62,889 bases of DNA, taken from contig JAQIBV010000057.1 in the NCBI GenBank assembly GCA_027858855.1, positions 1-62,889 of the forward strand, written 5' to 3'. Below the pieces are notes generated by a model, which saw only the letters and a list, made by a program, of their open reading frames with translations, was not told where the DNA came from and ran no database searches. Below are positions 1-62,889 of this stretch, one piece after another (within the stretch, counting starts at the first letter, position 1; each line of letters starts with the position of its first letter). Position numbers and translations under genes: made by a program. The DNA is from Spirochaetota bacterium (GTDB lineage: Bacteria; Spirochaetota; UBA4802; JAFGJZ01).

Positions 1-129
1 CGTGGCCTGCATCAGCGTCTTCAATTGCGGGAGGAATCTCTTTTAGAAGTGCAGGGTGTTGAATCTGAGAACATGATGGGATATTTCCTCGATATAATTA
101 TTTCGGGAATTAAAGGAGAAAAAAAGTGA
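1..129 (+). CDS. 3' end of an unidentified gene (truncated by window edge)
   Basis: Frame 1 is open from the first base and gives 42 residues ending in GIKGEKK before a TGA at 127-129. The stop overlaps the GTG start of the downstream beta-glucosidase (GTGA, 4 bases shared), a usual sign of an operon with translational coupling. The visible tail is acidic to amphipathic and carries no motif I recognise, so the function cannot be stated. Its coupling to a glycoside hydrolase suggests a sugar-related role, which is only inference. Confidence 0.55.
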   Translation, partial: RGLHQRLQLREESLLEVQGVESENMMGYFLDIIISGIKGEKK

Positions 130-2558
130 TAGAGAGTTCAGATAAAAATAGAGAGCTATTGCAAAAGATGACTCTTGAAGAGAAGGCGTCGATTATGAGT
201 GGCAGCAGTTTCTGGTTATTGCAGGGAATCGATCGCCTTGGAATTCCTGAGATTCGTGTTGCCGATGGCCCGCATGGTCTTCGCAAACAGCCTGAAACTG
301 ATGATAACCTGGGAATCGGCGGTTCGATTCCCGCCACCTGTTTCCCAACTGCAGTCACACTGGCCAGCTCCTGGGACAGGGATCTTGTTCATCGGGTTGG
401 GCAGGCTCTTGCTGATGAGTGCCTTCAAGAGAAGGTCTCAGTTGTACTTGGTCCTGGAGTTAATATAAAAAGAAGCCCTCTTTGCGGACGTAATTTTGAA
501 TACTACTCAGAAGATCCACTTGTTGCAGGTGAAATGAGTGCCGCATTTATTAATGGTGTACAGAGTCGTGGAGTAGGGTGCAGTCTGAAGCATTTTGCCG
601 CTAACAACCAGGAGTATTATCGTCTGATTATTGATACCATAGTTGATGAACGAACACTCCGCGAAATTTATCTGCGTCCGTTTGAGATTGCGGTAAAAAA
701 GGCTCAACCCTGGACACTAATGTGTTCGTATAATCGTATAAACGGAGTCTATTCTAGCGATAATCATTGGCTCTTAACCGAGGTCCTGAAGAATGAGTGG
801 CAGCACGAGGGAATAGTAATGACCGACTGGGGAGCCTGTAACGATCGAGTGCAGGGTATTCGTGCCGGGCTCGAACTCGAGATGCCGGGAAGCAATGGAA
901 TAAACGATAAGAAAATTGTAGAGGCTGTTCGCAAAGGCCTGCTTGAAGAGAGTCTTCTTGATAGTGCTGTACTTAGGATGCTTAGCCTCATCGATAAAGG
1001 TGCGCCGGTTCTAAAAAGCGTTAGCCACTATGATGTTAATGAGCACCATCTGCTGGCTCGAAGCGCAGCCGAAGAGTCTATGGTTATGCTAAAAAATGAT
1101 AGTATGCTTCCTTTGCAAAAGGACTCATCACTCGCTGTTATTGGAGACATGGCCGTTAAATACCGTTATCAGGGAGCGGGCAGTTCTCAAATAGTTCCGA
1201 CACGCTTAAGTAACCCATACAGACAGATGTGTGACTATTGCAAAGTGGAACTTCCCTATGCGCGGGGATATGACAGTTCGACAGATAGCCTGGATAGCAA
1301 GCTTATTGAAGAGGCTGTCAATGTCGCAAGTAGTGTTGAAGCAGTTGTAGTCTTTGCCGGTTTGCCAAACATCTTTGAATCTGAAGGTTTTGACCGGGAT
1401 CACATGCGCCTTCCTCAGAATCAAAATGCGCTTATCGACGCGTTAATAAAAACTGGAAAACCGGTAGTTGTTATTCTCAGTAATGGAGCGCCAGTCGAAA
1501 TACCCTGGCTTGACTCATGTAAAGCTCTTCTTGAGGGATATTTAGGTGGGCAGGCCGGAGCCGAGGCGATTGTCCGTATCCTGTTCGGAGAGGTGAATCC
1601 TTCGGGTAAGCTTGCGGAGACATTTCCGGTTAAAATTGAAGATACACCATGTTTTAACTATTTCCCCGGAAATCCTCACCAGGTTCAGTACCGCGAAGCT
1701 CTCTATGTCGGATACCGTTACTATGACACTGTTGATAGCGAGGTTACCTTTCCTTTTGGTTTCGGGCTCTCGTATACAGATTTCGCTTATAGTGATCTGA
1801 ATATTTCAGCGTCTGAGATTAATACAGATGAGACTGTTACAGTTACATGTAAAGTGCGAAATAGTGGAAAGGTTGCTGGTAAAGAGATTGTGCAGATCTA
1901 TGTTTCAGATGTCGAGAGTACTGTCTATCGACCGAAACAGGAGCTTAAAGGATTTGCGAAGGTCATGTTGCAGCCTGAAGAGTCGTGCGAAGTTTCATTT
2001 ACCTTGTCAAAGGAAGATTTTGCCTTTTATGATGTTGATTCTCAATCGCTACAGGTCGAATCTGGGCTGTTTTCCATACATGTCGGGGCATCATCACGTG
2101 ATATTCGCTTAAATACCCAGGTTAAGGTTCAGTCTGATTTTGTTCCGGTGGTCAGTGTTGATCAGAGAACAGCACTCTCTTCATATTACTCACCAATTTT
2201 ACAAAATGGAGTAATGAGTGTGGATTCGACTACCTTTGAAGCGCTTCTTGGGCAATCGCTACCTGTTGCCGAAACGTCGACTCGCCCGTTTCATCGAAAC
2301 AGTGTGTTGATTGAAATACAAAGCAGTTGGATCGGACGTCGGCTGTATAAAAGTATAGTGCATGAGTTTGTTAAGCAGACGGATAACTCTAATGATCCAA
2401 CTGTGGATTTGATGATGCGACGAATGCTCGACGAGATGCCTCTCCGATCGATGGTTCTTTTGAGTGGTGGACTATTCACAGAACGTAAGCTCAATGCCGT
2501 GCTCGATCTTTTGAACGGCAGGTTCATCAGGGGAATCAAAGGGTTGTTGAGGGATTAA
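126..2558 (+). CDS. Glycoside hydrolase family 3 beta-glucosidase
   Basis: An 810-residue GH3 enzyme expected to release glucose from the non-reducing end of cello-oligosaccharides or other beta-glucosides. The N-terminal barrel carries the family's MTDWGA segment with the nucleophile Asp at about residue 234. The C-terminal alpha/beta sandwich follows, with a GFDRDHMRLP segment near residue 420, then a fibronectin-III-like domain (about 590-670) containing GKEIVQIYVSD. A further C-terminal extension of about 110 residues is typical of the longer anaerobe GH3 proteins. No signal peptide is seen, so it should be cytoplasmic and act on imported sugars. The GTG start is supported by an AAAGGAGA ribosome-binding site and by overlap with the upstream stop codon. 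Exact substrate cannot be read from sequence. Confidence 0.93.
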   Translation: MIESSDKNRELLQKMTLEEKASIMSGSSFWLLQGIDRLGIPEIRVADGPHGLRKQPETDDNLGIGGSIPATCFPTAVTLASSWDRDLVHRVGQALADECLQEKVSVVLGPGVNIKRSPLCGRNFEYYSEDPLVAGEMSAAFINGVQSRGVGCSLKHFAANNQEYYRLIIDTIVDERTLREIYLRPFEIAVKKAQPWTLMCSYNRINGVYSSDNHWLLTEVLKNEWQHEGIVMTDWGACNDRVQGIRAGLELEMPGSNGINDKKIVEAVRKGLLEESLLDSAVLRMLSLIDKGAPVLKSVSHYDVNEHHLLARSAAEESMVMLKNDSMLPLQKDSSLAVIGDMAVKYRYQGAGSSQIVPTRLSNPYRQMCDYCKVELPYARGYDSSTDSLDSKLIEEAVNVASSVEAVVVFAGLPNIFESEGFDRDHMRLPQNQNALIDALIKTGKPVVVILSNGAPVEIPWLDSCKALLEGYLGGQAGAEAIVRILFGEVNPSGKLAETFPVKIEDTPCFNYFPGNPHQVQYREALYVGYRYYDTVDSEVTFPFGFGLSYTDFAYSDLNISASEINTDETVTVTCKVRNSGKVAGKEIVQIYVSDVESTVYRPKQELKGFAKVMLQPEESCEVSFTLSKEDFAFYDVDSQSLQVESGLFSIHVGASSRDIRLNTQVKVQSDFVPVVSVDQRTALSSYYSPILQNGVMSVDSTTFEALLGQSLPVAETSTRPFHRNSVLIEIQSSWIGRRLYKSIVHEFVKQTDNSNDPTVDLMMRRMLDEMPLRSMVLLSGGLFTERKLNAVLDLLNGRFIRGIKGLLRD

Positions 2559-2599
2559 TGAGTATTTTTCTCGCATAGTCAGAAGACGCTCGAAAAACC

Positions 2600-2640
2600 G
2601 CATAAATATTTCGCTTTAAGGATAGCGAAAATATTTATGC
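2600..2640. terminator. Hairpin in repeat copy 1 (possible terminator or mRNA stabiliser)
   Basis: GCATAAATATTTCGCT pairs with AGCGAAAATATTTATGC across a loop of about 8 bases, with a single bulged A. There is no T-run right after it, so an intrinsic terminator is not assured. A 3'-end stabilising or transcription-damping hairpin between the glucosidase and reductase genes is equally possible. Confidence 0.5.
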
Positions 2641-2688
2641 TTATTAATGAGTATTTTTCTCGCATAGTCAGAAGACGCTTGAAAAACC

Positions 2689-2729
2689 GCATAAATATTT
2701 CGCTTTAAGGACAGCGAAAATATTTATGC
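2689..2729. terminator. Hairpin in repeat copy 2
   Basis: Same stem-loop as in the first repeat copy. The only visible difference is in the loop (GGACAG instead of GGATAG), so the stem has been conserved since the duplication. Confidence 0.5.
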
Positions 2730-2796
2730 TTATTAATGATAATTTTTCTCGCATAATTAGAAAACGCTCAAAAAATATAAATTATAGGATGTTAAA

Positions 2797-3741
2797 ATGG
2801 AATATAGAAGATTAGGAAGATCAGGTCTTAAGGTTAGTGAAATCGCATACGGTTCATGGTTGACTTTTGCCAATCAGGTTGAACTGGATAATGGTAAAGA
2901 GATTGTTACACGGGCGTTAGAGCTTGGTGTTAATTATATCGATACTGCAGATGTATATGCCAATGGCGCTGCTGAGAATTTACTGGGTAATATTTTACCG
3001 CAGTTTAACCGCAGTCAGATTGTTGTAGCAACCAAGGCCTTCTGGCCAATGACTGACGCTCCAACCGATCGTGGGCTTAGTCGCAAACATGTTACCGATT
3101 CATTGCTTGCAAGTCTTGAACGGCTTCATCTTGATTACGTCGACATCTTTTATTGTCACCGTTATGATGAAGAGACGCCCCTTGAAGAGACAATCGAAGC
3201 AATAGACGATCTGATTCGTCGTGGAAAGACTTTATACTGGGGAACCAGTGAGTGGAGTGCTGAACAGATAGCAACAGCCTTCCAGATATGCTCTCAGCGG
3301 GGATGGCATCCTCCGGTGGTTAATCAGCCGAACTATAGCCTTGTTGTTCGTGGTATTGAAAAAGAAATCCTGCCTACCTGTAATGCACTTGGTATGGGAA
3401 CTGCAAACTTTTCTCCCCTTGCTCAGGGTGTTTTAACCGGAAAGTATAGCGGTGGAGCAGTTCCTGAGGGAAGCCGCGGCTCAAATGATGAGCTGAATAT
3501 GCATATGAAACATACTCTCTCTGATACGGATCTGCTGGCTAGTGTAGATAAATTGAAGCCGATTGCTGAAAAGTATGGTCTAAATACAGCTCAATTATCA
3601 CTGGCCTGGATACTTCAGAATCAGGCAATTTCGTCGGTAATTATTGGTGCCTCGTCTGTTTCGCAACTTGAAAACAATGTAAAGGCGTCAGGTGTTGTTT
3701 TAAAAAGAGAAGATCTTGCGCTCATCGATTCACTATTTTAG
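2797..3741 (+). CDS. Aldo/keto reductase (Kv-beta/YghZ-like)
   Basis: A 314-residue NADPH-dependent aldo/keto reductase, full length for the Kv-channel-beta-like branch. The catalytic tetrad is present: Asp49 and Tyr54 in DTADVY, Lys80 in ATKAFW and His121 in FYCHRYD. The C-terminal cofactor region VIIGASSVSQLENN is intact. It is soluble with no signal peptide. The ATG is preceded by AGGATG at suitable distance, and a strong terminator follows, so it is probably expressed alone or with the GH3 gene. Its natural substrate (sugar or aldehyde) is unknown; proximity to a beta-glucosidase is weak evidence for sugar metabolism. Confidence 0.9.
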   Translation: MEYRRLGRSGLKVSEIAYGSWLTFANQVELDNGKEIVTRALELGVNYIDTADVYANGAAENLLGNILPQFNRSQIVVATKAFWPMTDAPTDRGLSRKHVTDSLLASLERLHLDYVDIFYCHRYDEETPLEETIEAIDDLIRRGKTLYWGTSEWSAEQIATAFQICSQRGWHPPVVNQPNYSLVVRGIEKEILPTCNALGMGTANFSPLAQGVLTGKYSGGAVPEGSRGSNDELNMHMKHTLSDTDLLASVDKLKPIAEKYGLNTAQLSLAWILQNQAISSVIIGASSVSQLENNVKASGVVLKREDLALIDSLF

Positions 3742-3769
3742 TAGCAATCTTATTTGGACCCTCATTATA

Positions 3770-3806
3770 GGAAGCGGTTTTGTAAAAAGCTGCTTCCCTT
3801 TTTTTT
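3770..3806 (+). terminator. Intrinsic terminator after the aldo/keto reductase
   Basis: GGAAGC at 3770 pairs with GCTTCC ending at 3797, with a partly paired interior, and is followed by a run of eight T. It ends the transcript of the aldo/keto reductase. Confidence 0.85.
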
Positions 3807-3863
3807 AATTTTTCCTGTGATTTAAAAACTTGATTAACGGCCTGTATTTCCCATGATGGTCTC

Positions 3864-3876
3864 GTACAATTTGTAC
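3864..3876. promoter_or_regulatory. Palindrome GTACAATTTGTAC upstream of malic enzyme
   Basis: Six-base arms GTACAA and TTGTAC flank one central T, about 75 bp before the malic enzyme start. The position fits an operator, but no regulator in this window is obviously linked to it. Confidence 0.35.
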
Positions 3877-3950
3877 AGGGTTTTTTCCACATGCCCTACT
3901 GTTAATAGGAATAATAAGGAAGAGCCCAAATTAAAGTGGAGGAATCTGTT

Positions 3951-5234
3951 TTGGATGAATTAAAGAAAAAGGCGTTACGCTATCATAGTGAACCGGTTGC
4001 GGGCAAAATTGAAGTCATTCCTTCCAAGCCCTGTATTACCGCTGATGATCTCTCTTTAGCCTATACGCCTGGGGTTGCCAAACCCGTGCTTGAAATAGCG
4101 GATGATCCCGAAGCCGCCTATACCTATACCGCAAAAGGGAACCTGGTTGCTGTAATATCAAATGGTTCAGCCATTTTAGGACTTGGCGACAGAGGCGCGC
4201 TTGCGTCGAAACCGGTTATGGAGGGTAAGGGAGTTCTATTTAAAAGATTTGCAGACATTGATGTTTTTGATCTGGAACTTGATACAGATGATCCCGATAA
4301 AATAATCGAAACAGTTGCAATGCTTCAACCGACCTTTGGTGGCGTAAATCTTGAGGATATCAAGGCGCCTGAATGCTTTTATATAGAAGAAAAACTGAAA
4401 GAGATCTGTTCTATTCCCATTTTTCATGATGATCAGCATGGAACAGCAATAATTTCTACTGCCGGTTTAATTAATGCTCTTGAGTTGGCGGGCAAAAACC
4501 CTGAGGATATATCAGTCGTTTTTAATGGAGCAGGTGCAGCCGGTGTCGCCTGTGCAAAACTCTTTCTTAGTTTCGGAGTAGCCCGTGAGAACCTGGTCAT
4601 GTGTGATAGTAAGGGTGTAATCTATAAAGGGCGCAGTGCAGGCATGACTCCTGAAAAGGAATTTTTTGCAGTTGAAACTGATGCCCGCACCCTTGCAGAT
4701 GCTTTAAAAGGGGCAGATGTTTTTGTTGGAGTCTCGGTAAAAGATTGTGTAACACCAGCGATGCTTAAATCAATGAACAGCACGCCTATTGTTTTTGCAA
4801 TGGCAAACCCCGATCCCGAAATCAGCTATGAGGATGCAATTGCTTCAAGAGAAGATGTCATTATAGCGACTGGCCGCAGTGATTATCCCAATCAGATTAA
4901 CAATGTGCTGGGCTTTCCCTTTATTTTCAGAGGAGCACTCGATGTACGCGCATCGACAATTACCGAGGGTATGAAGATTGCCGCAGCCAAAGCCCTTGCA
5001 GGTCTGGCAAAAGAGCCTGTTTTGGAGAGTGTAAGCCGTGCGTATAATGGTACGAGTTTTTCGTTTGGTCCGAATTACATTGTCCCCAAACCATTTGATC
5101 CGCGTGTTATTGAGTGGGTTGCTGTTGCGGTAGCACGGGCGGCCTGCGAAGAGGGTGTTGCAGCTCGGCCTATTTCAGACCTTGAAGGTTATGCTGTTTC
5201 ATTAAGAAAAAGAATGGAGAAATACTGGATATAG
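3951..5234 (+). CDS. Malate dehydrogenase (oxaloacetate-decarboxylating), malic enzyme
   Basis: A short-form malic enzyme converting malate to pyruvate and CO2 with NAD or NADP. The substrate loop YTPGVAKP, the metal/substrate segment FHDDQHGTA and the nucleotide-binding [15 protein letters not shown] are all present, and the length of about 427 residues fits the bacterial short form without a phosphotransacetylase tail. I place the start at TTG 3951 because GGAGG lies 8 bases before it. The in-frame GTG at 3936 would sit inside that ribosome-binding site. The enzyme supplies pyruvate and reducing power in a fermentative metabolism. Cofactor preference cannot be told with confidence. Confidence 0.9.
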
Positions 5235-5352
5235 AATGTCGGTAAATATGTAGAAAAAAATTGAAAACTCGTTATTCTTCAGTATATTGATAAAAATTGT
5301 TGCCAGGATCTGCAAAGGAGATGGTGACAGGCTTATCACCGGAGGATACTGA

Positions 5353-5844
5353 ATGAGTGCTATGGTCTCCATGAGCGCCTCGATGCCGCCGACCTGGTCG
5401 TTGGTGAAAGAGATACGGAAAAACAGTTCGGAATACCTTGAAAGTAACAGAGAATCAGGGATAAGTTCCGAAGCAGTAATAATGGTTGTGTGTGAACTTG
5501 TAGAAAATGCGGTTAAGTATGGTGTGCGTGCTTCCGACGGCACCTGCCTCGACTTCAGTCTGTCTATTAGCGGTTCACAGGTAGAGATAAATATAACGAA
5601 TGGTCTGGGAGTTCTAGATGATTATTACTCGGTTGCCAGTGCTGTTGATGCAATTAACTCCTCCGATTCGAGAGAACAGCTTTACCGGTCCCGTTTGTTA
5701 CAGATCTATCATTCACCTGTTTCTGAAAAGGGATACCTAGGTTTGTACCGGATAGCCTATGAAGGGGAGTTCGATATTGCCTGTCATCTTGATGGCGACC
5801 TGCTGCATTTGCGTGCGTGGAGAGAGTTTGACAATGAAGAGTGA
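5353..5844 (+). CDS. GHKL-type ATP-binding regulatory protein (slr1658-like)
   Basis: A 163-residue stand-alone histidine-kinase-like ATPase domain. The N box reads CELVENAVKYG and the G-box region reads GYLGLYRIAYEG. No dimerisation/phospho-accepting histidine domain or sensor is attached. Such free-standing domains act as anti-sigma-like or partner-switching kinases. The pairing with a STAS-like protein downstream matches the slr1658/slr1659-type regulator pair known from cyanobacteria and other phyla. GGAGG lies 8 bases before the ATG. Its stop overlaps the next gene by 11 bp, so the products are likely made together. The sigma factor or target is not in this window. Confidence 0.72.
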   Translation: MSAMVSMSASMPPTWSLVKEIRKNSSEYLESNRESGISSEAVIMVVCELVENAVKYGVRASDGTCLDFSLSISGSQVEINITNGLGVLDDYYSVASAVDAINSSDSREQLYRSRLLQIYHSPVSEKGYLGLYRIAYEGEFDIACHLDGDLLHLRAWREFDNEE

Positions 5845-6199
5845 ACTTTATGAGGGGTCTCTTCGAGTTGTTTTTGAAGAAGGTTCGGATAGCTCCTTAT
5901 TGTTAATTTGGCAGGGGCGCAGTGAAGAACGGGATCCCGCTGATTTTCTTAATCCTTTTCTGAGCTCAATTGTTGAAAAAGTTGGTAATAACAGGTTAAT
6001 CTGTGATTTCAGAGCTCTGGAATATATGAATTCGTCCACTATTCCGCCAGTCATAAGAATGATAAAAAAGTTGCATCTTGATGGTAAAACAGTAAAGATA
6101 GTGTTCAGACGGGATTCTCTGTGGCAGAATGCCACTTTCAGGGCCATGCGGGCTATTACGGATACTATGCAAACTATTGAAATTTCGGGGGAAGAATAG
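5834..6199 (+). CDS. STAS-like regulatory protein (slr1659-like)
   Basis: A 121-residue protein starting inside the 3' end of the ATPase gene. The segment LICDFRALEYMNSSTIPPVI has the strand-loop-helix layout of STAS anti-sigma-antagonist proteins. The NSST loop lies where those proteins carry their phosphorylated serine. This makes it the probable partner, and perhaps substrate, of the preceding GHKL protein. The longer in-frame version from 5759 would overlap the upstream coding region too far, so I use the ATG at 5834. The role assignment rests on context and fold pattern, not on strong identity. Confidence 0.65.
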   Translation: MKSELYEGSLRVVFEEGSDSSLLLIWQGRSEERDPADFLNPFLSSIVEKVGNNRLICDFRALEYMNSSTIPPVIRMIKKLHLDGKTVKIVFRRDSLWQNATFRAMRAITDTMQTIEISGEE

Positions 6200-6204
6200 A
6201 GAAG

Positions 6205-7431
6205 ATGGAGTCGGAAAAGAGTTCAGAGAATAATTATGAAGTTTTAAATACGATTAGCGAAGATTTTGCCGCAAGTGCGCAAAAAGTAAATGATTCGTCG
6301 TTACAACGAAAATTACATACAGAAAATGCCATCATCTCTCTTGAAGATGCTGAACGAGCCGGCGCGATGCTTTTAAAAGAGCTTAAGGTCGGAAGCCGTG
6401 AGAGTATTCTGTTGCGCAGTCGCCATGATGCAATATTGAATATCTGTCGAATTCTTACCATGAATCTGGATAGACAGGGAGTCCTTATAGCGAATCTTTT
6501 AAATGTCAAAGACGGTCGCCGTGCTTTTTTAAATATCCACTATCTTGAAGAACTTGACCGTTTAAGAAAAAATTTAGGTCAGTCACTCTCTAACGCCTCA
6601 GAAGTATTAATCGAAATAGTATCAACCGGTAACGAGATGATACTGCTCGATAACCTTATACAAACATCCAAGAAATATCAGAAAAAGAGTGTAGCACGTT
6701 TAAAGAAGTTGACCTTTACCGCTCTTAAAGATGCCGAAACAGCTATTGAGGGATCAAAGCTTAACTATGACCGTGGTGCAGACCTTATTAGTGAAATTCG
6801 GAAAATACCCAGTTACGTGACTGAAAAAGATGTTTTTGCACTGCGTGCCATAAAAGATATGGCTGTTGAGGGTGCTGAATTGGCTCTTCACGTGAACAGC
6901 AGTTCAAAGTCGCAGCTTGAATTTGCAGAAAAGGTAAATACTGTAACAGGTCAACTGCATGATGAGTCACTGCATATTCGTAGGCTTGTTTCTGATAAAC
7001 ACAGTCTGTTCACCCGTAACCTTGAGCTTATATCAAAGGTCGCAGTTCTTGTTGCTGTAGAATTTTTTGAGTATCTTTCTGCTATCGATATCGCACGTCA
7101 CCTGAAAGAGCATGATGGGGTCTATGATTCTGAAGTAAGTGAAGCTGTCTATGATCTTACGGCCTTTGTCGAAAATGCCTGTGATGATGTTGAGTCGGTT
7201 GCTAATCTTAATTATGATATGACAGAGGCTGTTTCAGTAAATTCTAAAATTGAAGAACAAACCGTAGAGTTGACACAGCAAGAGACCTCCTGTTTTGACC
7301 GAACAAGACATCAGGTAATGCTGATGACGGAAAAGACCCGCTTTCCGATAGATGGTTCTGCGCGAAATATCGAAAATGGACGAAAGGTTGCCACTCTGGT
7401 TCAAGGTCTACTTGACGAGCTTGAGAACTAA
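6205..7431 (+). CDS. Helical protein of unknown function in a signalling operon
   Basis: A 408-residue protein with no signal peptide and no clear membrane segment. It is almost wholly predicted helix with charged heptad-like stretches throughout and no glycine-rich or catalytic motif. It starts 5 bases after the STAS-like gene, so it belongs to the same transcript. Its general make-up recalls the cytoplasmic helical bundles of chemoreceptors or phosphotransfer scaffolds, but the conserved chemoreceptor hairpin tip is not recognisable. Likely an effector or scaffold for the ATPase/STAS pair. I do not recognise its family. Confidence 0.6.
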   Translation: MESEKSSENNYEVLNTISEDFAASAQKVNDSSLQRKLHTENAIISLEDAERAGAMLLKELKVGSRESILLRSRHDAILNICRILTMNLDRQGVLIANLLNVKDGRRAFLNIHYLEELDRLRKNLGQSLSNASEVLIEIVSTGNEMILLDNLIQTSKKYQKKSVARLKKLTFTALKDAETAIEGSKLNYDRGADLISEIRKIPSYVTEKDVFALRAIKDMAVEGAELALHVNSSSKSQLEFAEKVNTVTGQLHDESLHIRRLVSDKHSLFTRNLELISKVAVLVAVEFFEYLSAIDIARHLKEHDGVYDSEVSEAVYDLTAFVENACDDVESVANLNYDMTEAVSVNSKIEEQTVELTQQETSCFDRTRHQVMLMTEKTRFPIDGSARNIENGRKVATLVQGLLDELEN

Positions 7432-7480
7432 CCCTCCCCTTTATGCTTGACAAATAATTAACCTCTTTGATTGTGTATCT

Positions 7481-7717
7481 GTGAGATTTTCAAGAGAAAA
7501 CAGCTTCTATCTTATTCTTTTTATTGTTTTAGGGGCGCTGCTCGGAGGGGCTCTCGGTACTCTTTTTGCCGAAATTTCTCCAGCGTTAAGTTTTTTGAAG
7601 AAAAATCTGACTGGATTTATCGGGTTTAATCTCGATTTTATCCGTTTTGAGGTCTCCTTAAACCTCTCATCACTGCTGGGGATTGTGTCTGGCATAGTGA
7701 TATTCGCGAAAGCGTAA
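7481..7717 (+). CDS. Small DUF4321-like membrane protein
   Basis: A 78-residue protein with an N-terminal membrane segment (LILFIVLGALLGGALGTLFA), a short amphipathic middle with FLKKNLTGFIGFN, and a second C-terminal hydrophobic segment. The glycine-rich first helix and overall length fit the DUF4321 family, whose function is unknown. The start is a GTG with poor ribosome-binding complementarity. A TTGACA hexamer at 7447-7452 suggests a promoter of its own, though the -10 is unclear. Confidence 0.65.
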   Translation: MRFSRENSFYLILFIVLGALLGGALGTLFAEISPALSFLKKNLTGFIGFNLDFIRFEVSLNLSSLLGIVSGIVIFAKA

Positions 7718-8006
7718 GGTCGAAAGGCCGGCTGCGCCCGCAGCTATTTCGTCGTTAAGACGTATAAACCGGTTTTGGTGAGTACCAGAATTTATCCGGT
7801 TGCATTCATTTCGGTTTTGAAAAGAAAGCTTTGCGGCGCACTGTATGTATGGAATTTTTCTGTAGCCATCCGTAATGGGAAAACTCTGGTCTTCCTATGT
7901 CAGGATAATGGTTGCTGATAAATGTTCCACTATTGTCCTCTTCGTTGAATCGAAGGACAATGCGGTAAAATCCGTAATTTAATTATAATACCATAGGGGG
8001 TTTTCA
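7718..8006 (+). promoter_or_regulatory. rpsB leader region with hairpin at 7932-7961
   Basis: This 289-bp gene-free stretch precedes rpsB. Near its end ATTGTCCTCTTCG pairs with CGAAGGACAAT (two bases bulged) about 45 bp before the TTG start. There is no T-run, so it is more likely a leader structure than a terminator. An S2-binding autoregulatory site would be reasonable but is not shown by the sequence. No small ORF with a good start signal is seen. Confidence 0.4.
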
Positions 8007-8798
8007 TTGGCTGTTATAACAATGAAAGAGCTCTTGGAATCAGGTGTACACTTCGGTCATCAGACTCGTCGTTGGAACCCCAAGATGCAGCAGTTTATAT
8101 TTACATCACGTAACGGAATTCACATCATTGACCTTCAGAAGACAATGCAACGTCTGAAGTCTACCTATTCCATTATGAAAGATCTGTCTGAAAAAGGCGG
8201 AAAAATTCTTTTCGTTGGAACAAAGAAGCAGGCTCGTAATGCCATAAAAGAGTATGCCGAAAAATCGGGAATGCATTATGTTTCTGAACGTTGGCTTGGC
8301 GGTTTATTGACAAACTATAAAACAGTTTCTCAGTCAATCAGACGGCTCAAAAGTCTTCAACGTATGCGTGATAATGATGATTGGGATGCAGAAACTAAAA
8401 AAGAGCGTCTTGATTTGCAGCGTGAGCTTGAGAAAAAAGAGAAGTTTCTGTCCGGTATAGCAAATATGGACAAGCTTCCTGATGCACTTTTTATTGTCGA
8501 TCCAAAGCGGGAGCAGATTGCGGTTAATGAAGCACAAAAGCTTAATATTCCGATCTTTGCTGTTGTTGATACAAACTGTAATCCTGAAGAGATCGATTTC
8601 CCAATACCGGGTAATGATGATGCTATTCGTGCGATTGCACTTTTTCTTCGTGTAATGGTTGATGCCATTGAAGAGGGTAATTCGGGCGGAATGTCGGCCG
8701 TTGAAGAGCAGGCAGATGATGATATTCGTGAAGAACATGAAATCTCAACTGCTGATTCAAGCGAAAAGCCTGTTGATTCTGCTGGAACAGAGGCTTAA
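8007..8798 (+). CDS. rpsB: 30S ribosomal protein S2
   Basis: Full-length S2 of 263 residues, beginning [20 protein letters not shown] and containing [10 protein letters not shown] and the conserved [13 protein letters not shown] start is required: it gives the universal N-terminus and lies 6 bases after AGGGGG. After about residue 225 the tail is acidic and low in complexity, an expected variable extension. It heads the classic rpsB-tsf-pyrH-frr block. Confidence 0.98.
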
Positions 8799-8819
8799 TT
8801 AGCTGATATAGGTCAAACT

Positions 8820-8860
8820 CGTTCTGGTTTCGGTTTTACTAATAAAGCGAAACCAGAACG
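8820..8860 (+). promoter_or_regulatory. Perfect 13-bp stem-loop between rpsB and tsf
   Basis: CGTTCTGGTTTCG pairs exactly with CGAAACCAGAACG across a 15-base loop. Only ATAATTTA follows, with no T-run. It may be an attenuator or processing hairpin that sets the S2:EF-Ts ratio, and a weak terminator is the alternative. Confidence 0.6.
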
Positions 8861-8927
8861 TTATAATTTAGATTACTACTATAAGAACTGTTGTAATTTG
8901 TAAAAAAACGAAACAAAGGAGGTAGTT

Positions 8928-9770
8928 ATGGCTGACGTAACTGCATCAATGATAAAAGAGCTCCGTGAAAGAACACAGGCCGGTATGCTTGACTGTAAAA
9001 AAGCGCTTACCGAATGTGATGGAGACATGGAAAAGGCTTCGGAGTTTTTGCGTAAAAAGGGACTTGCTGCTGCAAACAAACGTGCAGGTCGTGAAGCAAA
9101 AGAGGGGCTTGTTTTTGTAAAGGTTTCTGATGACAAAAAAAAGGCCTCAATTGCTGAGTTGAACTGTGAAACTGACTTTGTAGCAAAAAACGAAGATTTT
9201 CAAGCTCTTGGCGAGAAGATGACAGGAGAGATCTTTGACCGTTCATTAACTAAAGGTTCGGATATTCCTGCAGAAATGGAAGAGACTATAAAAGGCGCGA
9301 TTGCTACAACTGGCGAAAACATGGGTATCGGAGCATTTGATACGTATGAAATGCCTAACGGGGCAATTTCTACCTATATTCACAGCAATGGTAAAATAGG
9401 AGTTATGGTTGCACTCTCTTCAGAGGCGTCTGACACTGATACAATTTGTGAATTGGGAAGAGAGCTGGCAATGCAGGCAGCAGCTGCTTTTCCACAGTAT
9501 GTAAATTCGGCTGAAGTTTCTGAAAGCATAAAGGATAAAGAGCGCGAAATCTATAAAGAGCAGATGCAAAATTCAGGAAAGCCCGAGAATATTATAGACA
9601 AGATTGTTGAAGGTAAACTTTCAAAGTTTTATTCAAATGTATGTCTTATTGATCAGGTTTTCATTAAAGATAGCAGTAAAAAGGTCTCTGACCTGATTAA
9701 GGAGTACGGTACTAAATTAGGATCTCCTGTATCTGTGGACAAATTTATACGTGTGCAAATCGGAGGGTAA
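8928..9770 (+). CDS. tsf: Elongation factor Ts
   Basis: EF-Ts, 280 residues, the guanine-nucleotide exchange factor for EF-Tu. The UBA-like N-terminus (LRERTQAGMLDCKKALTE), the core segment AELNCETDFVAKNEDF and the C-terminal dimerisation region ending in RVQIGG are all present. AAAGGAGG lies just before the ATG. It is the second gene of the translation block. Confidence 0.98.
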   Translation: MADVTASMIKELRERTQAGMLDCKKALTECDGDMEKASEFLRKKGLAAANKRAGREAKEGLVFVKVSDDKKKASIAELNCETDFVAKNEDFQALGEKMTGEIFDRSLTKGSDIPAEMEETIKGAIATTGENMGIGAFDTYEMPNGAISTYIHSNGKIGVMVALSSEASDTDTICELGRELAMQAAAAFPQYVNSAEVSESIKDKEREIYKEQMQNSGKPENIIDKIVEGKLSKFYSNVCLIDQVFIKDSSKKVSDLIKEYGTKLGSPVSVDKFIRVQIGG

Positions 9771-9773
9771 CCG

Positions 9774-10490
9774 ATGAGCACTCTGCATCGCTATAAGCGG
9801 GTTCTGGTAAAATTGAGCGGAGAGGTTCTTGCCGGATCCGCTCAGGCAGGGCTTGATCCTGAAACTGTAAAAAAGGTGGCTTCGGAAGTTGTCTTAGCCG
9901 CTGAAAGTGGTGTGCAAATTGCCCTCGTTATCGGCGGGGGCAATATTTTTAGGGGTGGTCTGGGAGAAAGCCTGGGGATGAATCGTGTAACAGGCGATCA
10001 TATGGGCATGTTGGCAACTGTGATCAATTCTCTGGCACTCGCCGACATAATATCGTCAATGGGGCTTGAAGCGGTTGTGATGACCTCTTTTCAAATGCTT
10101 ACTGTGGCGGAATATTATACTGTTCGGTCTGCTGAACGCCATCTTGATAAGGGGCGTATTGTTATTGTAGCCGGTGGAACCGGAAATCCCTATTTTACTA
10201 CCGACACAGCGGCAACATTACGTGCTGTTGAGCTTAAAGCCGATCTTTTGATGAAGGCAACAAAAGTCGATGGAGTTTATGATAAAGACCCTGCGAAGCA
10301 TGCTGATGCAAAAAAAATTGACAAAATCAGTTATCTTGATGTGATACAGAAGAATCTGCGGGTAATGGATCTTACAGCTGTCTCATTATGCATGGAAAAT
10401 TCCCTGCCTGTTCGGGTCTTTAATCTGTTCAGAGATAAGTGTATTTTCCAGGCGCTTACGGGTGAAGCTGGTGGTACTGATATTCAATGA
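9774..10490 (+). CDS. pyrH: Uridylate (UMP) kinase
   Basis: Bacterial UMP kinase of 238 residues (amino-acid-kinase fold) making UDP from UMP. The N-terminus LVKLSGEVLAG, the glycine loop VIGGGNIFRGG, the GGTGNPYFTTDTAA segment and the TKVDGVYDKDP loop are typical. It starts three bases after the tsf stop behind GGAGGG, so it is translated from the same message. Confidence 0.97.
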   Translation: MSTLHRYKRVLVKLSGEVLAGSAQAGLDPETVKKVASEVVLAAESGVQIALVIGGGNIFRGGLGESLGMNRVTGDHMGMLATVINSLALADIISSMGLEAVVMTSFQMLTVAEYYTVRSAERHLDKGRIVIVAGGTGNPYFTTDTAATLRAVELKADLLMKATKVDGVYDKDPAKHADAKKIDKISYLDVIQKNLRVMDLTAVSLCMENSLPVRVFNLFRDKCIFQALTGEAGGTDIQ

Positions 10491-10580
10491 AAGAGAGTGA
10501 CGGTCTTCTTTGAGACTGAGTGGACTTATACCGGGCAAAGGCTTGCCGAAACTCAAGTAATTTAAATCGGAGGTAGTACA

Positions 10581-11138
10581 ATGGTTAATGACGTATTGAA
10601 AGATGTGGAATCCAGAATGAATAAAAGTATAAAGAATTTGGAAAAAGAATTTGTGGCGATCAGAACTGGACGTGCGAACCCTACTATTCTTGATTCAGTT
10701 TCTATTGATGCGTACGGAGCGCCAATGCCGCTTAATCAGGTTGCAACCGTATCCTGTCCAGAGGCTCGTCTGATTGTTGTGCAACCCTGGGACAAGGGGA
10801 ATCTTCCTGCAATTGAGAAGGCTATCCACAAGGCCGACCTTAATCTGAACCCTTCCAACGATGGCAATGTAATTCGCATTCAGATTCCGGAACTGACTGA
10901 AGATCGCCGTAAAGAGCTTGTAAAACAGGCGAAAAATAAGGCAGAAGATTGCCGTATAGCCGTACGTAATGTTCGTCGTGACGGTAACGATATGATTAAA
11001 GAGCTTGAAAAAGATAAGACTATATCTGAAGATGAATCAAAGAAAGAGCAGGATGGCATACAAAAGATAACTGACAAGTATATAGAGATGATTCAGAAGC
11101 TTACTGATAATAAAGAAAAGGAAATTTTAAGCATATAA
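10581..11138 (+). CDS. frr: Ribosome recycling factor
   Basis: RRF of 185 residues, which splits post-termination ribosomes with EF-G. Landmarks are the EFVAIRTGRANP segment, PLNQVATVSCPEARLIVVQP and the long C-terminal charged helix. CGGAGGTAG precedes the ATG. Its stop codon shares one base with the uppS start. Confidence 0.98.
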   Translation: MVNDVLKDVESRMNKSIKNLEKEFVAIRTGRANPTILDSVSIDAYGAPMPLNQVATVSCPEARLIVVQPWDKGNLPAIEKAIHKADLNLNPSNDGNVIRIQIPELTEDRRKELVKQAKNKAEDCRIAVRNVRRDGNDMIKELEKDKTISEDESKKEQDGIQKITDKYIEMIQKLTDNKEKEILSI

Positions 11139-11854
11139 TGCCCTCTCTTCGGGACTCTGTTGACAGAGAATTATTGCCGCAACACGTAGCAGTGATAATG
11201 GACGGGAACGGTCGATGGGCAAAAAGTCGCGGTCTTTCTCGGGCGGAGGGGCACCGTAAAGGTGCTGAAGCTATTGAGAAGCTGATGGATGCAGCATTGG
11301 AACTTTCAATTAACTCGGTTTCCTTGTATGCTTTTTCTACAGAAAACTGGTCACGGCCTCCTGCCGAGATAGGAGCATTGTGGGATCTGCTTTGTGCTTT
11401 TTTTGACGAAAAACTACCCATTATGATAGAGAAGGGTGTCCGGGTTTACCATTCCGGATCGCGAAAGAAGCTACCTGCACGGGTGTGCCGTGTTCTTGAT
11501 GAAGCTGTTTTACGAACAGCTGGCAACAAGGGTCTTAAGGTGAATTTTTGTCTTAACTATGGCGCACGACAGGAAATTGTGACCGCGGTAAATCATTGGG
11601 CAAAACAGGCTAAACCCGGAGAAAGCTTTTCAGAAAAAAAGATGGATGAGTTTTTGTATACACGAGATCTGCCCGATGTGGATCTGTTAATACGTACATC
11701 AGGTGAATGTCGTATAAGTAATTTTCTGCTTTGGCAATGCGCTTATGCGGAATTTATTTTTCTTAAGGTTATGTGGCCCGACTTTAGATCATCTCACTTG
11801 TACAGAGCAATAATTGAATTTCAAAAACGAAACAGAAGGTTTGGTGGATTATGA
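11138..11854 (+). CDS. uppS: Isoprenyl transferase (undecaprenyl diphosphate synthase)
   Basis: A cis-prenyltransferase of 238 residues making the polyprenyl carrier lipid for cell-wall synthesis. The active-site MDGNGRWAKSRG carries the catalytic Asp22. FSTENWSRP, NYGARQEI and LLIRTSGE are all present. It overlaps frr by one base and cdsA by four, so it is firmly in the operon. Confidence 0.96.
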   Translation: MPSLRDSVDRELLPQHVAVIMDGNGRWAKSRGLSRAEGHRKGAEAIEKLMDAALELSINSVSLYAFSTENWSRPPAEIGALWDLLCAFFDEKLPIMIEKGVRVYHSGSRKKLPARVCRVLDEAVLRTAGNKGLKVNFCLNYGARQEIVTAVNHWAKQAKPGESFSEKKMDEFLYTRDLPDVDLLIRTSGECRISNFLLWQCAYAEFIFLKVMWPDFRSSHLYRAIIEFQKRNRRFGGL

Positions 11855-12735
11855 GATCACGGACATGGGATACTTTTCAACGAATACTGAGCGCTTTGGT
11901 TGCTTTGCCTGTTTACTTCTTCCTGATATTTTTTGACAAGTATTATACAGTTGGGATTCTGGTTCTTTCTTTAATCGTGACACTTGCCTGTCTGTATGAG
12001 TTTTATCAAATAGCTTCAGCTAAGGGGAGCAGTACCCCCTTTGTTATTCCAGGTTTAATCGCGGCCTTTGCAATTAATGTAATAATCTATATGTTCAGTT
12101 TCGGCCGTGTTTATGGTTTCGAAAGATACCTGACACTATTTGATGTCAGGATCATTTTTGCCGTATTTATCTTTCTTGGAGTTATCATAAGTGCATTGCA
12201 TATAGTTCTCCGCCCCCTGTCAGACGGAATATATGCTCTTGCGACTACTGTTTTCGGTATTGTATTTATTGTTGTGCCCTATTCGCATATAATTTTAATG
12301 AAGGCTCTGCCCGATGGAATCTATTATATCTTTATTTTGCATCTGGTAATAATGTTTAATGACTCCTTTGCCTACTTCGGCGGTGTCTTTTTCGGCTCGC
12401 ATAAAACCGGTTTTCCGGTCTCTCCCAATAAATCGTGGGAGGGCTATTTTTCCGGAATGCTTTTCAGCACAGTGATTATTATTTTTGCAAACGAAGCCTT
12501 TCAGATATTTTTCGACAGACATCTGTTCTCTCTTTTTGAAGCAATATTGCTTGGAATGCTGCTCTCCCTCCTTGGAGACATCGGGGATCTGGTCGAGTCA
12601 GCCATAAAACGGGATGCTGAAATTAAGGATTCCGGCACAATTATTCCGGGACATGGAGGAATGTGGGATGTCTTTGATGCTCTGATTTTCGTGTTCCCAG
12701 TCTTCTATTACTACCTGAAACTGAAGGGAGTATAG
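11851..12735 (+). CDS. cdsA: Phosphatidate cytidylyltransferase
   Basis: A membrane enzyme of 294 residues making CDP-diacylglycerol. Several hydrophobic helices precede the C-terminal signature region SAIKRDAEIKDSGTIIPGHG and GGMWDVFDAL. The usual D-R-x-D reads D-V-F-D here, a small departure from the textbook signature. It overlaps uppS through ATGA and abuts dxr. Confidence 0.95.
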   Translation: MRSRTWDTFQRILSALVALPVYFFLIFFDKYYTVGILVLSLIVTLACLYEFYQIASAKGSSTPFVIPGLIAAFAINVIIYMFSFGRVYGFERYLTLFDVRIIFAVFIFLGVIISALHIVLRPLSDGIYALATTVFGIVFIVVPYSHIILMKALPDGIYYIFILHLVIMFNDSFAYFGGVFFGSHKTGFPVSPNKSWEGYFSGMLFSTVIIIFANEAFQIFFDRHLFSLFEAILLGMLLSLLGDIGDLVESAIKRDAEIKDSGTIIPGHGGMWDVFDALIFVFPVFYYYLKLKGV

Positions 12736-13893
12736 ATGCCCCGTGAGGTAATTATTCTCGGCTCTACCGGGTCAATCGGGTGCAGCACACTTCGGGTAAT
12801 TGATGAGCACCCTGACCTTTTCTCGGTTAAGGCGCTGGTCTGCAATTCCAATATTTCATGCTTAACCGAACAGCTCTGCCGATACAAGCCATCATTCTGT
12901 GGTATAACATCGCTTAATGATTCATCAGTCGACTCTCTGCGCTCCTCATTTCCTGATACATCGTTTTTTATTGGCAAAGATGCTGCAATTGATGTTGTTG
13001 CCGAAGGTGCCGATATTTGTGTTTCGGCAATAGTAGGTGCAGCCGGTTTTTTGCCTTCGCTTGCTGCCTTAAAAAGCTGTAAACGGATAGCTCTTGCTAA
13101 TAAAGAGACCCTGGTTATGGGAGGAGAACTATTTTTTAATGAAGCATCTCGATGCAAATCTGAAGTTATACCGGTCGATAGTGAACATAGTGCGGTTTTC
13201 GCGCTTCTTAATGGACTTCCTGATAACGAAGTCGAGTCTGTGGTTCTAACCGCTTCGGGGGGCAGTCTTCGTGAGTATCCTCTTGATCAATTATCTGATG
13301 TCACGCCGGATCAGGCTTTGGCACATCCTACATGGAATATGGGCTGCAAAATTACTATCGATTCTGCAACGTTGATGAATAAAGGTTTTGAAGTGATCGA
13401 AGCGCACCATCTGTTTTCCTTGCCTTATGACAAAATAAAGGTTCTTGTGCATCCCGAAAGTCTTATTCATTCATTGGTTCAAACAGTAGGTGGAGCTCTG
13501 CACGCGCACCTTGGTGTTGCCGATATGGTTTTCCCAATTTCTTATGCGCTCTTGTATCCGGAAATAATCCCGAACAGCTTTAAAAAACTTGACCTGGTAG
13601 AGGCCGGTTCACTTACTTTTAAAAAACTCGATGATAAACGGTATCCCGCTCTTTTGCTCTGTTACGAGGCAGGTTTACGTGGTGGTTTGGCGCCGGCAAT
13701 ATTGAATGCTTCTAATGAAGTAGCTGTTCATGCGTTTTTAAACCGGAAAATTCGTTTCACACAAATAGTAGAAGTAGTAGACGTAGCCCTGAATGAGTTG
13801 GGTGCTTTGTCTTCCGTGGATGTCGGTTCCATTCTTGATGCCGATGCCCGGGCCCGTGTAGTTGCGGATGATTTTATAAAAAAACTGGGATGA
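12736..13893 (+). CDS. dxr: 1-deoxy-D-xylulose-5-phosphate reductoisomerase
   Basis: Second enzyme of the MEP isoprenoid pathway, 385 residues. It shows the NADPH fold GSTGSIGCSTL, ALANKETLVMGGE, the metal/substrate segment PVDSEHSAVF and the HPESLIHSLV loop. The start follows the cdsA stop directly. It shows the organism makes isoprenoids by MEP, in keeping with uppS next door. Confidence 0.97.
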   Translation: MPREVIILGSTGSIGCSTLRVIDEHPDLFSVKALVCNSNISCLTEQLCRYKPSFCGITSLNDSSVDSLRSSFPDTSFFIGKDAAIDVVAEGADICVSAIVGAAGFLPSLAALKSCKRIALANKETLVMGGELFFNEASRCKSEVIPVDSEHSAVFALLNGLPDNEVESVVLTASGGSLREYPLDQLSDVTPDQALAHPTWNMGCKITIDSATLMNKGFEVIEAHHLFSLPYDKIKVLVHPESLIHSLVQTVGGALHAHLGVADMVFPISYALLYPEIIPNSFKKLDLVEAGSLTFKKLDDKRYPALLLCYEAGLRGGLAPAILNASNEVAVHAFLNRKIRFTQIVEVVDVALNELGALSSVDVGSILDADARARVVADDFIKKLG

Positions 13894-13900
13894 GGTTATT

Positions 13901-15442
13901 ATGTTAGACACACTTATATACATTGCTTCAGCAGCTGTTCTGCTTGGATGCTCGATTTTTGTTCATGAGTTGGGTCACCTTTTGGGCGGCAAAATGGTCG
14001 GAATAAAGGCGAGGGTCTTCTCGTTGGGTTACGGCAAGGGGTTTATCAAAAAGAAGTGGGGTGATACAACCTATCAGATAACTCTAATTCCCTTTGGTGG
14101 ATATTGCGCATTCTATGGCGACAACCCGTCAGAAGATCTTAATGGAAAAGAGTATGAGTTTTATACTGCATCGCCGTGGAGACGGATTGTTACTGTAATA
14201 ATGGGGCCTCTCTTCAATCTTTTCTTTGGAATCATTCTGTTTTTTGCCTTGAATATTGCTGGTTATGAGGTCGAGACCAACCGTATAATGATACCGCAAC
14301 ACTCTTCAATTGAGCTACCTGCTACGACTGCCGGCTTGAAAACCGGAGATCTGGTAGTGGCCATTGATGGAGAACCGGTCAGTTCGTTCATGGATATCCA
14401 GAGCGCTGTTGTTTTTTCAGACGGACAAGAACTGGAATTTACTGTCGAGCGTTCTGGTGTGACAGAATCTTTTAAGGTTGCTCCCCGTACTTTTTCAGAC
14501 GGTGGCTATTATTCCATAGGAGTCACTCCCTATGGAACTTCGGTTCTGATAACCGCGGTAGAACCATCTGATGTCGCGGAAAAAGCCGGCCTTAAACCCT
14601 ATGATGAAGTAGTTGCCATTAATGGAGTTACTCTTGAAGGTTCACAGCATTTTTCAGACACACTTCAAAAAAATGGGGGGGTACCACTTGATTTGACTGT
14701 TAAGCGATCAGGTAACCTGATCGATATTCCTCTTACTCCGCGCTTTCGAGAGCAGCTTGTATTGACCGGTTTTCATGACACAAGGTTTCCCGAAGAATCC
14801 TATGAAATCAGTGTGACTGATCTTGATACTATTCGTTCGGCAATCAAAAAAGAGGCCGTCACTGTTAATGGTAAGAAGGTTGCTGATTACGATTCCTTTT
14901 TAGCCCTGATCGAAGCCCAGAAGGGGAATGACGTTGAGATTGAAACAAACGGTGGCAGCTACAAGGCCCAGGTTGAGTATCGTAAAACCGGATTCATAGG
15001 AGTCGCAACATACCCGGCTCCCGAAATGGTGCCGGTTAAATATGGAGTTGGTGAGGCTTTTTCCAAGGCTGTTGTTGATCCATTTACCTTCATCGCTCAG
15101 AACCTTCAGGGAATGAAGATGCTGTTTACCGGCAAGATAAGCGCAAAGGACAATATTTCAGGGCCGGTTCAGATAGCAAAGATTGCCGGTGATACAATGC
15201 GTTATCGAGGTATTCGCGAGTATCTGCTTTTTATGGCTCGTATATCCATCATACTAATGATGATGAACCTTTTGCCGATACCCGCGGTTGATGGAAGCCA
15301 CATTCTGTTTTATCTTGTGGAAGCCCTTCGCGGAAAGCCTCTGCCCCCAGTAGTTATGGAGAAGGTTCAGGCCTTCGGATTCTTTTTATTGATTGGCTTA
15401 GGGGTTCTCGTTCTCTTCAACGATATCGCCAGGCTCATCTAA
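13901..15442 (+). CDS. rseP: Site-2 zinc metalloprotease, RseP family, with two or more PDZ domains
   Basis: An M50 intramembrane protease of 513 residues, longer than the usual roughly 450. The first membrane helix holds VHELGH (His22, Glu23, His26). The last third holds NLLPIPAVDG with the third zinc ligand Asp. Two PDZ domains lie at about 125-205 and 210-285, and the following stretch to about 365 (with EAVTVNGKKVADYDSF) looks like a further PDZ-like unit. Expected to cleave anti-sigma factors or signal peptides in the inner membrane. Its last 45 bp overlap a gene on the other strand. Confidence 0.93.
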   Translation: MLDTLIYIASAAVLLGCSIFVHELGHLLGGKMVGIKARVFSLGYGKGFIKKKWGDTTYQITLIPFGGYCAFYGDNPSEDLNGKEYEFYTASPWRRIVTVIMGPLFNLFFGIILFFALNIAGYEVETNRIMIPQHSSIELPATTAGLKTGDLVVAIDGEPVSSFMDIQSAVVFSDGQELEFTVERSGVTESFKVAPRTFSDGGYYSIGVTPYGTSVLITAVEPSDVAEKAGLKPYDEVVAINGVTLEGSQHFSDTLQKNGGVPLDLTVKRSGNLIDIPLTPRFREQLVLTGFHDTRFPEESYEISVTDLDTIRSAIKKEAVTVNGKKVADYDSFLALIEAQKGNDVEIETNGGSYKAQVEYRKTGFIGVATYPAPEMVPVKYGVGEAFSKAVVDPFTFIAQNLQGMKMLFTGKISAKDNISGPVQIAKIAGDTMRYRGIREYLLFMARISIILMMMNLLPIPAVDGSHILFYLVEALRGKPLPPVVMEKVQAFGFFLLIGLGVLVLFNDIARLI

Positions 15443-16789
15443 TAGCAGTTCTCTGTTTTCCTTGCGTGAAATTTTCCACGTAAGGAAAACCATTCCAATA
15501 ACTACCGGAACAAGGGCAATACTTAGAATGTCTCCCTGCAGTAAAAGAACTACCCAGCTTCTGAAGGGATTTCCTCCATCAAGAAAACTGGTAAATAATC
15601 CGTCGTAACCCTCAATTTTAAAGTTGGATTCTCGCGCCATATCGGTAACTACAGGCGCAAACATAGATGCATAATACAGATTTATAATAACAACGGGAAT
15701 TCCGATTATGAAAGATTTAACGATGTTGCCTTTTGTAGCAACTGTTATTATCGCAACAGGGACAAGCAGATTCGTCAAGTCGCCTATCGGTATGAAGTTT
15801 ACACCCGGTAATATTATTGCAAGAATAATGGAAACTGGTATCAGCAGAAGTGCAGTAACAAGAACCGCGGGTACTGCGAAAAGAACTGCAACATCAAGAC
15901 CTATGTAGGTTGTGCCAAGGTGTGAAAATTTACGGGTAATGAAGAGTTTCATACCCTCAGAAATCGGAATAAGGGCTGAGCCCAGAATTTCGCCCATCTT
16001 TGGAAGTATAAACACTACAGCCGCAAAACCGAATGCCAGGTTTAAAAGTTCACGAACTTCGTAACCACCGGCAATACCAAGAAGAAGACCAATAATAATT
16101 CCAAGGACCATCGGTTCTCCCAGAAGCCCGAGTTTTTTTCGCATATGCTCGGGGTCAGCCTTTATCGAGCGTATGCCTGGTATTCGATCCAGAAACGCGT
16201 TGATGACCGAGGCTATAGGATAGTGAATTATCCCCGACAGGTGGGGGATACATATTCCGTCCATTCCGGTAAGTTTATTAACCAGAGGGGCACTCCATTC
16301 TGCCAGTTTCAGTGTGAAAATAAAACCGGCGGCGGAAGTTGCGATGGCAAGCCAGGCGTTGCCGGTGGTATGGTGAACCAGAGCAGCCAGAAAAATGGGG
16401 TGCCAGTAGTTCCAGATGTCGATGTTGACGGTTTTTGTAAGCCGGCTTACCAGCATAATTATGTTTATGGTCATGAAGATTACAAGAAGAAGCGGTGCCA
16501 GGCTGTACGACCAGGTAATTCCGGCCAAAGGGGGCCAGCCTGTGTCCAGAACCGGAAGGTTCAGGCCTGAACGGATAATGATTGCCTGCATAACCGGATT
16601 AATTATTTTAACAAAGAAGTCGAAAGTCATAAAAATCCCTATGAAAGCAATTCCCAGGGTCAAAGCCGATTTAAGAGCAATTGTTGTTTTAATACGAAAA
16701 ACAAGAGCCATAATAAAGATGATGATTGGCAGCATTACATAGGGCTCGAAGCTGAGAAAGTATTGCAGAGCTGAGTTTAATGTGTTCAT
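15398..16789 (-). CDS. PTS system galactitol-type IIC permease
   Basis: A 463-residue polytopic protein with about 11-12 hydrophobic segments, resembling EIIC of the galactitol (GatC) family (for example FGFAAVVFILPKMGEILGSA and the two halves with conserved GMDG and GDLTNLLVP). It would carry sugar or polyol across the inner membrane with phosphorylation, but no IIA or IIB gene is in the window. Either these are elsewhere or it works as a plain transporter. It is convergent with rseP and overlaps its 3' end by 45 bp. The ribosome-binding site is weak. Confidence 0.85.
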   Translation of the reverse strand: MNTLNSALQYFLSFEPYVMLPIIIFIMALVFRIKTTIALKSALTLGIAFIGIFMTFDFFVKIINPVMQAIIIRSGLNLPVLDTGWPPLAGITWSYSLAPLLLVIFMTINIIMLVSRLTKTVNIDIWNYWHPIFLAALVHHTTGNAWLAIATSAAGFIFTLKLAEWSAPLVNKLTGMDGICIPHLSGIIHYPIASVINAFLDRIPGIRSIKADPEHMRKKLGLLGEPMVLGIIIGLLLGIAGGYEVRELLNLAFGFAAVVFILPKMGEILGSALIPISEGMKLFITRKFSHLGTTYIGLDVAVLFAVPAVLVTALLLIPVSIILAIILPGVNFIPIGDLTNLLVPVAIITVATKGNIVKSFIIGIPVVIINLYYASMFAPVVTDMARESNFKIEGYDGLFTSFLDGGNPFRSWVVLLLQGDILSIALVPVVIGMVFLTWKISRKENRELLLDEPGDIVEENENP

Positions 16790-17146
16790 ATAGCCTCTTC
16801 TTCAATCATTTTGAGTGCAGTAATTCTTGAAAAGCCATGTCCGTTATAGGGGTGTGTCTTAAAACACTCTCAATATTATTTTAAAAAAGTACATGTGTAA
16901 TATTATGTCAATTTTGAGGGGTGTCCGCTAGTTGTCAATGAGAAAGTTCATTTTATGTATATAGAAGTTAATTGCGTTAATGCAGTCAGTTGATGTTGAT
17001 TTTTTTGATTGCTCAGAACAAACTGGATTTTTCGAGCTTATCTGCTTGACAAACAGGCTTGGATGTCATATATATTTGCTTATAAAATCGGAGTCTATAG
17101 TTCTCTGTATACTGTTATGCCGGTTAATAAAATAAGGAGATTTAAC
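16790..17146. other. Gene-free divergent region between PTS IIC and lipoprotein gene
   Basis: This AT-rich stretch of 357 bp serves as the 5' region for genes on both sides. The right half holds the clear promoter at 17046-17076. On the reverse strand a TTGACA lies near 16904-16909, but I see no well spaced -10. Confidence 0.5.
17046..17076 (+). promoter_or_regulatory. Sigma-70-type promoter for the 17.1-kb lipoprotein
   Basis: TTGACA at 17046-17051, a 17-base spacer and TATATA at 17069-17074 (or TATATT two bases later). Transcription would begin near 17082, upstream of the ATG at 17147. This supports the short form of that gene. Confidence 0.75.
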
Positions 17147-17779
17147 ATGTGTAAAAGATTTCTCTCATTTTTGTTTATTATTATTTTTTTGTTTTTGGTT
17201 ACTTCATGTGGTGAAGACGAAAAAGAAGATGCTATCGATTTAGGTCCGTCAACCATTGATGATTACCCTAAGGGTGAAGTTGATGAAGCAAAGGCAGCTA
17301 TATTGCTGGATGATGTTATGTCTGCGGTTAACAGTGTTGAAGCTCTAGCGGTTGCTGATGGAAAAAGTTCAACACGCGCGAAACAAACGGAATCAATTAG
17401 TTATACCGATCCTTCCGGAAATCTGGAGGTGACTGGCGAAGCTTCTGTAGATGACTCTGATGGAAGTTTTGAGGTCAGTATGAAAATGCTGTTCTCAGAT
17501 TACCTTGCTGGAAATGGTATTTTACTGCATGGAATAGTGAAAATGGACTATGACGGAACTATTTCCGATACAGTATATGATCTGAATTACACCTATTCAG
17601 GTGATTATAAGGTTTTATATGAAAACCAGCGGTACGATATTTCATGGGATTTTAAGATGACAATGAGTATGGATTATGCAGGTGAAGCTACCACAATTGA
17701 TTATACCTACACAGGAAGCTACACTTGTAATGGAGAAACCTTCCAGGTTGAGGATCTTTATGGTTCATATGAATATTAA
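17147..17779 (+). CDS. Putative lipoprotein, unknown function
   Basis: A 210-residue lipoprotein. The signal is basic then strongly hydrophobic and ends in a clear lipobox, VTSC, with the Cys at residue 21. The mature part begins with an acidic linker (GEDEKEDAID) and continues into a beta-rich region with many Tyr/Thr/Asp alternations, suggesting a beta-sandwich or barrel-like fold. I chose ATG 17147 because AAGGAGA precedes it and the lipobox is then correctly placed; the longer frame from 17009 would cross its promoter. No family recognised. Confidence 0.8.
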   Translation: MCKRFLSFLFIIIFLFLVTSCGEDEKEDAIDLGPSTIDDYPKGEVDEAKAAILLDDVMSAVNSVEALAVADGKSSTRAKQTESISYTDPSGNLEVTGEASVDDSDGSFEVSMKMLFSDYLAGNGILLHGIVKMDYDGTISDTVYDLNYTYSGDYKVLYENQRYDISWDFKMTMSMDYAGEATTIDYTYTGSYTCNGETFQVEDLYGSYEY

Positions 17780-18194
17780 GAATAAGATGGAATATACGGA
17801 AAGTAGAGTTTTCTGACTGGCAGGTTTCTTTGGAAAACCTAATGAGTCTGTCATTAGATCTGATTGCCAGAATCTCATTAAAAGGCAATGAATAGTTATA
17901 AAAAATCTGTCCTGTTGGGCAGATTTTTTGCCCGTTAAGGCCGATAAGCCCCTTATGTTAATTTATTCGAGATCTTCAGGAAGCCGGAAGTTCAGTAAAT
18001 TGATACTGTATACTACAGGTTTAAGCTTTTTGTATGTTTATGATTCCACTATCTGACTGATTTCGTCAATAGCCTTTACATCAAATATCGACAGTTTAAA
18101 AAAACACACTATGTGTCTAAAGATTGGGTTATCATTTTCCGATGCCTTGTAACAGTGTTTTGTCACTTTTGACAGAACTATAAGGAGGTAGAGG
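17780..18194. other. Gene-free stretch with one terminator
   Basis: 415 bp without a supportable ORF. It holds the terminator at 17900-17929 and then AT-rich DNA leading to the SprA-related gene. No promoter with good hexamers is evident. Confidence 0.5.
17900..17929 (+). terminator. Intrinsic terminator after the lipoprotein gene
   Basis: AAAAAATCTGTCC pairs with GGGCAGATTTTTT (one G-U pair) around a TGTT loop, and the right arm provides the T-run. The A-rich left arm lets it work on both strands. Confidence 0.85.
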
Positions 18195-18698
18195 ATGATT
18201 GAAGGTACATCGCGAATTATTGGTCATTTGCATGCCAATCAGGTTCTTGTAGAAAAGTATAAAACTCCTGAACAAGGTTTGAATGACGCACGGCAACGGC
18301 AACTTGATGAGTTGAAACAGCGTGACCGTTATGTACGAGAACACGAGGCTTCACATATAGGCTCTCCGGGGGTGCTTCAATATGGAGCGCCATCATACAA
18401 TTACCAGATCGGGCCGGACGGACGTCCCTACGCGATTGGGGGTTCGGTTACACTCGGAACCCGACCGTCTAAAGACCCTGAAGATGTTCGCGCTAATGCT
18501 GCTGCATTACGAAAGGCTGCACTGGCAAACAGTGACCCCTCTTCTCAGGATCTGGCTGCGGCATCGGCAGCTACGGATATGGAGATGCAGGCTGATCGAC
18601 AGCTTGCAAACAGGTCTGCCGCGGCCTATCGCTCCATGGAATTTGAGATGAACCGTCCTCAGTATCCACCCGCACCAACCTATAACTTCTTCGCCTGA
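18195..18698 (+). CDS. SprA-related putative metalloprotease
   Basis: A 167-residue protein with the segment REHEASH (His50, Glu51, His54) followed by IGSPG, then YGAPSYNYQIGPDGRPYAIGG and GTRPSKDPED. This arrangement is that of the SprA-related family, proposed metallopeptidases with a compact HExxH. The C-terminal half is alanine-rich helix with a proline-rich end. No signal peptide is present. AAGGAGG lies 6 bases before the ATG. It stands alone between two gene-free regions. Proteolytic activity is inferred from the motif only. Confidence 0.75.
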   Translation: MIEGTSRIIGHLHANQVLVEKYKTPEQGLNDARQRQLDELKQRDRYVREHEASHIGSPGVLQYGAPSYNYQIGPDGRPYAIGGSVTLGTRPSKDPEDVRANAAALRKAALANSDPSSQDLAAASAATDMEMQADRQLANRSAAAYRSMEFEMNRPQYPPAPTYNFFA

Positions 18699-19117
18699 TT
18701 GAAAAAATAAGCTATTCTGTTTATGCTGAAAACCTTGCCCAATTAAGGTATCCTTGCGGGTAGTCTTTAATGAAACTGTCGAACTATATTCTGATGAATA
18801 ATAATCCAATTTGATAATTGACTTTGAACTGCTTATGTTCTGGTTTTTTACAGTTATAATGCTGTTCAGTGTATAGTAAAGTTGTAATATTATATCTTGT
18901 ACTTTAAAAAATCAGTTCCGTTTCTAATAATTGACTTTTTCGCTCATGCTACTTTGTGGTTCTCTGTTTATATTTAGGTTTTAGCTAAAAATTTTTTCTT
19001 TTGTTGCAAAAAACCGGAACTCTTTTGTAGTAGGTGTAAATAAAATAATTAACTGTGTTAAAAAAGTGTTCTTTTTTATAGAAACGGCATACTTTAATGC
19101 ACAAACAGAGGAAGATA
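18699..19117. other. AT-rich gene-free stretch
   Basis: 419 bp without a credible ORF, RNA fold or strong hairpin. It must carry the promoter of the aldolase gene, but I see no good -35/-10 pair. Confidence 0.4.
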
Positions 19118-20122
19118 ATGGCTAAAGAAAATGAAGTGAGTTGTACGGAAACCAAACGTGGTTCATGGCTTACGTATCGCCCAGATATCAAGGTACTTGA
19201 CTGTACTATCCGTGATGGAGGACTGGTTAATAATTTTTATTTTAAGGATGATTTTGTAAAAGCAGTCTATTCTACCTTGTTAGAGATGAATGTTGATTAT
19301 ATGGAGATCGGAAAAATTGTAAACGAAAAGGCTCTTGATCCTTCTAAATATGGTATTTGGAACTACTGTAAAGAGGATGATATCCGTCGTGTTATCGGCG
19401 ACAATGAGGGAACTGATCTTAAAATTGCAGTAATGGCTGACATAGGCAGAACTTTTCAAGAAGATATTCGTCCTAAAAATGAGAGTATTGTTGACATGGT
19501 TCGTGTGGCCACCTATATTCATCAGATTCCGGCAGCTATTGAGCTTATAGAGGATGCACATAAGAAAGGGTACGAGACAACCTGTAACCTTATGGCTGTT
19601 TCAAAATGTTCAAAAGATGATATTAAAGAAGCTCTACGTATTATAGTGGATAGTCCGGTTGATGTTGTCTATCTGGTAGATAGTTTCGGATCGTATTATT
19701 CCGAACAGATTCGGGATCTGACTCGGATCTATCTTGAAATTGCTGAGTCAAAAGGTAAAAGCCTCGGTTTTCATGGTCATAATAATCAGCAGTTGGCATA
19801 CGCGAATACTCTTGAAACATTAATTTGCGGAACAAGCTATCTTGATGCAACAATCGGTGGCCTTGGTCGTGGTGCAGGTAATTGCCCGTTGGAGCTTCTT
19901 ATCGGTTTTCTTAAGAATCCAAAGTATCATATTGTGCCTCTGCTAAAATTCATTCAGGATTACATTGTGCCACTTCAGAAAGAGATTCATTGGGGTTACG
20001 ATATAGCATATATGCTTACAGGTCAGCTTAACGAACATCCACGCTCGGCGATTAAATTCATTGAAGAGAAGGGCACAGACTATGTTGAGTATTTCAACAG
20101 TCTTTGTGATGTTCAGGAGTAG
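19118..20122 (+). CDS. HMGL-like aldolase (DRE-TIM family), substrate unknown
   Basis: A 334-residue TIM-barrel protein of the HMG-CoA lyase/4-hydroxy-2-oxovalerate aldolase family. The first strand reads LDCTIRDGG, with the catalytic Arg-Asp pair. Metal ligands lie in GFHGHNN, and the C-terminal segment GGLGRGAGN is present. It has no dimerisation tail of homocitrate or isopropylmalate synthases and no partner dehydrogenase, so a catabolic aldolase or an unassigned synthase branch fits best. I use ATG 19118, behind AGAGGA, rather than the ATG at 19097. A very strong terminator ends the transcript. Confidence 0.82.
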   Translation: MAKENEVSCTETKRGSWLTYRPDIKVLDCTIRDGGLVNNFYFKDDFVKAVYSTLLEMNVDYMEIGKIVNEKALDPSKYGIWNYCKEDDIRRVIGDNEGTDLKIAVMADIGRTFQEDIRPKNESIVDMVRVATYIHQIPAAIELIEDAHKKGYETTCNLMAVSKCSKDDIKEALRIIVDSPVDVVYLVDSFGSYYSEQIRDLTRIYLEIAESKGKSLGFHGHNNQQLAYANTLETLICGTSYLDATIGGLGRGAGNCPLELLIGFLKNPKYHIVPLLKFIQDYIVPLQKEIHWGYDIAYMLTGQLNEHPRSAIKFIEEKGTDYVEYFNSLCDVQE

Positions 20123-20200
20123 TTAATACGAACAATCTATCGTTTATATGATAAAATTTACTGATTTTAAAATTTGAGTTTTTCAATCGTTACAGTCTGT

Positions 20201-20253
20201 CGTTAAAATAATAAAAGGAATCGTTTATAACGGTTCCTTTTATTATTTTAACG
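20201..20253 (+). terminator. Very long terminator hairpin after the aldolase
   Basis: A stem of about 23 pairs: GTTAAAATAATAAAAGGAA opposite TTCCTTTTATTATTTTAAC, with a G-U pair near the loop. The loop is TTTATAA-like. The A/T-rich outer part gives T-runs on both strands, so it should end transcripts from either side. Confidence 0.85.
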
Positions 20254-20309
20254 GCCATTTCCCTGAATAAAATTAGGTGGACTTACAGCTGTTTCATGAA
20301 TATTGTAGT

Positions 20310-20315
20310 TATAAT
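20310..20315 (+). promoter_or_regulatory. -10 element TATAAT of the rubrerythrin promoter
   Basis: A consensus TATAAT lies 25 bp before the rubrerythrin start, with a poor -35 (TTACAG, spacing 20). This suggests an activator- or extended-type promoter. Confidence 0.45.
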
Positions 20316-20339
20316 ATAAATTATTCTGGAGGAAAAGTT

Positions 20340-20915
20340 ATGGCTTCATTGAAGGGAACACAGACAGAAAAAAATTTGCTTACAGCTTTTGCGGGCGAAT
20401 CGCAGGCCAGAAACAGATATACCTATTTTGCAAGCAAAGCTAAAAAAGACGGATATGTGCAAATAGCAGATATTTTTGAAGAGACAGCAAATCAGGAAAA
20501 AGAGCATGCCAAGCGTTTCTTTAAATTTTTAGAGGGTGGCGAAGTTCAGATAGAGGGCTCTTTCCCGGCTGGTGTTATTGGGGCTACCGTTGATAACTTA
20601 AAAGAGGCTGCGGCTGGTGAACATTATGAATGGTCACAGATGTATCCCGATTTTGCCAGGACAGCAGCAGCAGAAGGTTTTGACCAGGTCGCAAAGGTTT
20701 TTGAAGCTGTTTCAATTGCCGAAAAGCAGCATGAAAAGCGTTATCTGGATCTGATGGAAAATATTAAAGCTAACCGTGTTTTTAAACGTGAAAAGCCGGT
20801 TGTCTGGCGTTGCAGAAACTGTGGTTATCTGCATGAGGGAAATGAAGCGCCTGAATTATGTGCAGCCTGCGCTCACCCCACTGCACATTTTGAAATACTT
20901 GCAGAAAACTGGTAA
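20340..20915 (+). CDS. Rubrerythrin
   Basis: A 191-residue rubrerythrin, the peroxide-reducing di-iron protein of anaerobes. The ferritin-like part contains the Glu/His ligand motifs (GESQARNRY, ANQEKEHAKR, EAVSIAEKQHEKRY). The C-terminal rubredoxin domain contains two Cys-x2-Cys knuckles, CRNCGY and CAACAHP. GGAGG precedes ATG 20340; the longer frame adds a tail across the promoter. Flanked by terminators on both sides, it is transcribed alone. Confidence 0.97.
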   Translation: MASLKGTQTEKNLLTAFAGESQARNRYTYFASKAKKDGYVQIADIFEETANQEKEHAKRFFKFLEGGEVQIEGSFPAGVIGATVDNLKEAAAGEHYEWSQMYPDFARTAAAEGFDQVAKVFEAVSIAEKQHEKRYLDLMENIKANRVFKREKPVVWRCRNCGYLHEGNEAPELCAACAHPTAHFEILAENW

Positions 20916-20940
20916 AAACGTTTATTATCAAATAGTTAGT

Positions 20941-20970
20941 AAAAAAGACGCCCTAATGGGCGTCTTTTTC
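20941..20970 (+). terminator. Intrinsic terminator after rubrerythrin
   Basis: AAAAAAGACGCCC pairs with GGGCGTCTTTTT around a TAAT loop, followed by T residues. Confidence 0.93.
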
Positions 20971-21127
20971 TTGCCTTGTTTGTGTCTTTTCCCGTGCTTT
21001 TCGTATCTCTTTGCCTTGCCTTTTCTTATCGTACCTTTTCGTGGCGAAATACACCTCCGTCCCCATTTTATTAATAATGAACGTATGCACCTATTTGTTT
21101 AATAATGAACATTTGTTTATTATTGTA

Positions 21128-21147
21128 TTGACAGAATTTTATTCTGT
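21128..21147 (+). promoter_or_regulatory. -35 hexamer overlapping a candidate TetR operator
   Basis: TTGACA (21128-21133) runs into a palindrome ACAGAAT-TTT-ATTCTGT at 21131-21147 with perfect 7-base arms. A repressor bound here would block RNA polymerase. The adjacent gene encodes a TetR-family protein, so autoregulation of the tetR/RND pair is the natural reading. The -10 is not clear. Confidence 0.6.
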
Positions 21148-21156
21148 AGTATCAAT

Positions 21157-21186
21157 CTGTTTCTGTTTCTGTTTCTGTTTCTGTTT
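21157..21186 (+). repeat. (CTGTTT)5 simple sequence repeat
   Basis: Five perfect tandem hexamers lie between the candidate operator and the tetR coding region. Slippage here would change leader length by 6 bp steps without touching any reading frame. Confidence 0.9.
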
Positions 21187-21278
21187 CGTCTTGTTATATA
21201 TGTCGGATGACCAGTCCGTTTTGTCATGAGTTGTTTTAAATTGAGTTTATACTTGAATTTCAAATTGAGGAGCTCTTT

Positions 21279-21902
21279 ATGCAGGTGCTGAAGTCCGAAG
21301 TTCGGGATTCGATACTGAGATCTGCCGAAAAACTTTTTCTTAAAGACGGTTTTGAGAAGGTTTCTATGCGTTCAATTGCTCAAACTTCCGGTATGACTGT
21401 GGGTAATGTTTATCGCTATTTTAAGAATAAGGATGATATTTTCGGTGCACTGGTAGAGTCACTTTTGGGCGTTTTGACAGAGGGGTTGACCCATGAGATA
21501 GAACCGTTAAACCCAGATGATGCTGATAAGCTTTTTGAAAAGTACTTTGATCGTTTTGAGTTGTTTACGAGTATTGTGATAGCACAGCGACGCAGTCTGA
21601 TACTGCTGTTTAATAAAAGCCATGGCACCAGTTATGAGAATGAGTATAATCGTTTTGTCGGAATGATGGCGGATCATTTGCGGGATCATCTTACGGAGAT
21701 GGGGTGTGATCCGTCACTTTCGGAGTATAATGGATTTTGTGATGTGCTTGCTCATATGTTTCTGCAGGGTGTTCTTAAGGTGCTATTAAATGAGCCAGAT
21801 AAAGAGGCAATGGGGAATATAATGCAGCTACTCAGGATGACGGTTGAATCTATTCCGGGTTATATGAAGTTTTTTGGAGGCGATGATGCGACGCGTGATT
21901 AA
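21279..21902 (+). CDS. TetR/AcrR-family transcriptional regulator
   Basis: A 207-residue repressor. The N-terminal helix-turn-helix reads FLKDGFEKVSMRSIAQTSGM then VGNVYRYFKNKDDIF, typical of TetR. The helical C-terminal ligand domain shows no recognisable specificity. The start is preceded by GAGGAG. Its 3' end overlaps the RND gene by about 17 bp, so it most likely controls that efflux gene through the palindrome at 21131. Confidence 0.92.
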   Translation: MQVLKSEVRDSILRSAEKLFLKDGFEKVSMRSIAQTSGMTVGNVYRYFKNKDDIFGALVESLLGVLTEGLTHEIEPLNPDDADKLFEKYFDRFELFTSIVIAQRRSLILLFNKSHGTSYENEYNRFVGMMADHLRDHLTEMGCDPSLSEYNGFCDVLAHMFLQGVLKVLLNEPDKEAMGNIMQLLRMTVESIPGYMKFFGGDDATRD

Positions 21903-24900
21903 CTATTTTATAACACATAAACGTATTACCAATATGGTGATAATGCTGGCTTTTCTGTCAGGGATTCTCTCGCTGACACTGGTTAAAAAGGAGATGTTTC
22001 CTGATGTCTCTTTTGATGCAGTTCAGATCCGTACTGTTTATCCCGGAGCCTCGCCCGAGGATGTTGAGATCTTTGTTACCGATGTGATTGAGGAGAAATT
22101 ACTCGAAGTCGAAAACATACAACGCATGAGTAGTACCTCCTTCGAGAATTATTCGGTAATATCGATTCAAATTGACAGTGATGCCAATGACCCTGATAAA
22201 ACAAAAGATAATATTCGTGAGGCTCTGTCGCGTGTTAATAATCTGCCTACAGCCGTTACCGAACGTCCTCAGTATATCGAGATAAAATCTTCTAATATGC
22301 CGTTATTTGAGATAGCACTAACCGGTTCGAATGAGCCAGAGCTTAGACGCTATGCAAAATCCCTGGAGACCGGTTTCAGAGAATTAAAGGGTGTGGCTCG
22401 TGTTGATATAAAAGGCTATCGTAAGCGTGAAATCCTGATAGAAGCTGATATGGATCTGTTGACAGAAAACCAGCTTCCGTTCAGCCAGTTGGCTGATGCA
22501 ATAAGAGCGCGTAATATACGTAATACCGGTGGTACACTTGAGTCTTATGTTTCGGACAAAAAGATTGTTACTCTATCTGAATTTAGAAATCCTTTTGATG
22601 CTAAAGATGTAATAGTCCGTAGTAATGCTCTGGGATTTTATTTGGCAGTTAAAGATGTTGCTAAAGTTAGCGACACATATGAAGAGCCGGTAACGCTGTA
22701 CAGAGCCAACGGTCAACGGGCTATAGGTCTTACTGTTATCGCCAATAGCGAGGCTGATGTAGTAAGTCTGGGCAGCAAGGCAAAAAAGCTGCTCGCCGAT
22801 TTCAATAGCAGTCTGCCGTCGGGTGTTAGTGCACGTCTGGTTGGAGATAACTCTATCTTGACAAGCATCATGATAGATATGATGATCTCTAATGGTCTTA
22901 TGGGCTTTGCTCTTGTCCTTTTGATTCTGTTTGTCTTTCTTGATTTGCGCAGTGCTTTCTGGTGCGCTTTTAGTATACCATTTTCTATAGTAACAGCATT
23001 TGCCCTGTTTTCTGTTTTGGGGCTTACAATTAATCTTATCACTCTTGTTACATTGATTCTTTTGCTAGGGATACTTGTTGATGATGCTATTGTAATAACC
23101 GAAAAAATTCATGTGATAAAGAGCGCTGGTAAAGAGGGGCGAGAGCATCTTGTTGATGGTGTTATAGCTATGTCATTCCCGGTAGCGGCATCTGTATTAA
23201 CAACAATACTCGCATTTCTTCCTCTAAAGTTCGTTCCGGGTGTTATGGGGCGTTTTATGAGTGATATCCCTCTGGTTGTAGTTCTGCTTTTAGTTATATC
23301 TTTTATAGACGCAGTATTTTTTATACCTTCTCATATGAGTCATAAAAATCCTGTAAAGAGTAAGGCGAATCCCGGCTTTTCTATCGTCAATCGGTTAATG
23401 CTAAAAAGCACTGCTTTATATGAGAGACTGATTATTAAGTGTATAAAGTGTAAAGAATTAGTTCTTGCAGGTTTTGTAATCGTTTTAGCTCTGCTTTTAA
23501 CTTTTGCTACTTTGAATATTGATTTTTTGCTTGATGAGGATATCGATCCCGACATGTTTCAGATAATTGTCGAGGCACCTGACGGTACTTCTATCGAAGA
23601 AACGGAACAGAAGGTAAAGTCGATAGAAAAGATGGTACTAGAAACTGTACCGGGTAATGTGCTTCAGGGTTTAGCCACTGAAGTAGGTCACCATGATACC
23701 GATTATTTTGGTGTTTCGTTGGGACTCCATTCAGAATGGGCGCTTTTAACAGTCAATCTGATACCGTCATCAAAACGCGGAATTACCTGTGAAGAACTTA
23801 TCGAGCGTATTAAGCCAAAGGCTCAGGTGCTTAAAGATAAACTTGACCTTGTTAAAATAGAAACTGGAATAACTGCTGCGTTGCCTATTGGCAAAGCCCT
23901 GGATCTGGCTGTAGTGTCGGATAATAATGAAGAGCGATTGTTGCATGAACAGCAGATTGTTAATTTTCTTAATACGGTTAAAGGAGTTAACAATATACAG
24001 ACTACCACACTTAAAGGAAAGGATGAATTAGTTGTTCTTCCAAATCATAAGGAGCTTGCACGAGTTGGGCTAACCTCTGCGGATGTTGCCATGGCGATTC
24101 GCTCTGCATTTGAGGGGGAAGTCGTTACGACAAGCCGTATCGATGGTGAAAAGATTAATTATCGGGTAAAGCTTCTGGATAGTAAAAAGTTCAGAGAAGA
24201 CCGGTTGTTAAAGATTCCTGTGGCAAACACTGAAGGGCGAATGGTTCGGCTGGAGCATGTTGTGAGTCTTGCAGAACAGCAAGCTGATGTAATGATAATG
24301 CGTGAAAGTGGCAAGCGTTCAATAAATATAACTGCGGATGTTGATAATGATCATATAACATCGTCGCAGTTGAATAAAAAAGTAGCTGAGTTTTTGAATA
24401 CTAATCCTTCGCCTCAGACACATTTTGTTTTTGGTGGTCAGGCGGCCGAGTCGGCTGAGAGTCTATCAGGCTTTCTCTTTGCGGGAATTTTCGTATTTGT
24501 TTCGATCTATTTTATACTGGTTGTGCTATTTGATTCTTATCTTTTGCCGACGTTGATTATGTCTATTATTCCTTTTGCTGTTTGCGCCTCATTTTTAACA
24601 CTATTGATCCATGGCAGGCCGCTTATAATGATTTCAATGCTGGGAATGCTTGGGCTTATCGGTGTTGTTGTTAATGATACAATAGTTATGATTACTCATC
24701 TTACATCGAGATGTGAGTCTAAAAAATACAGTATTGTGCAGTGTGCAAATGCTGCATCCGCACGGTTACGCCCGGTGGTTCTTACGACGCTTACAACCTT
24801 TGCCGGACTATTGCCTGCTGCTTACGGTGTCGGAGGCGATATCCCGTCTGTGCGGCCAATGGTTCTGGTGATGGCGTGGGGATTGCTTTTTTGCACAGTT

Positions 24901-24960
24901 GTAACTCTGATTTTTGTTCCTGTACTTTATTCAGTTGTAAGGCCACCGGTTAAAAGCTAA
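21886..24960 (+). CDS. RND-family efflux permease
   Basis: A 1024-residue inner-membrane proton-driven exporter of the AcrB/HAE1 type. The layout is one N-terminal helix, a periplasmic porter domain (YPGASPEDVE), helices 2-6 with LGILVDDAIVITEKI (acidic proton-relay pair in TM4), a second periplasmic domain and a second helical half with VVNDTIVMI. GGAGG inside the end of tetR points to ATG 21886; the upstream TTG at 21874 is less likely. Unusually, no membrane-fusion or TolC-type gene is nearby, so the partners lie elsewhere or the pump acts without them. Confidence 0.92.
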   Translation: MRRVINYFITHKRITNMVIMLAFLSGILSLTLVKKEMFPDVSFDAVQIRTVYPGASPEDVEIFVTDVIEEKLLEVENIQRMSSTSFENYSVISIQIDSDANDPDKTKDNIREALSRVNNLPTAVTERPQYIEIKSSNMPLFEIALTGSNEPELRRYAKSLETGFRELKGVARVDIKGYRKREILIEADMDLLTENQLPFSQLADAIRARNIRNTGGTLESYVSDKKIVTLSEFRNPFDAKDVIVRSNALGFYLAVKDVAKVSDTYEEPVTLYRANGQRAIGLTVIANSEADVVSLGSKAKKLLADFNSSLPSGVSARLVGDNSILTSIMIDMMISNGLMGFALVLLILFVFLDLRSAFWCAFSIPFSIVTAFALFSVLGLTINLITLVTLILLLGILVDDAIVITEKIHVIKSAGKEGREHLVDGVIAMSFPVAASVLTTILAFLPLKFVPGVMGRFMSDIPLVVVLLLVISFIDAVFFIPSHMSHKNPVKSKANPGFSIVNRLMLKSTALYERLIIKCIKCKELVLAGFVIVLALLLTFATLNIDFLLDEDIDPDMFQIIVEAPDGTSIEETEQKVKSIEKMVLETVPGNVLQGLATEVGHHDTDYFGVSLGLHSEWALLTVNLIPSSKRGITCEELIERIKPKAQVLKDKLDLVKIETGITAALPIGKALDLAVVSDNNEERLLHEQQIVNFLNTVKGVNNIQTTTLKGKDELVVLPNHKELARVGLTSADVAMAIRSAFEGEVVTTSRIDGEKINYRVKLLDSKKFREDRLLKIPVANTEGRMVRLEHVVSLAEQQADVMIMRESGKRSINITADVDNDHITSSQLNKKVAEFLNTNPSPQTHFVFGGQAAESAESLSGFLFAGIFVFVSIYFILVVLFDSYLLPTLIMSIIPFAVCASFLTLLIHGRPLIMISMLGMLGLIGVVVNDTIVMITHLTSRCESKKYSIVQCANAASARLRPVVLTTLTTFAGLLPAAYGVGGDIPSVRPMVLVMAWGLLFCTVVTLIFVPVLYSVVRPPVKS

Positions 24961-25766
24961 AACAATGCTACCAAATGCATTTGTGGCTATAACGATTGTA
25001 AAAAAATCCAAATAGGTGTGGGTTTAACTCGTGAATTACCTGGTTTTTAATGATAAAGGCAAAATGATTTTGAATCTGTTGCATGGGCAGGCTGGTACAT
25101 GTGCTTATCGAGAGTCATTGTCTGATTAATATATATCTAAAATGATAATTCACATAGCCCTATAGCGTGCATCCGTTTTATAGTATATTGGGTTATGGTT
25201 TTGGATTATTATCCGGTATGTTTTATTCTCTGCGACTTCTGCGAGAAATATTTTTAGAGAATACTGCACTTGTGCGGAAGCGGTCAAAGTATGCGCATAA
25301 ATAAATGTGACATCTTTATTTTAATTAATATTTCAGACTTTGTAATCTAACTAAACAGAACATTTGCCTGAGCGCCATTGAGCCTTCGCGCCTTGCACTT
25401 TCACACCTTCGCGTCTTCGCGTGAGGCTATCCTTTCCCCAAAATTCCTGCCTGTACCAAATCATGCGTAAATGTGTTTGTTAATTCTTAACTTATGAAAC
25501 TGTTTGCTGAAGTAATTATTAGAATTCTTTGGCATTTGTAACGGGGGGCACCATCATAAAACTATAAAAACCAATAATGAAGTCAGAGTCTGCTGATTTT
25601 GTCTGATTCTGCTGTTATGTTGCAAAATATTTTAAAAAAGACTGCCCTTGTGGACAGCCCTTTTGTTAATAGTGCCTAATGTTGCATTGGTGTGCTATTG
25701 TATAATACGGTATCACACAGCAATACGATGTGAATTGCCTACACCAATAATGTAGACAGATCTTAA
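24961..25766. other. Large gene-free stretch (806 bp)
   Basis: No ORF here has both a start signal and plausible composition. Around 25380-25432 there is an island of GCGCC/TTCGCG iterations (CCTTCGCGTCTTCGCGTGAG) much richer in GC than its surroundings. The reverse-strand terminator at 25634-25661 closes the lipoprotein operon. An inverted pair CATTGGTGT/ACACCAAT lies near 25683 and 25740. The rest is AT-rich with nothing recognised. Confidence 0.5.
25634..25661 (-). terminator. Intrinsic terminator of the lipoprotein operon
   Basis: Read on the reverse strand: GGCTGTCC, loop ACAA, GGGCAGTC, then TTTTTT. Two wobble pairs occur in the stem. It lies about 105 bp after the stop of the last lipoprotein gene. 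Confidence 0.8.
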
Positions 25767-26756
25767 TTATTCAAGCTCAAGCGCATGTTCCCAAAAAGAA
25801 TAAATGGCGTTTCCATCCTCGCTGTCCTCAATGTATTCGACATTCATGTTCGTCATAACCGTACTGTTCTCGTACGAGGTGTCTACAGACGTTGTGGTAT
25901 TCTTATTATATTTCAAGGGTAGTGAGTCATCTTCGCCATACACTGCATAATCAATTACATCATCATAATCAGTGTCTACACCGTCAGCGATTTCGTCGCC
26001 GTCAACATCTATACCGTATCCAGATTCCTTTTCTCCAGACTCTAAAGTATAGTAGCCATGACTAAGTTGCGTTCCAGTTTCACCAACAACTGAAGAGTCG
26101 GGTTTTATAATTGACCTACAGATAAGCGTTGTTGTTTCAGCCTTGGTAATGCGTCCGTTATAGATATAGGTGATCTCCTCCAGCCCATCAGACGGCAGAT
26201 CTTCTTTCTTCCACTCGCCAGTATAAATTTCTTTCTTATACGATTTTTCTGCGTATCCGCTGTAGGCAGAATCCACAGTATCTCCCAATATGTCGCCCTC
26301 GTAAGCACTATAAGTATTATCATTTATAGGACGGTTGAAATCAGTAGTATTATATTTTATATTATATAAATTAAATTCAACATACGTTTCATCTTCTCGA
26401 TTTGACTCATCTTTGTGTGACCAGGAATAGAGCTTATCGAAGTTTTCTGTAAACTGGTAGTCCAGCGTTAAGGTAAAGGTATTGTCGTCCTTAAACTCCA
26501 GCGTCTTTACAACCTGAGTAACTGGTATTTCAGTTTCTATCTGTGATTCTATATCACCTGTTGCTGTATACTTTGTTTCAGTCTTTGTAATTTTATCGAC
26601 ATTTTTAGTTCTGGAAAATGTCTTTCCAGCAAGCTCTACATTTTGCGCGCCCTTGGATCCTTTTTTCGCATTCACTTTGTCTAGCGAGTCATCACAGCCA
26701 GTTATTAGTGGCAGTGACAGGCCAATAAGCATCATTATTGTTACTATTCGATTCAT
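25767..26756 (-). CDS. Putative lipoprotein, paralogue of its upstream neighbour
   Basis: A 329-residue lipoprotein. The signal peptide ends in the lipobox ITGC (Cys21). The mature part starts with a short DDSLDKVNAKKGSKG linker, then a beta-rich region with long Tyr/Thr-rich strands and an acidic, calcium-motif-like stretch DVDGDEIADGVDTDYDDVID. It shares length, order of motifs and phrases such as AGKTFS, YAEKSYK and TGEWKKEDLPSDGLEEIT with the gene at 26772, so the two arose by tandem duplication. AGAGG precedes the ATG. Function unknown; a surface or periplasmic role is likely. Confidence 0.8.
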   Translation of the reverse strand: MNRIVTIMMLIGLSLPLITGCDDSLDKVNAKKGSKGAQNVELAGKTFSRTKNVDKITKTETKYTATGDIESQIETEIPVTQVVKTLEFKDDNTFTLTLDYQFTENFDKLYSWSHKDESNREDETYVEFNLYNIKYNTTDFNRPINDNTYSAYEGDILGDTVDSAYSGYAEKSYKKEIYTGEWKKEDLPSDGLEEITYIYNGRITKAETTTLICRSIIKPDSSVVGETGTQLSHGYYTLESGEKESGYGIDVDGDEIADGVDTDYDDVIDYAVYGEDDSLPLKYNKNTTTSVDTSYENSTVMTNMNVEYIEDSEDGNAIYSFWEHALELE

Positions 26757-26771
26757 ATTATTCGCCTCTCC

Positions 26772-27677
26772 TTATTTTTTAATTGTGTAATAATTGCCGT
26801 TGATTACATAGATTGTTTCGCCGTCCTTTGTTGCTTCAAATATCTCAGCTTCATAAGGTTCATTCTCAAGATTGGTCATCTCTGAGTAGGTTGGTGTAGG
26901 GTCGTAAGACGATTTTAAGCGCCGGATCGTGTAGTTTTTTTCATCTGTAGTTGCATCAGCACTAATTGAATTATCAACCTCTTCAAGAGTGAATGGGGAT
27001 AATTTTTTATAAGATTCGAAATATTCTACAGTTGTTTTTTCGGGCGTTAAAAGATAACGCTGTGTAACGGCGTTGAATCCGTCTGTAGGTTCTTCAAAGG
27101 TGCTCCATGTGCCGGTGATCTCGGTAACCTTATAGGGTTTACCAGCATAACCAGAGAAAGAACGTGTATCAGTAAACTTTTCGTAATCTATCTTTGTGCC
27201 GTTATCATAGTAACTAACATCAAGATAATTAAGATATATGGTGTCATAATCCCGTGTATTAAATGAAAATACGTTAAAATAAGCTCTACCATAGATTTCA
27301 TCGCCGGAAGTGTTTACTACCTTTCCGGTCTGCTTATAGGTAAGCTCGCCATCAAACTCGTCGGAGTAAAGGATCTCCGTTTTGACCGTATAAGTTCCAT
27401 CCTTTGAGAAAGTATAGGTTGTTCTTTCGTTTTTAAGCGTCATGAGAAGCTCAGACTCGCTGTTTGTAATGCCATCAGAAAATGTGCTTGTTGTTAATGT
27501 TATTTTACTGTACAGCTTATCTTCGGAAAGGACAAAAGTCTTTCCCGATACGTCTACATTTCTTTTTCCACTTGGTGCATCTACTATTTCGCCATCAATT
27601 GTGCCGTCACACGCGACGGTACCAAAAAGAAAAGCGATAAGTAGTATAACACCTATCTTCTTTATTAAGTGTTTCAT
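26772..27677 (-). CDS. Putative lipoprotein, first of a tandem paralogous pair
   Basis: A 301-residue lipoprotein with a basic hydrophobic signal and the lipobox TVAC. The start is placed at the ATG ending at 27677, because GGAGG lies 9 bases before it and the lipobox then falls at about residue 23; a longer frame exists but lacks these signals. The mature beta-rich part shows SGKTFVLSEDKLYS and YAGKPYKVTEITGTW, matching segments in the downstream paralogue 15 bp away. The two are cotranscribed. No family recognised. Confidence 0.8.
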   Translation of the reverse strand: MKHLIKKIGVILLIAFLFGTVACDGTIDGEIVDAPSGKRNVDVSGKTFVLSEDKLYSKITLTTSTFSDGITNSESELLMTLKNERTTYTFSKDGTYTVKTEILYSDEFDGELTYKQTGKVVNTSGDEIYGRAYFNVFSFNTRDYDTIYLNYLDVSYYDNGTKIDYEKFTDTRSFSGYAGKPYKVTEITGTWSTFEEPTDGFNAVTQRYLLTPEKTTVEYFESYKKLSPFTLEEVDNSISADATTDEKNYTIRRLKSSYDPTPTYSEMTNLENEPYEAEIFEATKDGETIYVINGNYYTIKK

Positions 27678-28140
27678 TGAATAAAACCTCCGTAAATTAT
27701 TATAAACCTTGCATAGCAATCCTTGGATACCGAGTCAATAGAAAATTGAATACAAGTATAATTTATCACCGAAATATTTAATTTTTTGTATAATATTATC
27801 ATGGAAATTTTTGAATTGGTAAATTTGTTCGTATTTATGAGCATTATCTGGGATCTGTATACGAAAATTTCGCAGACATTGTTAGCAAAATGACTATTTA
27901 TATTAGCATAGCGTTATTTGCTATTAATTCTCATACTGTATTGCAAGGCAAAATTATTATATTCTGAACTGCGATTGTTTAGAACAGGTCGCATATTGCC
28001 TCAAGAAAAAAGACGACTTGAATTAATTTTAGCATATATAAACCCGAAACAATATTTAGGTTTATTAAAATTCAAACTTCCCTATTTTTCCCTAAACCTT
28101 TGCAATTAATAATGAGCAGATTAAAAAAAAATACGCTAGT

Positions 28141-28165
28141 GAACCGGTTCCATCTGTTTTATAAT
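28141..28165 (+). promoter_or_regulatory. LacI-like operator GAACCGGTTC beside a TATAAT box
   Basis: A perfect 10-bp palindrome with central CCGG lies at 28141-28150, and a consensus TATAAT at 28160-28165, so a bound repressor would cover the promoter spacer. Central-CG palindromes of this type are usual for LacI-family sugar regulators. The gene controlled would be the GH9 cellulase. No LacI gene is in the window. Confidence 0.5.
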
Positions 28166-28193
28166 CAATTAATTAAATTGTTAACATATTAGA

Positions 28194-28241
28194 TTGTCAG
28201 ACAAAAGAAAATTTATTATGGAAATCTGTTAAAACAGATTT
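28194..28241 (+). promoter_or_regulatory. Second promoter candidate plus a 9-bp inverted repeat before the cellulase
   Basis: TTGTCA at 28194-28199, a 17-base spacer and TATGGA at 28217-28222. Overlapping the likely start of transcription, AAATCTGTT pairs perfectly with AACAGATTT (28222-28241, 2-base spacer). It could be an operator or a leader hairpin. Confidence 0.4.
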
Positions 28242-28306
28242 ATCAGATGTGTTAATGTGCTAGGGAAATTTTAAATCAAAATTAGATTTATGGAGGTAGT
28301 ACTGTT

Positions 28307-31276
28307 ATGAATACATTTAAGAAGTGTATGTTTTATGTTTTGCTGTTGCCAATTCTGTTCTTTAGTGCTTGTGAGAATGATTCTGGAACACCAGGTACAC
28401 CAGGTACACCAGGAACACCAGGTGAACAGGGCCAGCTATTTGGAGAGACTCAGTTTTCCGAGCGGGTTTATCCTTGGATACTTATACGTGATAAGGGTGC
28501 TGAAGCAACTCTTGAAGAGCTTACAGATGGTTCTGTAAAGATTAATGTAACTCGTGATACAAGAAGCGGTTTCGAGTATGGTCTGCAGTTTGTGCATCCC
28601 AATCTTGAGATTCAGAATGGAAAAACCTACACGCTCAGTTTTGAGGTAAAGGCGGATAAGAATATTTCGGTTGGTACTGCGCTTGCACGTCCCCGTCCGG
28701 ACTATAAGTGTATGTGGAATGATTGGGGTGATACCCTTAATGTAAATGCAAATCAGTGGACTCCAAAAGAAGTCGTATTTACTATGCAAAAAGATACCGA
28801 AAAAGCGGCAGAGTGTTATATCCGTTTTGGAGGTAATGGTGCAAATTACAATGTCTGGATCCGTAATGTATCTTTAACAAGTGAGGATCATGAGTTTTCG
28901 GATGATAGTGTACCTTCTTCAATAATTCGTGTTAACCAGCTTGGGTATCTTCCTAAAGCTGTAAAGCGAGCTTCTATCGTTTTAGGTGACGAAGAGCCGG
29001 TTGCCGGCGATGAAGAGCCTGTGGTTGCTGTCGAAGAGGTTGATGGATCATGGAATAGTGCAGATGTTGACCTTGTGCGTCATGCATTTGATCAGGACGC
29101 CGGGGAGTATGTGACTGTTGTTGATTTTTCTTCTATAGAGCGTGAAGGTACATATAAAATCAGAGCTTCTTATGACGGAGAGACTGTCTACTCTCATCAG
29201 TTTAGAATTGGAAGTGATATTTATGCTGATCTTAAAAAACATGCCGTTGACTATTTTTATTATAACCGAATAGGAGAAGTCGAGGCTCGTTATGCAGCAC
29301 GCCCGGATCTGGCTCGCGAAAAAGGCAATAATCATACAGGGACCTTTTCAAGTTTAAGTTCTAGTGATTTGTCTTCTAATGATTTTGGTGATGCGGCTGC
29401 TGATTATCAGAATCTTATAGGTCCTTCGTTTTCTGCTGATATCCAGTCGGGGTGGTATGATGCCGGTGACTACGGCCTTTATGTCGTTAATGGTGGAATT
29501 GCAGCCTGGACACTTTTAAATCTTTATGAGCGTATGCCAGATGCATTTGGCGATGGATCTTTGCCTTATCGAACTTCTGCCAATCAGACACCGGATATAA
29601 TTGAAGTTGTTGATGAGGAGCTCAGGTTTATGCTGGCTATGCAGCGTAGTGATGGTATGGTGCATCATAAAATTCATAAGCTTGCCTGGTCTGAATTTCC
29701 AAATACTCCGACTGAAGATGCGGGCGAACGGAAAATATTTCCAGTGAGCACTGCAGCAACGCTTAATTTTGGTGCAGTTGCCGCACAGGCGTCACGGATT
29801 TACATGAAACTCTCTAAAGAGGCCACCGGTTCGTCAGCTACTGATCTTAGTGCAAAGGCTGATCAGTATCTTGTTGCATCTGAAAAAGCCTGGAGTGCTG
29901 CAAGTTCAGAACAGTTCAGAGATATATATGCACCAAACCCAAGATGGCAGCCGGGTGGAGGACCTTATGATGATACTCATATAGCCGATGAGTTTTACTG
30001 GGCTGCTGCAGAGTTGTTTGTTACTACAGGTAAGCAGGTATATCTTGATTATCTTCAGTCATCGGATTACTATTTACAGATGGAGAGCCGTTTGTCAGCA
30101 GGTGAGGATGATGGATACTATGGATCATTTACCTGGGGCAATACCGCTGGGATGGGGACTGTATCCTTGTCACTTGCAGCACCAGGGTATGACTCTGATA
30201 ACTCTAATGAACCTGCAGTATTCGTTACCGAAGAGATGAAAACCGCTGCCCGCAACAGTATCGTTTCGGCAGCCGATGTCTGGATAGAAAACATTGATAC
30301 ACAGGGGTACAGTACACCAATTAAAGCTGTTGACGGAAGTTACCCCTGGGGTTCAAACTCGTTTGTGCTTAATATCTCAATAGCACTTGCTTATGCTTTT
30401 GATTATTCTGCAGACATTAAGTATCTAAATGGTATTGTAGAGAGTATGGACTATATACTTGGACGCAATGCTATGGATGTTTCTTATATTACCGGTTATG
30501 GAGAGCGTGTTGTTAAAAACCCCCACCACCGCGTATGGGCTAATCAATTGGGAGATCAGTTTCCAGAGCCTGCACCGGGGGCTGTATCGGGGGGGCCAAA
30601 CAATGGTGGACATTGTCCATACGGATATTCGTATCTGCGTTATGACGAAATTGCTCCACAAAAAAGCTATATCGACAGCATCCAGGCGTGGTCAACAAAT
30701 GAGATTACTATTAACTGGAACGCACCTTTAACTTGGGTTACTTCGTATTTAGATGAAAATAGGGATTCTTTTGAAAATCAGAATCAGAATCAGACATTGT
30801 CTATATCATTGACAGAGGGGTGGAATCTGATTTCGATAAATGTTGTTCCTGAAGATGCATCCATAACCACGCTTTTTGCGGACTACATGGATAAAGTTGT
30901 AGAAATAAAGGACAATGATGGTTTTTACAATACATCACAACCCGCTTTCTTTCAGACTCTAACCTCATTAACGCCTGTGCGTGGTTACCTGATTCAGGTG
31001 ACAGAACCGTTTATTTTTACTGTTGAAGGAACTTCTGTTCCGTCTGATTCTTTAAACTTAAGGAGTGGGTGGAATATGGTCGGATCTCCATGGGGTGAAT
31101 CAGTTGATGTCGCAACTTTTATCAGCTCATTTTCAATAAGTTCTAATCTGATTACAACAATCAAAAATTTTGATGGGTTTTATGAATATGGTAATTCATT
31201 AAACAGTCTAGATCATATAGAGCCGGGTAAAGCATATCAGGTTTATGTTGAGAGTGATTGTACTTTTAGTTGGTAA
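28307..31276 (+). CDS. Lipoprotein GH9 endoglucanase with N-terminal CBM-like and duplicated C-terminal domains
   Basis: A 989-residue surface cellulase. The signal ends in lipobox FSAC (Cys22). A collagen-like GTP-repeat linker follows (27-38), then a CBM4/9-like beta-sandwich (about 45-165) and an Ig-like cellulase N-terminal domain from about residue 203 (IRVNQLGYLP). The GH9 (alpha/alpha)6 catalytic domain spans about 305-815, with SGWYDAGDYGLY (Asp385, Asp388), the NPHHR segment and the catalytic Glu799 in STNEITINW. The last 160 residues hold two copies of a GWNLIS/GWNMVG module ending in RGYLIQV and GKAYQVYV. Strong GGAGG before the ATG. It would cut cellulose or beta-glucan outside the cell, feeding the GH3 enzyme. 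Confidence 0.93.
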   Translation: MNTFKKCMFYVLLLPILFFSACENDSGTPGTPGTPGTPGEQGQLFGETQFSERVYPWILIRDKGAEATLEELTDGSVKINVTRDTRSGFEYGLQFVHPNLEIQNGKTYTLSFEVKADKNISVGTALARPRPDYKCMWNDWGDTLNVNANQWTPKEVVFTMQKDTEKAAECYIRFGGNGANYNVWIRNVSLTSEDHEFSDDSVPSSIIRVNQLGYLPKAVKRASIVLGDEEPVAGDEEPVVAVEEVDGSWNSADVDLVRHAFDQDAGEYVTVVDFSSIEREGTYKIRASYDGETVYSHQFRIGSDIYADLKKHAVDYFYYNRIGEVEARYAARPDLAREKGNNHTGTFSSLSSSDLSSNDFGDAAADYQNLIGPSFSADIQSGWYDAGDYGLYVVNGGIAAWTLLNLYERMPDAFGDGSLPYRTSANQTPDIIEVVDEELRFMLAMQRSDGMVHHKIHKLAWSEFPNTPTEDAGERKIFPVSTAATLNFGAVAAQASRIYMKLSKEATGSSATDLSAKADQYLVASEKAWSAASSEQFRDIYAPNPRWQPGGGPYDDTHIADEFYWAAAELFVTTGKQVYLDYLQSSDYYLQMESRLSAGEDDGYYGSFTWGNTAGMGTVSLSLAAPGYDSDNSNEPAVFVTEEMKTAARNSIVSAADVWIENIDTQGYSTPIKAVDGSYPWGSNSFVLNISIALAYAFDYSADIKYLNGIVESMDYILGRNAMDVSYITGYGERVVKNPHHRVWANQLGDQFPEPAPGAVSGGPNNGGHCPYGYSYLRYDEIAPQKSYIDSIQAWSTNEITINWNAPLTWVTSYLDENRDSFENQNQNQTLSISLTEGWNLISINVVPEDASITTLFADYMDKVVEIKDNDGFYNTSQPAFFQTLTSLTPVRGYLIQVTEPFIFTVEGTSVPSDSLNLRSGWNMVGSPWGESVDVATFISSFSISSNLITTIKNFDGFYEYGNSLNSLDHIEPGKAYQVYVESDCTFSW
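28385..28420 (+). repeat. Four tandem 9-bp units coding Gly-Thr-Pro
   Basis: GGWACACCA repeated four times encodes the linker between the lipidated Cys and the CBM-like domain. Unit number could vary by slippage in frame, changing tether length. Confidence 0.85.
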
Positions 31277-31316
31277 ACGGATTAAGTATAGAAATGACTT
31301 TTTGCTAATAATTTTA

Positions 31317-31343
31317 AACAGCGGGCAAAAGCCCGCTGTTTTC
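31317..31343 (+). terminator. Intrinsic terminator after the cellulase
   Basis: ACAGCGGGC pairs perfectly with GCCCGCTGT around an AAAA loop and is followed by TTTTC. Confidence 0.92.
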
Positions 31344-31359
31344 TGTTGGATTGAGTGGA

Positions 31360-32025
31360 TCAGTCAAGCAGTGGACGATTCCAGTGTTTTTTCAGAGCTC
31401 TGTTTTTCTTTAGTAAAACTTTCCAAAAAAAGGTATTACCGATCAATATGAAAAATCTGCTGAAAATAGAGGTAAATATATTCCCTTTGGAGAATTCAGG
31501 TGCTGCAAACCTGTCCATTTCATCTTTTATAAAGTGACCGTTTTCTCCAAAACGCATGCCCATCGACTCAAACTTTTTATAGATGGATTTATTTGCTGAC
31601 TCGGGTCTGTATTTTAGACCTTCACATCCTCCCCGAATTAACATACCCAGATATTCGGTTCCAAGCTCTGAGCACATAAGTTCAAGTTGACGTTCGAGCG
31701 CACGGGCATGGCATGCTTCATTAAAACCATACTGGCAAAAGAAGCCGATACCTCGCTTTTTGCCATCATCAAGTGACGAAAGCCTGTAAACAAACCTGGA
31801 TGCCGACGGTGGAAGCCCATAAGAGTAGAGTGGAAAAGCGAGTAGTATGGCATTAGATTTATCAAATAGATCTTGAGCAGATCTGTCAGTATCTATTTCA
31901 TTGTAATAATGCAGATCGTATGTGTTATTATTTATATTGCTGAATCCTTTTAAAAAATGTTCAAGCAGTTGACGAGTATTGCTGGTTTTTAAACGTGGTG
32001 ACGCGTTAATTACTGTTAAATGCAT
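31360..32025 (-). CDS. Flavodoxin-fold NAD(P)H oxidoreductase-like protein
   Basis: A 221-residue protein beginning MHLTVINASPR, the phosphate-binding start of flavodoxin-like NAD(P)H:FMN oxidoreductases, with AFPLYSYGLPPSASRF as the second FMN-contact segment. The C-terminal 50 residues are basic and hydrophobic (SRFFILIGNTFFWKVLLKKNR) and might anchor the protein to the membrane. It overlaps the preceding flavodoxin gene by 20 bp and is third in a TetR-led operon, suggesting an inducible reductase for quinones, nitro compounds or similar. AGGAGGAG lies before the ATG. Confidence 0.8.
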   Translation of the reverse strand: MHLTVINASPRLKTSNTRQLLEHFLKGFSNINNNTYDLHYYNEIDTDRSAQDLFDKSNAILLAFPLYSYGLPPSASRFVYRLSSLDDGKKRGIGFFCQYGFNEACHARALERQLELMCSELGTEYLGMLIRGGCEGLKYRPESANKSIYKKFESMGMRFGENGHFIKDEMDRFAAPEFSKGNIFTSIFSRFFILIGNTFFWKVLLKKNRALKKHWNRPLLD

Positions 32026-32551
32026 TTATTATCTCCTCCTCATTTTTGCCTATAACGTATGTTCCCAGATAGTCTTCTTTGTTATTCTGGTGCAGACAGT
32101 ATGAGATATCGTTTAACCGGTTTTCAGTGCATTCGCCAAAATCTTCAACAAGTAGAGCAAACTTGCTTTTATTGTCATATCTTGGATAATGTGAAGTTTT
32201 GCCCTCTGAATCAATGAACATATAGGCACATACCATCGGTAAGAATCGATTGATAACAGAGGTCACAAGAGGACTGACCATTCCGAAACGCGAATCCGAA
32301 ACTATTATCTGTACATCAGAATTAAGCATGCCTTTCAGCACATCTTTCATATCGTCATTGTGCACACATTCTCCCGGCGTCTTTACCCAGCAGCCGAAAC
32401 ATCCAATGCAGTCCTTTATGCTTTTTTCTCTGAAAATCTCGAGTGTAACATTATGTCCTGCGGTTGTTAGCTTGTCAGCAAGGTTCTGGGCAGCCGCATC
32501 AATACCGTCTTTAGCAACATCCGAATTGCAGTTAAAAATTTTTACTCTCAT
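32006..32551 (-). CDS. Flavodoxin-family iron-sulfur-type reductase
   Basis: A 181-residue protein with a flavodoxin-like start (MRVKIFNCNSD). After about 45 residues comes a cysteine cluster, CIGCFGCWVKTPGEC, as in the iron-sulfur flavoprotein/NADPH-dependent FMN reductase group. SDSRFGMVSPLVTSVINRF is the second FMN-binding loop. It is the middle gene of tetR-flavodoxin-flavodoxin, overlapping the repressor by 4 bp. Likely an inducible electron-transfer protein. Substrate unknown. Confidence 0.8.
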   Translation of the reverse strand: MRVKIFNCNSDVAKDGIDAAAQNLADKLTTAGHNVTLEIFREKSIKDCIGCFGCWVKTPGECVHNDDMKDVLKGMLNSDVQIIVSDSRFGMVSPLVTSVINRFLPMVCAYMFIDSEGKTSHYPRYDNKSKFALLVEDFGECTENRLNDISYCLHQNNKEDYLGTYVIGKNEEEIINAFNSN

Positions 32552-33123
32552 GAGCCCTCCTGTTCTATTTTTGACATCTGGTGCAGAATCACTGCTTCTC
32601 CTGTTTCAGACAAAAGTCTGTATATATTTTCATTAGAATCATCTTCGATGGCTTTGTGCAGCACCGCTTCGGCAAGACCGTTTGTGAATATCCCCATTTT
32701 TAATAATACGTCTTTAAGAACATCGTCTGGAAGAGTAGAGTAACAAGGATCACTTTTTAATTTTTCGATTAGAATTCCATGGATTTTTTCTGCTTTAAAA
32801 ACTCCTGCATCTGCTTCGTTTAATATGATTCTGTACAGCACCGGCTTCTCTTTTGCAAAACGTATCTGACCTAACCCCATGTTTAAAAAAGAGTCATCAC
32901 TCTGTTGAGACAGAAGATAGGTCTTGAAACGTTCGCCTATTTCAGTGAGCAGGTCATTTTTTAGATTATCCATCGATTGATAAAAGGAGTAGATAGGGCG
33001 GCTTGACAAACCAAGCCGTTTGCCAAGCCGCCGTGCCGTAAGTGCAGAAAGGCCCTTCTCTTCGACAATGGCAAGTGCAGCTTCAATTATCTCTTGTTTG
33101 GATGTTTTATACGCAGGAGCCAT
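32548..33123 (-). CDS. TetR-family regulator of the flavodoxin operon
   Basis: A 191-residue repressor with N-terminal helix-turn-helix IVEEKGLSALTARRLGKRLGL then SSRPIYSFYQSMDNL. Its C-terminal half is helical with a TetR_C-type ligand pocket of unknown specificity. The stop overlaps the next gene through ATGA, so it is cotranscribed with two flavodoxin-like genes that it probably represses. Confidence 0.88.
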   Translation of the reverse strand: MAPAYKTSKQEIIEAALAIVEEKGLSALTARRLGKRLGLSSRPIYSFYQSMDNLKNDLLTEIGERFKTYLLSQQSDDSFLNMGLGQIRFAKEKPVLYRIILNEADAGVFKAEKIHGILIEKLKSDPCYSTLPDDVLKDVLLKMGIFTNGLAEAVLHKAIEDDSNENIYRLLSETGEAVILHQMSKIEQEGS

Positions 33124-33137
33124 ATCACCTCTTTATT

Positions 33138-33160
33138 ATGTTACATTTGTTGTGCAACAT
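33138..33160. promoter_or_regulatory. Candidate operator upstream of tetR at 33 kb
   Basis: ATGTTACA at the left and TGCAACAT at the right form an inverted repeat (7 of 8 matching), with an inner perfect palindrome TGTTG-TG-CAACA at 33148-33159. It lies 15-37 bp before the TetR start, where autoregulation is expected. Confidence 0.5.
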
Positions 33161-33287
33161 GATGAACATATTGTCAATTGTTTTTTATGTTGTATCTCGA
33201 TTTTTGTTCTTTGCTTGACCTTGTTTATTAGGTAATTAATTATTAAAGTGCTGAACGAAGCCGAATTTATAATAGGATAGTGAACAG

Positions 33288-34847
33288 ATGAAGATTTATA
33301 AGGGAACGATTATTACCTGTGACAGCAATTCTAATGTTTTTCGATACCTTGTTGAAGACCGTGGCAGGGTTGTTTATACAGGTGATACTCTGCCTGCTTG
33401 TTATAAAGGGGCTGATGTTGTTAATCTGGGGAAAAAAGCTGTTTGTCCAGCTTTTGGCGACACCCATATTCATTATCTGTCTTATGCCATTTTTTCAGGA
33501 GGGTTGGATGTGCGCTCCTCGAAAAGTAACCGTCAAATGATCGGTACTATTTCTGATTATCTTTCACGTTGTCGTGAAAAAATTGTTTTGGGATTCGGAG
33601 CCTCTGCCCATTTTGTATCTGATAAAAAACTTATTACAAAGCATGAACTTGACCAGGCATCCGTGTCGCATCCAGTATTTATTGTAAAATATGACGGACA
33701 TGCTGCAATAATTAATTCAAGCCTGATGAAAATGCTTCCCAAACGTATCTTTAGTAAAAGAGGTTTTAATGCTGAAAGTGGTCTGCTGGAGCATGAGGCC
33801 TTTTTTGCAGTTACTGATTTTGTAACGTCATCAGTTTCTTTACCTAACTCTCTTTTACGAATGCTTCATTCTGTTGATAGAATGGCTTCTCGCGGTATCG
33901 GAATGATTCACTCTGTTTCTGGAGTAGGTTTTCCGTTGGATCTGGATGTTGCGCTTGAGTCTCTTTTTGCAGGTGGGCTTCGTAATGATGTCGCATTTCG
34001 TGTTTTTTTCCAGACAATGAATGTTAATAAGGTTTTAAAACGTAAATTGCCACGTATAGGTGGTTGCTTTGCTACGGCACTTGATGGCAGCTTCGGATCG
34101 TTGGATGCTGCGTTGATAAAACCCTATAAAAAAAGTAAAAATCACGGAGTGCTGTTCCATAGTGATGATGAAGTTTTAAGTTTTGTTAAAGAAGCAAACA
34201 GGGCAGGGCTGCAAATTGAACTGCATGCAATTGGCGACAGGGCGTTTGAACAGGCTGCGATTGCTTTTGACGCTGCTTTAAAAGATTATCCCCGTGATGA
34301 CCATAGGCATACAATTATTCATGCATGCCTTCCTACAAATAGAGGGCTCGATATTTGCGCAAAAAATGGAGTTTCATTTGCGGTTCAACCCTCTTTTATT
34401 GACTGGCCACAGGAGCCCCTGGATTATCTTGAGTCAATTCTTGGGAAGCGTGCATATAAGTTGTCTCCGCTAAAAAGTATTTTGAACAGGGGGATTGTTA
34501 TGAGTGCCGGTTCTGATGCTCCATGCACTTTGCCTGATCCAATCGCAGGTATAAGCGCGGCTGTAAATCACTATGTTGCTGGTGAAGCTTTGTCTGTTCA
34601 GCAGGCTCTCAACCTGTATACGCGAAATGCAGCTTGGGCCGGTTTTGATGAAAAAGAACGTGGAAGCCTTGAGCTGGGAAAACGGGCTGATTTGGTAGTG
34701 CTTGATAGAAATATATTGAAGCAACCAGCTGAAAAAGTTAAGAATACCAGTGTTGTAGAACTGATATTAAACGGAAAGCCCTATTTGCCTGGTCAGGGTA
34801 GAAGTGAGTTGTTGCTCCGAGGTTTGCTTCAAAGAAGAAAAATATAA
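33288..34847 (+). CDS. YtcJ-like amidohydrolase
   Basis: A 519-residue metal-dependent hydrolase of the amidohydrolase-3 branch. The N-terminal beta-sandwich residues lead to GDTHIHYLSYA (first metal site). LHAIGDRAFEQA supplies the second histidine, TIIHACLP another, and SAGSDAPC carries the catalytic Asp. The C-terminal sandwich ends in ELGKRADLVVLDRN. It is cytoplasmic. These enzymes act on varied amide or N-acyl substrates, and the true substrate is unknown. It is divergent from the tetR operon and followed 23 bp later by a VOC gene. Confidence 0.87.
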   Translation: MKIYKGTIITCDSNSNVFRYLVEDRGRVVYTGDTLPACYKGADVVNLGKKAVCPAFGDTHIHYLSYAIFSGGLDVRSSKSNRQMIGTISDYLSRCREKIVLGFGASAHFVSDKKLITKHELDQASVSHPVFIVKYDGHAAIINSSLMKMLPKRIFSKRGFNAESGLLEHEAFFAVTDFVTSSVSLPNSLLRMLHSVDRMASRGIGMIHSVSGVGFPLDLDVALESLFAGGLRNDVAFRVFFQTMNVNKVLKRKLPRIGGCFATALDGSFGSLDAALIKPYKKSKNHGVLFHSDDEVLSFVKEANRAGLQIELHAIGDRAFEQAAIAFDAALKDYPRDDHRHTIIHACLPTNRGLDICAKNGVSFAVQPSFIDWPQEPLDYLESILGKRAYKLSPLKSILNRGIVMSAGSDAPCTLPDPIAGISAAVNHYVAGEALSVQQALNLYTRNAAWAGFDEKERGSLELGKRADLVVLDRNILKQPAEKVKNTSVVELILNGKPYLPGQGRSELLLRGLLQRRKI

Positions 34848-34870
34848 TAATACTGTATTTAAAGGAAAAG

Positions 34871-35257
34871 ATGAAATCAAAAATTACTCACATAGCAATT
34901 TACGTAACAAACCTGAATGTAGCAAAAGAGTTTTACACATCGTTTTTTGATGGAAAGAGTAACGAGCTGTATCAGAATAATAGCGGGTTCTCGAGTTATT
35001 TTATCCGGTTTGATGGCGAGGTTTCTATTGAGTTAATGCATCATAAGGAGCTGGAAGAACGGGCTGTGATTGAAAAAATAACCGGTTATAGTCATGTGGC
35101 CTTTTCAGTGGGAAGTCGACAGGCGGTGATTGAACTGACTGATAAAATAGTTGATGCAGGCTATGAGCTTTACAGTGCACCGCGAGAAACAGGGGATGGT
35201 TACTTTGAGAGTTGTGTGGCCGATCCTGATGGGAATCGGGTGGAGATAACAGTGTAA
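34871..35257 (+). CDS. VOC-family (glyoxalase-like) protein
   Basis: A 128-residue protein with two beta-alpha-beta-beta-beta modules. ITHIAIYVTN holds the first His; VSIELMHH, YSHVAFSV and NRVEITV supply the remaining candidate metal ligands. Its length fits lactoylglutathione-lyase-like or resistance-type VOC enzymes. AAAGGA precedes the ATG, and it lies just after the amidohydrolase, so the two are probably cotranscribed. Reaction unknown. Confidence 0.85.
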   Translation: MKSKITHIAIYVTNLNVAKEFYTSFFDGKSNELYQNNSGFSSYFIRFDGEVSIELMHHKELEERAVIEKITGYSHVAFSVGSRQAVIELTDKIVDAGYELYSAPRETGDGYFESCVADPDGNRVEITV

Positions 35258-35345
35258 GGTTGTGCTGGTTTTGTTTTTTGTGGCTTGAGTTTAGGTAAAT
35301 ACTGTGTTTATTTAGGCTTAAAACTCTGGAGCAATCAGCTTTTCC

Positions 35346-35359
35346 GGATTGTTAGCCAC
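35346..35359 (+). repeat. Copy 1 of the GGATTGTTAGCCAC motif, over a stop codon
   Basis: Fourteen bases identical to the intergenic copies, missing only the leading GT. On the reverse strand it contains the TAA stop of the RHH-like gene. Confidence 0.85.
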
Positions 35360-35798
35360 TTTGTAGGTGTTCGACAGGTGGAATACCCCAGTAGTTTGAG
35401 AAGTACTTTGGGGCATTCAGATGGTTCACAATAACACCGTGAATCCCGGGACGAAAAAACACCTTTTTGCCATCGCAGGTATATTCTTCAAAATACTCCA
35501 TCGCCAGCGAAAGCAGATAAGACAGAGTATAACGGAAAAGGTTCATTATATCTCTGACTCGACTGTATGTTATATGTGTTAGTCTTATGTGTCGGGACTC
35601 ATATTCGGTTCCCCTTTCCTGATATTTCATGGCATGAATGTTTCTTTTGGGATTGTTAGCCAGTTTTCTCATGTGTTCATCCAAAACTATGTTCATTACG
35701 TCAGAAATAGTCATGTTTTCCTTAAACGCATAATCTTCAATAACCGCTAACCACTTCACATTGATGTCAACAGTTGTTCTGATGTCTGCTAATTCCAT
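35352..35798 (-). CDS. Ribbon-helix-helix-like DNA-binding protein, family not recognised
   Basis: A 148-residue basic protein. Residues 4-45 (RTTVDINVKW, then IEDYAFKENMTISDVMNIVL) have the strand-helix-helix layout of ribbon-helix-helix repressors. A second similar unit appears at about 72-105 (HIRLTHITYSRVRDIMNLFR), so the protein may contain two RHH-like folds. I start at the ATG ending at 35798 because GGAGG lies 7 bases before it; a GTG two codons upstream is possible. Four copies of a 13-bp core, TGGCTAACAATCC on the coding strand, occur in or near this gene: one spans its stop codon, one is in its reading frame, two are upstream. Confidence 0.6.
   Translation of the reverse strand: MELADIRTTVDINVKWLAVIEDYAFKENMTISDVMNIVLDEHMRKLANNPKRNIHAMKYQERGTEYESRHIRLTHITYSRVRDIMNLFRYTLSYLLSLAMEYFEEYTCDGKKVFFRPGIHGVIVNHLNAPKYFSNYWGIPPVEHLQSG
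35650..35662 (+). repeat. Copy 2 of the motif, inside the RHH-like coding region
   Basis: Core GGATTGTTAGCCA is exact; flanks differ (GGG before, GTT after). On the coding strand it encodes Leu-Ala-Asn-Asn-Pro. Confidence 0.75.
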
Positions 35799-36046
35799 TT
35801 TCACGCCTCCAGTTTTTTGTCTCTATGGGGAACTTCAAAAAATCACCAACGAATTTTGAAAAAATTTCTAAATTTCGGAGGGTATTATCGCTTAAGTACC
35901 TATTTATGTAACCTGTGCTGGTCGCAAGATGACTCTTGCTGCTCGCATATGCAACCTGGTTAAAAAGTTATTAATAGAAGTTCCTTATAAATGAAGACGT
36001 AAATTTCTGTATAATTGTAAATTAATTTCAAAAAAAATCATATTTA

Positions 36047-36062
36047 GTGGATTGTTAGCCAC
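36047..36062 (+). repeat. Copy 3 of GTGGATTGTTAGCCAC
   Basis: Exact 16-mer. The flanks extend the terminal inverted repeat to TTAGTGG/CCACTAA, 7 bp around an 8-base centre. Confidence 0.9.
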
Positions 36063-36087
36063 TAATAATCGGCTTGATGGTAAAATT

Positions 36088-36103
36088 GTGGATTGTTAGC
36101 CAC
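36088..36103 (+). repeat. Copy 4 of GTGGATTGTTAGCCAC
   Basis: Exact 16-mer in the same orientation, 41 bp after copy 3 (about four helical turns). Confidence 0.9.
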
Positions 36104-36151
36104 CCAGAGAGGATAATTTCTAAAATTCCGACTGAAAAAACAAAAAATAGC

Positions 36152-36185
36152 TGTAGAGAGCCGCTAATACAAGCGGCTCTCTACA
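36152..36185 (-). terminator. Intrinsic terminator of ddh
   Basis: TGTAGAGAGCCGCT pairs perfectly over 14 bp with AGCGGCTCTCTACA. On the reverse strand it is followed by GCTATTTTTTG. It lies just after the ddh stop. Confidence 0.92.
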
Positions 36186-36192
36186 ATTAGGA

Positions 36193-37170
36193 TCAGATTT
36201 TACCGGCTCTAAGATCAGAAATATCAGTAGAGGAGAAATATGCAAGAGGCACTTCAAGCATCGAAAGAGCGCCGCTATTTCCATTGGCACGCATACGATG
36301 AACTGCTCTGGCACAAGCAACAAGAACAGAAGCTGTAAATTCCGGATTGCTATCCAGTTTCAGCGAGAACTCCATAGTTTCACTGTTATTAGCACCTGTT
36401 TTACCGTTACGTATTACAAAGCCACCATGTGGAATTCCACCGTGTTCTTTTAGCAGGGTCTCGTGGTCCAAAAATTCTACAGTGGTGTCATAGTCAGCAA
36501 AGTAGTTGGGCATCTCTACAATAGTTTTGGTTATTGCATCTTTGTCGGCTCCCTCTTCTACGGTTACGTAACAGTGGCGTTTATGTTTTTGACGCGTACT
36601 GAAAGATTCGGCACTACCTTTACGGGCTGCGTCGATAGCTTCGTCAATAGGAAGGGTGTACTGTCTTGCATCAGCAACTCCTTTGATACGGCGGATTGCG
36701 TCGCTGTGTCCCTGGCTTACACCTGGTCCCCAGAAAGTGGTTTCAGAACCCTCCGGTAGCATTGATTCAAACAGAACCCGCATCATGCTAAAAAGACCCG
36801 GATCCCAGCCACATGAATAGAGGCTTAATGTATTAGCTTTTTTTGCGGCTATATTTATTTTTTCAAAGTACTCTGGAACGCGGGCGTGAGTATCAAAACT
36901 GTCTACGGTATTAAAGAGTGCGGCTGTGTTCGGTCCCTGTTCAGGAAGGTCGGTAGCTGAACCACCACATAGTATCATGACGTCGATTTTTTCGGTGAAT
37001 GTTTCCAGCGAGTCTGACGAGAAGACAGGTGCCTTGCTGTCTATTTTTGACGGATCTCGTCGAGTAAAAATACCCGATAAAACCATATCACTGTTTTGAC
37101 TGATTGCTGCTTCAACGCCTTTTCCGATGTTTCCATAACCTAAAATTCCTATTCGGATTTTTTTGCTCAT
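36193..37170 (-). CDS. ddh: meso-Diaminopimelate D-dehydrogenase
   Basis: A 325-residue NADPH-dependent enzyme making meso-diaminopimelate in one step from tetrahydrodipicolinate. The N-terminal Rossmann segment is IRIGILGYGNIGKG. The substrate region YSCGWDPGLFSMMR and WGPGVSQGHSDAIR are characteristic of Ddh. AAGGAG precedes the ATG and a strong terminator follows, so it is a single-gene unit. It implies DAP-type peptidoglycan or at least lysine synthesis by the dehydrogenase route, which bears on the organism's identity, as treponemes use ornithine. Confidence 0.94.
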   Translation of the reverse strand: MSKKIRIGILGYGNIGKGVEAAISQNSDMVLSGIFTRRDPSKIDSKAPVFSSDSLETFTEKIDVMILCGGSATDLPEQGPNTAALFNTVDSFDTHARVPEYFEKINIAAKKANTLSLYSCGWDPGLFSMMRVLFESMLPEGSETTFWGPGVSQGHSDAIRRIKGVADARQYTLPIDEAIDAARKGSAESFSTRQKHKRHCYVTVEEGADKDAITKTIVEMPNYFADYDTTVEFLDHETLLKEHGGIPHGGFVIRNGKTGANNSETMEFSLKLDSNPEFTASVLVACARAVHRMRANGNSGALSMLEVPLAYFSSTDISDLRAGKI

Positions 37171-37292
37171 ATTATCTCCTTGTTTGTGTTAATCATTTTT
37201 AGACATTAATGTATAATTATAAGGAAAATAATGTGGTTGGAGACTGTCCACGATTTTTTTAAAAATTTATTTAAAAGGAGTTTGCTTGAAAC

Positions 37293-37341
37293 GGTTTTAT
37301 ACAGCCGCAGTCTTTTAAAAGGTGTTGGGCTGTATAAAACC
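37293..37341. terminator. Long-loop hairpin after the hydrogenase operon
   Basis: GGTTTTATACAGCC pairs perfectly over 14 bp with GGCTGTATAAAACC across a 21-base loop that itself contains CTTTTAAAAG. It lies 36 bp after hydA. There is no T-run on the hydA side, so it may be a stabilising or barrier hairpin rather than a classical terminator. Confidence 0.55.
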
Positions 37342-37376
37342 AGTCAGAAGTAAAGAATATGTATATGCGCCAGTTA

Positions 37377-39143
37377 CTACTCTTTTCGCGTATATTGGGT
37401 ATGTAAAAGATGATGCGATTTTTCACCCAGTGGTTCGCCCAGAAACTCAGCGTAAATCTCTGTTATCGCGGGGTTTTCATGTGATTTGCGTAATGGCTTT
37501 CCCTCGTCTTCAGAGTATATCGCAGCTATTCTCTTTTCCCTAACTTCGTCAGTGGTAAACCGGGGTTGTCCTCCTCCACCAATACAACCACCTGGGCAGG
37601 TCATTATCTCCACAAAATGATAGTTTCTTTTTCCTGCTTTTATGTCTTCTAAAAGAGCAGCGGCATTCCCCAGCCCATGGGCAACTGCTACTTTCAGTTC
37701 TACTCCTTCAAGAAAATTCCACGGGCTTTTGGTGCCTTCAATTCGTAAAGAGGCCTCTTTGATCCCGTCTAAACCTGCAAGTGGGGTAATGTGAAGGTTT
37801 TCGGTGGGTAGTTCTTTTCCGGTTGTAAGTTCATAAACGGTTCGGATAGCCGCTTCCATTACTCCGCCGCTGTTTGCAAAAATATCAGCCGCACCTGATG
37901 AGAGCCCCATTGGTACATCCATCTCCTCGTCGGGTAGAGAGGTGAAATCTATTCCCTGAAGCCGTATAAGTTTGCCTAATTCCCGGGTTGTCAAAACATA
38001 GTCCACATCGCGAAAACCGCTGTCGCACATCTCGTCTCTTGCGGCTTCGAATTTTTTTGCGGTACAGGGCATTACTGAAACAACAACGATCTTATCTGGG
38101 TCAATACCCGATTTTTGTGCGTAGTATGTTTTGGCCAGAGCTCCGAACATCTGTTGAGGAGATTTGCAGGTAGAGAGGTTGGGGATATATTCTGGAAAAA
38201 AGTGTTCTGTAAAGTTAATCCAGCCAGGACTACAACTAGAGAATTGAGGTAGTGCGGCACTTTTGCCCTCTTCCAGAACTGTTCGCAGGCGTTGTAGCAG
38301 TTCGCTTCCTTCTTCCATGATTGTCAGGTCAGCGCTGAAGTTAGTGTCAAAAACCTTGTTGAATCCGATACGACGCAGTGCGGCTGTCATCTTACCGGTT
38401 ACCAGCACTCCGGGGGGGTATCCGAAACATTCACCTAAAGCTGCTCTAATAGCCGGAGCGGTTTGTACAATGACATGCTTTTCGGGATCTTCCAGAGCGC
38501 GAAGAACATCAGCAATATGTGATTTCTCACTTATGGCCTCAACCGGACACACTGCTACACATTGTCCACATTGCACACATGTAACTGAATCCAGATCAGA
38601 GTGAAAAGCCGGACCGATGGTAGTTGCGAATCCGCGATACTGAGGGAACAGTGCTCCAACACCTTGTCTTTGAGAGCAGACAGCTACACAGCGACGGCAT
38701 TTTATGCACTTTTCTGGATCACGTACTAGGGCTGCCGTTGAAGAGTCAGTCTTAAGGTGATTCTTTTCTCCTTCAAATCTTGGTGCCTCTAAACCGAGTT
38801 CCAGAGCGAGAGCCTGAAGTTCGCAATCATCGGACCGTGAGCAGAATTTGCAATCGCCTTCATGCTCTGACAGCAGAAGTTCCAGTACAGATTGTCGTGC
38901 TCTCTGTACCCTCGGGGAGTGAGTTTTTATTACCATATCGGCTCGTAAAGGTGTCGAACATGCGGCTGTTAATGTGTTTGCTCCTTCAACTTCGACAACA
39001 CAGACCCGGCAGGCTCCAAGTGGAGTGAATCCCTTTAGAAAGCAGAGGGTTGGTATTTTAATACCCGACATTTCTGCCGCGTCAAGAATTGTCATGGAGT
39101 CGTCTCCATTGAGTTTTTTGTCGTTAATTGTTATTTCGAACAT
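37377..39143 (-). CDS. hydA: NAD-linked [FeFe] hydrogenase catalytic subunit
   Basis: A 588-residue group-A3-type HydA. The N-terminal [2Fe-2S] domain reads GACRVCVVEV with a further Cys in TAACS. The His/Cys cluster follows (HEGDCKFC), then two [4Fe-4S] ferredoxin motifs (CIKCRRCVAVC and CVQCGQCVAVCP). The H-cluster domain shows SSCSPGW near residues 302-308, VSVMPCTAKKFE and IMTCPGGCIGGGGQP. The first motif has Ser305 where the prototype has a second Cys. With HydB and HydC it would couple H2 to NAD(P)H and ferredoxin in the cytoplasm. It overlaps hydB by 13 bp and is last in the operon. Confidence 0.94.
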   Translation of the reverse strand: MFEITINDKKLNGDDSMTILDAAEMSGIKIPTLCFLKGFTPLGACRVCVVEVEGANTLTAACSTPLRADMVIKTHSPRVQRARQSVLELLLSEHEGDCKFCSRSDDCELQALALELGLEAPRFEGEKNHLKTDSSTAALVRDPEKCIKCRRCVAVCSQRQGVGALFPQYRGFATTIGPAFHSDLDSVTCVQCGQCVAVCPVEAISEKSHIADVLRALEDPEKHVIVQTAPAIRAALGECFGYPPGVLVTGKMTAALRRIGFNKVFDTNFSADLTIMEEGSELLQRLRTVLEEGKSAALPQFSSCSPGWINFTEHFFPEYIPNLSTCKSPQQMFGALAKTYYAQKSGIDPDKIVVVSVMPCTAKKFEAARDEMCDSGFRDVDYVLTTRELGKLIRLQGIDFTSLPDEEMDVPMGLSSGAADIFANSGGVMEAAIRTVYELTTGKELPTENLHITPLAGLDGIKEASLRIEGTKSPWNFLEGVELKVAVAHGLGNAAALLEDIKAGKRNYHFVEIMTCPGGCIGGGGQPRFTTDEVREKRIAAIYSEDEGKPLRKSHENPAITEIYAEFLGEPLGEKSHHLLHTQYTRKE

Positions 39144-42100
39144 AGTGACGCTCCTTCATATCCAGGTTCATAAACTGCAGGTTTTCCGTAATCACAGCGT
39201 AAACAGCGGTTACATTGTCGAACTGCACTGTTCTCGACCCAGCTTTTTTCGACTTCTTCAAAGTTGTACCGTCTTCTGCTGACATCTATTAGCGGTTGAC
39301 GTTCTCTCTGATAAGGTGCCGGGTCGGCATCTGGGTCATAGCTTACATCTGTCTCTTGTGAAACGCGCCAAAAGGCGTGGTGTTCACCGGTCAGGTGTGC
39401 GTCTATTCCGACAGCTGCCCGTTCACCAGCACCAATAGCTTCGACAACAGAAGCCGGGCCGGTTACGGCGTCGCCTCCTGCAAAGACGCCGGGAACAGAT
39501 GTTGCACCGCTTCTTGCGTCCGCACAAAAGAAACCCTTGCTGGTGGTTGTGATGCCGGAAGTTCCGGTGTACTGGTCTGCATGTAAAAGCTGACCGATGG
39601 CCACAATGATTTGGTCGCAAGGGATAATTTGCAGTTTTTTATCGGATGGTTTTGAACTTCGTCTTCCTGAACGGTCGTAATCACCCAGATTCATTGCAAG
39701 TACGGCAATGCCTGTTGTGTTCCCTTTGCCATCGTCAATAATCTCGGTTGGTTGCAGCAGGGTTAGCAGATCTACTCCCTCATGAAGAGCCTCCTCGATC
39801 TCCTCATCATAGGCTGGCATCTGTTCCTTCGTTCTACGGTATATAACTGTGACCTTTTCTGCTCCAAGCCGGATTGCACAACGGGCGGTATCGATGGCAG
39901 CGTTCCCTCCCCCGACTACAACGACCTTTTTCCCGACTGCAACACTTCCCCGGGTGTTATAGGTTCGCAAAAAGTCGATTGCCTGAACAACACCATTTAA
40001 CTTTTCACCCGGCAATCCCAAAGGCATGCATTCGGGAGCTCCAATTCCGACAAAAATTGCGTCCCATCCTTCATCCCGTAGTGAATCCAGAGTAAAGTCG
40101 CGACCAAGCACCTTGCCGGTTTTAATTGTTACTCCAAGGCCTTCGATCATGCGGATTTCACGTGCAAGAATTTCACGCGGCAGACGGTATGCGGGTATTG
40201 TCTGGTTAAGCATTCCTCCGGGTCGTTCTGAAGCCTCAAACACAAACGGGCGATATCCAAGCCGTGCTAAAAAATATGCACAAGACAGACCGGCTGGGCC
40301 GGCTCCGATTATAGCGATTTTTTTCTCGGCGTTTACAGGGTTGTCCCGTACTTCCGGAGTTTGTATGACTATCTCCTGGTCGGTTAAAAACCGTTTAATA
40401 CCACGTATGTTAACTGGTTCGTCAATTGTCGAGCGACGGCAGCGGTCTTCACAGGTATGAAAGCAGACCCTTGCGCATACAGCGGCAAATGGGTTTCGGT
40501 TACGGTGAGCTTGTAGCGCTTCTGCATAACGTCGTTCTCCGGTGAGAGCGATAAAGCCGGGTACATCAACACCGGCCGGGCAGGCACTTTGGCATGGAGC
40601 TCTGACAATCTCTGCGCAAACTCCAGCGGGGCATTTTTTATCTACAATGTGGGCTATATATTCGTGCCGAAAATGTCGCAATGTCGAAAGAACAGGGTTC
40701 GGCGCTGTTTGTCCCAGACCGCATAGTGCTGTATCCTGTATGTTCTGCCCTAGCTCTTCCAGAAGATCAAGATCTCCAAGGCTTCCATTGCCGACACAGA
40801 TCCTGTCGATTATTTCAAGCATTCGCTTTGTACCAACACGGCAGGGGACGCATTTCCCACACGACTCTTCCTGAACAAACTCAAGAAAAAATCTGGCGAC
40901 ATCGACCATACATGTATCTTCATCCATGACAATCAGTCCGCCTGATCCCATAATTGCGCCCAGCTCTTTTAAGCTTTCGTAATCCATGGGAACATTCAGG
41001 TACTCTCGGGGTATACATCCTCCCGAAGGCCCGCCAACCTGTGCTGCCTTGAACTGCTTGTCATTGGTAATTCCGCCTCCAATATCGTAGATCAGGTCCC
41101 CCAAAGGCGTACCAATCGGAACTTCTACAAGGCCGGTGTTTCGAACGTTTCCAGCTAAAGCAAAGACCTTTGTGCCGGGTGATTTCTTGGTGCCATGTTT
41201 TTTGTATTCGGCTTTGCCTATCCTGAAGAGTGCTGTTACGTTGGCATAGGTCTCAACATTATTAAGCAGAGTCGGGCTTCCCCATAGCCCTTTTTGTGCC
41301 GGAAAAGGCGGTCTGGGGCGGGGTTCACCACGTTTACCTTCGATAGAAGCAATCAGGGCGGTCTCCTCGCCACAGACAAAGGCTCCGGATCCCTTGCGGA
41401 TGCCTATATCAAACGATAGGCCGCTACCAAGAATATTATTTCCCAGAAGCCCGTTTTCGCGCGCCTGCTTAATTGCATGTTCAAGCCGCGCTACAGCGAG
41501 TGGGTATTCCGCACGCACATACACGAATCCTTGACTGGCTCCAACTGTAAAACCGGCAATTATCATGCCCTCGATTACAGAGTGGGGGTCTCCCTCCAGA
41601 ATACTGCGATCCATAAATGCACCCGGGTCACCTTCGTCTGCATTACACAGTACATATTTTATTCCATTTTCATGATCCGGGGAATCCTTTGTTAGCTTCC
41701 ATTTTAACCAGGTGGGGAATCCTGCTCCGCCACGACCTCTGATGCCCGATTCCTTCAGGGTTTCGATGACCTTGGTGGAACTGTTTTCTTGTAGTATTTC
41801 TGCAAGAGCCTTGTATCCGCCATGACGGAATGTGTCGGTAATGTCGCCTGGATCTATCTGGCCACAACGACTTAGTGCTATTTTTTTCTGGAGTGAAAAA
41901 AACGGGATCTCCTCTAGTTTATAAAGAACTTCGGTTGATCCCTCTTCCTTGCGTGCTAATCGGGCAATCGGCTTGCCATCAATGATGTGCTCTTTTACTA
42001 TTTCAGTAATATCGGCCTTTGTCAGGCCTTCGTATATAAAGCCACCCGGATCAATTACTATTACCGGTCCTCGTGAGCACGGCCCCAGGCAACCTGTACA

Positions 42101-42265
42101 GGTTATTGTTGGGTTGATGCTCATTTTTTTGCATTCATCAATAAATGCTTCCTTTATTTCAAGTGCGCCCGATGCAATGCAGCTAGCTCCGGTACATATT
42201 CTGATCTGTACACTATCTTTTGTGGGGATTTTATATTTTTCAAGATCCTTTAAGTTTTTAATCAT
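39131..42265 (-). CDS. hydB: HydB/NuoF-type diaphorase fused to an NfnB/GltD-like flavoprotein
   Basis: A 1044-residue fusion. Residues 1-100 form a thioredoxin-like [2Fe-2S] domain (CTGASC and CTGCLGPC). About 110-545 is NuoF/HydB, with GRGGAGFPTWLKW (NADH/FMN site) and the [4Fe-4S] set SCGKCVPCRVG plus ALCGLG. From about 555 follows a glutamate-synthase-beta/NfnB-like part: Cys clusters APCQSACP and CARVCFHTCEDRC, an FAD motif IAIIGAGPAGLSCA and a second dinucleotide motif VVVVGGGNAAIDTA with IYRRT downstream, a form usual for NADPH. The C-terminus has CNRCLRC. This adds a second pyridine-nucleotide site to the complex. It overlaps hydC by 4 bp; GGAGG precedes the ATG. Confidence 0.93.
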   Translation of the reverse strand: MIKNLKDLEKYKIPTKDSVQIRICTGASCIASGALEIKEAFIDECKKMSINPTITCTGCLGPCSRGPVIVIDPGGFIYEGLTKADITEIVKEHIIDGKPIARLARKEEGSTEVLYKLEEIPFFSLQKKIALSRCGQIDPGDITDTFRHGGYKALAEILQENSSTKVIETLKESGIRGRGGAGFPTWLKWKLTKDSPDHENGIKYVLCNADEGDPGAFMDRSILEGDPHSVIEGMIIAGFTVGASQGFVYVRAEYPLAVARLEHAIKQARENGLLGNNILGSGLSFDIGIRKGSGAFVCGEETALIASIEGKRGEPRPRPPFPAQKGLWGSPTLLNNVETYANVTALFRIGKAEYKKHGTKKSPGTKVFALAGNVRNTGLVEVPIGTPLGDLIYDIGGGITNDKQFKAAQVGGPSGGCIPREYLNVPMDYESLKELGAIMGSGGLIVMDEDTCMVDVARFFLEFVQEESCGKCVPCRVGTKRMLEIIDRICVGNGSLGDLDLLEELGQNIQDTALCGLGQTAPNPVLSTLRHFRHEYIAHIVDKKCPAGVCAEIVRAPCQSACPAGVDVPGFIALTGERRYAEALQAHRNRNPFAAVCARVCFHTCEDRCRRSTIDEPVNIRGIKRFLTDQEIVIQTPEVRDNPVNAEKKIAIIGAGPAGLSCAYFLARLGYRPFVFEASERPGGMLNQTIPAYRLPREILAREIRMIEGLGVTIKTGKVLGRDFTLDSLRDEGWDAIFVGIGAPECMPLGLPGEKLNGVVQAIDFLRTYNTRGSVAVGKKVVVVGGGNAAIDTARCAIRLGAEKVTVIYRRTKEQMPAYDEEIEEALHEGVDLLTLLQPTEIIDDGKGNTTGIAVLAMNLGDYDRSGRRSSKPSDKKLQIIPCDQIIVAIGQLLHADQYTGTSGITTTSKGFFCADARSGATSVPGVFAGGDAVTGPASVVEAIGAGERAAVGIDAHLTGEHHAFWRVSQETDVSYDPDADPAPYQRERQPLIDVSRRRYNFEEVEKSWVENSAVRQCNRCLRCDYGKPAVYEPGYEGASLCSK

Positions 42266-42810
42266 TGCGCATCCTCCTGACTGATTTTCGGGGATTCGTC
42301 AGTTGCTTCAGAGTCGTTTTCGCTTTTATATGGTGCAAGCAGAGCAGCCAGCTTGGTCGGCTTCACTCTCTGGTGTATTTCGTCGTTAATCATAAGAACG
42401 GGAGCCAATCCACATGCGCCGAAACATCGCCCGACTTCCAGAGAAAAAAGTTTATCTTCAGTTGTTTCACCGACTTCGATTTGCAGAATTTTTTTCAATT
42501 CTTCTAAAAGCTGTTTTCCTCCGCGTACATAGCATGCAGTACCCAGGCAAACGCGTATTGTGTACCGGCCACGGGGCATTGTTGTAAAGTAGCTGTAAAA
42601 TGAGACTACCCCGCTAATTTCTGAATAGGGCATGTTAAGAAGTTTAGAGATTGTTTTAAGAGATTCAGTGCTCAGGAATCCAAGGGAGTCCTGTGCAGCC
42701 TGAAGGATGGGAATTAATGCTCCCTCCTGATCTTTCAGGCTATCTACGATGTTATGCAGAAGTTCTTGCTGTTCTGCAGAGTTCTGATGTAAAGCCGGGG
42801 TAGAAGTCAT
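42262..42810 (-). CDS. hydC: HydC/NuoE-type [2Fe-2S] subunit
   Basis: A 182-residue thioredoxin-like [2Fe-2S] protein. The N-terminal helical domain (LIPILQAAQDSLGFLS, ISGVVSFYSYF) leads to RVCLGTACYVRGG and GRCFGACGLAPV, supplying the four Cys ligands. The acidic tail of about 25 residues is extra. It is the first gene of hydC-hydB-hydA and would pass electrons within the complex. GAGGAG lies before the ATG. Confidence 0.94.
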   Translation of the reverse strand: MTSTPALHQNSAEQQELLHNIVDSLKDQEGALIPILQAAQDSLGFLSTESLKTISKLLNMPYSEISGVVSFYSYFTTMPRGRYTIRVCLGTACYVRGGKQLLEELKKILQIEVGETTEDKLFSLEVGRCFGACGLAPVLMINDEIHQRVKPTKLAALLAPYKSENDSEATDESPKISQEDAQ

Positions 42811-43168
42811 TTTGCTCTCCTCTTTGTGGGTTTATTATTGAAAGGAGACGATAGGTGATTAGAACAGGTGTCTGTAACAAGGGGAGTCGAAAACGGAGCG
42901 AATTGATACCATATTCTGTAGTAGTGTGAACATTTTGCGGGTAGCTTAAAAAAAATCCAGAACAATTTCAATTGTCTGTTTTTTACCAATTTAAAATGAT
43001 CTTTTATAAAACCGTTGAGTTTATCTTTATAATCTTGAAGTTGGGAATCGTAATAAGAAAACTAATTTATAACACTTGAAAATATGCGTATGTTACGATG
43101 TGCTTTGTAAGATGTGAGTATAAGAAAGGTTAATAAACTGTCTGGGTTAAACTCATATAGGCGATATT
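42811..43168. promoter_or_regulatory. Hydrogenase operon control region
   Basis: 358 bp without a gene, between the divergent hyd operon and the nucleotidyltransferase. ACAATT-TC-AATTGT at 42962-42975 is a perfect 6-bp-arm palindrome. On the reverse strand a TTGAAA overlapping it, a 17-base spacer and TAAGCT form a plausible promoter, so a redox regulator could bind there. It does not match the Rex consensus as I know it. Confidence 0.4.
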
Positions 43169-43960
43169 ATGAAAACTGAAAAAGATATAATAAAAAAACA
43201 GAAACATTATGTTTCAAGCATAACAGAGCAGGTTCGAACGTTTGTTGATGGATTGGATAAAAAACATATTCAGACTATACTTTTATCCGGGAGTGTCGCT
43301 CGTGGAGATTATTATCCCGATAAATATGGGGGAATGGTCGATCTAACCGTAATGCGTGTGGATGCTGGCAAAATTACAGCCGAGGAGCTATTTGGCCCTG
43401 ATGTAGAACCAGAAATACCTTACCATTGTGTAATTAGAGATGGAGTCGTCTTTCAGATTTGGCTTGATGATTTTATTGACATGGAAGCTTTCAAAAAACT
43501 TGATGAGTCAGCTAAATACGCAATTATTGAGTCCCATATGCTCTTTGACCGTGATAATCTTTATTTTGACACTTGTTCTGCTATAAAGGTGTTCCAAGCG
43601 AGGGATCTATCAGAAAAGTGTGAAAACTGCATAGGTATTATCAACTATTTGCTATCTGATTACAAAAAAGATCGTTGGTACAGGCGGCAAGCTTATGTTC
43701 AAATGCATGAGAATTTAAATACAGCGATAAAAACTGCCATTAAGTGCTTGTTTTACTTAAATAATAAGTATGTTCCTGCAAAAGATCGGCGCTTATACTA
43801 CAGTTTTGGTTTGAAATATCTACCAGAGAACTATGAAGAGCTTATAAATTCTGTATTAAAGCAGGATGTCTGTTCTGAGCAGGATTATATAAGGAGGGAA
43901 GCTCTGTTTAATAGTAGGTTTTTTAGTTTTATAACCAAAAATCATCAGAAATTTATCTGA
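43169..43960 (+). CDS. Pol-beta-superfamily nucleotidyltransferase-like protein
   Basis: A 263-residue protein with the nucleotidyltransferase signature ILLSGSVARGDYYPDKYGG (Gly41-Ser42) followed by MVDLTV. The family normally shows two acidic residues spaced hDhD here; only one is seen, so activity may be altered or lost. The C-terminal half is helical with many Tyr/Lys/Cys residues and could bind substrate. There is no convincing ribosome-binding site before the ATG. Stand-alone proteins of this kind include small-molecule adenylyltransferases and antitoxin-type enzymes; I cannot choose between them. Confidence 0.7.
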   Translation: MKTEKDIIKKQKHYVSSITEQVRTFVDGLDKKHIQTILLSGSVARGDYYPDKYGGMVDLTVMRVDAGKITAEELFGPDVEPEIPYHCVIRDGVVFQIWLDDFIDMEAFKKLDESAKYAIIESHMLFDRDNLYFDTCSAIKVFQARDLSEKCENCIGIINYLLSDYKKDRWYRRQAYVQMHENLNTAIKTAIKCLFYLNNKYVPAKDRRLYYSFGLKYLPENYEELINSVLKQDVCSEQDYIRREALFNSRFFSFITKNHQKFI

Positions 43961-44045
43961 AGTTAGATGATTTCTTCCGATTTCTTGCTTTTGTTATTCT
44001 TTTGAAAAAAATCTATGTTCTATCGTCATTAATTAAAAAAAAGAG

Positions 44046-44106
44046 TTGCCGTCAGGAGGGCTCTTGCCTATATTCCTTATTAGCACTCACCTAATAGAGT
44101 GCTAAT
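44046..44106 (+). promoter_or_regulatory. groE promoter with CIRCE-like HrcA operator
   Basis: TTGCCG (44046-44051), 17-base spacer, TATATT (44069-44074). Immediately downstream, ATTAGCACTC (44079-44088) and GAGTGCTAAT (44097-44106) form the CIRCE inverted repeat to which HrcA binds. The spacer is 8 bases, one less than the usual 9. This points to HrcA control of the chaperonin operon; hrcA is not in the window. Confidence 0.92.
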
Positions 44107-44149
44107 AATTGCAAATCAAATGAATTATTATAATGTAAGGAGGCTCAAA

Positions 44150-44434
44150 ATGGCGATCAGACCATTAGGAGACAGAGTACTTATTGAGGTTGTTGAAGAG
44201 GATGTTCAGAAGCAGGGTGTGCTTTATATTCCGGATTCGGCAAAAGAGAAGCCACAGCAGGGTAAAGTAATAGCTGTAGGTAAAGGTAAGTATGAAAACG
44301 GTACTCTTGTTGAAGTTGAAGTTAAAGAGGGTGATATCGTATTGTATGGCAAGTATGCCGGCACAGAGATCAAGAATGACGGAAAAGAGTATTTAATAGT
44401 AAGAGAAAGCGATATCCTGGCAATTGTCAGCTAA
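44150..44434 (+). CDS. groES: Co-chaperonin GroES
   Basis: A 94-residue GroES, full length, starting [13 protein letters not shown] and containing the mobile loop region followed by [14 protein letters not shown] and [19 protein letters not shown] lies before ATG 44150; an in-frame start at 44099 would fall inside the CIRCE site and is rejected. Caps the GroEL ring in protein folding. First gene of groES-groEL. Confidence 0.97.
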
Positions 44435-44448
44435 AAGTTCAATATTGA

Positions 44449-46110
<1,662 letters not shown>

Positions 46111-46139
46111 TCCTGCTCTTTCACACCTGTAATTTTATT

Positions 46140-46168
46140 AAAAGGCGCTCCCTCGGGGGCGCCTTTTT
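46140..46168 (+). terminator. Intrinsic terminator after groEL
   Basis: AAAGGCGCTCC pairs with GGGGGCGCC (slight bulge) and TTTTT follows. Confidence 0.93.
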
Positions 46169-46258
46169 GCGTTTAACCTTTTATTTAATTTCATAACCTT
46201 TCTGTCTGCAGGTTACTAGCTTTTGGTAAAAACCCGAGCAGATTAGTTTCAAGATTTT

Positions 46259-46274
46259 GTGGATTGTTAGCCAC
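46259..46274 (+). repeat. Copy 5 of GTGGATTGTTAGCCAC, remote from the others
   Basis: An exact 16-mer 10 kb from the cluster at 35.3-36.1 kb, same orientation, between the groEL terminator and the 3' end of the nuclease-like gene. Confidence 0.9.
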
Positions 46275-46303
46275 TTTTATCTGAGCGGTCTTAGCTAATT
46301 GGT

Positions 46304-46744
46304 CTAAACGGGTTTAACTTTGTCGGCACCGTTAAAGCGGTATTCGTAATAGTGAACCCGGCCCTGTTGAACGGCAGCGCGGACTGACCTTTCGTTGCGA
46401 TTTAGTGAAGAGGAACCAGTCTTGACTTCAACAAGAACTATAGAGCATCTTTCAGGATTCTCCAGTTCGTTAAATACTACAAAATCAACAGGCTTACCGA
46501 TAAAACGACAGCCGGCCGGATCAAACGGAAAACCCGGTAAAAATGGAGCTATCTGTTCCGAGACCTGCCCGCGTATAACCGCTCTAGAGGAGTCCGCCAT
46601 CTCTTTTCTTATTGTTTTTAATTCCTCCTGCCATCGTCTGTGAGTTGAGGAGGTTCCAACCTTACGGCCTGTGATAAAGATCAGCGTGAGGAGTGCAGCG
46701 ATTAAAACTCCTCCAGCTATTATTTCGGGTAGTGCTAAATACAT
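46304..46744 (-). CDS. Membrane-anchored Holliday-junction-resolvase-related nuclease-like protein
   Basis: A 146-residue protein with one N-terminal membrane helix (IIAGGVLIAALLTLIF), a helical charged linker and a small PD-(D/E)xK-like domain: GKPVDFVVFNE followed by IVLVEVKTGSSSLNRNE and VQQGRVHYYEYR. This matches the endonuclease-related Holliday-junction-resolvase family seen in many genomes. I start at the ATG ending at 46744 behind AAGGA; the longer form would overlap the acetyltransferase gene. A nuclease role at the membrane is inferred from fold motif only. Confidence 0.75.
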   Translation of the reverse strand: MYLALPEIIAGGVLIAALLTLIFITGRKVGTSSTHRRWQEELKTIRKEMADSSRAVIRGQVSEQIAPFLPGFPFDPAGCRFIGKPVDFVVFNELENPERCSIVLVEVKTGSSSLNRNERSVRAAVQQGRVHYYEYRFNGADKVKPV

Positions 46745-46754
46745 TTCGTTATCC

Positions 46755-47294
46755 TTAATAGCCGGAACCAAGAAGATCAATTGTGCCGTCAGGAAAAGCT
46801 GCAGTTCCGGGATAGATCATTACTGACTTGTCCCACCATGGATTGGCTTGAGGGTCTTCGTTATTCAGTGAATTAACAAATCTATTGCTGATTATGCGTC
46901 CACCCATCTTTTCATAAAATCTGGGAACTCCTGTCTGGAAGAGCGACAGTTCAAGCTTATTCCGCTTAATGTTCTCAAAGGCATCAAGAACTATTTCTTT
47001 GCCCAGATTCCGCCCTCTGTGCTCAGGGCGTACTGCAATACCGGCTAGAGCCAGAACTTCCATTTTTCCCTCATCAGTGTTTATTTCACGAGTGAAAGAT
47101 ATAGCATGTGCGATTACAGAATTGTTTTCTAAATATAGTATAAGGTCATGTCGCTCGTTTTTCGAAATATAGCTGTTTATGCTGGTTTTGATATCAGTTG
47201 TTTCATCAGGCGGCCAGATCTGATGTAGCATCGTGATTATTTCCTCCGCTCTTGATTGGCTCAGTTCGCCGCATGTAAGATATCTTCGTTCCAT
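46755..47294 (-). CDS. GNAT-family N-acetyltransferase
   Basis: A 179-residue acetyltransferase. The acetyl-CoA-binding motif A is seen as LAGIAVRPEHRGRNLGKEIV; the following VPRFYEKMGGRIISNRF is motif B. The substrate is unknown. It precedes the nuclease-like gene by 10 bp, so they probably form a transcript. GAGAAG lies before the ATG. Confidence 0.87.
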   Translation of the reverse strand: MERRYLTCGELSQSRAEEIITMLHQIWPPDETTDIKTSINSYISKNERHDLILYLENNSVIAHAISFTREINTDEGKMEVLALAGIAVRPEHRGRNLGKEIVLDAFENIKRNKLELSLFQTGVPRFYEKMGGRIISNRFVNSLNNEDPQANPWWDKSVMIYPGTAAFPDGTIDLLGSGY

Positions 47295-47461
47295 GGCTTC
47301 TCTCCTTGAATCAGGTCTTTTATTTAATAGGACTACATTATTGCGTTTATAAAGTCTATTGAAGTTTTAGAGTCATAGTCTTAAGCGCGCCCGTAGCTTT
47401 AAACAGCAATCTGGCTATATTCACTTCGTCGATATGGAGTTTTATGCATTGCGGTTTGCAT

Positions 47462-47650
47462 AGTAAATCATGAATGCCTCCAGCACATCCGGAGTATGAA
47501 TGCATGGCGAACTGATACAGTCAAACATGAATGCCTTGAGTACATCCGGAGTATGAATGCATGACGAACTGACACAGTAAATCATGAATGCCTCGAGCAC
47601 ATCAGCTGTATGAATACGTAGCTATCTGGCAAAGTCAAGCTTGAATGTCT
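47462..47650. repeat. 57-bp tandem repeat, three units and a partial fourth
   Basis: CATGAATGCC recurs at 47469, 47526 and 47583 (period 57), and a mutated form CTTGAATGTC at 47640. Units 1 and 2 are about 90 percent alike; unit 3 has drifted more. Each unit also contains TATGAATGCA, giving internal half-repeats. There are no unique spacers, so it is not a CRISPR array. Confidence 0.88.
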
Positions 47651-47683
47651 ATCCCCCGCCGCAGGCGGGGGATAGACATTCAA
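47641..47683. repeat. Perfect 20-bp-stem palindrome with CCCCCGCC core
   Basis: TTGAATGTCTATCCCCCGCC is exactly complementary to the 20 bases after a GCA loop. The GC core set in AT-rich outer arms, in non-coding DNA, looks like a REP or miniature inverted-repeat element. A similar core is found at 62.45 kb. Confidence 0.92.
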
Positions 47684-47863
47684 ATAATTCAAATAATTGT
47701 TATTAGAATAAATACCTGACAAAAAGTCAAGATTATGATATAAAAAATATAACGTTACCTGCAATAATTTATTAAATAGCTGATGGAATAATAAAGTGAT
47801 TGAAATAATTATGTTATGTTAAAAAAATTGGTAGAATCAATAATTGTAAAAGGAGAACAGATC

Positions 47864-49681
47864 ATGATTTTCGACAACCATCAGTCTTTACCAGAGATCT
47901 TTTTTAATAACGCGGCTAAACATCCAGACAAACCTCTTCTGTCAATTAAGGTAAATGGTGAGTATCAGGACATTACCTGGAATACCATTAAAGAGGAAGT
48001 TTACGGAGTTGCAGCGTACCTTGCATCGCGAGGGGTCAGCAAAGGAACGAAAGTAGCTGTCTATTCCGAGAACCGACCTGAGTGGTGGGTATATGATCTT
48101 GCGGTGTTGTCTCTTGGTGCAATTACAGTACCTTTGCATGCTGTTAGTGCCGTTGGTACGGTTGAACTGATTTTACATAAAAGTGGAGCGCAGATTTGTT
48201 TCGTAGATACGGAGGAACGCCTTTCAATTTTAACTCTTATGTCCCGCAAACTGCCAATGCTTAAAGAGTATATTATTTTTGATAAGATTTCAACTAAGAA
48301 GCGTAACATTAAACAGTATAGCGATCTGATTTCAAAAAAACTAAAACCGGCTGATTACAAGCGTATTGATAATTCTGTTAAAAAAGTAAAAAGAACTACA
48401 ACAGCCACACTTATCTTTACATCAGGAACTACTGGTGAACCAAAGGGTGTAGAGCTGACTCATCATAACTTAATTTCAAACGTGGGGCAAGTGGAAGAGG
48501 CTATGGGATCCTATCTGGATGAAAAAGATGCGTTTCTGTCCTTTCTTCCTCTTTCACATGTTCTCGAGCGGACGGCCGGTTACTATTTCCCTATGGCAAC
48601 ATCAAAGAAGGTAAACTTTGCCGAGGATATTACGACCATTCAGCAGGATCTGATAGCAACCCGCCCGACAATTCTGGTTAGTGTTCCCCGTATTTACGAA
48701 AAAATGCATGCTGCTATAGTAGGAAAAGTGGCAAATGCTTCTCCGGTTAAGAAAGCGATATTCAAGTTTTCCGTTGCGATGGGGCAAAAGGCTGTTCCCT
48801 ATCACTGTAAACAAAAAGAGCTTCCATTTTACCTGAAAAAACCGCACTCAATTGCCGAAAAACTGGTTCTATCTAAGTTAAGAAATGCACTAGGAATGGA
48901 TAAACTAAAATTTGCTATTTCCGGTGGTGGTCCTATTGCCTATAGCGACATGACTTTTTTTATAGGCATGGGTGTAACAGTTCTCGAGGGATTTGGCCTT
49001 ACCGAGACTTCACCGGTTACAAACCTTGTATTGCCCGATGACATGAAGCTGGGTTCAGTGGGAAAACCTTTTAAAAATACAAAGATCAAAATCAGTGATG
49101 ATGGTGAAATCCTGATTAAAGGGCCTCAGGTAATGAAGGGGTATTACAGAAACAGTAAGGCTACAAAAGAGGTTATGACAAAGGACGACTATTTTAAGAC
49201 AGGAGATATTGGAGTCATTGATGAAGAGGGCTTTCTGTATATAACCGGTCGTATTAAGGACATCATAGTGACTGCGGGCGGTAAAAATATTTCACCGCAA
49301 CCTATCGAACAGGTTCTCCGAACATCCCGATTGATAGAGCAGATTGCGATTGTAGGTGATAACCGGAAGTATCTCGGGGCACTGATTATTCCAGATTTTG
49401 ATGAGTTAACAAGTCGCTTAACAGCAAGGGGGGTAGGTGTTGGTTCTGATAAGAAAGAGATTGTAAACAGTCCCGAAGCCAATGCCGTATTCCGTGAAGA
49501 GATTGACTCGTTGACTTCTTCAATGTCTCGGGTCGAGCTTATACGACGTTTTGCACTTCTTTCTGAGGAGTGGACAATAGATGGCGGTGAGTTAACAGCC
49601 TCGTTAAAGATTAAACGAAATGTTATACAGGAAAAATACAGGAGTATAATAGATAAGCTCTATTCTGATGATGCTGAATAG
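47864..49681 (+). CDS. Long-chain fatty acid-CoA ligase (AMP-forming)
   Basis: A 605-residue ANL-superfamily enzyme. The P-loop-like AMP motif reads LIFTSGTTGEPKGVELTH. FGLTETSPVTN is the second adenylation motif. YFKTGDIGVIDEEGFLYITG and RIKDIIVTAGGKNISPQ form the hinge and C-terminal lid. Overall order and length match long-chain acyl-CoA synthetases of the FAA1/FadD15 type. The start is ATG 47864 behind AAAAGGAGA rather than the upstream GTT/TTG-containing frame start. It activates fatty acids for lipid synthesis or turnover. Confidence 0.93.
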   Translation: MIFDNHQSLPEIFFNNAAKHPDKPLLSIKVNGEYQDITWNTIKEEVYGVAAYLASRGVSKGTKVAVYSENRPEWWVYDLAVLSLGAITVPLHAVSAVGTVELILHKSGAQICFVDTEERLSILTLMSRKLPMLKEYIIFDKISTKKRNIKQYSDLISKKLKPADYKRIDNSVKKVKRTTTATLIFTSGTTGEPKGVELTHHNLISNVGQVEEAMGSYLDEKDAFLSFLPLSHVLERTAGYYFPMATSKKVNFAEDITTIQQDLIATRPTILVSVPRIYEKMHAAIVGKVANASPVKKAIFKFSVAMGQKAVPYHCKQKELPFYLKKPHSIAEKLVLSKLRNALGMDKLKFAISGGGPIAYSDMTFFIGMGVTVLEGFGLTETSPVTNLVLPDDMKLGSVGKPFKNTKIKISDDGEILIKGPQVMKGYYRNSKATKEVMTKDDYFKTGDIGVIDEEGFLYITGRIKDIIVTAGGKNISPQPIEQVLRTSRLIEQIAIVGDNRKYLGALIIPDFDELTSRLTARGVGVGSDKKEIVNSPEANAVFREEIDSLTSSMSRVELIRRFALLSEEWTIDGGELTASLKIKRNVIQEKYRSIIDKLYSDDAE

Positions 49682-49756
49682 AGCTTAGAATATCAGGGGT
49701 GAAGAGAGTGTGTCGAAGGCGTCACCGTTTTTGGTTATTCTCTTTAACCCTTTTAT

Positions 49757-50389
49757 CTATTTTTTGCTGATCATATCGCGCAACGTAGTTTCACCAAGTT
49801 GCATCAAATCAAGCCTGTTTTTTAAGTTATCCTTCATCTTCCGTTTTTCAAGTATACGGGTCACCATATTAGATTTACGTCGCATATGTTGTATTGAAGG
49901 GATAGATGTCTTAAAGAACTCTGCTAGTTCACGGTCTTTAATTTTATAGAGTCCATTGGTTCCCTTTTTATCTTTTTTTATGTATTCACGCAGGTTAGCG
50001 AAATTGTTTTTTGTCCAGTAGTCGGGTTCAAGGGATTCTGTTGAGGTGTAGTTGTAGGTTGACCACCTCTTCTCATTCCTTTCACGCCAGCCTGCCATCT
50101 TTTTCTGTTTCCAGTAGGGGTGCCGGTTACGGGCATATTCGATGTCTTCCATCGAATATCCGGTTTTTTCACGCCATTGTCGCCCTAAAACAATCTTTTT
50201 TCCACGAGACACCCTTGAATTAACACATCTATCTATAAACTGGGCGGGATCTTTTGCGCTTAGAATCTGCTTTTCGTTATAATCTTTCACGATGTTTCCC
50301 CCAATGCTTTGTCTTATGGTCACCTCAGTAAAATTGTCTCTTTTCCCGTTAGAAGAAAAGAATCCATGGTCATACAGGGCTTTGACCAT
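49757..50389 (-). CDS. Protein of unknown function with a helix-turn-helix-like C-terminus
   Basis: A 210-residue, strongly basic protein rich in Arg, Lys, Trp and Tyr. Segment DRELAEFFKTSIPSIQHMRR resembles a helix-turn-helix that reads a DNA site; an earlier stretch, WREKTGYSMEDIEYARNRHP, might be another. No catalytic motif is seen. The ATG lacks a good ribosome-binding site, so the start is uncertain. It stands alone between a gene-free region and the convergent acyl-CoA synthetase. Could be a phage- or plasmid-derived DNA-binding protein. Confidence 0.55.
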   Translation of the reverse strand: MVKALYDHGFFSSNGKRDNFTEVTIRQSIGGNIVKDYNEKQILSAKDPAQFIDRCVNSRVSRGKKIVLGRQWREKTGYSMEDIEYARNRHPYWKQKKMAGWRERNEKRWSTYNYTSTESLEPDYWTKNNFANLREYIKKDKKGTNGLYKIKDRELAEFFKTSIPSIQHMRRKSNMVTRILEKRKMKDNLKNRLDLMQLGETTLRDMISKK

Positions 50390-50724
50390 AAGGGAGAATC
50401 GTTATAGGAGTCTCCCTTATCAATAGCTTATTAATAAAATTACTATGTTTTAAATAATTATCAACTTTTTGAACAAGATATTTTTAAGGTTTTTTCACGA
50501 CAAAAATTAGTGGACTCTATAAACAGTCTGTTATAAAGAACAAAAGGTGATTTATTAGGGTTTTAGATAGATTATATCATTAATGTTAACTATTTTTAAA
50601 GTTTTGATTTCTGAAGGCATTTGCTAAAAAACCTGGATACAATAGGTGATTTTAATGACAAGGCGTTTTAACGAGCGAGATCTTTTTAAAGTGCCGTTTA
50701 ATAATATTTTTACAAGAGAATTGT
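50390..50724. other. AT-rich gene-free stretch before the comEC pair
   Basis: 335 bp between divergent genes. A short frame (50655-50762, 35 codons, beginning MTRRFNERDLF) overlaps the start of the 602-residue gene and might be a leader peptide, with AGGTGAT before its ATG. No clear promoter hexamers are seen. Confidence 0.4.
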
Positions 50725-52533
50725 ATGCCATTAAAAAAACGAGTGATTATTATACATGGTAGCGGATTGCTTTTTTCAGAGGCTCTTGATCGTCTGATAC
50801 GTTTTCCTGATATTCAGGTTCTGTATTCTCACGGAACCTATTACTTTAAATCTGTGGACAGGTTGATTATTCGCCGGTTATTGGCTCATCCACGAGAATC
50901 CAGGATTATTACTACATATCAGAAATTACTTATCGCAAGGATGTTACAGGCCAGTCTTTCGCCAGTTTCGACTCCTCGTGGTGCTTTTTACGAGTATAAT
51001 GAAGACGATCTTCACTATCTTTTCGGTAGTTTTGGGCTTCCTTTCAGCTATTTTGAACGCAGATATCGGGCTGAACTGCTTCATCAGCGAGCCGAAAGGG
51101 AATTAAAACGTACACTGCAAAAAATGGATCAGTTAATTCCAGGCCTGCGGACATCGAATGGTATATTGCTGCACGAAGATGAAATACGAAAAAAGTTTGG
51201 TAATAATCCGGAATATAGTGATATCTATACATTGATAAAATCCATTCAGCTACGTTATGAATCAGGGACCAGCGTTGATTCGGCAGTTGCAGCAGCCTTC
51301 ACCACTTATCGATTAATAGAATCTCATGATCGTGGTGAAGAGACTCTCCAATATGGCAAAAGTTATGTATATGACTTCGTTGAGTATTATGAGGGTTTGT
51401 GCTCTCTTGAAAAGCATTCTCCAGCATATCTTTACATTAACAATATTCCACCTTGTGCAATTCCTGAATTAGAAAAAGATCTTCATTATCTGAAGTCGAA
51501 AGGGGTTACATTAAAAGAGTACCTCGTAAATAACTGCTCAGATGAAGAGTCTTCTCTTGTTTCCCGGTTGCACAGGGATGGTTTGATTAAAAAGACCAAT
51601 ATCACTGACTCTGAAATAAGCAGTTTTGCTTCTGAAAATAGTGCTCGAATGGCTGTTTCTGAAGGGATTTTCCCTGTTCCTGGGGCTAACACCCTCTTAA
51701 GTCTGATAAATAAAGATAATCAGACTTCAATTACTGAATACAATTTGCTCCAGGATGTTTTATGCAGTCCAATCCCGGTTATTGAGGTAGTCGAAACGAT
51801 TTTCAAGTCGATTAAAACAGATAATCTTTTTCGCTCTGTCCGTGGAAAAAAATGGCTTCAGGAAATACAACGGTTGAATGATTTTCATGCATCTATAGAG
51901 GATAAGTTTCTTAAATCAGTATATCAGCTGTTTTTCAGGTCGGAAGGATCTTCACTAGATGGCGGGCAGGATGAGGAGTTTAATATACTGGTTGTACAGG
52001 CGGTTAAACCGGGGAAGGGCCGCCCTCATTTGACTGTTGGAGAAGCAGCCTATTATTATAAACGTAAGTTCCCTGATGCACAATATCTTTTCTATTGTAT
52101 AGGTTCACGGCTTCTTTTTTTCAAGCGATTGCGGCTTGATTCAGATTGGTTGAATCCATATGAGCTTATGAGTCAAATTGGTGCGCCGGGTGATGGCTCT
52201 GAAATTGCTTCGCCAACAGCGCGACCAGCGGAAAATTTGAATTACCCACGTCAAATAATTGGAAACGTAGGGTCGCTGAACTTTTCCAGATTTGTCTTAT
52301 ATCTGTCATTTATATTACAGAGTGTATTATCCTCTTCTGCAGTTATTAAAAACCGTTCAGAATATATAGATGTGCTGCAGAAACAGCGGATTATGAAAAT
52401 TGTACTGTTTTTGCTACTCTGCTTTATTATGGGTTTAAGTATTTTGTTTACAAATGATGATTACAGGTTAGATATTATCGAAAAGACAAATAGTAACTTT
52501 TATAATCCGACAACTATATCGACCGGAGAATAG
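50725..52533 (+). CDS. Unknown 602-residue protein coupled to comEC, C-terminal membrane anchor
   Basis: No family recognised. The N-terminus, KKRVIIIHGSGLLFSEALDR, is strand-loop-helix and could start an alpha/beta domain. The middle (about 100-430) is helical. About 430-480 is an alpha/beta segment (FNILVVQAVKPGKGRPHLTV, then DAQYLFYCIGSRLLFFKRL). One membrane helix near the C-terminus (IVLFLLLCFIMGLSILF, about 558-575) is followed by a short outside tail. It ends 2 bp before the comEC-like gene, so the two are cotranscribed and may work together. The ATG has only a weak AGAG signal. Confidence 0.65.
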   Translation: MPLKKRVIIIHGSGLLFSEALDRLIRFPDIQVLYSHGTYYFKSVDRLIIRRLLAHPRESRIITTYQKLLIARMLQASLSPVSTPRGAFYEYNEDDLHYLFGSFGLPFSYFERRYRAELLHQRAERELKRTLQKMDQLIPGLRTSNGILLHEDEIRKKFGNNPEYSDIYTLIKSIQLRYESGTSVDSAVAAAFTTYRLIESHDRGEETLQYGKSYVYDFVEYYEGLCSLEKHSPAYLYINNIPPCAIPELEKDLHYLKSKGVTLKEYLVNNCSDEESSLVSRLHRDGLIKKTNITDSEISSFASENSARMAVSEGIFPVPGANTLLSLINKDNQTSITEYNLLQDVLCSPIPVIEVVETIFKSIKTDNLFRSVRGKKWLQEIQRLNDFHASIEDKFLKSVYQLFFRSEGSSLDGGQDEEFNILVVQAVKPGKGRPHLTVGEAAYYYKRKFPDAQYLFYCIGSRLLFFKRLRLDSDWLNPYELMSQIGAPGDGSEIASPTARPAENLNYPRQIIGNVGSLNFSRFVLYLSFILQSVLSSSAVIKNRSEYIDVLQKQRIMKIVLFLLLCFIMGLSILFTNDDYRLDIIEKTNSNFYNPTTISTGE

Positions 52534-52535
52534 CG

Positions 52536-55199
52536 ATGATATATAAGAATATTTCTATTGCGGCTACCGGCTTGCTGGCAGGAATTGTGCTTTATGTTTT
52601 AACCGCAATTCCACTGTTATATGCTTTACTGGCTTTTTGCCTTATGTTACCTGCATGTGCATTTATAATTTACCGTGATTTAAAATGGAAAGAACTACCA
52701 GTTATTATTTCATTCTTGTCTCTCTTTATTCTGGGCATGTCTGTTGGTTATATGCGGCTCCATTATGCGATGCTCCCCTCGCAAACTGATCTCTTTTCAT
52801 ACATAGACGCAAAATCAAAGCAAATAAGTGTTGAGGGGGTTGTTGTCAATGATCCTGTACTACGCACAAATGTGGAAACAGAACTGCTTCTCTCTGTCAA
52901 AAAGGTCTTTGATTTGAAAACAGATAACTGGGTTAAAGTTAATCCAGTTACTGTGCTTGTGAAAATAGATAAAACAGATACGGCAGTCTCTACGTTTTTC
53001 GAGACTCTTTCAGATACCGAAATATCAGGCATGTCTTTACAGATTGCTGCCGTATTTGTCCTGGCAGAGCCTCCGCTAAACCCGGGAGAGTTTGATTATC
53101 TTAATTATATGCAACGAAATAACATCTCTGCTTTTTTTGGTTGTGGTAGCAGTGATGTACGTTTTATTGGCCGTAACGATTATTGGTCTTTCAGTGGAGT
53201 TGCATCAATACTAAAGGATAGCTTCATTCAGACTTTTAGGCGAACAATACCCTCTCCCGAAAGTCGGATGGTCTCTTCCGTTTTGCTAGGAACCCGTCGT
53301 TCTCTTGACAATGCCGAATATAATGGAAGGAAGATTCAGGATATATTCACATATTCAGGAGTGACGACTTTTATAAACAGTTCAGGATTGCATATTGTTA
53401 TCCTTTCACTGCTGCTATATACTCTTTTCTTTGCACTTGGGTTTAAAACCGAGCATCTTGCCCCGGGTATAATCACGCTTTTATTGCTGTTTACACTTTT
53501 AAGTGGCGCTCGTCCTTCTACACTTCAGGCTTTTATGGTGACAGCTATCGCAATAGCCGTTTTTTCTTATCTGGATTACAATATTCGCAAATCGGCAATT
53601 ATAGGTCTATCGGTTACGGCAATTACGTTGTTGCTCTATAATCCATTTATTCTTTTTTCCTACTCTTTTATGCTCACCTTCGGTTCTGTTTTTATTCTTG
53701 TAGCTGTTACTCCACCAGTTATGCGCTGGTTAAACATGTTGCATGGTTTTACACTTATATTTTTCACCTTGTATTATGGCCTATTGGTTTTTGTCTTGAA
53801 TATAGACGCACAGTTTTTTATTCAAAAGGATTATCTGATACTCGTTTTTGGTTTAGCATGGATTATTATTCGAATTAGTCGTCTTCTTAATAATCGGTTT
53901 CCAGTTATGTGGAGCATCTCTTTCTCTTCTTTTCCGACACCAATTAAGGCGCTTATTGCATTCTCTTTTGTATTTCAGATAGGTATCCAGATTCCTCTCT
54001 CCGCCTGGTACACCGGTTTGTTCCCGACAAGTTCACTTATAACTCTTGTGGTTACTATTCCAGTAATCGGAATGGTACTGATAATAGGTACCATCACCGG
54101 AGTAGCCGGACTTATTCCAGTTATAGGCCACTGGGTGGCTTTGCCCTTTGGTGCTTCAACTTACCTTTTTTCACGACTTCTACTTATTATTGCCGATACG
54201 GGCAGCACAATACTCCAATCTCCTACTCTGCCTAAACCGGATCTTGTATGGATAGCCGGTTATTATTCTTTGCTGTTTATTTTACTCTACTCTTTTCTTA
54301 CTCTTCCTTATATCAAAGCAATTTTTTTCAGAATTAATAACAGGTTGAATACACTTATAATCAGAGCGCTTCCGGTTTTTGCAGGGGCCGCTATCATTGT
54401 AACTCCGATGCTGATAAATGTTACCAGATCTGAAAAAGAGCTGACCATGATCCTCTACCATGCTGATAAAAGGTCACCTGTATCCATTATTACCGAAAAA
54501 GGAGAAGCTGGGCTGGTTATTCCGCCCACAGAATCTTTTAATACTAATGCCATTAGTACAGGTTTACGGTCTGAACAGGGTACGGCTATTTCAACTGTTT
54601 TTACATCGCAGGTGAACTCACAAGTCTTATCTGATATTCAGACCTTAGCCAAAACAGGTTTTAAACCTTCGTTATTGCTTCTGCCAAAGCATCTCTCTGA
54701 GGAGGTGCAAAATGAGCCCGATAATGGTATTGCTACGGCCTATGTTTCTTTCTATAATTTTTCACCAATGACCAAAATGAGTTTTGCTCCACGCGGGGAT
54801 GAAGAGAATTTTATGCATCTTCAGATATTTGATCATAAGATTATGCTTGTGCACACACTCGAAACTGGTGAAATGTCAGATGATAGTGCTTTTTTAGCTT
54901 CGGCTGAATTATCGGATCTGTCTCTGCTTGTTCTGCCCGAAATAGAAACGGCAGAAGAGTTTGAAAATGCCAGGAAGCTGATTGCAAGAACTGATGCATC
55001 TTCACTTGTTATTACAAACGGGCAATCAAAATATAGCATTGCCCTGCTTAATGATCCATCAGTACAGAAAATGAGTACTTATCTTACTAGCAGAAGTGGT
55101 GCCCTTTTCTGTAATATTTCAGAGAACAGTTTAAAAATTGACACACTTTTTAATATCAGAAAACGTAAAGAGGTGATTATCCGTTCGTTTCTTCAATAA
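52536..55199 (+). CDS. ComEC/Rec2-like membrane channel with a degenerate C-terminal domain
   Basis: An 887-residue polytopic protein. Three N-terminal hydrophobic segments lead to an OB-like periplasmic domain (about 95-215). The Competence membrane domain (about 220-600) has the family's signature region as YSGVTTFINSSGLHIVIL and multiple helices. ComEC proteins normally end in a metallo-beta-lactamase-fold domain with HxHxDH. Here residues 620-887 keep a similar size but show no such motif. It probably forms the DNA-uptake channel; nuclease function, if any, would be lost. GATG overlap with the preceding stop indicates coupling. Confidence 0.82.
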   Translation: MIYKNISIAATGLLAGIVLYVLTAIPLLYALLAFCLMLPACAFIIYRDLKWKELPVIISFLSLFILGMSVGYMRLHYAMLPSQTDLFSYIDAKSKQISVEGVVVNDPVLRTNVETELLLSVKKVFDLKTDNWVKVNPVTVLVKIDKTDTAVSTFFETLSDTEISGMSLQIAAVFVLAEPPLNPGEFDYLNYMQRNNISAFFGCGSSDVRFIGRNDYWSFSGVASILKDSFIQTFRRTIPSPESRMVSSVLLGTRRSLDNAEYNGRKIQDIFTYSGVTTFINSSGLHIVILSLLLYTLFFALGFKTEHLAPGIITLLLLFTLLSGARPSTLQAFMVTAIAIAVFSYLDYNIRKSAIIGLSVTAITLLLYNPFILFSYSFMLTFGSVFILVAVTPPVMRWLNMLHGFTLIFFTLYYGLLVFVLNIDAQFFIQKDYLILVFGLAWIIIRISRLLNNRFPVMWSISFSSFPTPIKALIAFSFVFQIGIQIPLSAWYTGLFPTSSLITLVVTIPVIGMVLIIGTITGVAGLIPVIGHWVALPFGASTYLFSRLLLIIADTGSTILQSPTLPKPDLVWIAGYYSLLFILLYSFLTLPYIKAIFFRINNRLNTLIIRALPVFAGAAIIVTPMLINVTRSEKELTMILYHADKRSPVSIITEKGEAGLVIPPTESFNTNAISTGLRSEQGTAISTVFTSQVNSQVLSDIQTLAKTGFKPSLLLLPKHLSEEVQNEPDNGIATAYVSFYNFSPMTKMSFAPRGDEENFMHLQIFDHKIMLVHTLETGEMSDDSAFLASAELSDLSLLVLPEIETAEEFENARKLIARTDASSLVITNGQSKYSIALLNDPSVQKMSTYLTSRSGALFCNISENSLKIDTLFNIRKRKEVIIRSFLQ

Positions 55200-55313
55200 A
55201 ATAGAACCTTCAAGGAGATTTTTTCGTGAAGCTGGCGGTAGTTGCCTGCTTATATCCTTTTTTTTAACAAAATTCAAATTTATAGATTACCTATATATAT
55301 AACGGAGTAACCA

Positions 55314-57116
55314 ATGAGTATAAAAAAAATTGCCCTACGTTCAGAAATTGACTCAAAAGATAAATGGAATCTGGAAAAGCTCTATTCTTCAGTTGAGGGG
55401 TGGGAGGCCGATTTTGTTGAAGTCTCTGAATCGGCAAATAAATATTCGGCCTTTAAGGGAGCGGCAAAACAGTCCTCAGAAAAGTGCCGCAGAATGATTG
55501 AGTTTGACCTTGCTGTCGGTCGTAAAATTGATAAGCTACATGTATATGCTCATCTTTGTAATGATCAGGATAAAACAGATAATTCGGGAGAGATTCTATA
55601 TCAACGTGTGGTTTCTCTTCATACTCAAATATCAGAAAAATCAAGCTTTATTATTCCTGAACTTCAAGCCATTGATGATGATCAGATTGCCAAATATCTA
55701 TCCTCACCCGATCTTGAACAGTATAGATTTTATCTTGAAAATATTTTCAGGTTTAAACCCCACACCTTGTCTAAAGAATCGGAAGAACTCCTGGCCATGT
55801 CGGGTGAAGTCTTTGGCGCTGCGAGAAATATATTCTCACAGCTTGACAATGCCGACATGCGTTTTGGAAATATAAACAATGGTAGGGGTGAGTCATTTGA
55901 GTTGTCGCACGGAAATTTCATTAATTTTCTGACTGATCCTGATCCGGATGTTCGAAGAAATGCATTTAATCAGTATTATGAAGCTTATGACAATCATAAA
56001 TACACTCTTGCCTCTTCTCTCTCTTATTCAATAAAAAAGGACTGGCTTAAGGCACGTATTCGTGGATACGATTCATGCAGGTCGGCAGCTCTTTTTGGAG
56101 ATAATGTGCCGATTAGTGTATATGATAATCTGATAGACTCTGTCAAAAAGTCGGGAGATGTAATTGGCAGGTATATGAATCTTCGTAAAAAGGCTCTTAA
56201 TTTAAAGGAGCTGCATTTTTATGATACCTACATTCCCATAATCAAAGATGTGGATTTTAACATGCCATATGAAGAAGCTGTAGAAAACTGTGTTGCAGCT
56301 GCTCTTGTGCTGGGAGAAGATTATACTGCAATCATGCGTGACGGATTATTGAATGGGTGGGTTGATCGTTACGAAAACCGTGGTAAGCGTAGTGGTGCCT
56401 ACTCTTCGGGATGCTTTGATTCTGATCCCTATATTCTGATGAACTATGAGCCCCGAAATATTAATAGCCTCTATACTCTAATGCACGAAGCCGGGCATTC
56501 GATGCACAGTTATTATTCGATTCAGAATCAACCCTATGTATACAGTGATTACACAATATTTGTTGCAGAGGTCGCTTCAACATTTAATGAGACCCTGTTA
56601 TCAGACTCCCTTATAAAAAAATATGCGAATGATCCCAAAATGAAGGCCTATATCCTGAATCGTGAAATTGATAACTTGCGTGGTACACTTTTCAGACAGA
56701 CGATGTTTGCAGAATTTGAGCATATTGCCCATACCGCTGTTGAAGAGGGGGTTCCTCTCACGATTGAGAAGTTCAGAGAGATATATCACTCACTTTTAAC
56801 TGAATATTTTGGTGATTCTCTTGTTCTGGATGAATTGCTTGAACTGGAGTGTTTGCGGATTCCTCACTTCTATTCAGCATTTTATGTGTACAAGTATGCA
56901 ACTGGTATTTCGGCTGCGGTTTCGCTGGCTTCGCAGGTTATGAAAGGAGATGTTAGTGCACGTGATTCATACCGCAAGTTTTTAACATTGGGTGGCAGTA
57001 TGTTCCCAATAGATGAGTTGAAAGTAGCCGGTGTAGACATGTCGGGACGTGACGCAGTAGAGTCAACTCTGAAGCGGTTTGCCTTGTTAGTTGATGAACT
57101 TGAAGCGATTCTGTAA
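55314..57116 (+). CDS. pepF: Oligoendopeptidase F (M3 family)
   Basis: A 600-residue cytoplasmic zinc peptidase that cuts short peptides. The zinc motif is HEAGH (His391, Glu392, His395) with the third ligand Glu in the following EVASTFNE segment. An N-terminal helical lid and a C-terminal FYVYKYATGISAA segment are typical of PepF. GGAG precedes the ATG. The 114-bp gap before it contains no ORF. Confidence 0.95.
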   Translation: MSIKKIALRSEIDSKDKWNLEKLYSSVEGWEADFVEVSESANKYSAFKGAAKQSSEKCRRMIEFDLAVGRKIDKLHVYAHLCNDQDKTDNSGEILYQRVVSLHTQISEKSSFIIPELQAIDDDQIAKYLSSPDLEQYRFYLENIFRFKPHTLSKESEELLAMSGEVFGAARNIFSQLDNADMRFGNINNGRGESFELSHGNFINFLTDPDPDVRRNAFNQYYEAYDNHKYTLASSLSYSIKKDWLKARIRGYDSCRSAALFGDNVPISVYDNLIDSVKKSGDVIGRYMNLRKKALNLKELHFYDTYIPIIKDVDFNMPYEEAVENCVAAALVLGEDYTAIMRDGLLNGWVDRYENRGKRSGAYSSGCFDSDPYILMNYEPRNINSLYTLMHEAGHSMHSYYSIQNQPYVYSDYTIFVAEVASTFNETLLSDSLIKKYANDPKMKAYILNREIDNLRGTLFRQTMFAEFEHIAHTAVEEGVPLTIEKFREIYHSLLTEYFGDSLVLDELLELECLRIPHFYSAFYVYKYATGISAAVSLASQVMKGDVSARDSYRKFLTLGGSMFPIDELKVAGVDMSGRDAVESTLKRFALLVDELEAIL

Positions 57117-57256
57117 TGAAATAGCACGATTATCTGTAGTAATCATTGGTAAATACCGATAAATTAACTAGGTGTGTATCTCTACATTACATTCAGATAA
57201 GCAATTATTCTTGTAAGAGTCGTACAGCTGGTTCATAAAACCCCGGGGGGAGAGTA

Positions 57257-58459
57257 GTGAAAAGAAAGTTTTTAGTGATCCTGATACTCTTTATTTTTGT
57301 TCCGTGTTTTGGTTATACAGATCAGACAACAACAGAACGAATTATTAAAGAAAATAAACTTTTTGTTGAGTTTTTAAACATATGTATGAGCAATTTTGGA
57401 GACAAGGACTCTAAAAAGCTCGATGCTTTTTATGAGGCGTATCAGGCACATTTTAACGGAGAGGTTGCCTTTTTGCAGTCAGACTATCGCAGATCTTACC
57501 GTAATGTCTATACTTCTCAGGAGATTAATGTTGATCTGTATAATGATGTATTGAACGAATACTACCTCGATCAGTCTAAAAAGGTTTTGGACAGACTTGC
57601 TCCAGGAATAATAAAATCTAAAAAGACCGAGGCTCGTCAATATTTGACACTGGGATACCGGGACCGTGCCCTGGCTCGTAATGTTCAAATGGTCGGTAAC
57701 GCTTCACGTCCGCACCTGCGTTCACATAAGATTTATGCCTTCATGGAGGCAATTAAGTATTCACGCCGTTCAATGAGATATGCCCTGCTCGCACTTTTCG
57801 AGAGCCAGGATGTAGAAATGAAAAAGTATATCTATACTCACCTTTTCGAGCTGGAGCGTGAAAGCAATAATCCATTCTATAACCGGTTTTTATCGAAGGA
57901 TGATCGGGGTATTGTTGCGGAGATAAACCGTGATTATGAGGATTATGAAAATGAGTATGGCCCTAAACTTGAATCTGAATTGAAACGCTATGAAGAGACC
58001 GGAAAAATTCCAGATAAGGCAGGCAGTCCAGTTACAGCAGACCTTGATGGTGACCCGGCAGCCGGCGGGTTAAGCGTCATCCCATCAGATTCTACACCGG
58101 TCGATTACCTTTATGAAAATAAGATTGAGCGTAGGCTCCGTTTCAGGCAGGAGCAGCGTGTTGCCAAGTACGTTCGTAATGGTGAATTTTATCTTGCGAA
58201 TAAGGTAATCAATAAATATGTGGAAGATTTTAACTTTAAACTTATTTTAGCAACTATTGAAGTAATGAGAGCACGCGAAGACGAGGTGAAGTACAAACTG
58301 GACTATGATAACCTGCTGATTCAGCATATGGATAATTACTCGCGCCTTGCAAAGGAATCTATCCTTGACAGTTTCGCAGATCGTGTTAGAGTAGTTGATG
58401 ATATAATAGAAAAAAAAGATGCGAAGGATCCTGTTTTGTCTGATGAAGTTGAAGAATAG
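57257..58459 (+). CDS. Exported protein of unknown function
   Basis: A 400-residue protein with a signal peptide (MKRKFLVILILFIFVPCFG) probably cleaved after the Gly/Tyr region; there is no lipobox. The mature part is mostly helical and rich in Tyr, Arg and Lys. It holds a Pro/Gly/Asp-rich linker at about 255-285 (AGSPVTADLDGDPAAGG) between two helical halves, then a charged C-terminal helix. The GTG start follows GGGGGAGAG. It resembles exported hypothetical proteins I associate with treponemes, but no function is known to me. Two small genes follow in the same direction. Confidence 0.7.
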   Translation: MKRKFLVILILFIFVPCFGYTDQTTTERIIKENKLFVEFLNICMSNFGDKDSKKLDAFYEAYQAHFNGEVAFLQSDYRRSYRNVYTSQEINVDLYNDVLNEYYLDQSKKVLDRLAPGIIKSKKTEARQYLTLGYRDRALARNVQMVGNASRPHLRSHKIYAFMEAIKYSRRSMRYALLALFESQDVEMKKYIYTHLFELERESNNPFYNRFLSKDDRGIVAEINRDYEDYENEYGPKLESELKRYEETGKIPDKAGSPVTADLDGDPAAGGLSVIPSDSTPVDYLYENKIERRLRFRQEQRVAKYVRNGEFYLANKVINKYVEDFNFKLILATIEVMRAREDEVKYKLDYDNLLIQHMDNYSRLAKESILDSFADRVRVVDDIIEKKDAKDPVLSDEVEE

Positions 58460-58486
58460 GGCTCTTAGCACGATCGCGAGGTTAAA

Positions 58487-58723
58487 ATGGAAGATCTACA
58501 TAAGAAAATGTTAAACAAGGCTTTAGGGCGTGACTCTATTCAGCAGAAGCAGGGTGGTCAGTCGTCTGTTGGCGAGTTGGATCAACTTGTGCGACAATCA
58601 GTGTCTGATATGTATATGGCCCTTTTAGAATCAAAGACTGACCCAGCTCAGGCTATAGACCTTTTGGCTCAACACGTTGCAATGATGGTAGAGATGATAA
58701 ATGAGTTTAAAAAAGCGAAGTAG
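58487..58723 (+). CDS. Small hypothetical protein
   Basis: A 78-residue soluble protein, helical and amphipathic, with GRDSIQQKQGGQSSVGELDQ as a flexible segment and AIDLLAQHVAMMVEMINEF as a hydrophobic-faced helix. It begins 27 bp after the exported protein's stop and overlaps the next small ORF by 23 bp. It may form a small complex or act as an adaptor. Not recognised. Confidence 0.55.
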   Translation: MEDLHKKMLNKALGRDSIQQKQGGQSSVGELDQLVRQSVSDMYMALLESKTDPAQAIDLLAQHVAMMVEMINEFKKAK

Positions 58724-58832
58724 TGTAGTGATTTCTAAGGCGGGTTGGTACACGCTGATATTCTTCTCTGCTCTAGTCTGGATAGTCTTCGTTGGTGACG
58801 TTATATATTATGTTGTAAATGGTGGAATATAG
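58701..58832 (+). CDS. Very small single-span membrane protein
   Basis: A 43-codon frame starting at ATG 58701, inside the end of the preceding gene. A basic N-terminus (MSLKKRSSVV) leads into one hydrophobic helix, WYTLIFFSALVWIVFVGDVI, then a short tail. Positive-inside charge and coupling to the upstream gene make it more likely real than chance. The start signal is weak (GTAGAGATG). Its stop lies 2 bp from the end of the convergent gene. Confidence 0.5.
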   Translation: MSLKKRSSVVISKAGWYTLIFFSALVWIVFVGDVIYYVVNGGI

Positions 58833-58834
58833 TT

Positions 58835-59428
58835 TTAAATAATCGGCTTCTCTTTTAAATTGTACTGCCACAATTCCACTAATTTTTCAAACTCCTTATC
58901 TTCGCTGCTTTCAATTCCTTCATGCTTCACTCTGTGACGCTTAATCAGATACTCCACAGTGCTGTCTTCCAGCAGAAACTCCTCATTTTCCTGGTTCAGT
59001 TTGCGAATCAGGTAGTTGAGGTTATAGGTCGAAAAGTCTCCGATATGCTGAAGTGAACAGAGCGTTGGTTCGTACTTCATCAAAAGCTCTGTCATGTAGA
59101 GGGCCTGACGCAGTGAGTCAATACTGCCTGCAAGGGCTGAACGAAAATGCATGCTTAGTTTTTCGTAAAGGTCGATAAAACGGTAATATGACTCGATTAC
59201 ACTTAAGATGGTTTCGGGAAAGTTATTCTGAAGTTGAATGAGGTCAATCGGGTGATCTTTCTCATTAAAAAAAGAAAATATTTTTTTAGCAAGATCCGGT
59301 TTGGGTTCTTCATCTACCAGTTCTATATATAGATCTTTTATGATTGTTTTGACTGTGCCGGCTTTCTTCAGGTATATTTCGATCTCTACAGGTTCGACAT
59401 AGTAGTTGTTTTTATCGCTATTGTCCAT
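58835..59428 (-). CDS. Hypothetical protein coupled to the LysM membrane protein
   Basis: A 197-residue acidic protein. The first 50 residues form beta-like strands (VEPVEIEIYLKKAG), and the rest is helical with many Leu/Tyr/Glu. No signal peptide, so it is likely cytoplasmic. It starts 17 bp after the stop of the 898-residue LysM protein gene on the same strand and probably works with its cytoplasmic half. Family not recognised. The ribosome-binding site is weak. Confidence 0.6.
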   Translation of the reverse strand: MDNSDKNNYYVEPVEIEIYLKKAGTVKTIIKDLYIELVDEEPKPDLAKKIFSFFNEKDHPIDLIQLQNNFPETILSVIESYYRFIDLYEKLSMHFRSALAGSIDSLRQALYMTELLMKYEPTLCSLQHIGDFSTYNLNYLIRKLNQENEEFLLEDSTVEYLIKRHRVKHEGIESSEDKEFEKLVELWQYNLKEKPII

Positions 59429-59445
59429 GGTGCGCCAGCATTGGA

Positions 59446-62142
59446 TTATTTAAACCGATTTTCAAGCTTTTTAAGGTACTCCTTCTGTGAAGGGTTAAAG
59501 CTGTTTGCAGAAGCCTTGTCAAAGAGTGTGTCGGGTCTTGTCTCTCCGCTATAAGCTTCAATTTCCTCAACACTCCTGTGAAATTCTATCGACATTTTTG
59601 TCAGTTTCAATTCGGCAATTTTCCAAAGAGAGTCCCCTTCGCGCACGATGAATCTGTCACTGTCCGGAAGCGTAAAGATGCTTCCAGGGAAAATCCAGTG
59701 CGGGTTTTTACCCTTAACCTCATCTGGACCAAGTGGGCGGAAACCGTTCATGACTGCAATTTCGTTAAGATAGAAAAGAACATCAGTATCCGATATATGA
59801 ATTTCGAAACGTTTTATTGCCTCTTCGTTATCCTCACCTTCAATAAGCTCTTCCAGATCACGCTTTTCCGTTAGTGGTGCGATCATTTCTTCATCAGAAG
59901 CGATGCCGCTTTCTGTTTCGTTAATTGAACTCTCGGCTGTAACGTCGGAATCCCGGCCAGGTTCAGATGAACTGTTAATATCCGGGTCTGTAGTTGCTGG
60001 TACGTCAACAGCCGTGGTTTTAGTGGCTGTAAAGCCTTCCTGAATTGTCTGGTAAAGTGATTTTGGCTGGTATGCCTTCCAGTAGAGTAAAAACATTATG
60101 GAAATCAGAGCAATCATCAGAAGGGCGATAATCAGACGGTTTAGAGAACGAAAGAAAATAATGGGGGTACTGTACCAGAGTGGACGTACAGTCAGATGTG
60201 AAAGTCTGGGTTTAACTCCCTTTAATTCTTTTTGAGCAGCATATTGATTTTTGCGTATCATATATTGGTCAAATCGCTCTTTGCTGAACAGGAATGATCC
60301 CGTTTTTGATAAAAATCGGGACAACAGCTCTTTCAAAGAGGTTTTGGTTTCACTCTCGTTTTGCTGCTGCTCATCAAATATCTGATTAATATGAAGCTTG
60401 TTAATGTCTTCAAGGGAGAGTATGTTCTGCTTATATATCTCTTTGCGTTCAGTTATGGCTTTTTTTAGTGAACGTACAGGTTTTGTCTTTCCGTTTCCAA
60501 GATAGAGTTGCACCAGCTCATGAAGCCGTTTCCGATCGTTCTCAATTTTTGAGGCATAATCATGGTATTCATCGCCGTTTTTAAATGAGGACTCATCTGT
60601 TGGTATCTGAACCGGAACCATTGGTATATAATTTTTTTGACGATGGGTTTCGTTCAAAGGCATATAGACCGTAAAAACTCCTTCGTCGGCTATCAAAAGT
60701 TTTGACGAGAATTTGATGTCCATTGCTATCAGGTTCTCGACAGAGTTTTGAACAGCATAGTTTTGCACCATTTTTTTTAGGTGTGATGATATTTTGCGGT
60801 TAGTTGCAATATGGATAAAGTATTTAATAATGCTAATACAGTTAATTCGACTGAATGGCGATGATTCGTTCTCAAAAAAATCACAGATATGTTGATAGTT
60901 TTCGGGTTTATCTATGGCGACCAGAGCGTTAAGAGTTTCATTATCAATTACTGAGTTAAAGAAGTTCAGACAATCGTTTGATGATTCAAATTTTTGAATA
61001 GTGTAGTTTACTTTTCTGTACAGAGGCCTGTGTGAGAGTGATGAGAGCTTAGTGAAATTGGGATTGTCGTCTTCCAGTATCAGATAGGGGGTTTTAATCG
61101 ATTTAAGAATCAGGTTGTTGGCTTCGAAAACAGAATAGGGAAGAATAAAGCAGTCTGGAGTCATCTTGATAATTTTTTCGATTCCCTTTGAGTTGCTGAT
61201 GTAGATAATTCTTGTCGGGCTGGTTTCATCAGTCAGATAACTAATCTCGAGGTTTGTTGTTCCGTTCAGCTCTTTCACATGCAGATTTGGAGTTATTGTC
61301 GTTTCGGCAGAACTAAGGCTTTTATAGCTGATTTTCGCACGAGAGAACAGCTTTTTTATGATGTTCATTTGAGGCTTGTCATCAGAAAGGAGTGTCAGTT
61401 TCCCCGAACAGTGGTTTACCCAGCGCAAAAATGCGGTCAGGTTCAGATAATTAGCTGAAGGGTGAGCTATACCAGCTATTTTGCGTGGATTAATTCCATA
61501 GCGGTCAAAAACCTGTTGGTAGTTTGGTGGTAACATGTACAGAAAATAGTTGGAGTTGCTGAAGAAAACCGGAACCGAATCAGCAACTAGAAATCCGTTG
61601 GCGCTATGCATGCGATTAGTCTTAGTGTTTTCATATAGATCTTCATGAACACGGTTAGTATTGTAGGTCTCTTGCAGCCGAGTGTGAAGATTAAAGAGGT
61701 CTTTTTTGTTATGTGATATCTTAAAATTACCATCATGATAAAAAATACCGATAAATGATTCGCGGTCGGAAAGGGAGCGTGAGCTGATTTCCGGTATATC
61801 CTTTTCTACATCCACGATTGTCACGTTTTTAAGATCCAGACCGAATATTTTCTGAAAATCAAGAAACCTTTTTAGTGTATAGTGGCTTCCGATATAACGG
61901 TTTGATGATTGAGTATTGATATCAATATTAAATTGTTCCTGTGCCGGATTACCGGGCATATCGTCGGTAATAATTATGTTTTCGACAAGGGGGATAAGCT
62001 CGACGGGCATGTCCATCCAGTTCCCGATACGGATAAATGGCTGAGAATCGTCAAGGGAGTTTCCGGTAAATATAATAAAGCACCCGAAGTCGGTTACAAA
62101 AACCCGATCGCTCTCTTTTTGAATAATATCTGATATCTTCAT
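59446..62142 (-). CDS. Large single-span protein with cytoplasmic N-terminus and periplasmic LysM-like C-terminus
   Basis: An 898-residue protein. Residues 1 to about 660 lack a signal peptide or known enzyme motif and look like several alpha/beta units. A basic stretch leads to a membrane helix at about 665-690 (LLMIALISIMFLLYW). The outer part has an acidic low-complexity linker and a LysM-like end at about 826-875: FIVREGDSLWKIAEL. It could thus sense or hold peptidoglycan and pass a signal inward. It is cotranscribed with the gene at 58835. Function unknown. Confidence 0.65.
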   Translation of the reverse strand: MKISDIIQKESDRVFVTDFGCFIIFTGNSLDDSQPFIRIGNWMDMPVELIPLVENIIITDDMPGNPAQEQFNIDINTQSSNRYIGSHYTLKRFLDFQKIFGLDLKNVTIVDVEKDIPEISSRSLSDRESFIGIFYHDGNFKISHNKKDLFNLHTRLQETYNTNRVHEDLYENTKTNRMHSANGFLVADSVPVFFSNSNYFLYMLPPNYQQVFDRYGINPRKIAGIAHPSANYLNLTAFLRWVNHCSGKLTLLSDDKPQMNIIKKLFSRAKISYKSLSSAETTITPNLHVKELNGTTNLEISYLTDETSPTRIIYISNSKGIEKIIKMTPDCFILPYSVFEANNLILKSIKTPYLILEDDNPNFTKLSSLSHRPLYRKVNYTIQKFESSNDCLNFFNSVIDNETLNALVAIDKPENYQHICDFFENESSPFSRINCISIIKYFIHIATNRKISSHLKKMVQNYAVQNSVENLIAMDIKFSSKLLIADEGVFTVYMPLNETHRQKNYIPMVPVQIPTDESSFKNGDEYHDYASKIENDRKRLHELVQLYLGNGKTKPVRSLKKAITERKEIYKQNILSLEDINKLHINQIFDEQQQNESETKTSLKELLSRFLSKTGSFLFSKERFDQYMIRKNQYAAQKELKGVKPRLSHLTVRPLWYSTPIIFFRSLNRLIIALLMIALISIMFLLYWKAYQPKSLYQTIQEGFTATKTTAVDVPATTDPDINSSSEPGRDSDVTAESSINETESGIASDEEMIAPLTEKRDLEELIEGEDNEEAIKRFEIHISDTDVLFYLNEIAVMNGFRPLGPDEVKGKNPHWIFPGSIFTLPDSDRFIVREGDSLWKIAELKLTKMSIEFHRSVEEIEAYSGETRPDTLFDKASANSFNPSQKEYLKKLENRFK

Positions 62143-62659
62143 ATAGACTTTGTCGTTCCCATAAAATTGGTTTGCTGAGGTTAGTCGTATCCACTTATAG
62201 TTAGTATATGTAATTATTAAAGATCACCTATATAGATAAGTTTGTAAAGTAATTTATGCCATTGCCTGAAAAATAATTATGTCGTATAATTTCATAGTAT
62301 AACGAGAGTTTGTCGTGTTTTTTGTTCAATAAATACTTCTCATACCCGCCGAAGGCTGACTTCTACCCACATTTATTATCTTGCAAATGTCGAGCCTTAA
62401 GCCCCCTTTGGGGGTTGGGGGCATATAGATTAAGATTTGTGGGTAGAAGTCAGCCCCGCCAGAGGCGGGGGATGAGAAGTATTTAAGCAAATTGTTGATT
62501 ATCTGAAAGATTTTCATGGTAGTGAATTGCGGCAGTATTCGAACTTTTCAATAAAAATATTAAACCATCTGCTTTGCTGGTATGACTTGTGATTAGTTTC
62601 GGTGATGGTTACAATCATTCTATGTTTGGATTATTAAAGATGATAAACTGGAGGTACAA
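62143..62659. other. Gene-free region with a 154-bp composite palindrome
   Basis: 517 bp between divergent genes. The central part is the nested palindrome at 62331-62484. Both flanks are AT-rich with no ORF of merit; the reverse-strand frame running through the palindrome is an artefact. Confidence 0.6.
62331..62484. repeat. Composite nested palindrome, REP/MITE-like
   Basis: Outer arms AAATACTTCTCAT (62331-62343) and ATGAGAAGTATTT (62472-62484) are perfect complements, as are the inner arms GGCTGACTTCTACCCACA (62354-62371) and its complement at 62438-62455. The right side carries CCGCC-AGA-GGCGGGG and the centre carries GCCCCCTTTGGGGGTTGGGG. It encodes nothing evident and resembles a mobile or folded repeat. 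Confidence 0.88.
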
Positions 62660-62889
62660 ATGGCGTTTATAGACTGGAGTGAAGATTATAGTGTAGGGGT
62701 TGAGATCTTTGACAAGGAACATCAATCCCTTGTTGCATTGATAAACGAGTTGCATCAGGGGCTCAAGGCCGGTTTTGGAATAAAAGAGATGACCTATATA
62801 CTTGATCGTTTGGTTGAATATACCTCAAAGCACTTCTATCATGAAGAAAAAGCGATGCATACCTATTCGTATCCGGATCTTGAGGACCA
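62660..62889 (+). CDS. Bacteriohemerythrin, 5' part (cut by window end)
   Basis: The first 76 codons of a hemerythrin-like oxygen-binding protein. It starts WSEDYSVGVEIFDKEHQSL, with the HQ ligand segment of helix A, and continues with HFYHEEKAMH carrying further iron ligands. The end (helix D ligands) lies outside the window. GGAGGT precedes the ATG. Fits an oxygen-sensing or detoxifying role in an anaerobe. Confidence 0.9.
   Translation, partial: MAFIDWSEDYSVGVEIFDKEHQSLVALINELHQGLKAGFGIKEMTYILDRLVEYTSKHFYHEEKAMHTYSYPDLED

Follow-up and report, generated by a model that had tools for sequence, protein, structure and literature searches.

A second, divergent ComEC and a membrane-anchored partner protein in a spirochaete genus: possible reuse of DNA-uptake parts

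Introduction

The ComEC/Rec2 channel of DNA uptake has a three-part layout, with an OB-fold region (DUF4131), a channel (Competence) domain and a C-terminal beta-lactamase-like nuclease domain. According to a published survey, most proteomes contain one Competence-domain protein, and those of Spirochaetes are mostly of the Competence-only type (PMC6299819). Forms of ComEC in which the nuclease domain is inactive or missing have already been described (PMC5031224, PMC8579336, PMC12455585). One of them is that of S. pneumoniae, whose probably inactive beta-lactamase-like domain is accompanied by a membrane-bound protein, EndA. According to PMC8579336, EndA cuts the non-transported strand on the outer side of the membrane, and the disposal of the second strand where ComEC has no working nuclease domain is described as open. 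A further component, ComEA, carries a DNA-binding helix-hairpin-helix on the outer side of a membrane anchor. A different group of proteins that will be relevant here is that of the DHH/DHHA1 phosphoesterases, which include RecJ, NrnA and GdpP.

Here we describe a pair of genes in a window of 62,889 nucleotides, this being the whole stretch of DNA that was analysed and corresponding to contig 39 of a 3.35 Mb draft genome (G000). The first gene encodes a membrane-anchored protein, hereafter the partner, and the second a ComEC-like protein, hereafter ComEC2. ComEC2 appears to share the three-part layout of the ComEC/Rec2 channel, with the Competence and DUF4131 domains over their Pfam cut-offs, and differs from it in the absence of the metal motif, in changes at three otherwise invariant channel positions, and in being a second copy. 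The pair recalls the ComEC and EndA of S. pneumoniae in joining a ComEC with a probably inactive domain to a membrane-bound protein; however, EndA is a nuclease acting outside, whereas the partner has no match among nuclease families, and its body is predicted to lie inside the cell. The partner is like ComEA in its position directly upstream of comEC and in a weakly similar anchor, but it has no helix-hairpin-helix, and its large domain is predicted on the opposite side of that anchor. Finally, it is related to a protein of another spirochaete (G068) that bears DDHHP and GTKADGGHPEAATG motifs, resembling those of the DHH/DHHA1 type, whereas the partner itself has neither these motifs nor a profile match to such enzymes.

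Results

The sequence-only reading of this window had described an unknown 602-residue protein ending 2 bp before a ComEC-like frame, and the ORF coordinates confirmed this arrangement (Table 1). The neighbour upstream of the pair lies on the opposite strand, and pepF is found 114 bp downstream of ComEC2. Both genes were also found intact and adjacent, with ORFs overlapping by 1 bp, in a second genome of the same genus (G004; JAFGRW01, "Spirochaetes bacterium isolate Zod_Metabat.857"), which was the only relative detected in a scan of genome contigs. The partner was present in these two of the 46 genomes of the class, and full-length matches to ComEC2 were restricted to the same two, seven more genomes giving only short, weak matches that corresponded to their ordinary ComECs. 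No relatives were found in the viral contigs or plasmids searched.

Between G000 and G004, the partner shows 54% identity and ComEC2 55%; the FadD-like neighbour reaches 84%, PepF 73%, and the other ComEC of these genomes (ComEC1) 47%. The pair is fast-evolving, yet no faster than ComEC1, and its frames are intact; ComEC1 (L055:6439-8304 (+), L056:5734-7590 (-)) diverges faster between the two genomes than ComEC2 does. Around pepF in G006, G001 and G003, the pair was absent and, as gene order is not kept there, no clean empty site was available and gain could not be distinguished from loss.

Table 1. Coordinates in the window of the partner and ComEC2 genes and of the features assigned to them
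Feature	Coordinates	Strand	Basis or remark
Partner ORF, 602 aa	50725..52533	+	Intact; C-terminal membrane anchor; 54-55% identity in G004/JAFGRW010000034.1
Partner aa 179-246, aligned with the N-terminal DHH-motif region of the G068 relative	51259..51462	+	blastp 33% over 70 aa, E 5.5e-7 (two-sequence search)
Partner aa 432-528, DHHA1-like unit, signature lost	52018..52308	+	blastp 29% over 97 aa, E 5.3e-12; profile E 8.5e-11; repeat alignment
Partner aa 559-597, predicted transmembrane anchor and following stretch	52399..52515	+	Resembles N-terminal anchor of G068 ComEA
ComEC2, 887 aa, divergent second ComEC-like protein	52536..55199	+	Intact ORF; Pfam domains, tree
DUF4131 (OB-fold) region, ComEC2 aa 24-199	52605..53132	+	Pfam 56.1 bits, cut-off 31.6
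Competence (channel) domain PF03772, ComEC2 aa 267-586	53334..54293	+	Pfam 50.1 bits, cut-off 23
ComEC2 codon 278, Thr	53367..53369	+	Val in G004; His in 49/51 aligned ComECs
ComEC2 codon 331, Gln	53526..53528	+	Gln in G004; Arg in 49/51 aligned ComECs
ComEC2 codon 384, Ser	53685..53687	+	Ser in G004; Ala in 49/51 aligned ComECs
Decayed metallo-beta-lactamase-like C-terminal domain (predicted), ComEC2 aa 618-887	54387..55196	+	Low-confidence model, alignments
FTSQVNSQ, stretch matched to HxHxDH	54600..54623	+	Placed by eye in domain; identical in G000 and G004

ComEC2 had been said to keep the membrane channel, which proved correct only in part, as residues of the channel domain that are otherwise invariant are substituted. 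The NCBIfam model ComEC_N-term TIGR00360 scored 32.8 bits on this protein, just under its cut-off of 36.5. The lack of HxHxDH in the C-terminus, also read from the sequence, was borne out, as the H-x-[HD]-x-D-H metal motif is absent there in both G000 and G004. In its place both genomes show FTSQVNSQ, a putative correspondence placed by eye; the MAFFT alignment does not put this stretch in one column with the other long forms. In addition, only two histidines of this domain are common to both genomes, and Pfam gave no Lactamase_B match at E<=1 for ComEC2.

Profile searches of PDB sequences with the ComEC2 C-terminus and with the whole protein returned no match; by contrast, its nearest relative, the second ComEC of G068 (G068_C160), matched solved ComECs. 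The structure prediction that had been proposed for the C-terminus yielded a low-confidence model, whose best match was the solved ComEC nuclease domain 9ic4 (Z 10.1, rmsd 4.9 over 185). As the model resembles a ComEC domain, the C-terminus seems to have a ComEC-type fold in which the metal ligands are absent, rather than to be an unrelated domain. A PADLOC row for CARF4 on ComEC2 (E 0.0045, 14 bits) was taken as chance.

The three substituted positions of the channel domain (codons 278, 331 and 384) were identified in a 51-row ComEC alignment from which L130 was left out, and the changes appear solely in the two ComEC2 proteins of the genus, with no gap near these columns in their rows. Two of the three positions carry the same residue in G000 and G004. 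ComEC1 and G068_C160 both have His, Arg and Ala at these positions, and the two solved ComECs aligned with G068_C160 also have the His and the Arg. Among 33 strongly conserved columns, 15 are kept in ComEC2 and 22 in G068_C160, and the SGLH motif is retained in ComEC2. The substitutions at His278 and Arg331 may be tolerated changes. In the ComEC of Legionella, the channel residues W212 and Y373 matter (PMC12455585). The coexistence of a ComEC paralogue without otherwise invariant channel residues and another one that retains them constitutes a natural experiment, which makes His278 and Arg331 of interest.

ComEC1, a protein of 621 aa encoded on contig 3 of the same genome, scored 163.6 bits, versus 52.6 for ComEC2. 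A ComEC was detected in 43 of the 46 genomes of the class, with two copies only in both genomes of this genus. Across the phylum, 379 of 392 genomes had a ComEC and 12 showed at least two PF03772 rows, the latter count being our own reading of match rows, some of which possibly represent one gene split between contigs. The counts in class and phylum agree with the published survey (PMC6299819).

A tree was built from 32 ComECs (10 of the 30 from the class, all 16 other loci and six named ones, with L130 included on a branch of 5.28). ComEC2 grouped in it with G068_C160, which comes from another spirochaete class, with an SH-aLRT of 99, and the other, ordinary ComEC of G068 (contig C80) grouped with its own class. 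Judging from this tree, ComEC2 is a member of a separate, rare ComEC clade. Its G068 relative shows a decayed metal site yet retains the three channel residues (His, Arg and Ala), so that the loss of the metal site probably came first, the channel residues having changed in this genus alone.

A regular-expression scan revealed HxHxDH in none of 46 spirochaete ComEC ORFs (0 of 30 from the class, 0 of 16 from elsewhere), a set of best-scoring loci rather than a random sample, which excludes ComEC2 and in which many proteins have no C-terminal domain altogether. The long forms inspected were all decayed at this point (...ILQNLDPACIGG in G068, ...FFLTNFSRKRSEG in G078 and ...IFLTSPLNERMEG in G056), and that of G056 gave a sub-threshold Pfam match to Lactamase_B of 15 bits. 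As the loss of the motif is broader than the distribution of the partner, the partner does not explain it. The case suggests that metal-site loss in spirochaetes is old and general, and therefore that the answer to second-strand disposal is not to be sought in this partner. The G056 genome also encodes a ComEC-type beta-lactamase-like protein that stands alone, is apparently secreted and carries a helix-hairpin-helix at its C-terminus (L165:1495-2715 (-)); here too, the HxHxDH stretch is lost (ILSNPQIINVNG).

The partner showed no Pfam match above a curated cut-off and no NCBIfam match at E<=1, and searches of PHROGs and PADLOC in addition to these two collections likewise yielded no known family above a cut-off or worth retaining. 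A match to Pfam DUF3413 (E 0.012, 15.3 bits versus 27.1), located over the C-terminal membrane part, was rejected. The best match of a profile of the partner alignment against PDB sequences was no better than E 0.2, and the AlphaFold model (pLDDT 40, no Foldseek match at E<=0.001) was too poor for use. Partial matches in five other genomes (E 0.004 to 0.01) were treated as chance, the only one inspected, that of G001, being a sensor-kinase frame.

The only other relative of the partner in the sample is a large G068 protein, of 1295 aa after joining two contig ends. It contains, in order, the motifs DLDTVAS, LYLPDF, DDHHP, HLQD and GTKADGGHPEAATG, an order which we take to be that of the DHH/DHHA1 phosphoesterases, and this pattern, composed after the sequence was seen, appeared in 0 of 200,000 shuffles. 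From these motifs in one protein, we infer that the G068 relative is DHH-like. Two regions of the partner align with it (Table 1), and the homology between both proteins can be considered firm on the basis of these alignments. In the first region, the partner has SVDSAV opposite DLDTVAS and LYINNIPP opposite LYLPDFPV, and in the DHHA1-like unit it has IGAPGDGSEIASPTARP where the G068 relative has IGTKADGGHPEAATGKP. The DHH motif and the DHHA1 histidine are absent from the partner, which also has nothing corresponding to the DDHHP region of the G068 protein. The partner can therefore be described as distantly related to a large protein of DHH/DHHA1-like character in another spirochaete class, the DHH-type motifs having disappeared from the partner itself.

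Profile methods gave no direct proof of this relationship. No DHH family was matched at E<=1 by the window partner in Pfam or NCBIfam, and nothing was matched in Pfam at E<=10 by the G004 partner or by the 1027-aa G068 protein. Neither the partner nor the G068 protein rose above shuffles in hhalign and hmmsearch comparisons with 16 NrnA-like proteins of the class, and a profile of six DHHA1-like units matched no DHH structure. The G068 protein (L052:3-3083 (-), continuing on L068:3005-3826 (-)), which matched no Pfam or NCBIfam family, presents four DHHA1-like repeats in addition to its DHH-like motifs and sits away from comEC, between mla(E/F/D)-like and lpxI/lpxB-like genes, named by sequence reading.

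In G068, a ComEA-like gene (L066:2777-3229 (-)) overlaps by one base the start of G068_C160. Its product scored 42.6 bits with TIGR01259, below the cut-off of 152, and 63.9 bits with HHH_3, above the cut-off of 27. The partner gene holds, upstream of ComEC2, the position that comEA has before G068_C160. The end of the partner consists of its anchor followed by YRLDIIEKTNSNFY, and the start of the G068 ComEA of its anchor followed by YRIPAIIASNSTYY. When the ComEA N-terminus was compared with 461 ORFs, the best non-self scores corresponded to the partner (57) and the G004 partner (50), with the next at 48, and when the stretch following the membrane helix was shuffled, 6 and 38 of 5000 permutations attained the score. 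The end of the partner also scored 28 to 35 with helix-hairpin-helix proteins of G068, G078 and G043, and 43 with the G056 beta-lactamase-like/helix-hairpin-helix protein. The anchor similarity between the partner and the G068 ComEA is weak (blastp E 0.013); from these comparisons, common descent of the two anchors is likely. No helix-hairpin-helix was matched in the partner with Pfam. The charges flanking its membrane helix are +3 before and -3 after (+2 and -2 in G004), a pattern from which the body of the protein is predicted to be cytoplasmic.

Discussion

The explanation that we favour, at somewhat below even odds (roughly 45%), is that the pair represents a duplicated and repurposed competence module, namely a ComEC complex that does not cut and probably does not import, bearing a cytoplasmic, catalytically dead DHH-like domain. 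With an intact-looking ComEC1 in the genome, ComEC2 would have been free to change. It appears to keep the OB-fold, channel and beta-lactamase-like layout and has lost the metal site and the otherwise invariant channel-domain residues, losses from which it most likely does not cut and probably passes no strand in the ordinary way. In the comEA slot, a ComEA-type anchor would bear, on the inside, a DHH/DHHA1-like domain without catalytic motifs, replacing the DNA-binding helix-hairpin-helix of the outside. ComEC2 and the partner would then form a stable, non-cutting membrane complex, which might bind nucleic acids outside through the OB and beta-lactamase-like domains of ComEC2, and a strand or a nucleotide inside through the dead DHH-like domain. 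Such a complex could assist or regulate the intact ComEC1, or have an unrelated task in the envelope. Of the two suggestions of the sequence-only reading, a task of both proteins outside DNA uptake is thus preferred, given the other ComEC of the genome and the lost channel-domain residues, any particular role being conjectural.

In a more specific form, which we put forward tentatively, a doubly dead competence pair would have become a new membrane machine, with a dead DHH-like domain grafted on a ComEA anchor, devoted to nucleic-acid or nucleotide sensing or to regulation of the real channel, and not to DNA import. In either form, the pair suggests that DNA-uptake parts have apparently been reused for something new. 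In the literature searched, we found no description of a second ComEC that has altered channel residues and lies beside a DHH-like protein occupying the comEA slot, and no paper combining ComEC, DHH and phosphoesterase; likewise, nothing on such a pair appears in the literature on spirochaete ComEC and ComEC paralogues, in records consisting mostly of titles and the first lines of abstracts.

The main rival, which we regard as rather unlikely, is a modified form of DNA import, in which ComEC2 would be a working channel with relaxed residues and the partner, in place of ComEA, would hold the incoming strand on the cytoplasmic side. The retention of the domain layout and of the SGLH motif fits with it, as does the location of the partner at the comEA position. 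It would also agree with the absence of a short ComEA-like ORF among the PF12836 hits of G000 (open frames of 710, 555 and 431 aa) and of G004 (736, 586, 1173 and 437 aa); however, most of the 25 genomes searched are likewise without such a short frame, so this absence is little informative. Against the proposal, ComEC2 is altered at positions that are identical in all other aligned ComECs (48-49), and an intact-looking ComEC1 is present in the same genome.

That the pair is a decaying relic, a superfluous second comEC operon heading to loss, appears improbable. Such a fate could account for the loss of catalytic and channel residues and for the presence of the pair in so few genomes of the class, but full-length frames persist in two genomes whose proteins are just 55% alike, ComEC2 shows a dN of 0.38 versus a dS of 2.6, the latter saturated, and the residues at two of the three changed positions coincide in both genomes.

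Still less probable is that two unrelated genes happen to lie side by side. The sequence-only reading had considered that the partner could prove unlinked in relatives, and this turned out to be so only in part: the genes are linked in both genomes of the genus (2/2), where they overlap or almost do, and in G068, the only more distant genome with both families, these are located on separate contigs with different surrounding genes, which is the observation that speaks for chance. The G068 contig stops inside the ComEC2 relative. Against chance, the search of 392 phylum genomes detected the partner family only in G000, G004 and G068, precisely the three that yielded the ComEC2 clade, a match of G048 in the ComEC2 search corresponding to its single ordinary ComEC. 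Two independent lineages are involved, and with the genus counted once, the chance of coincidence of the second lineage is about 1 in 390. The similarity of the partner anchor to that of the G068 ComEA encoded upstream of a ComEC also argues against unrelated neighbours.

Finally, the proposal of the sequence-only reading that the partner replaces a function lost from ComEC, here taken as degradation of the non-transported strand in the manner of EndA, is the least credible of all, since the tight adjacency of the pair in both genomes and the precedent of S. pneumoniae, with a probably inactive ComEC domain and the membrane nuclease EndA (PMC12455585, PMC8579336), are outweighed by a partner without any nuclease family match and with its DHH-type motifs gone, by its predicted cytoplasmic body, when EndA cuts outside, and by the absence of the metal motif from all 46 scanned ComECs, including those of genomes without the partner.

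Regarding the other genes of the window, an 898-aa protein (positions 59446-62142) has a stretch resembling a transmembrane segment and, close to its end, a weak match to LysM (13.8 bits in Pfam, under the cut-off), with no other family. Two more genes are related to families named from Leptospira: that at 49757-50389 is a relative of the LB099 family (136.5 bits, below the cut-off of 200), and that at 57257-58459 encodes an OmpL37-like protein (150.3 bits, cut-off 150).
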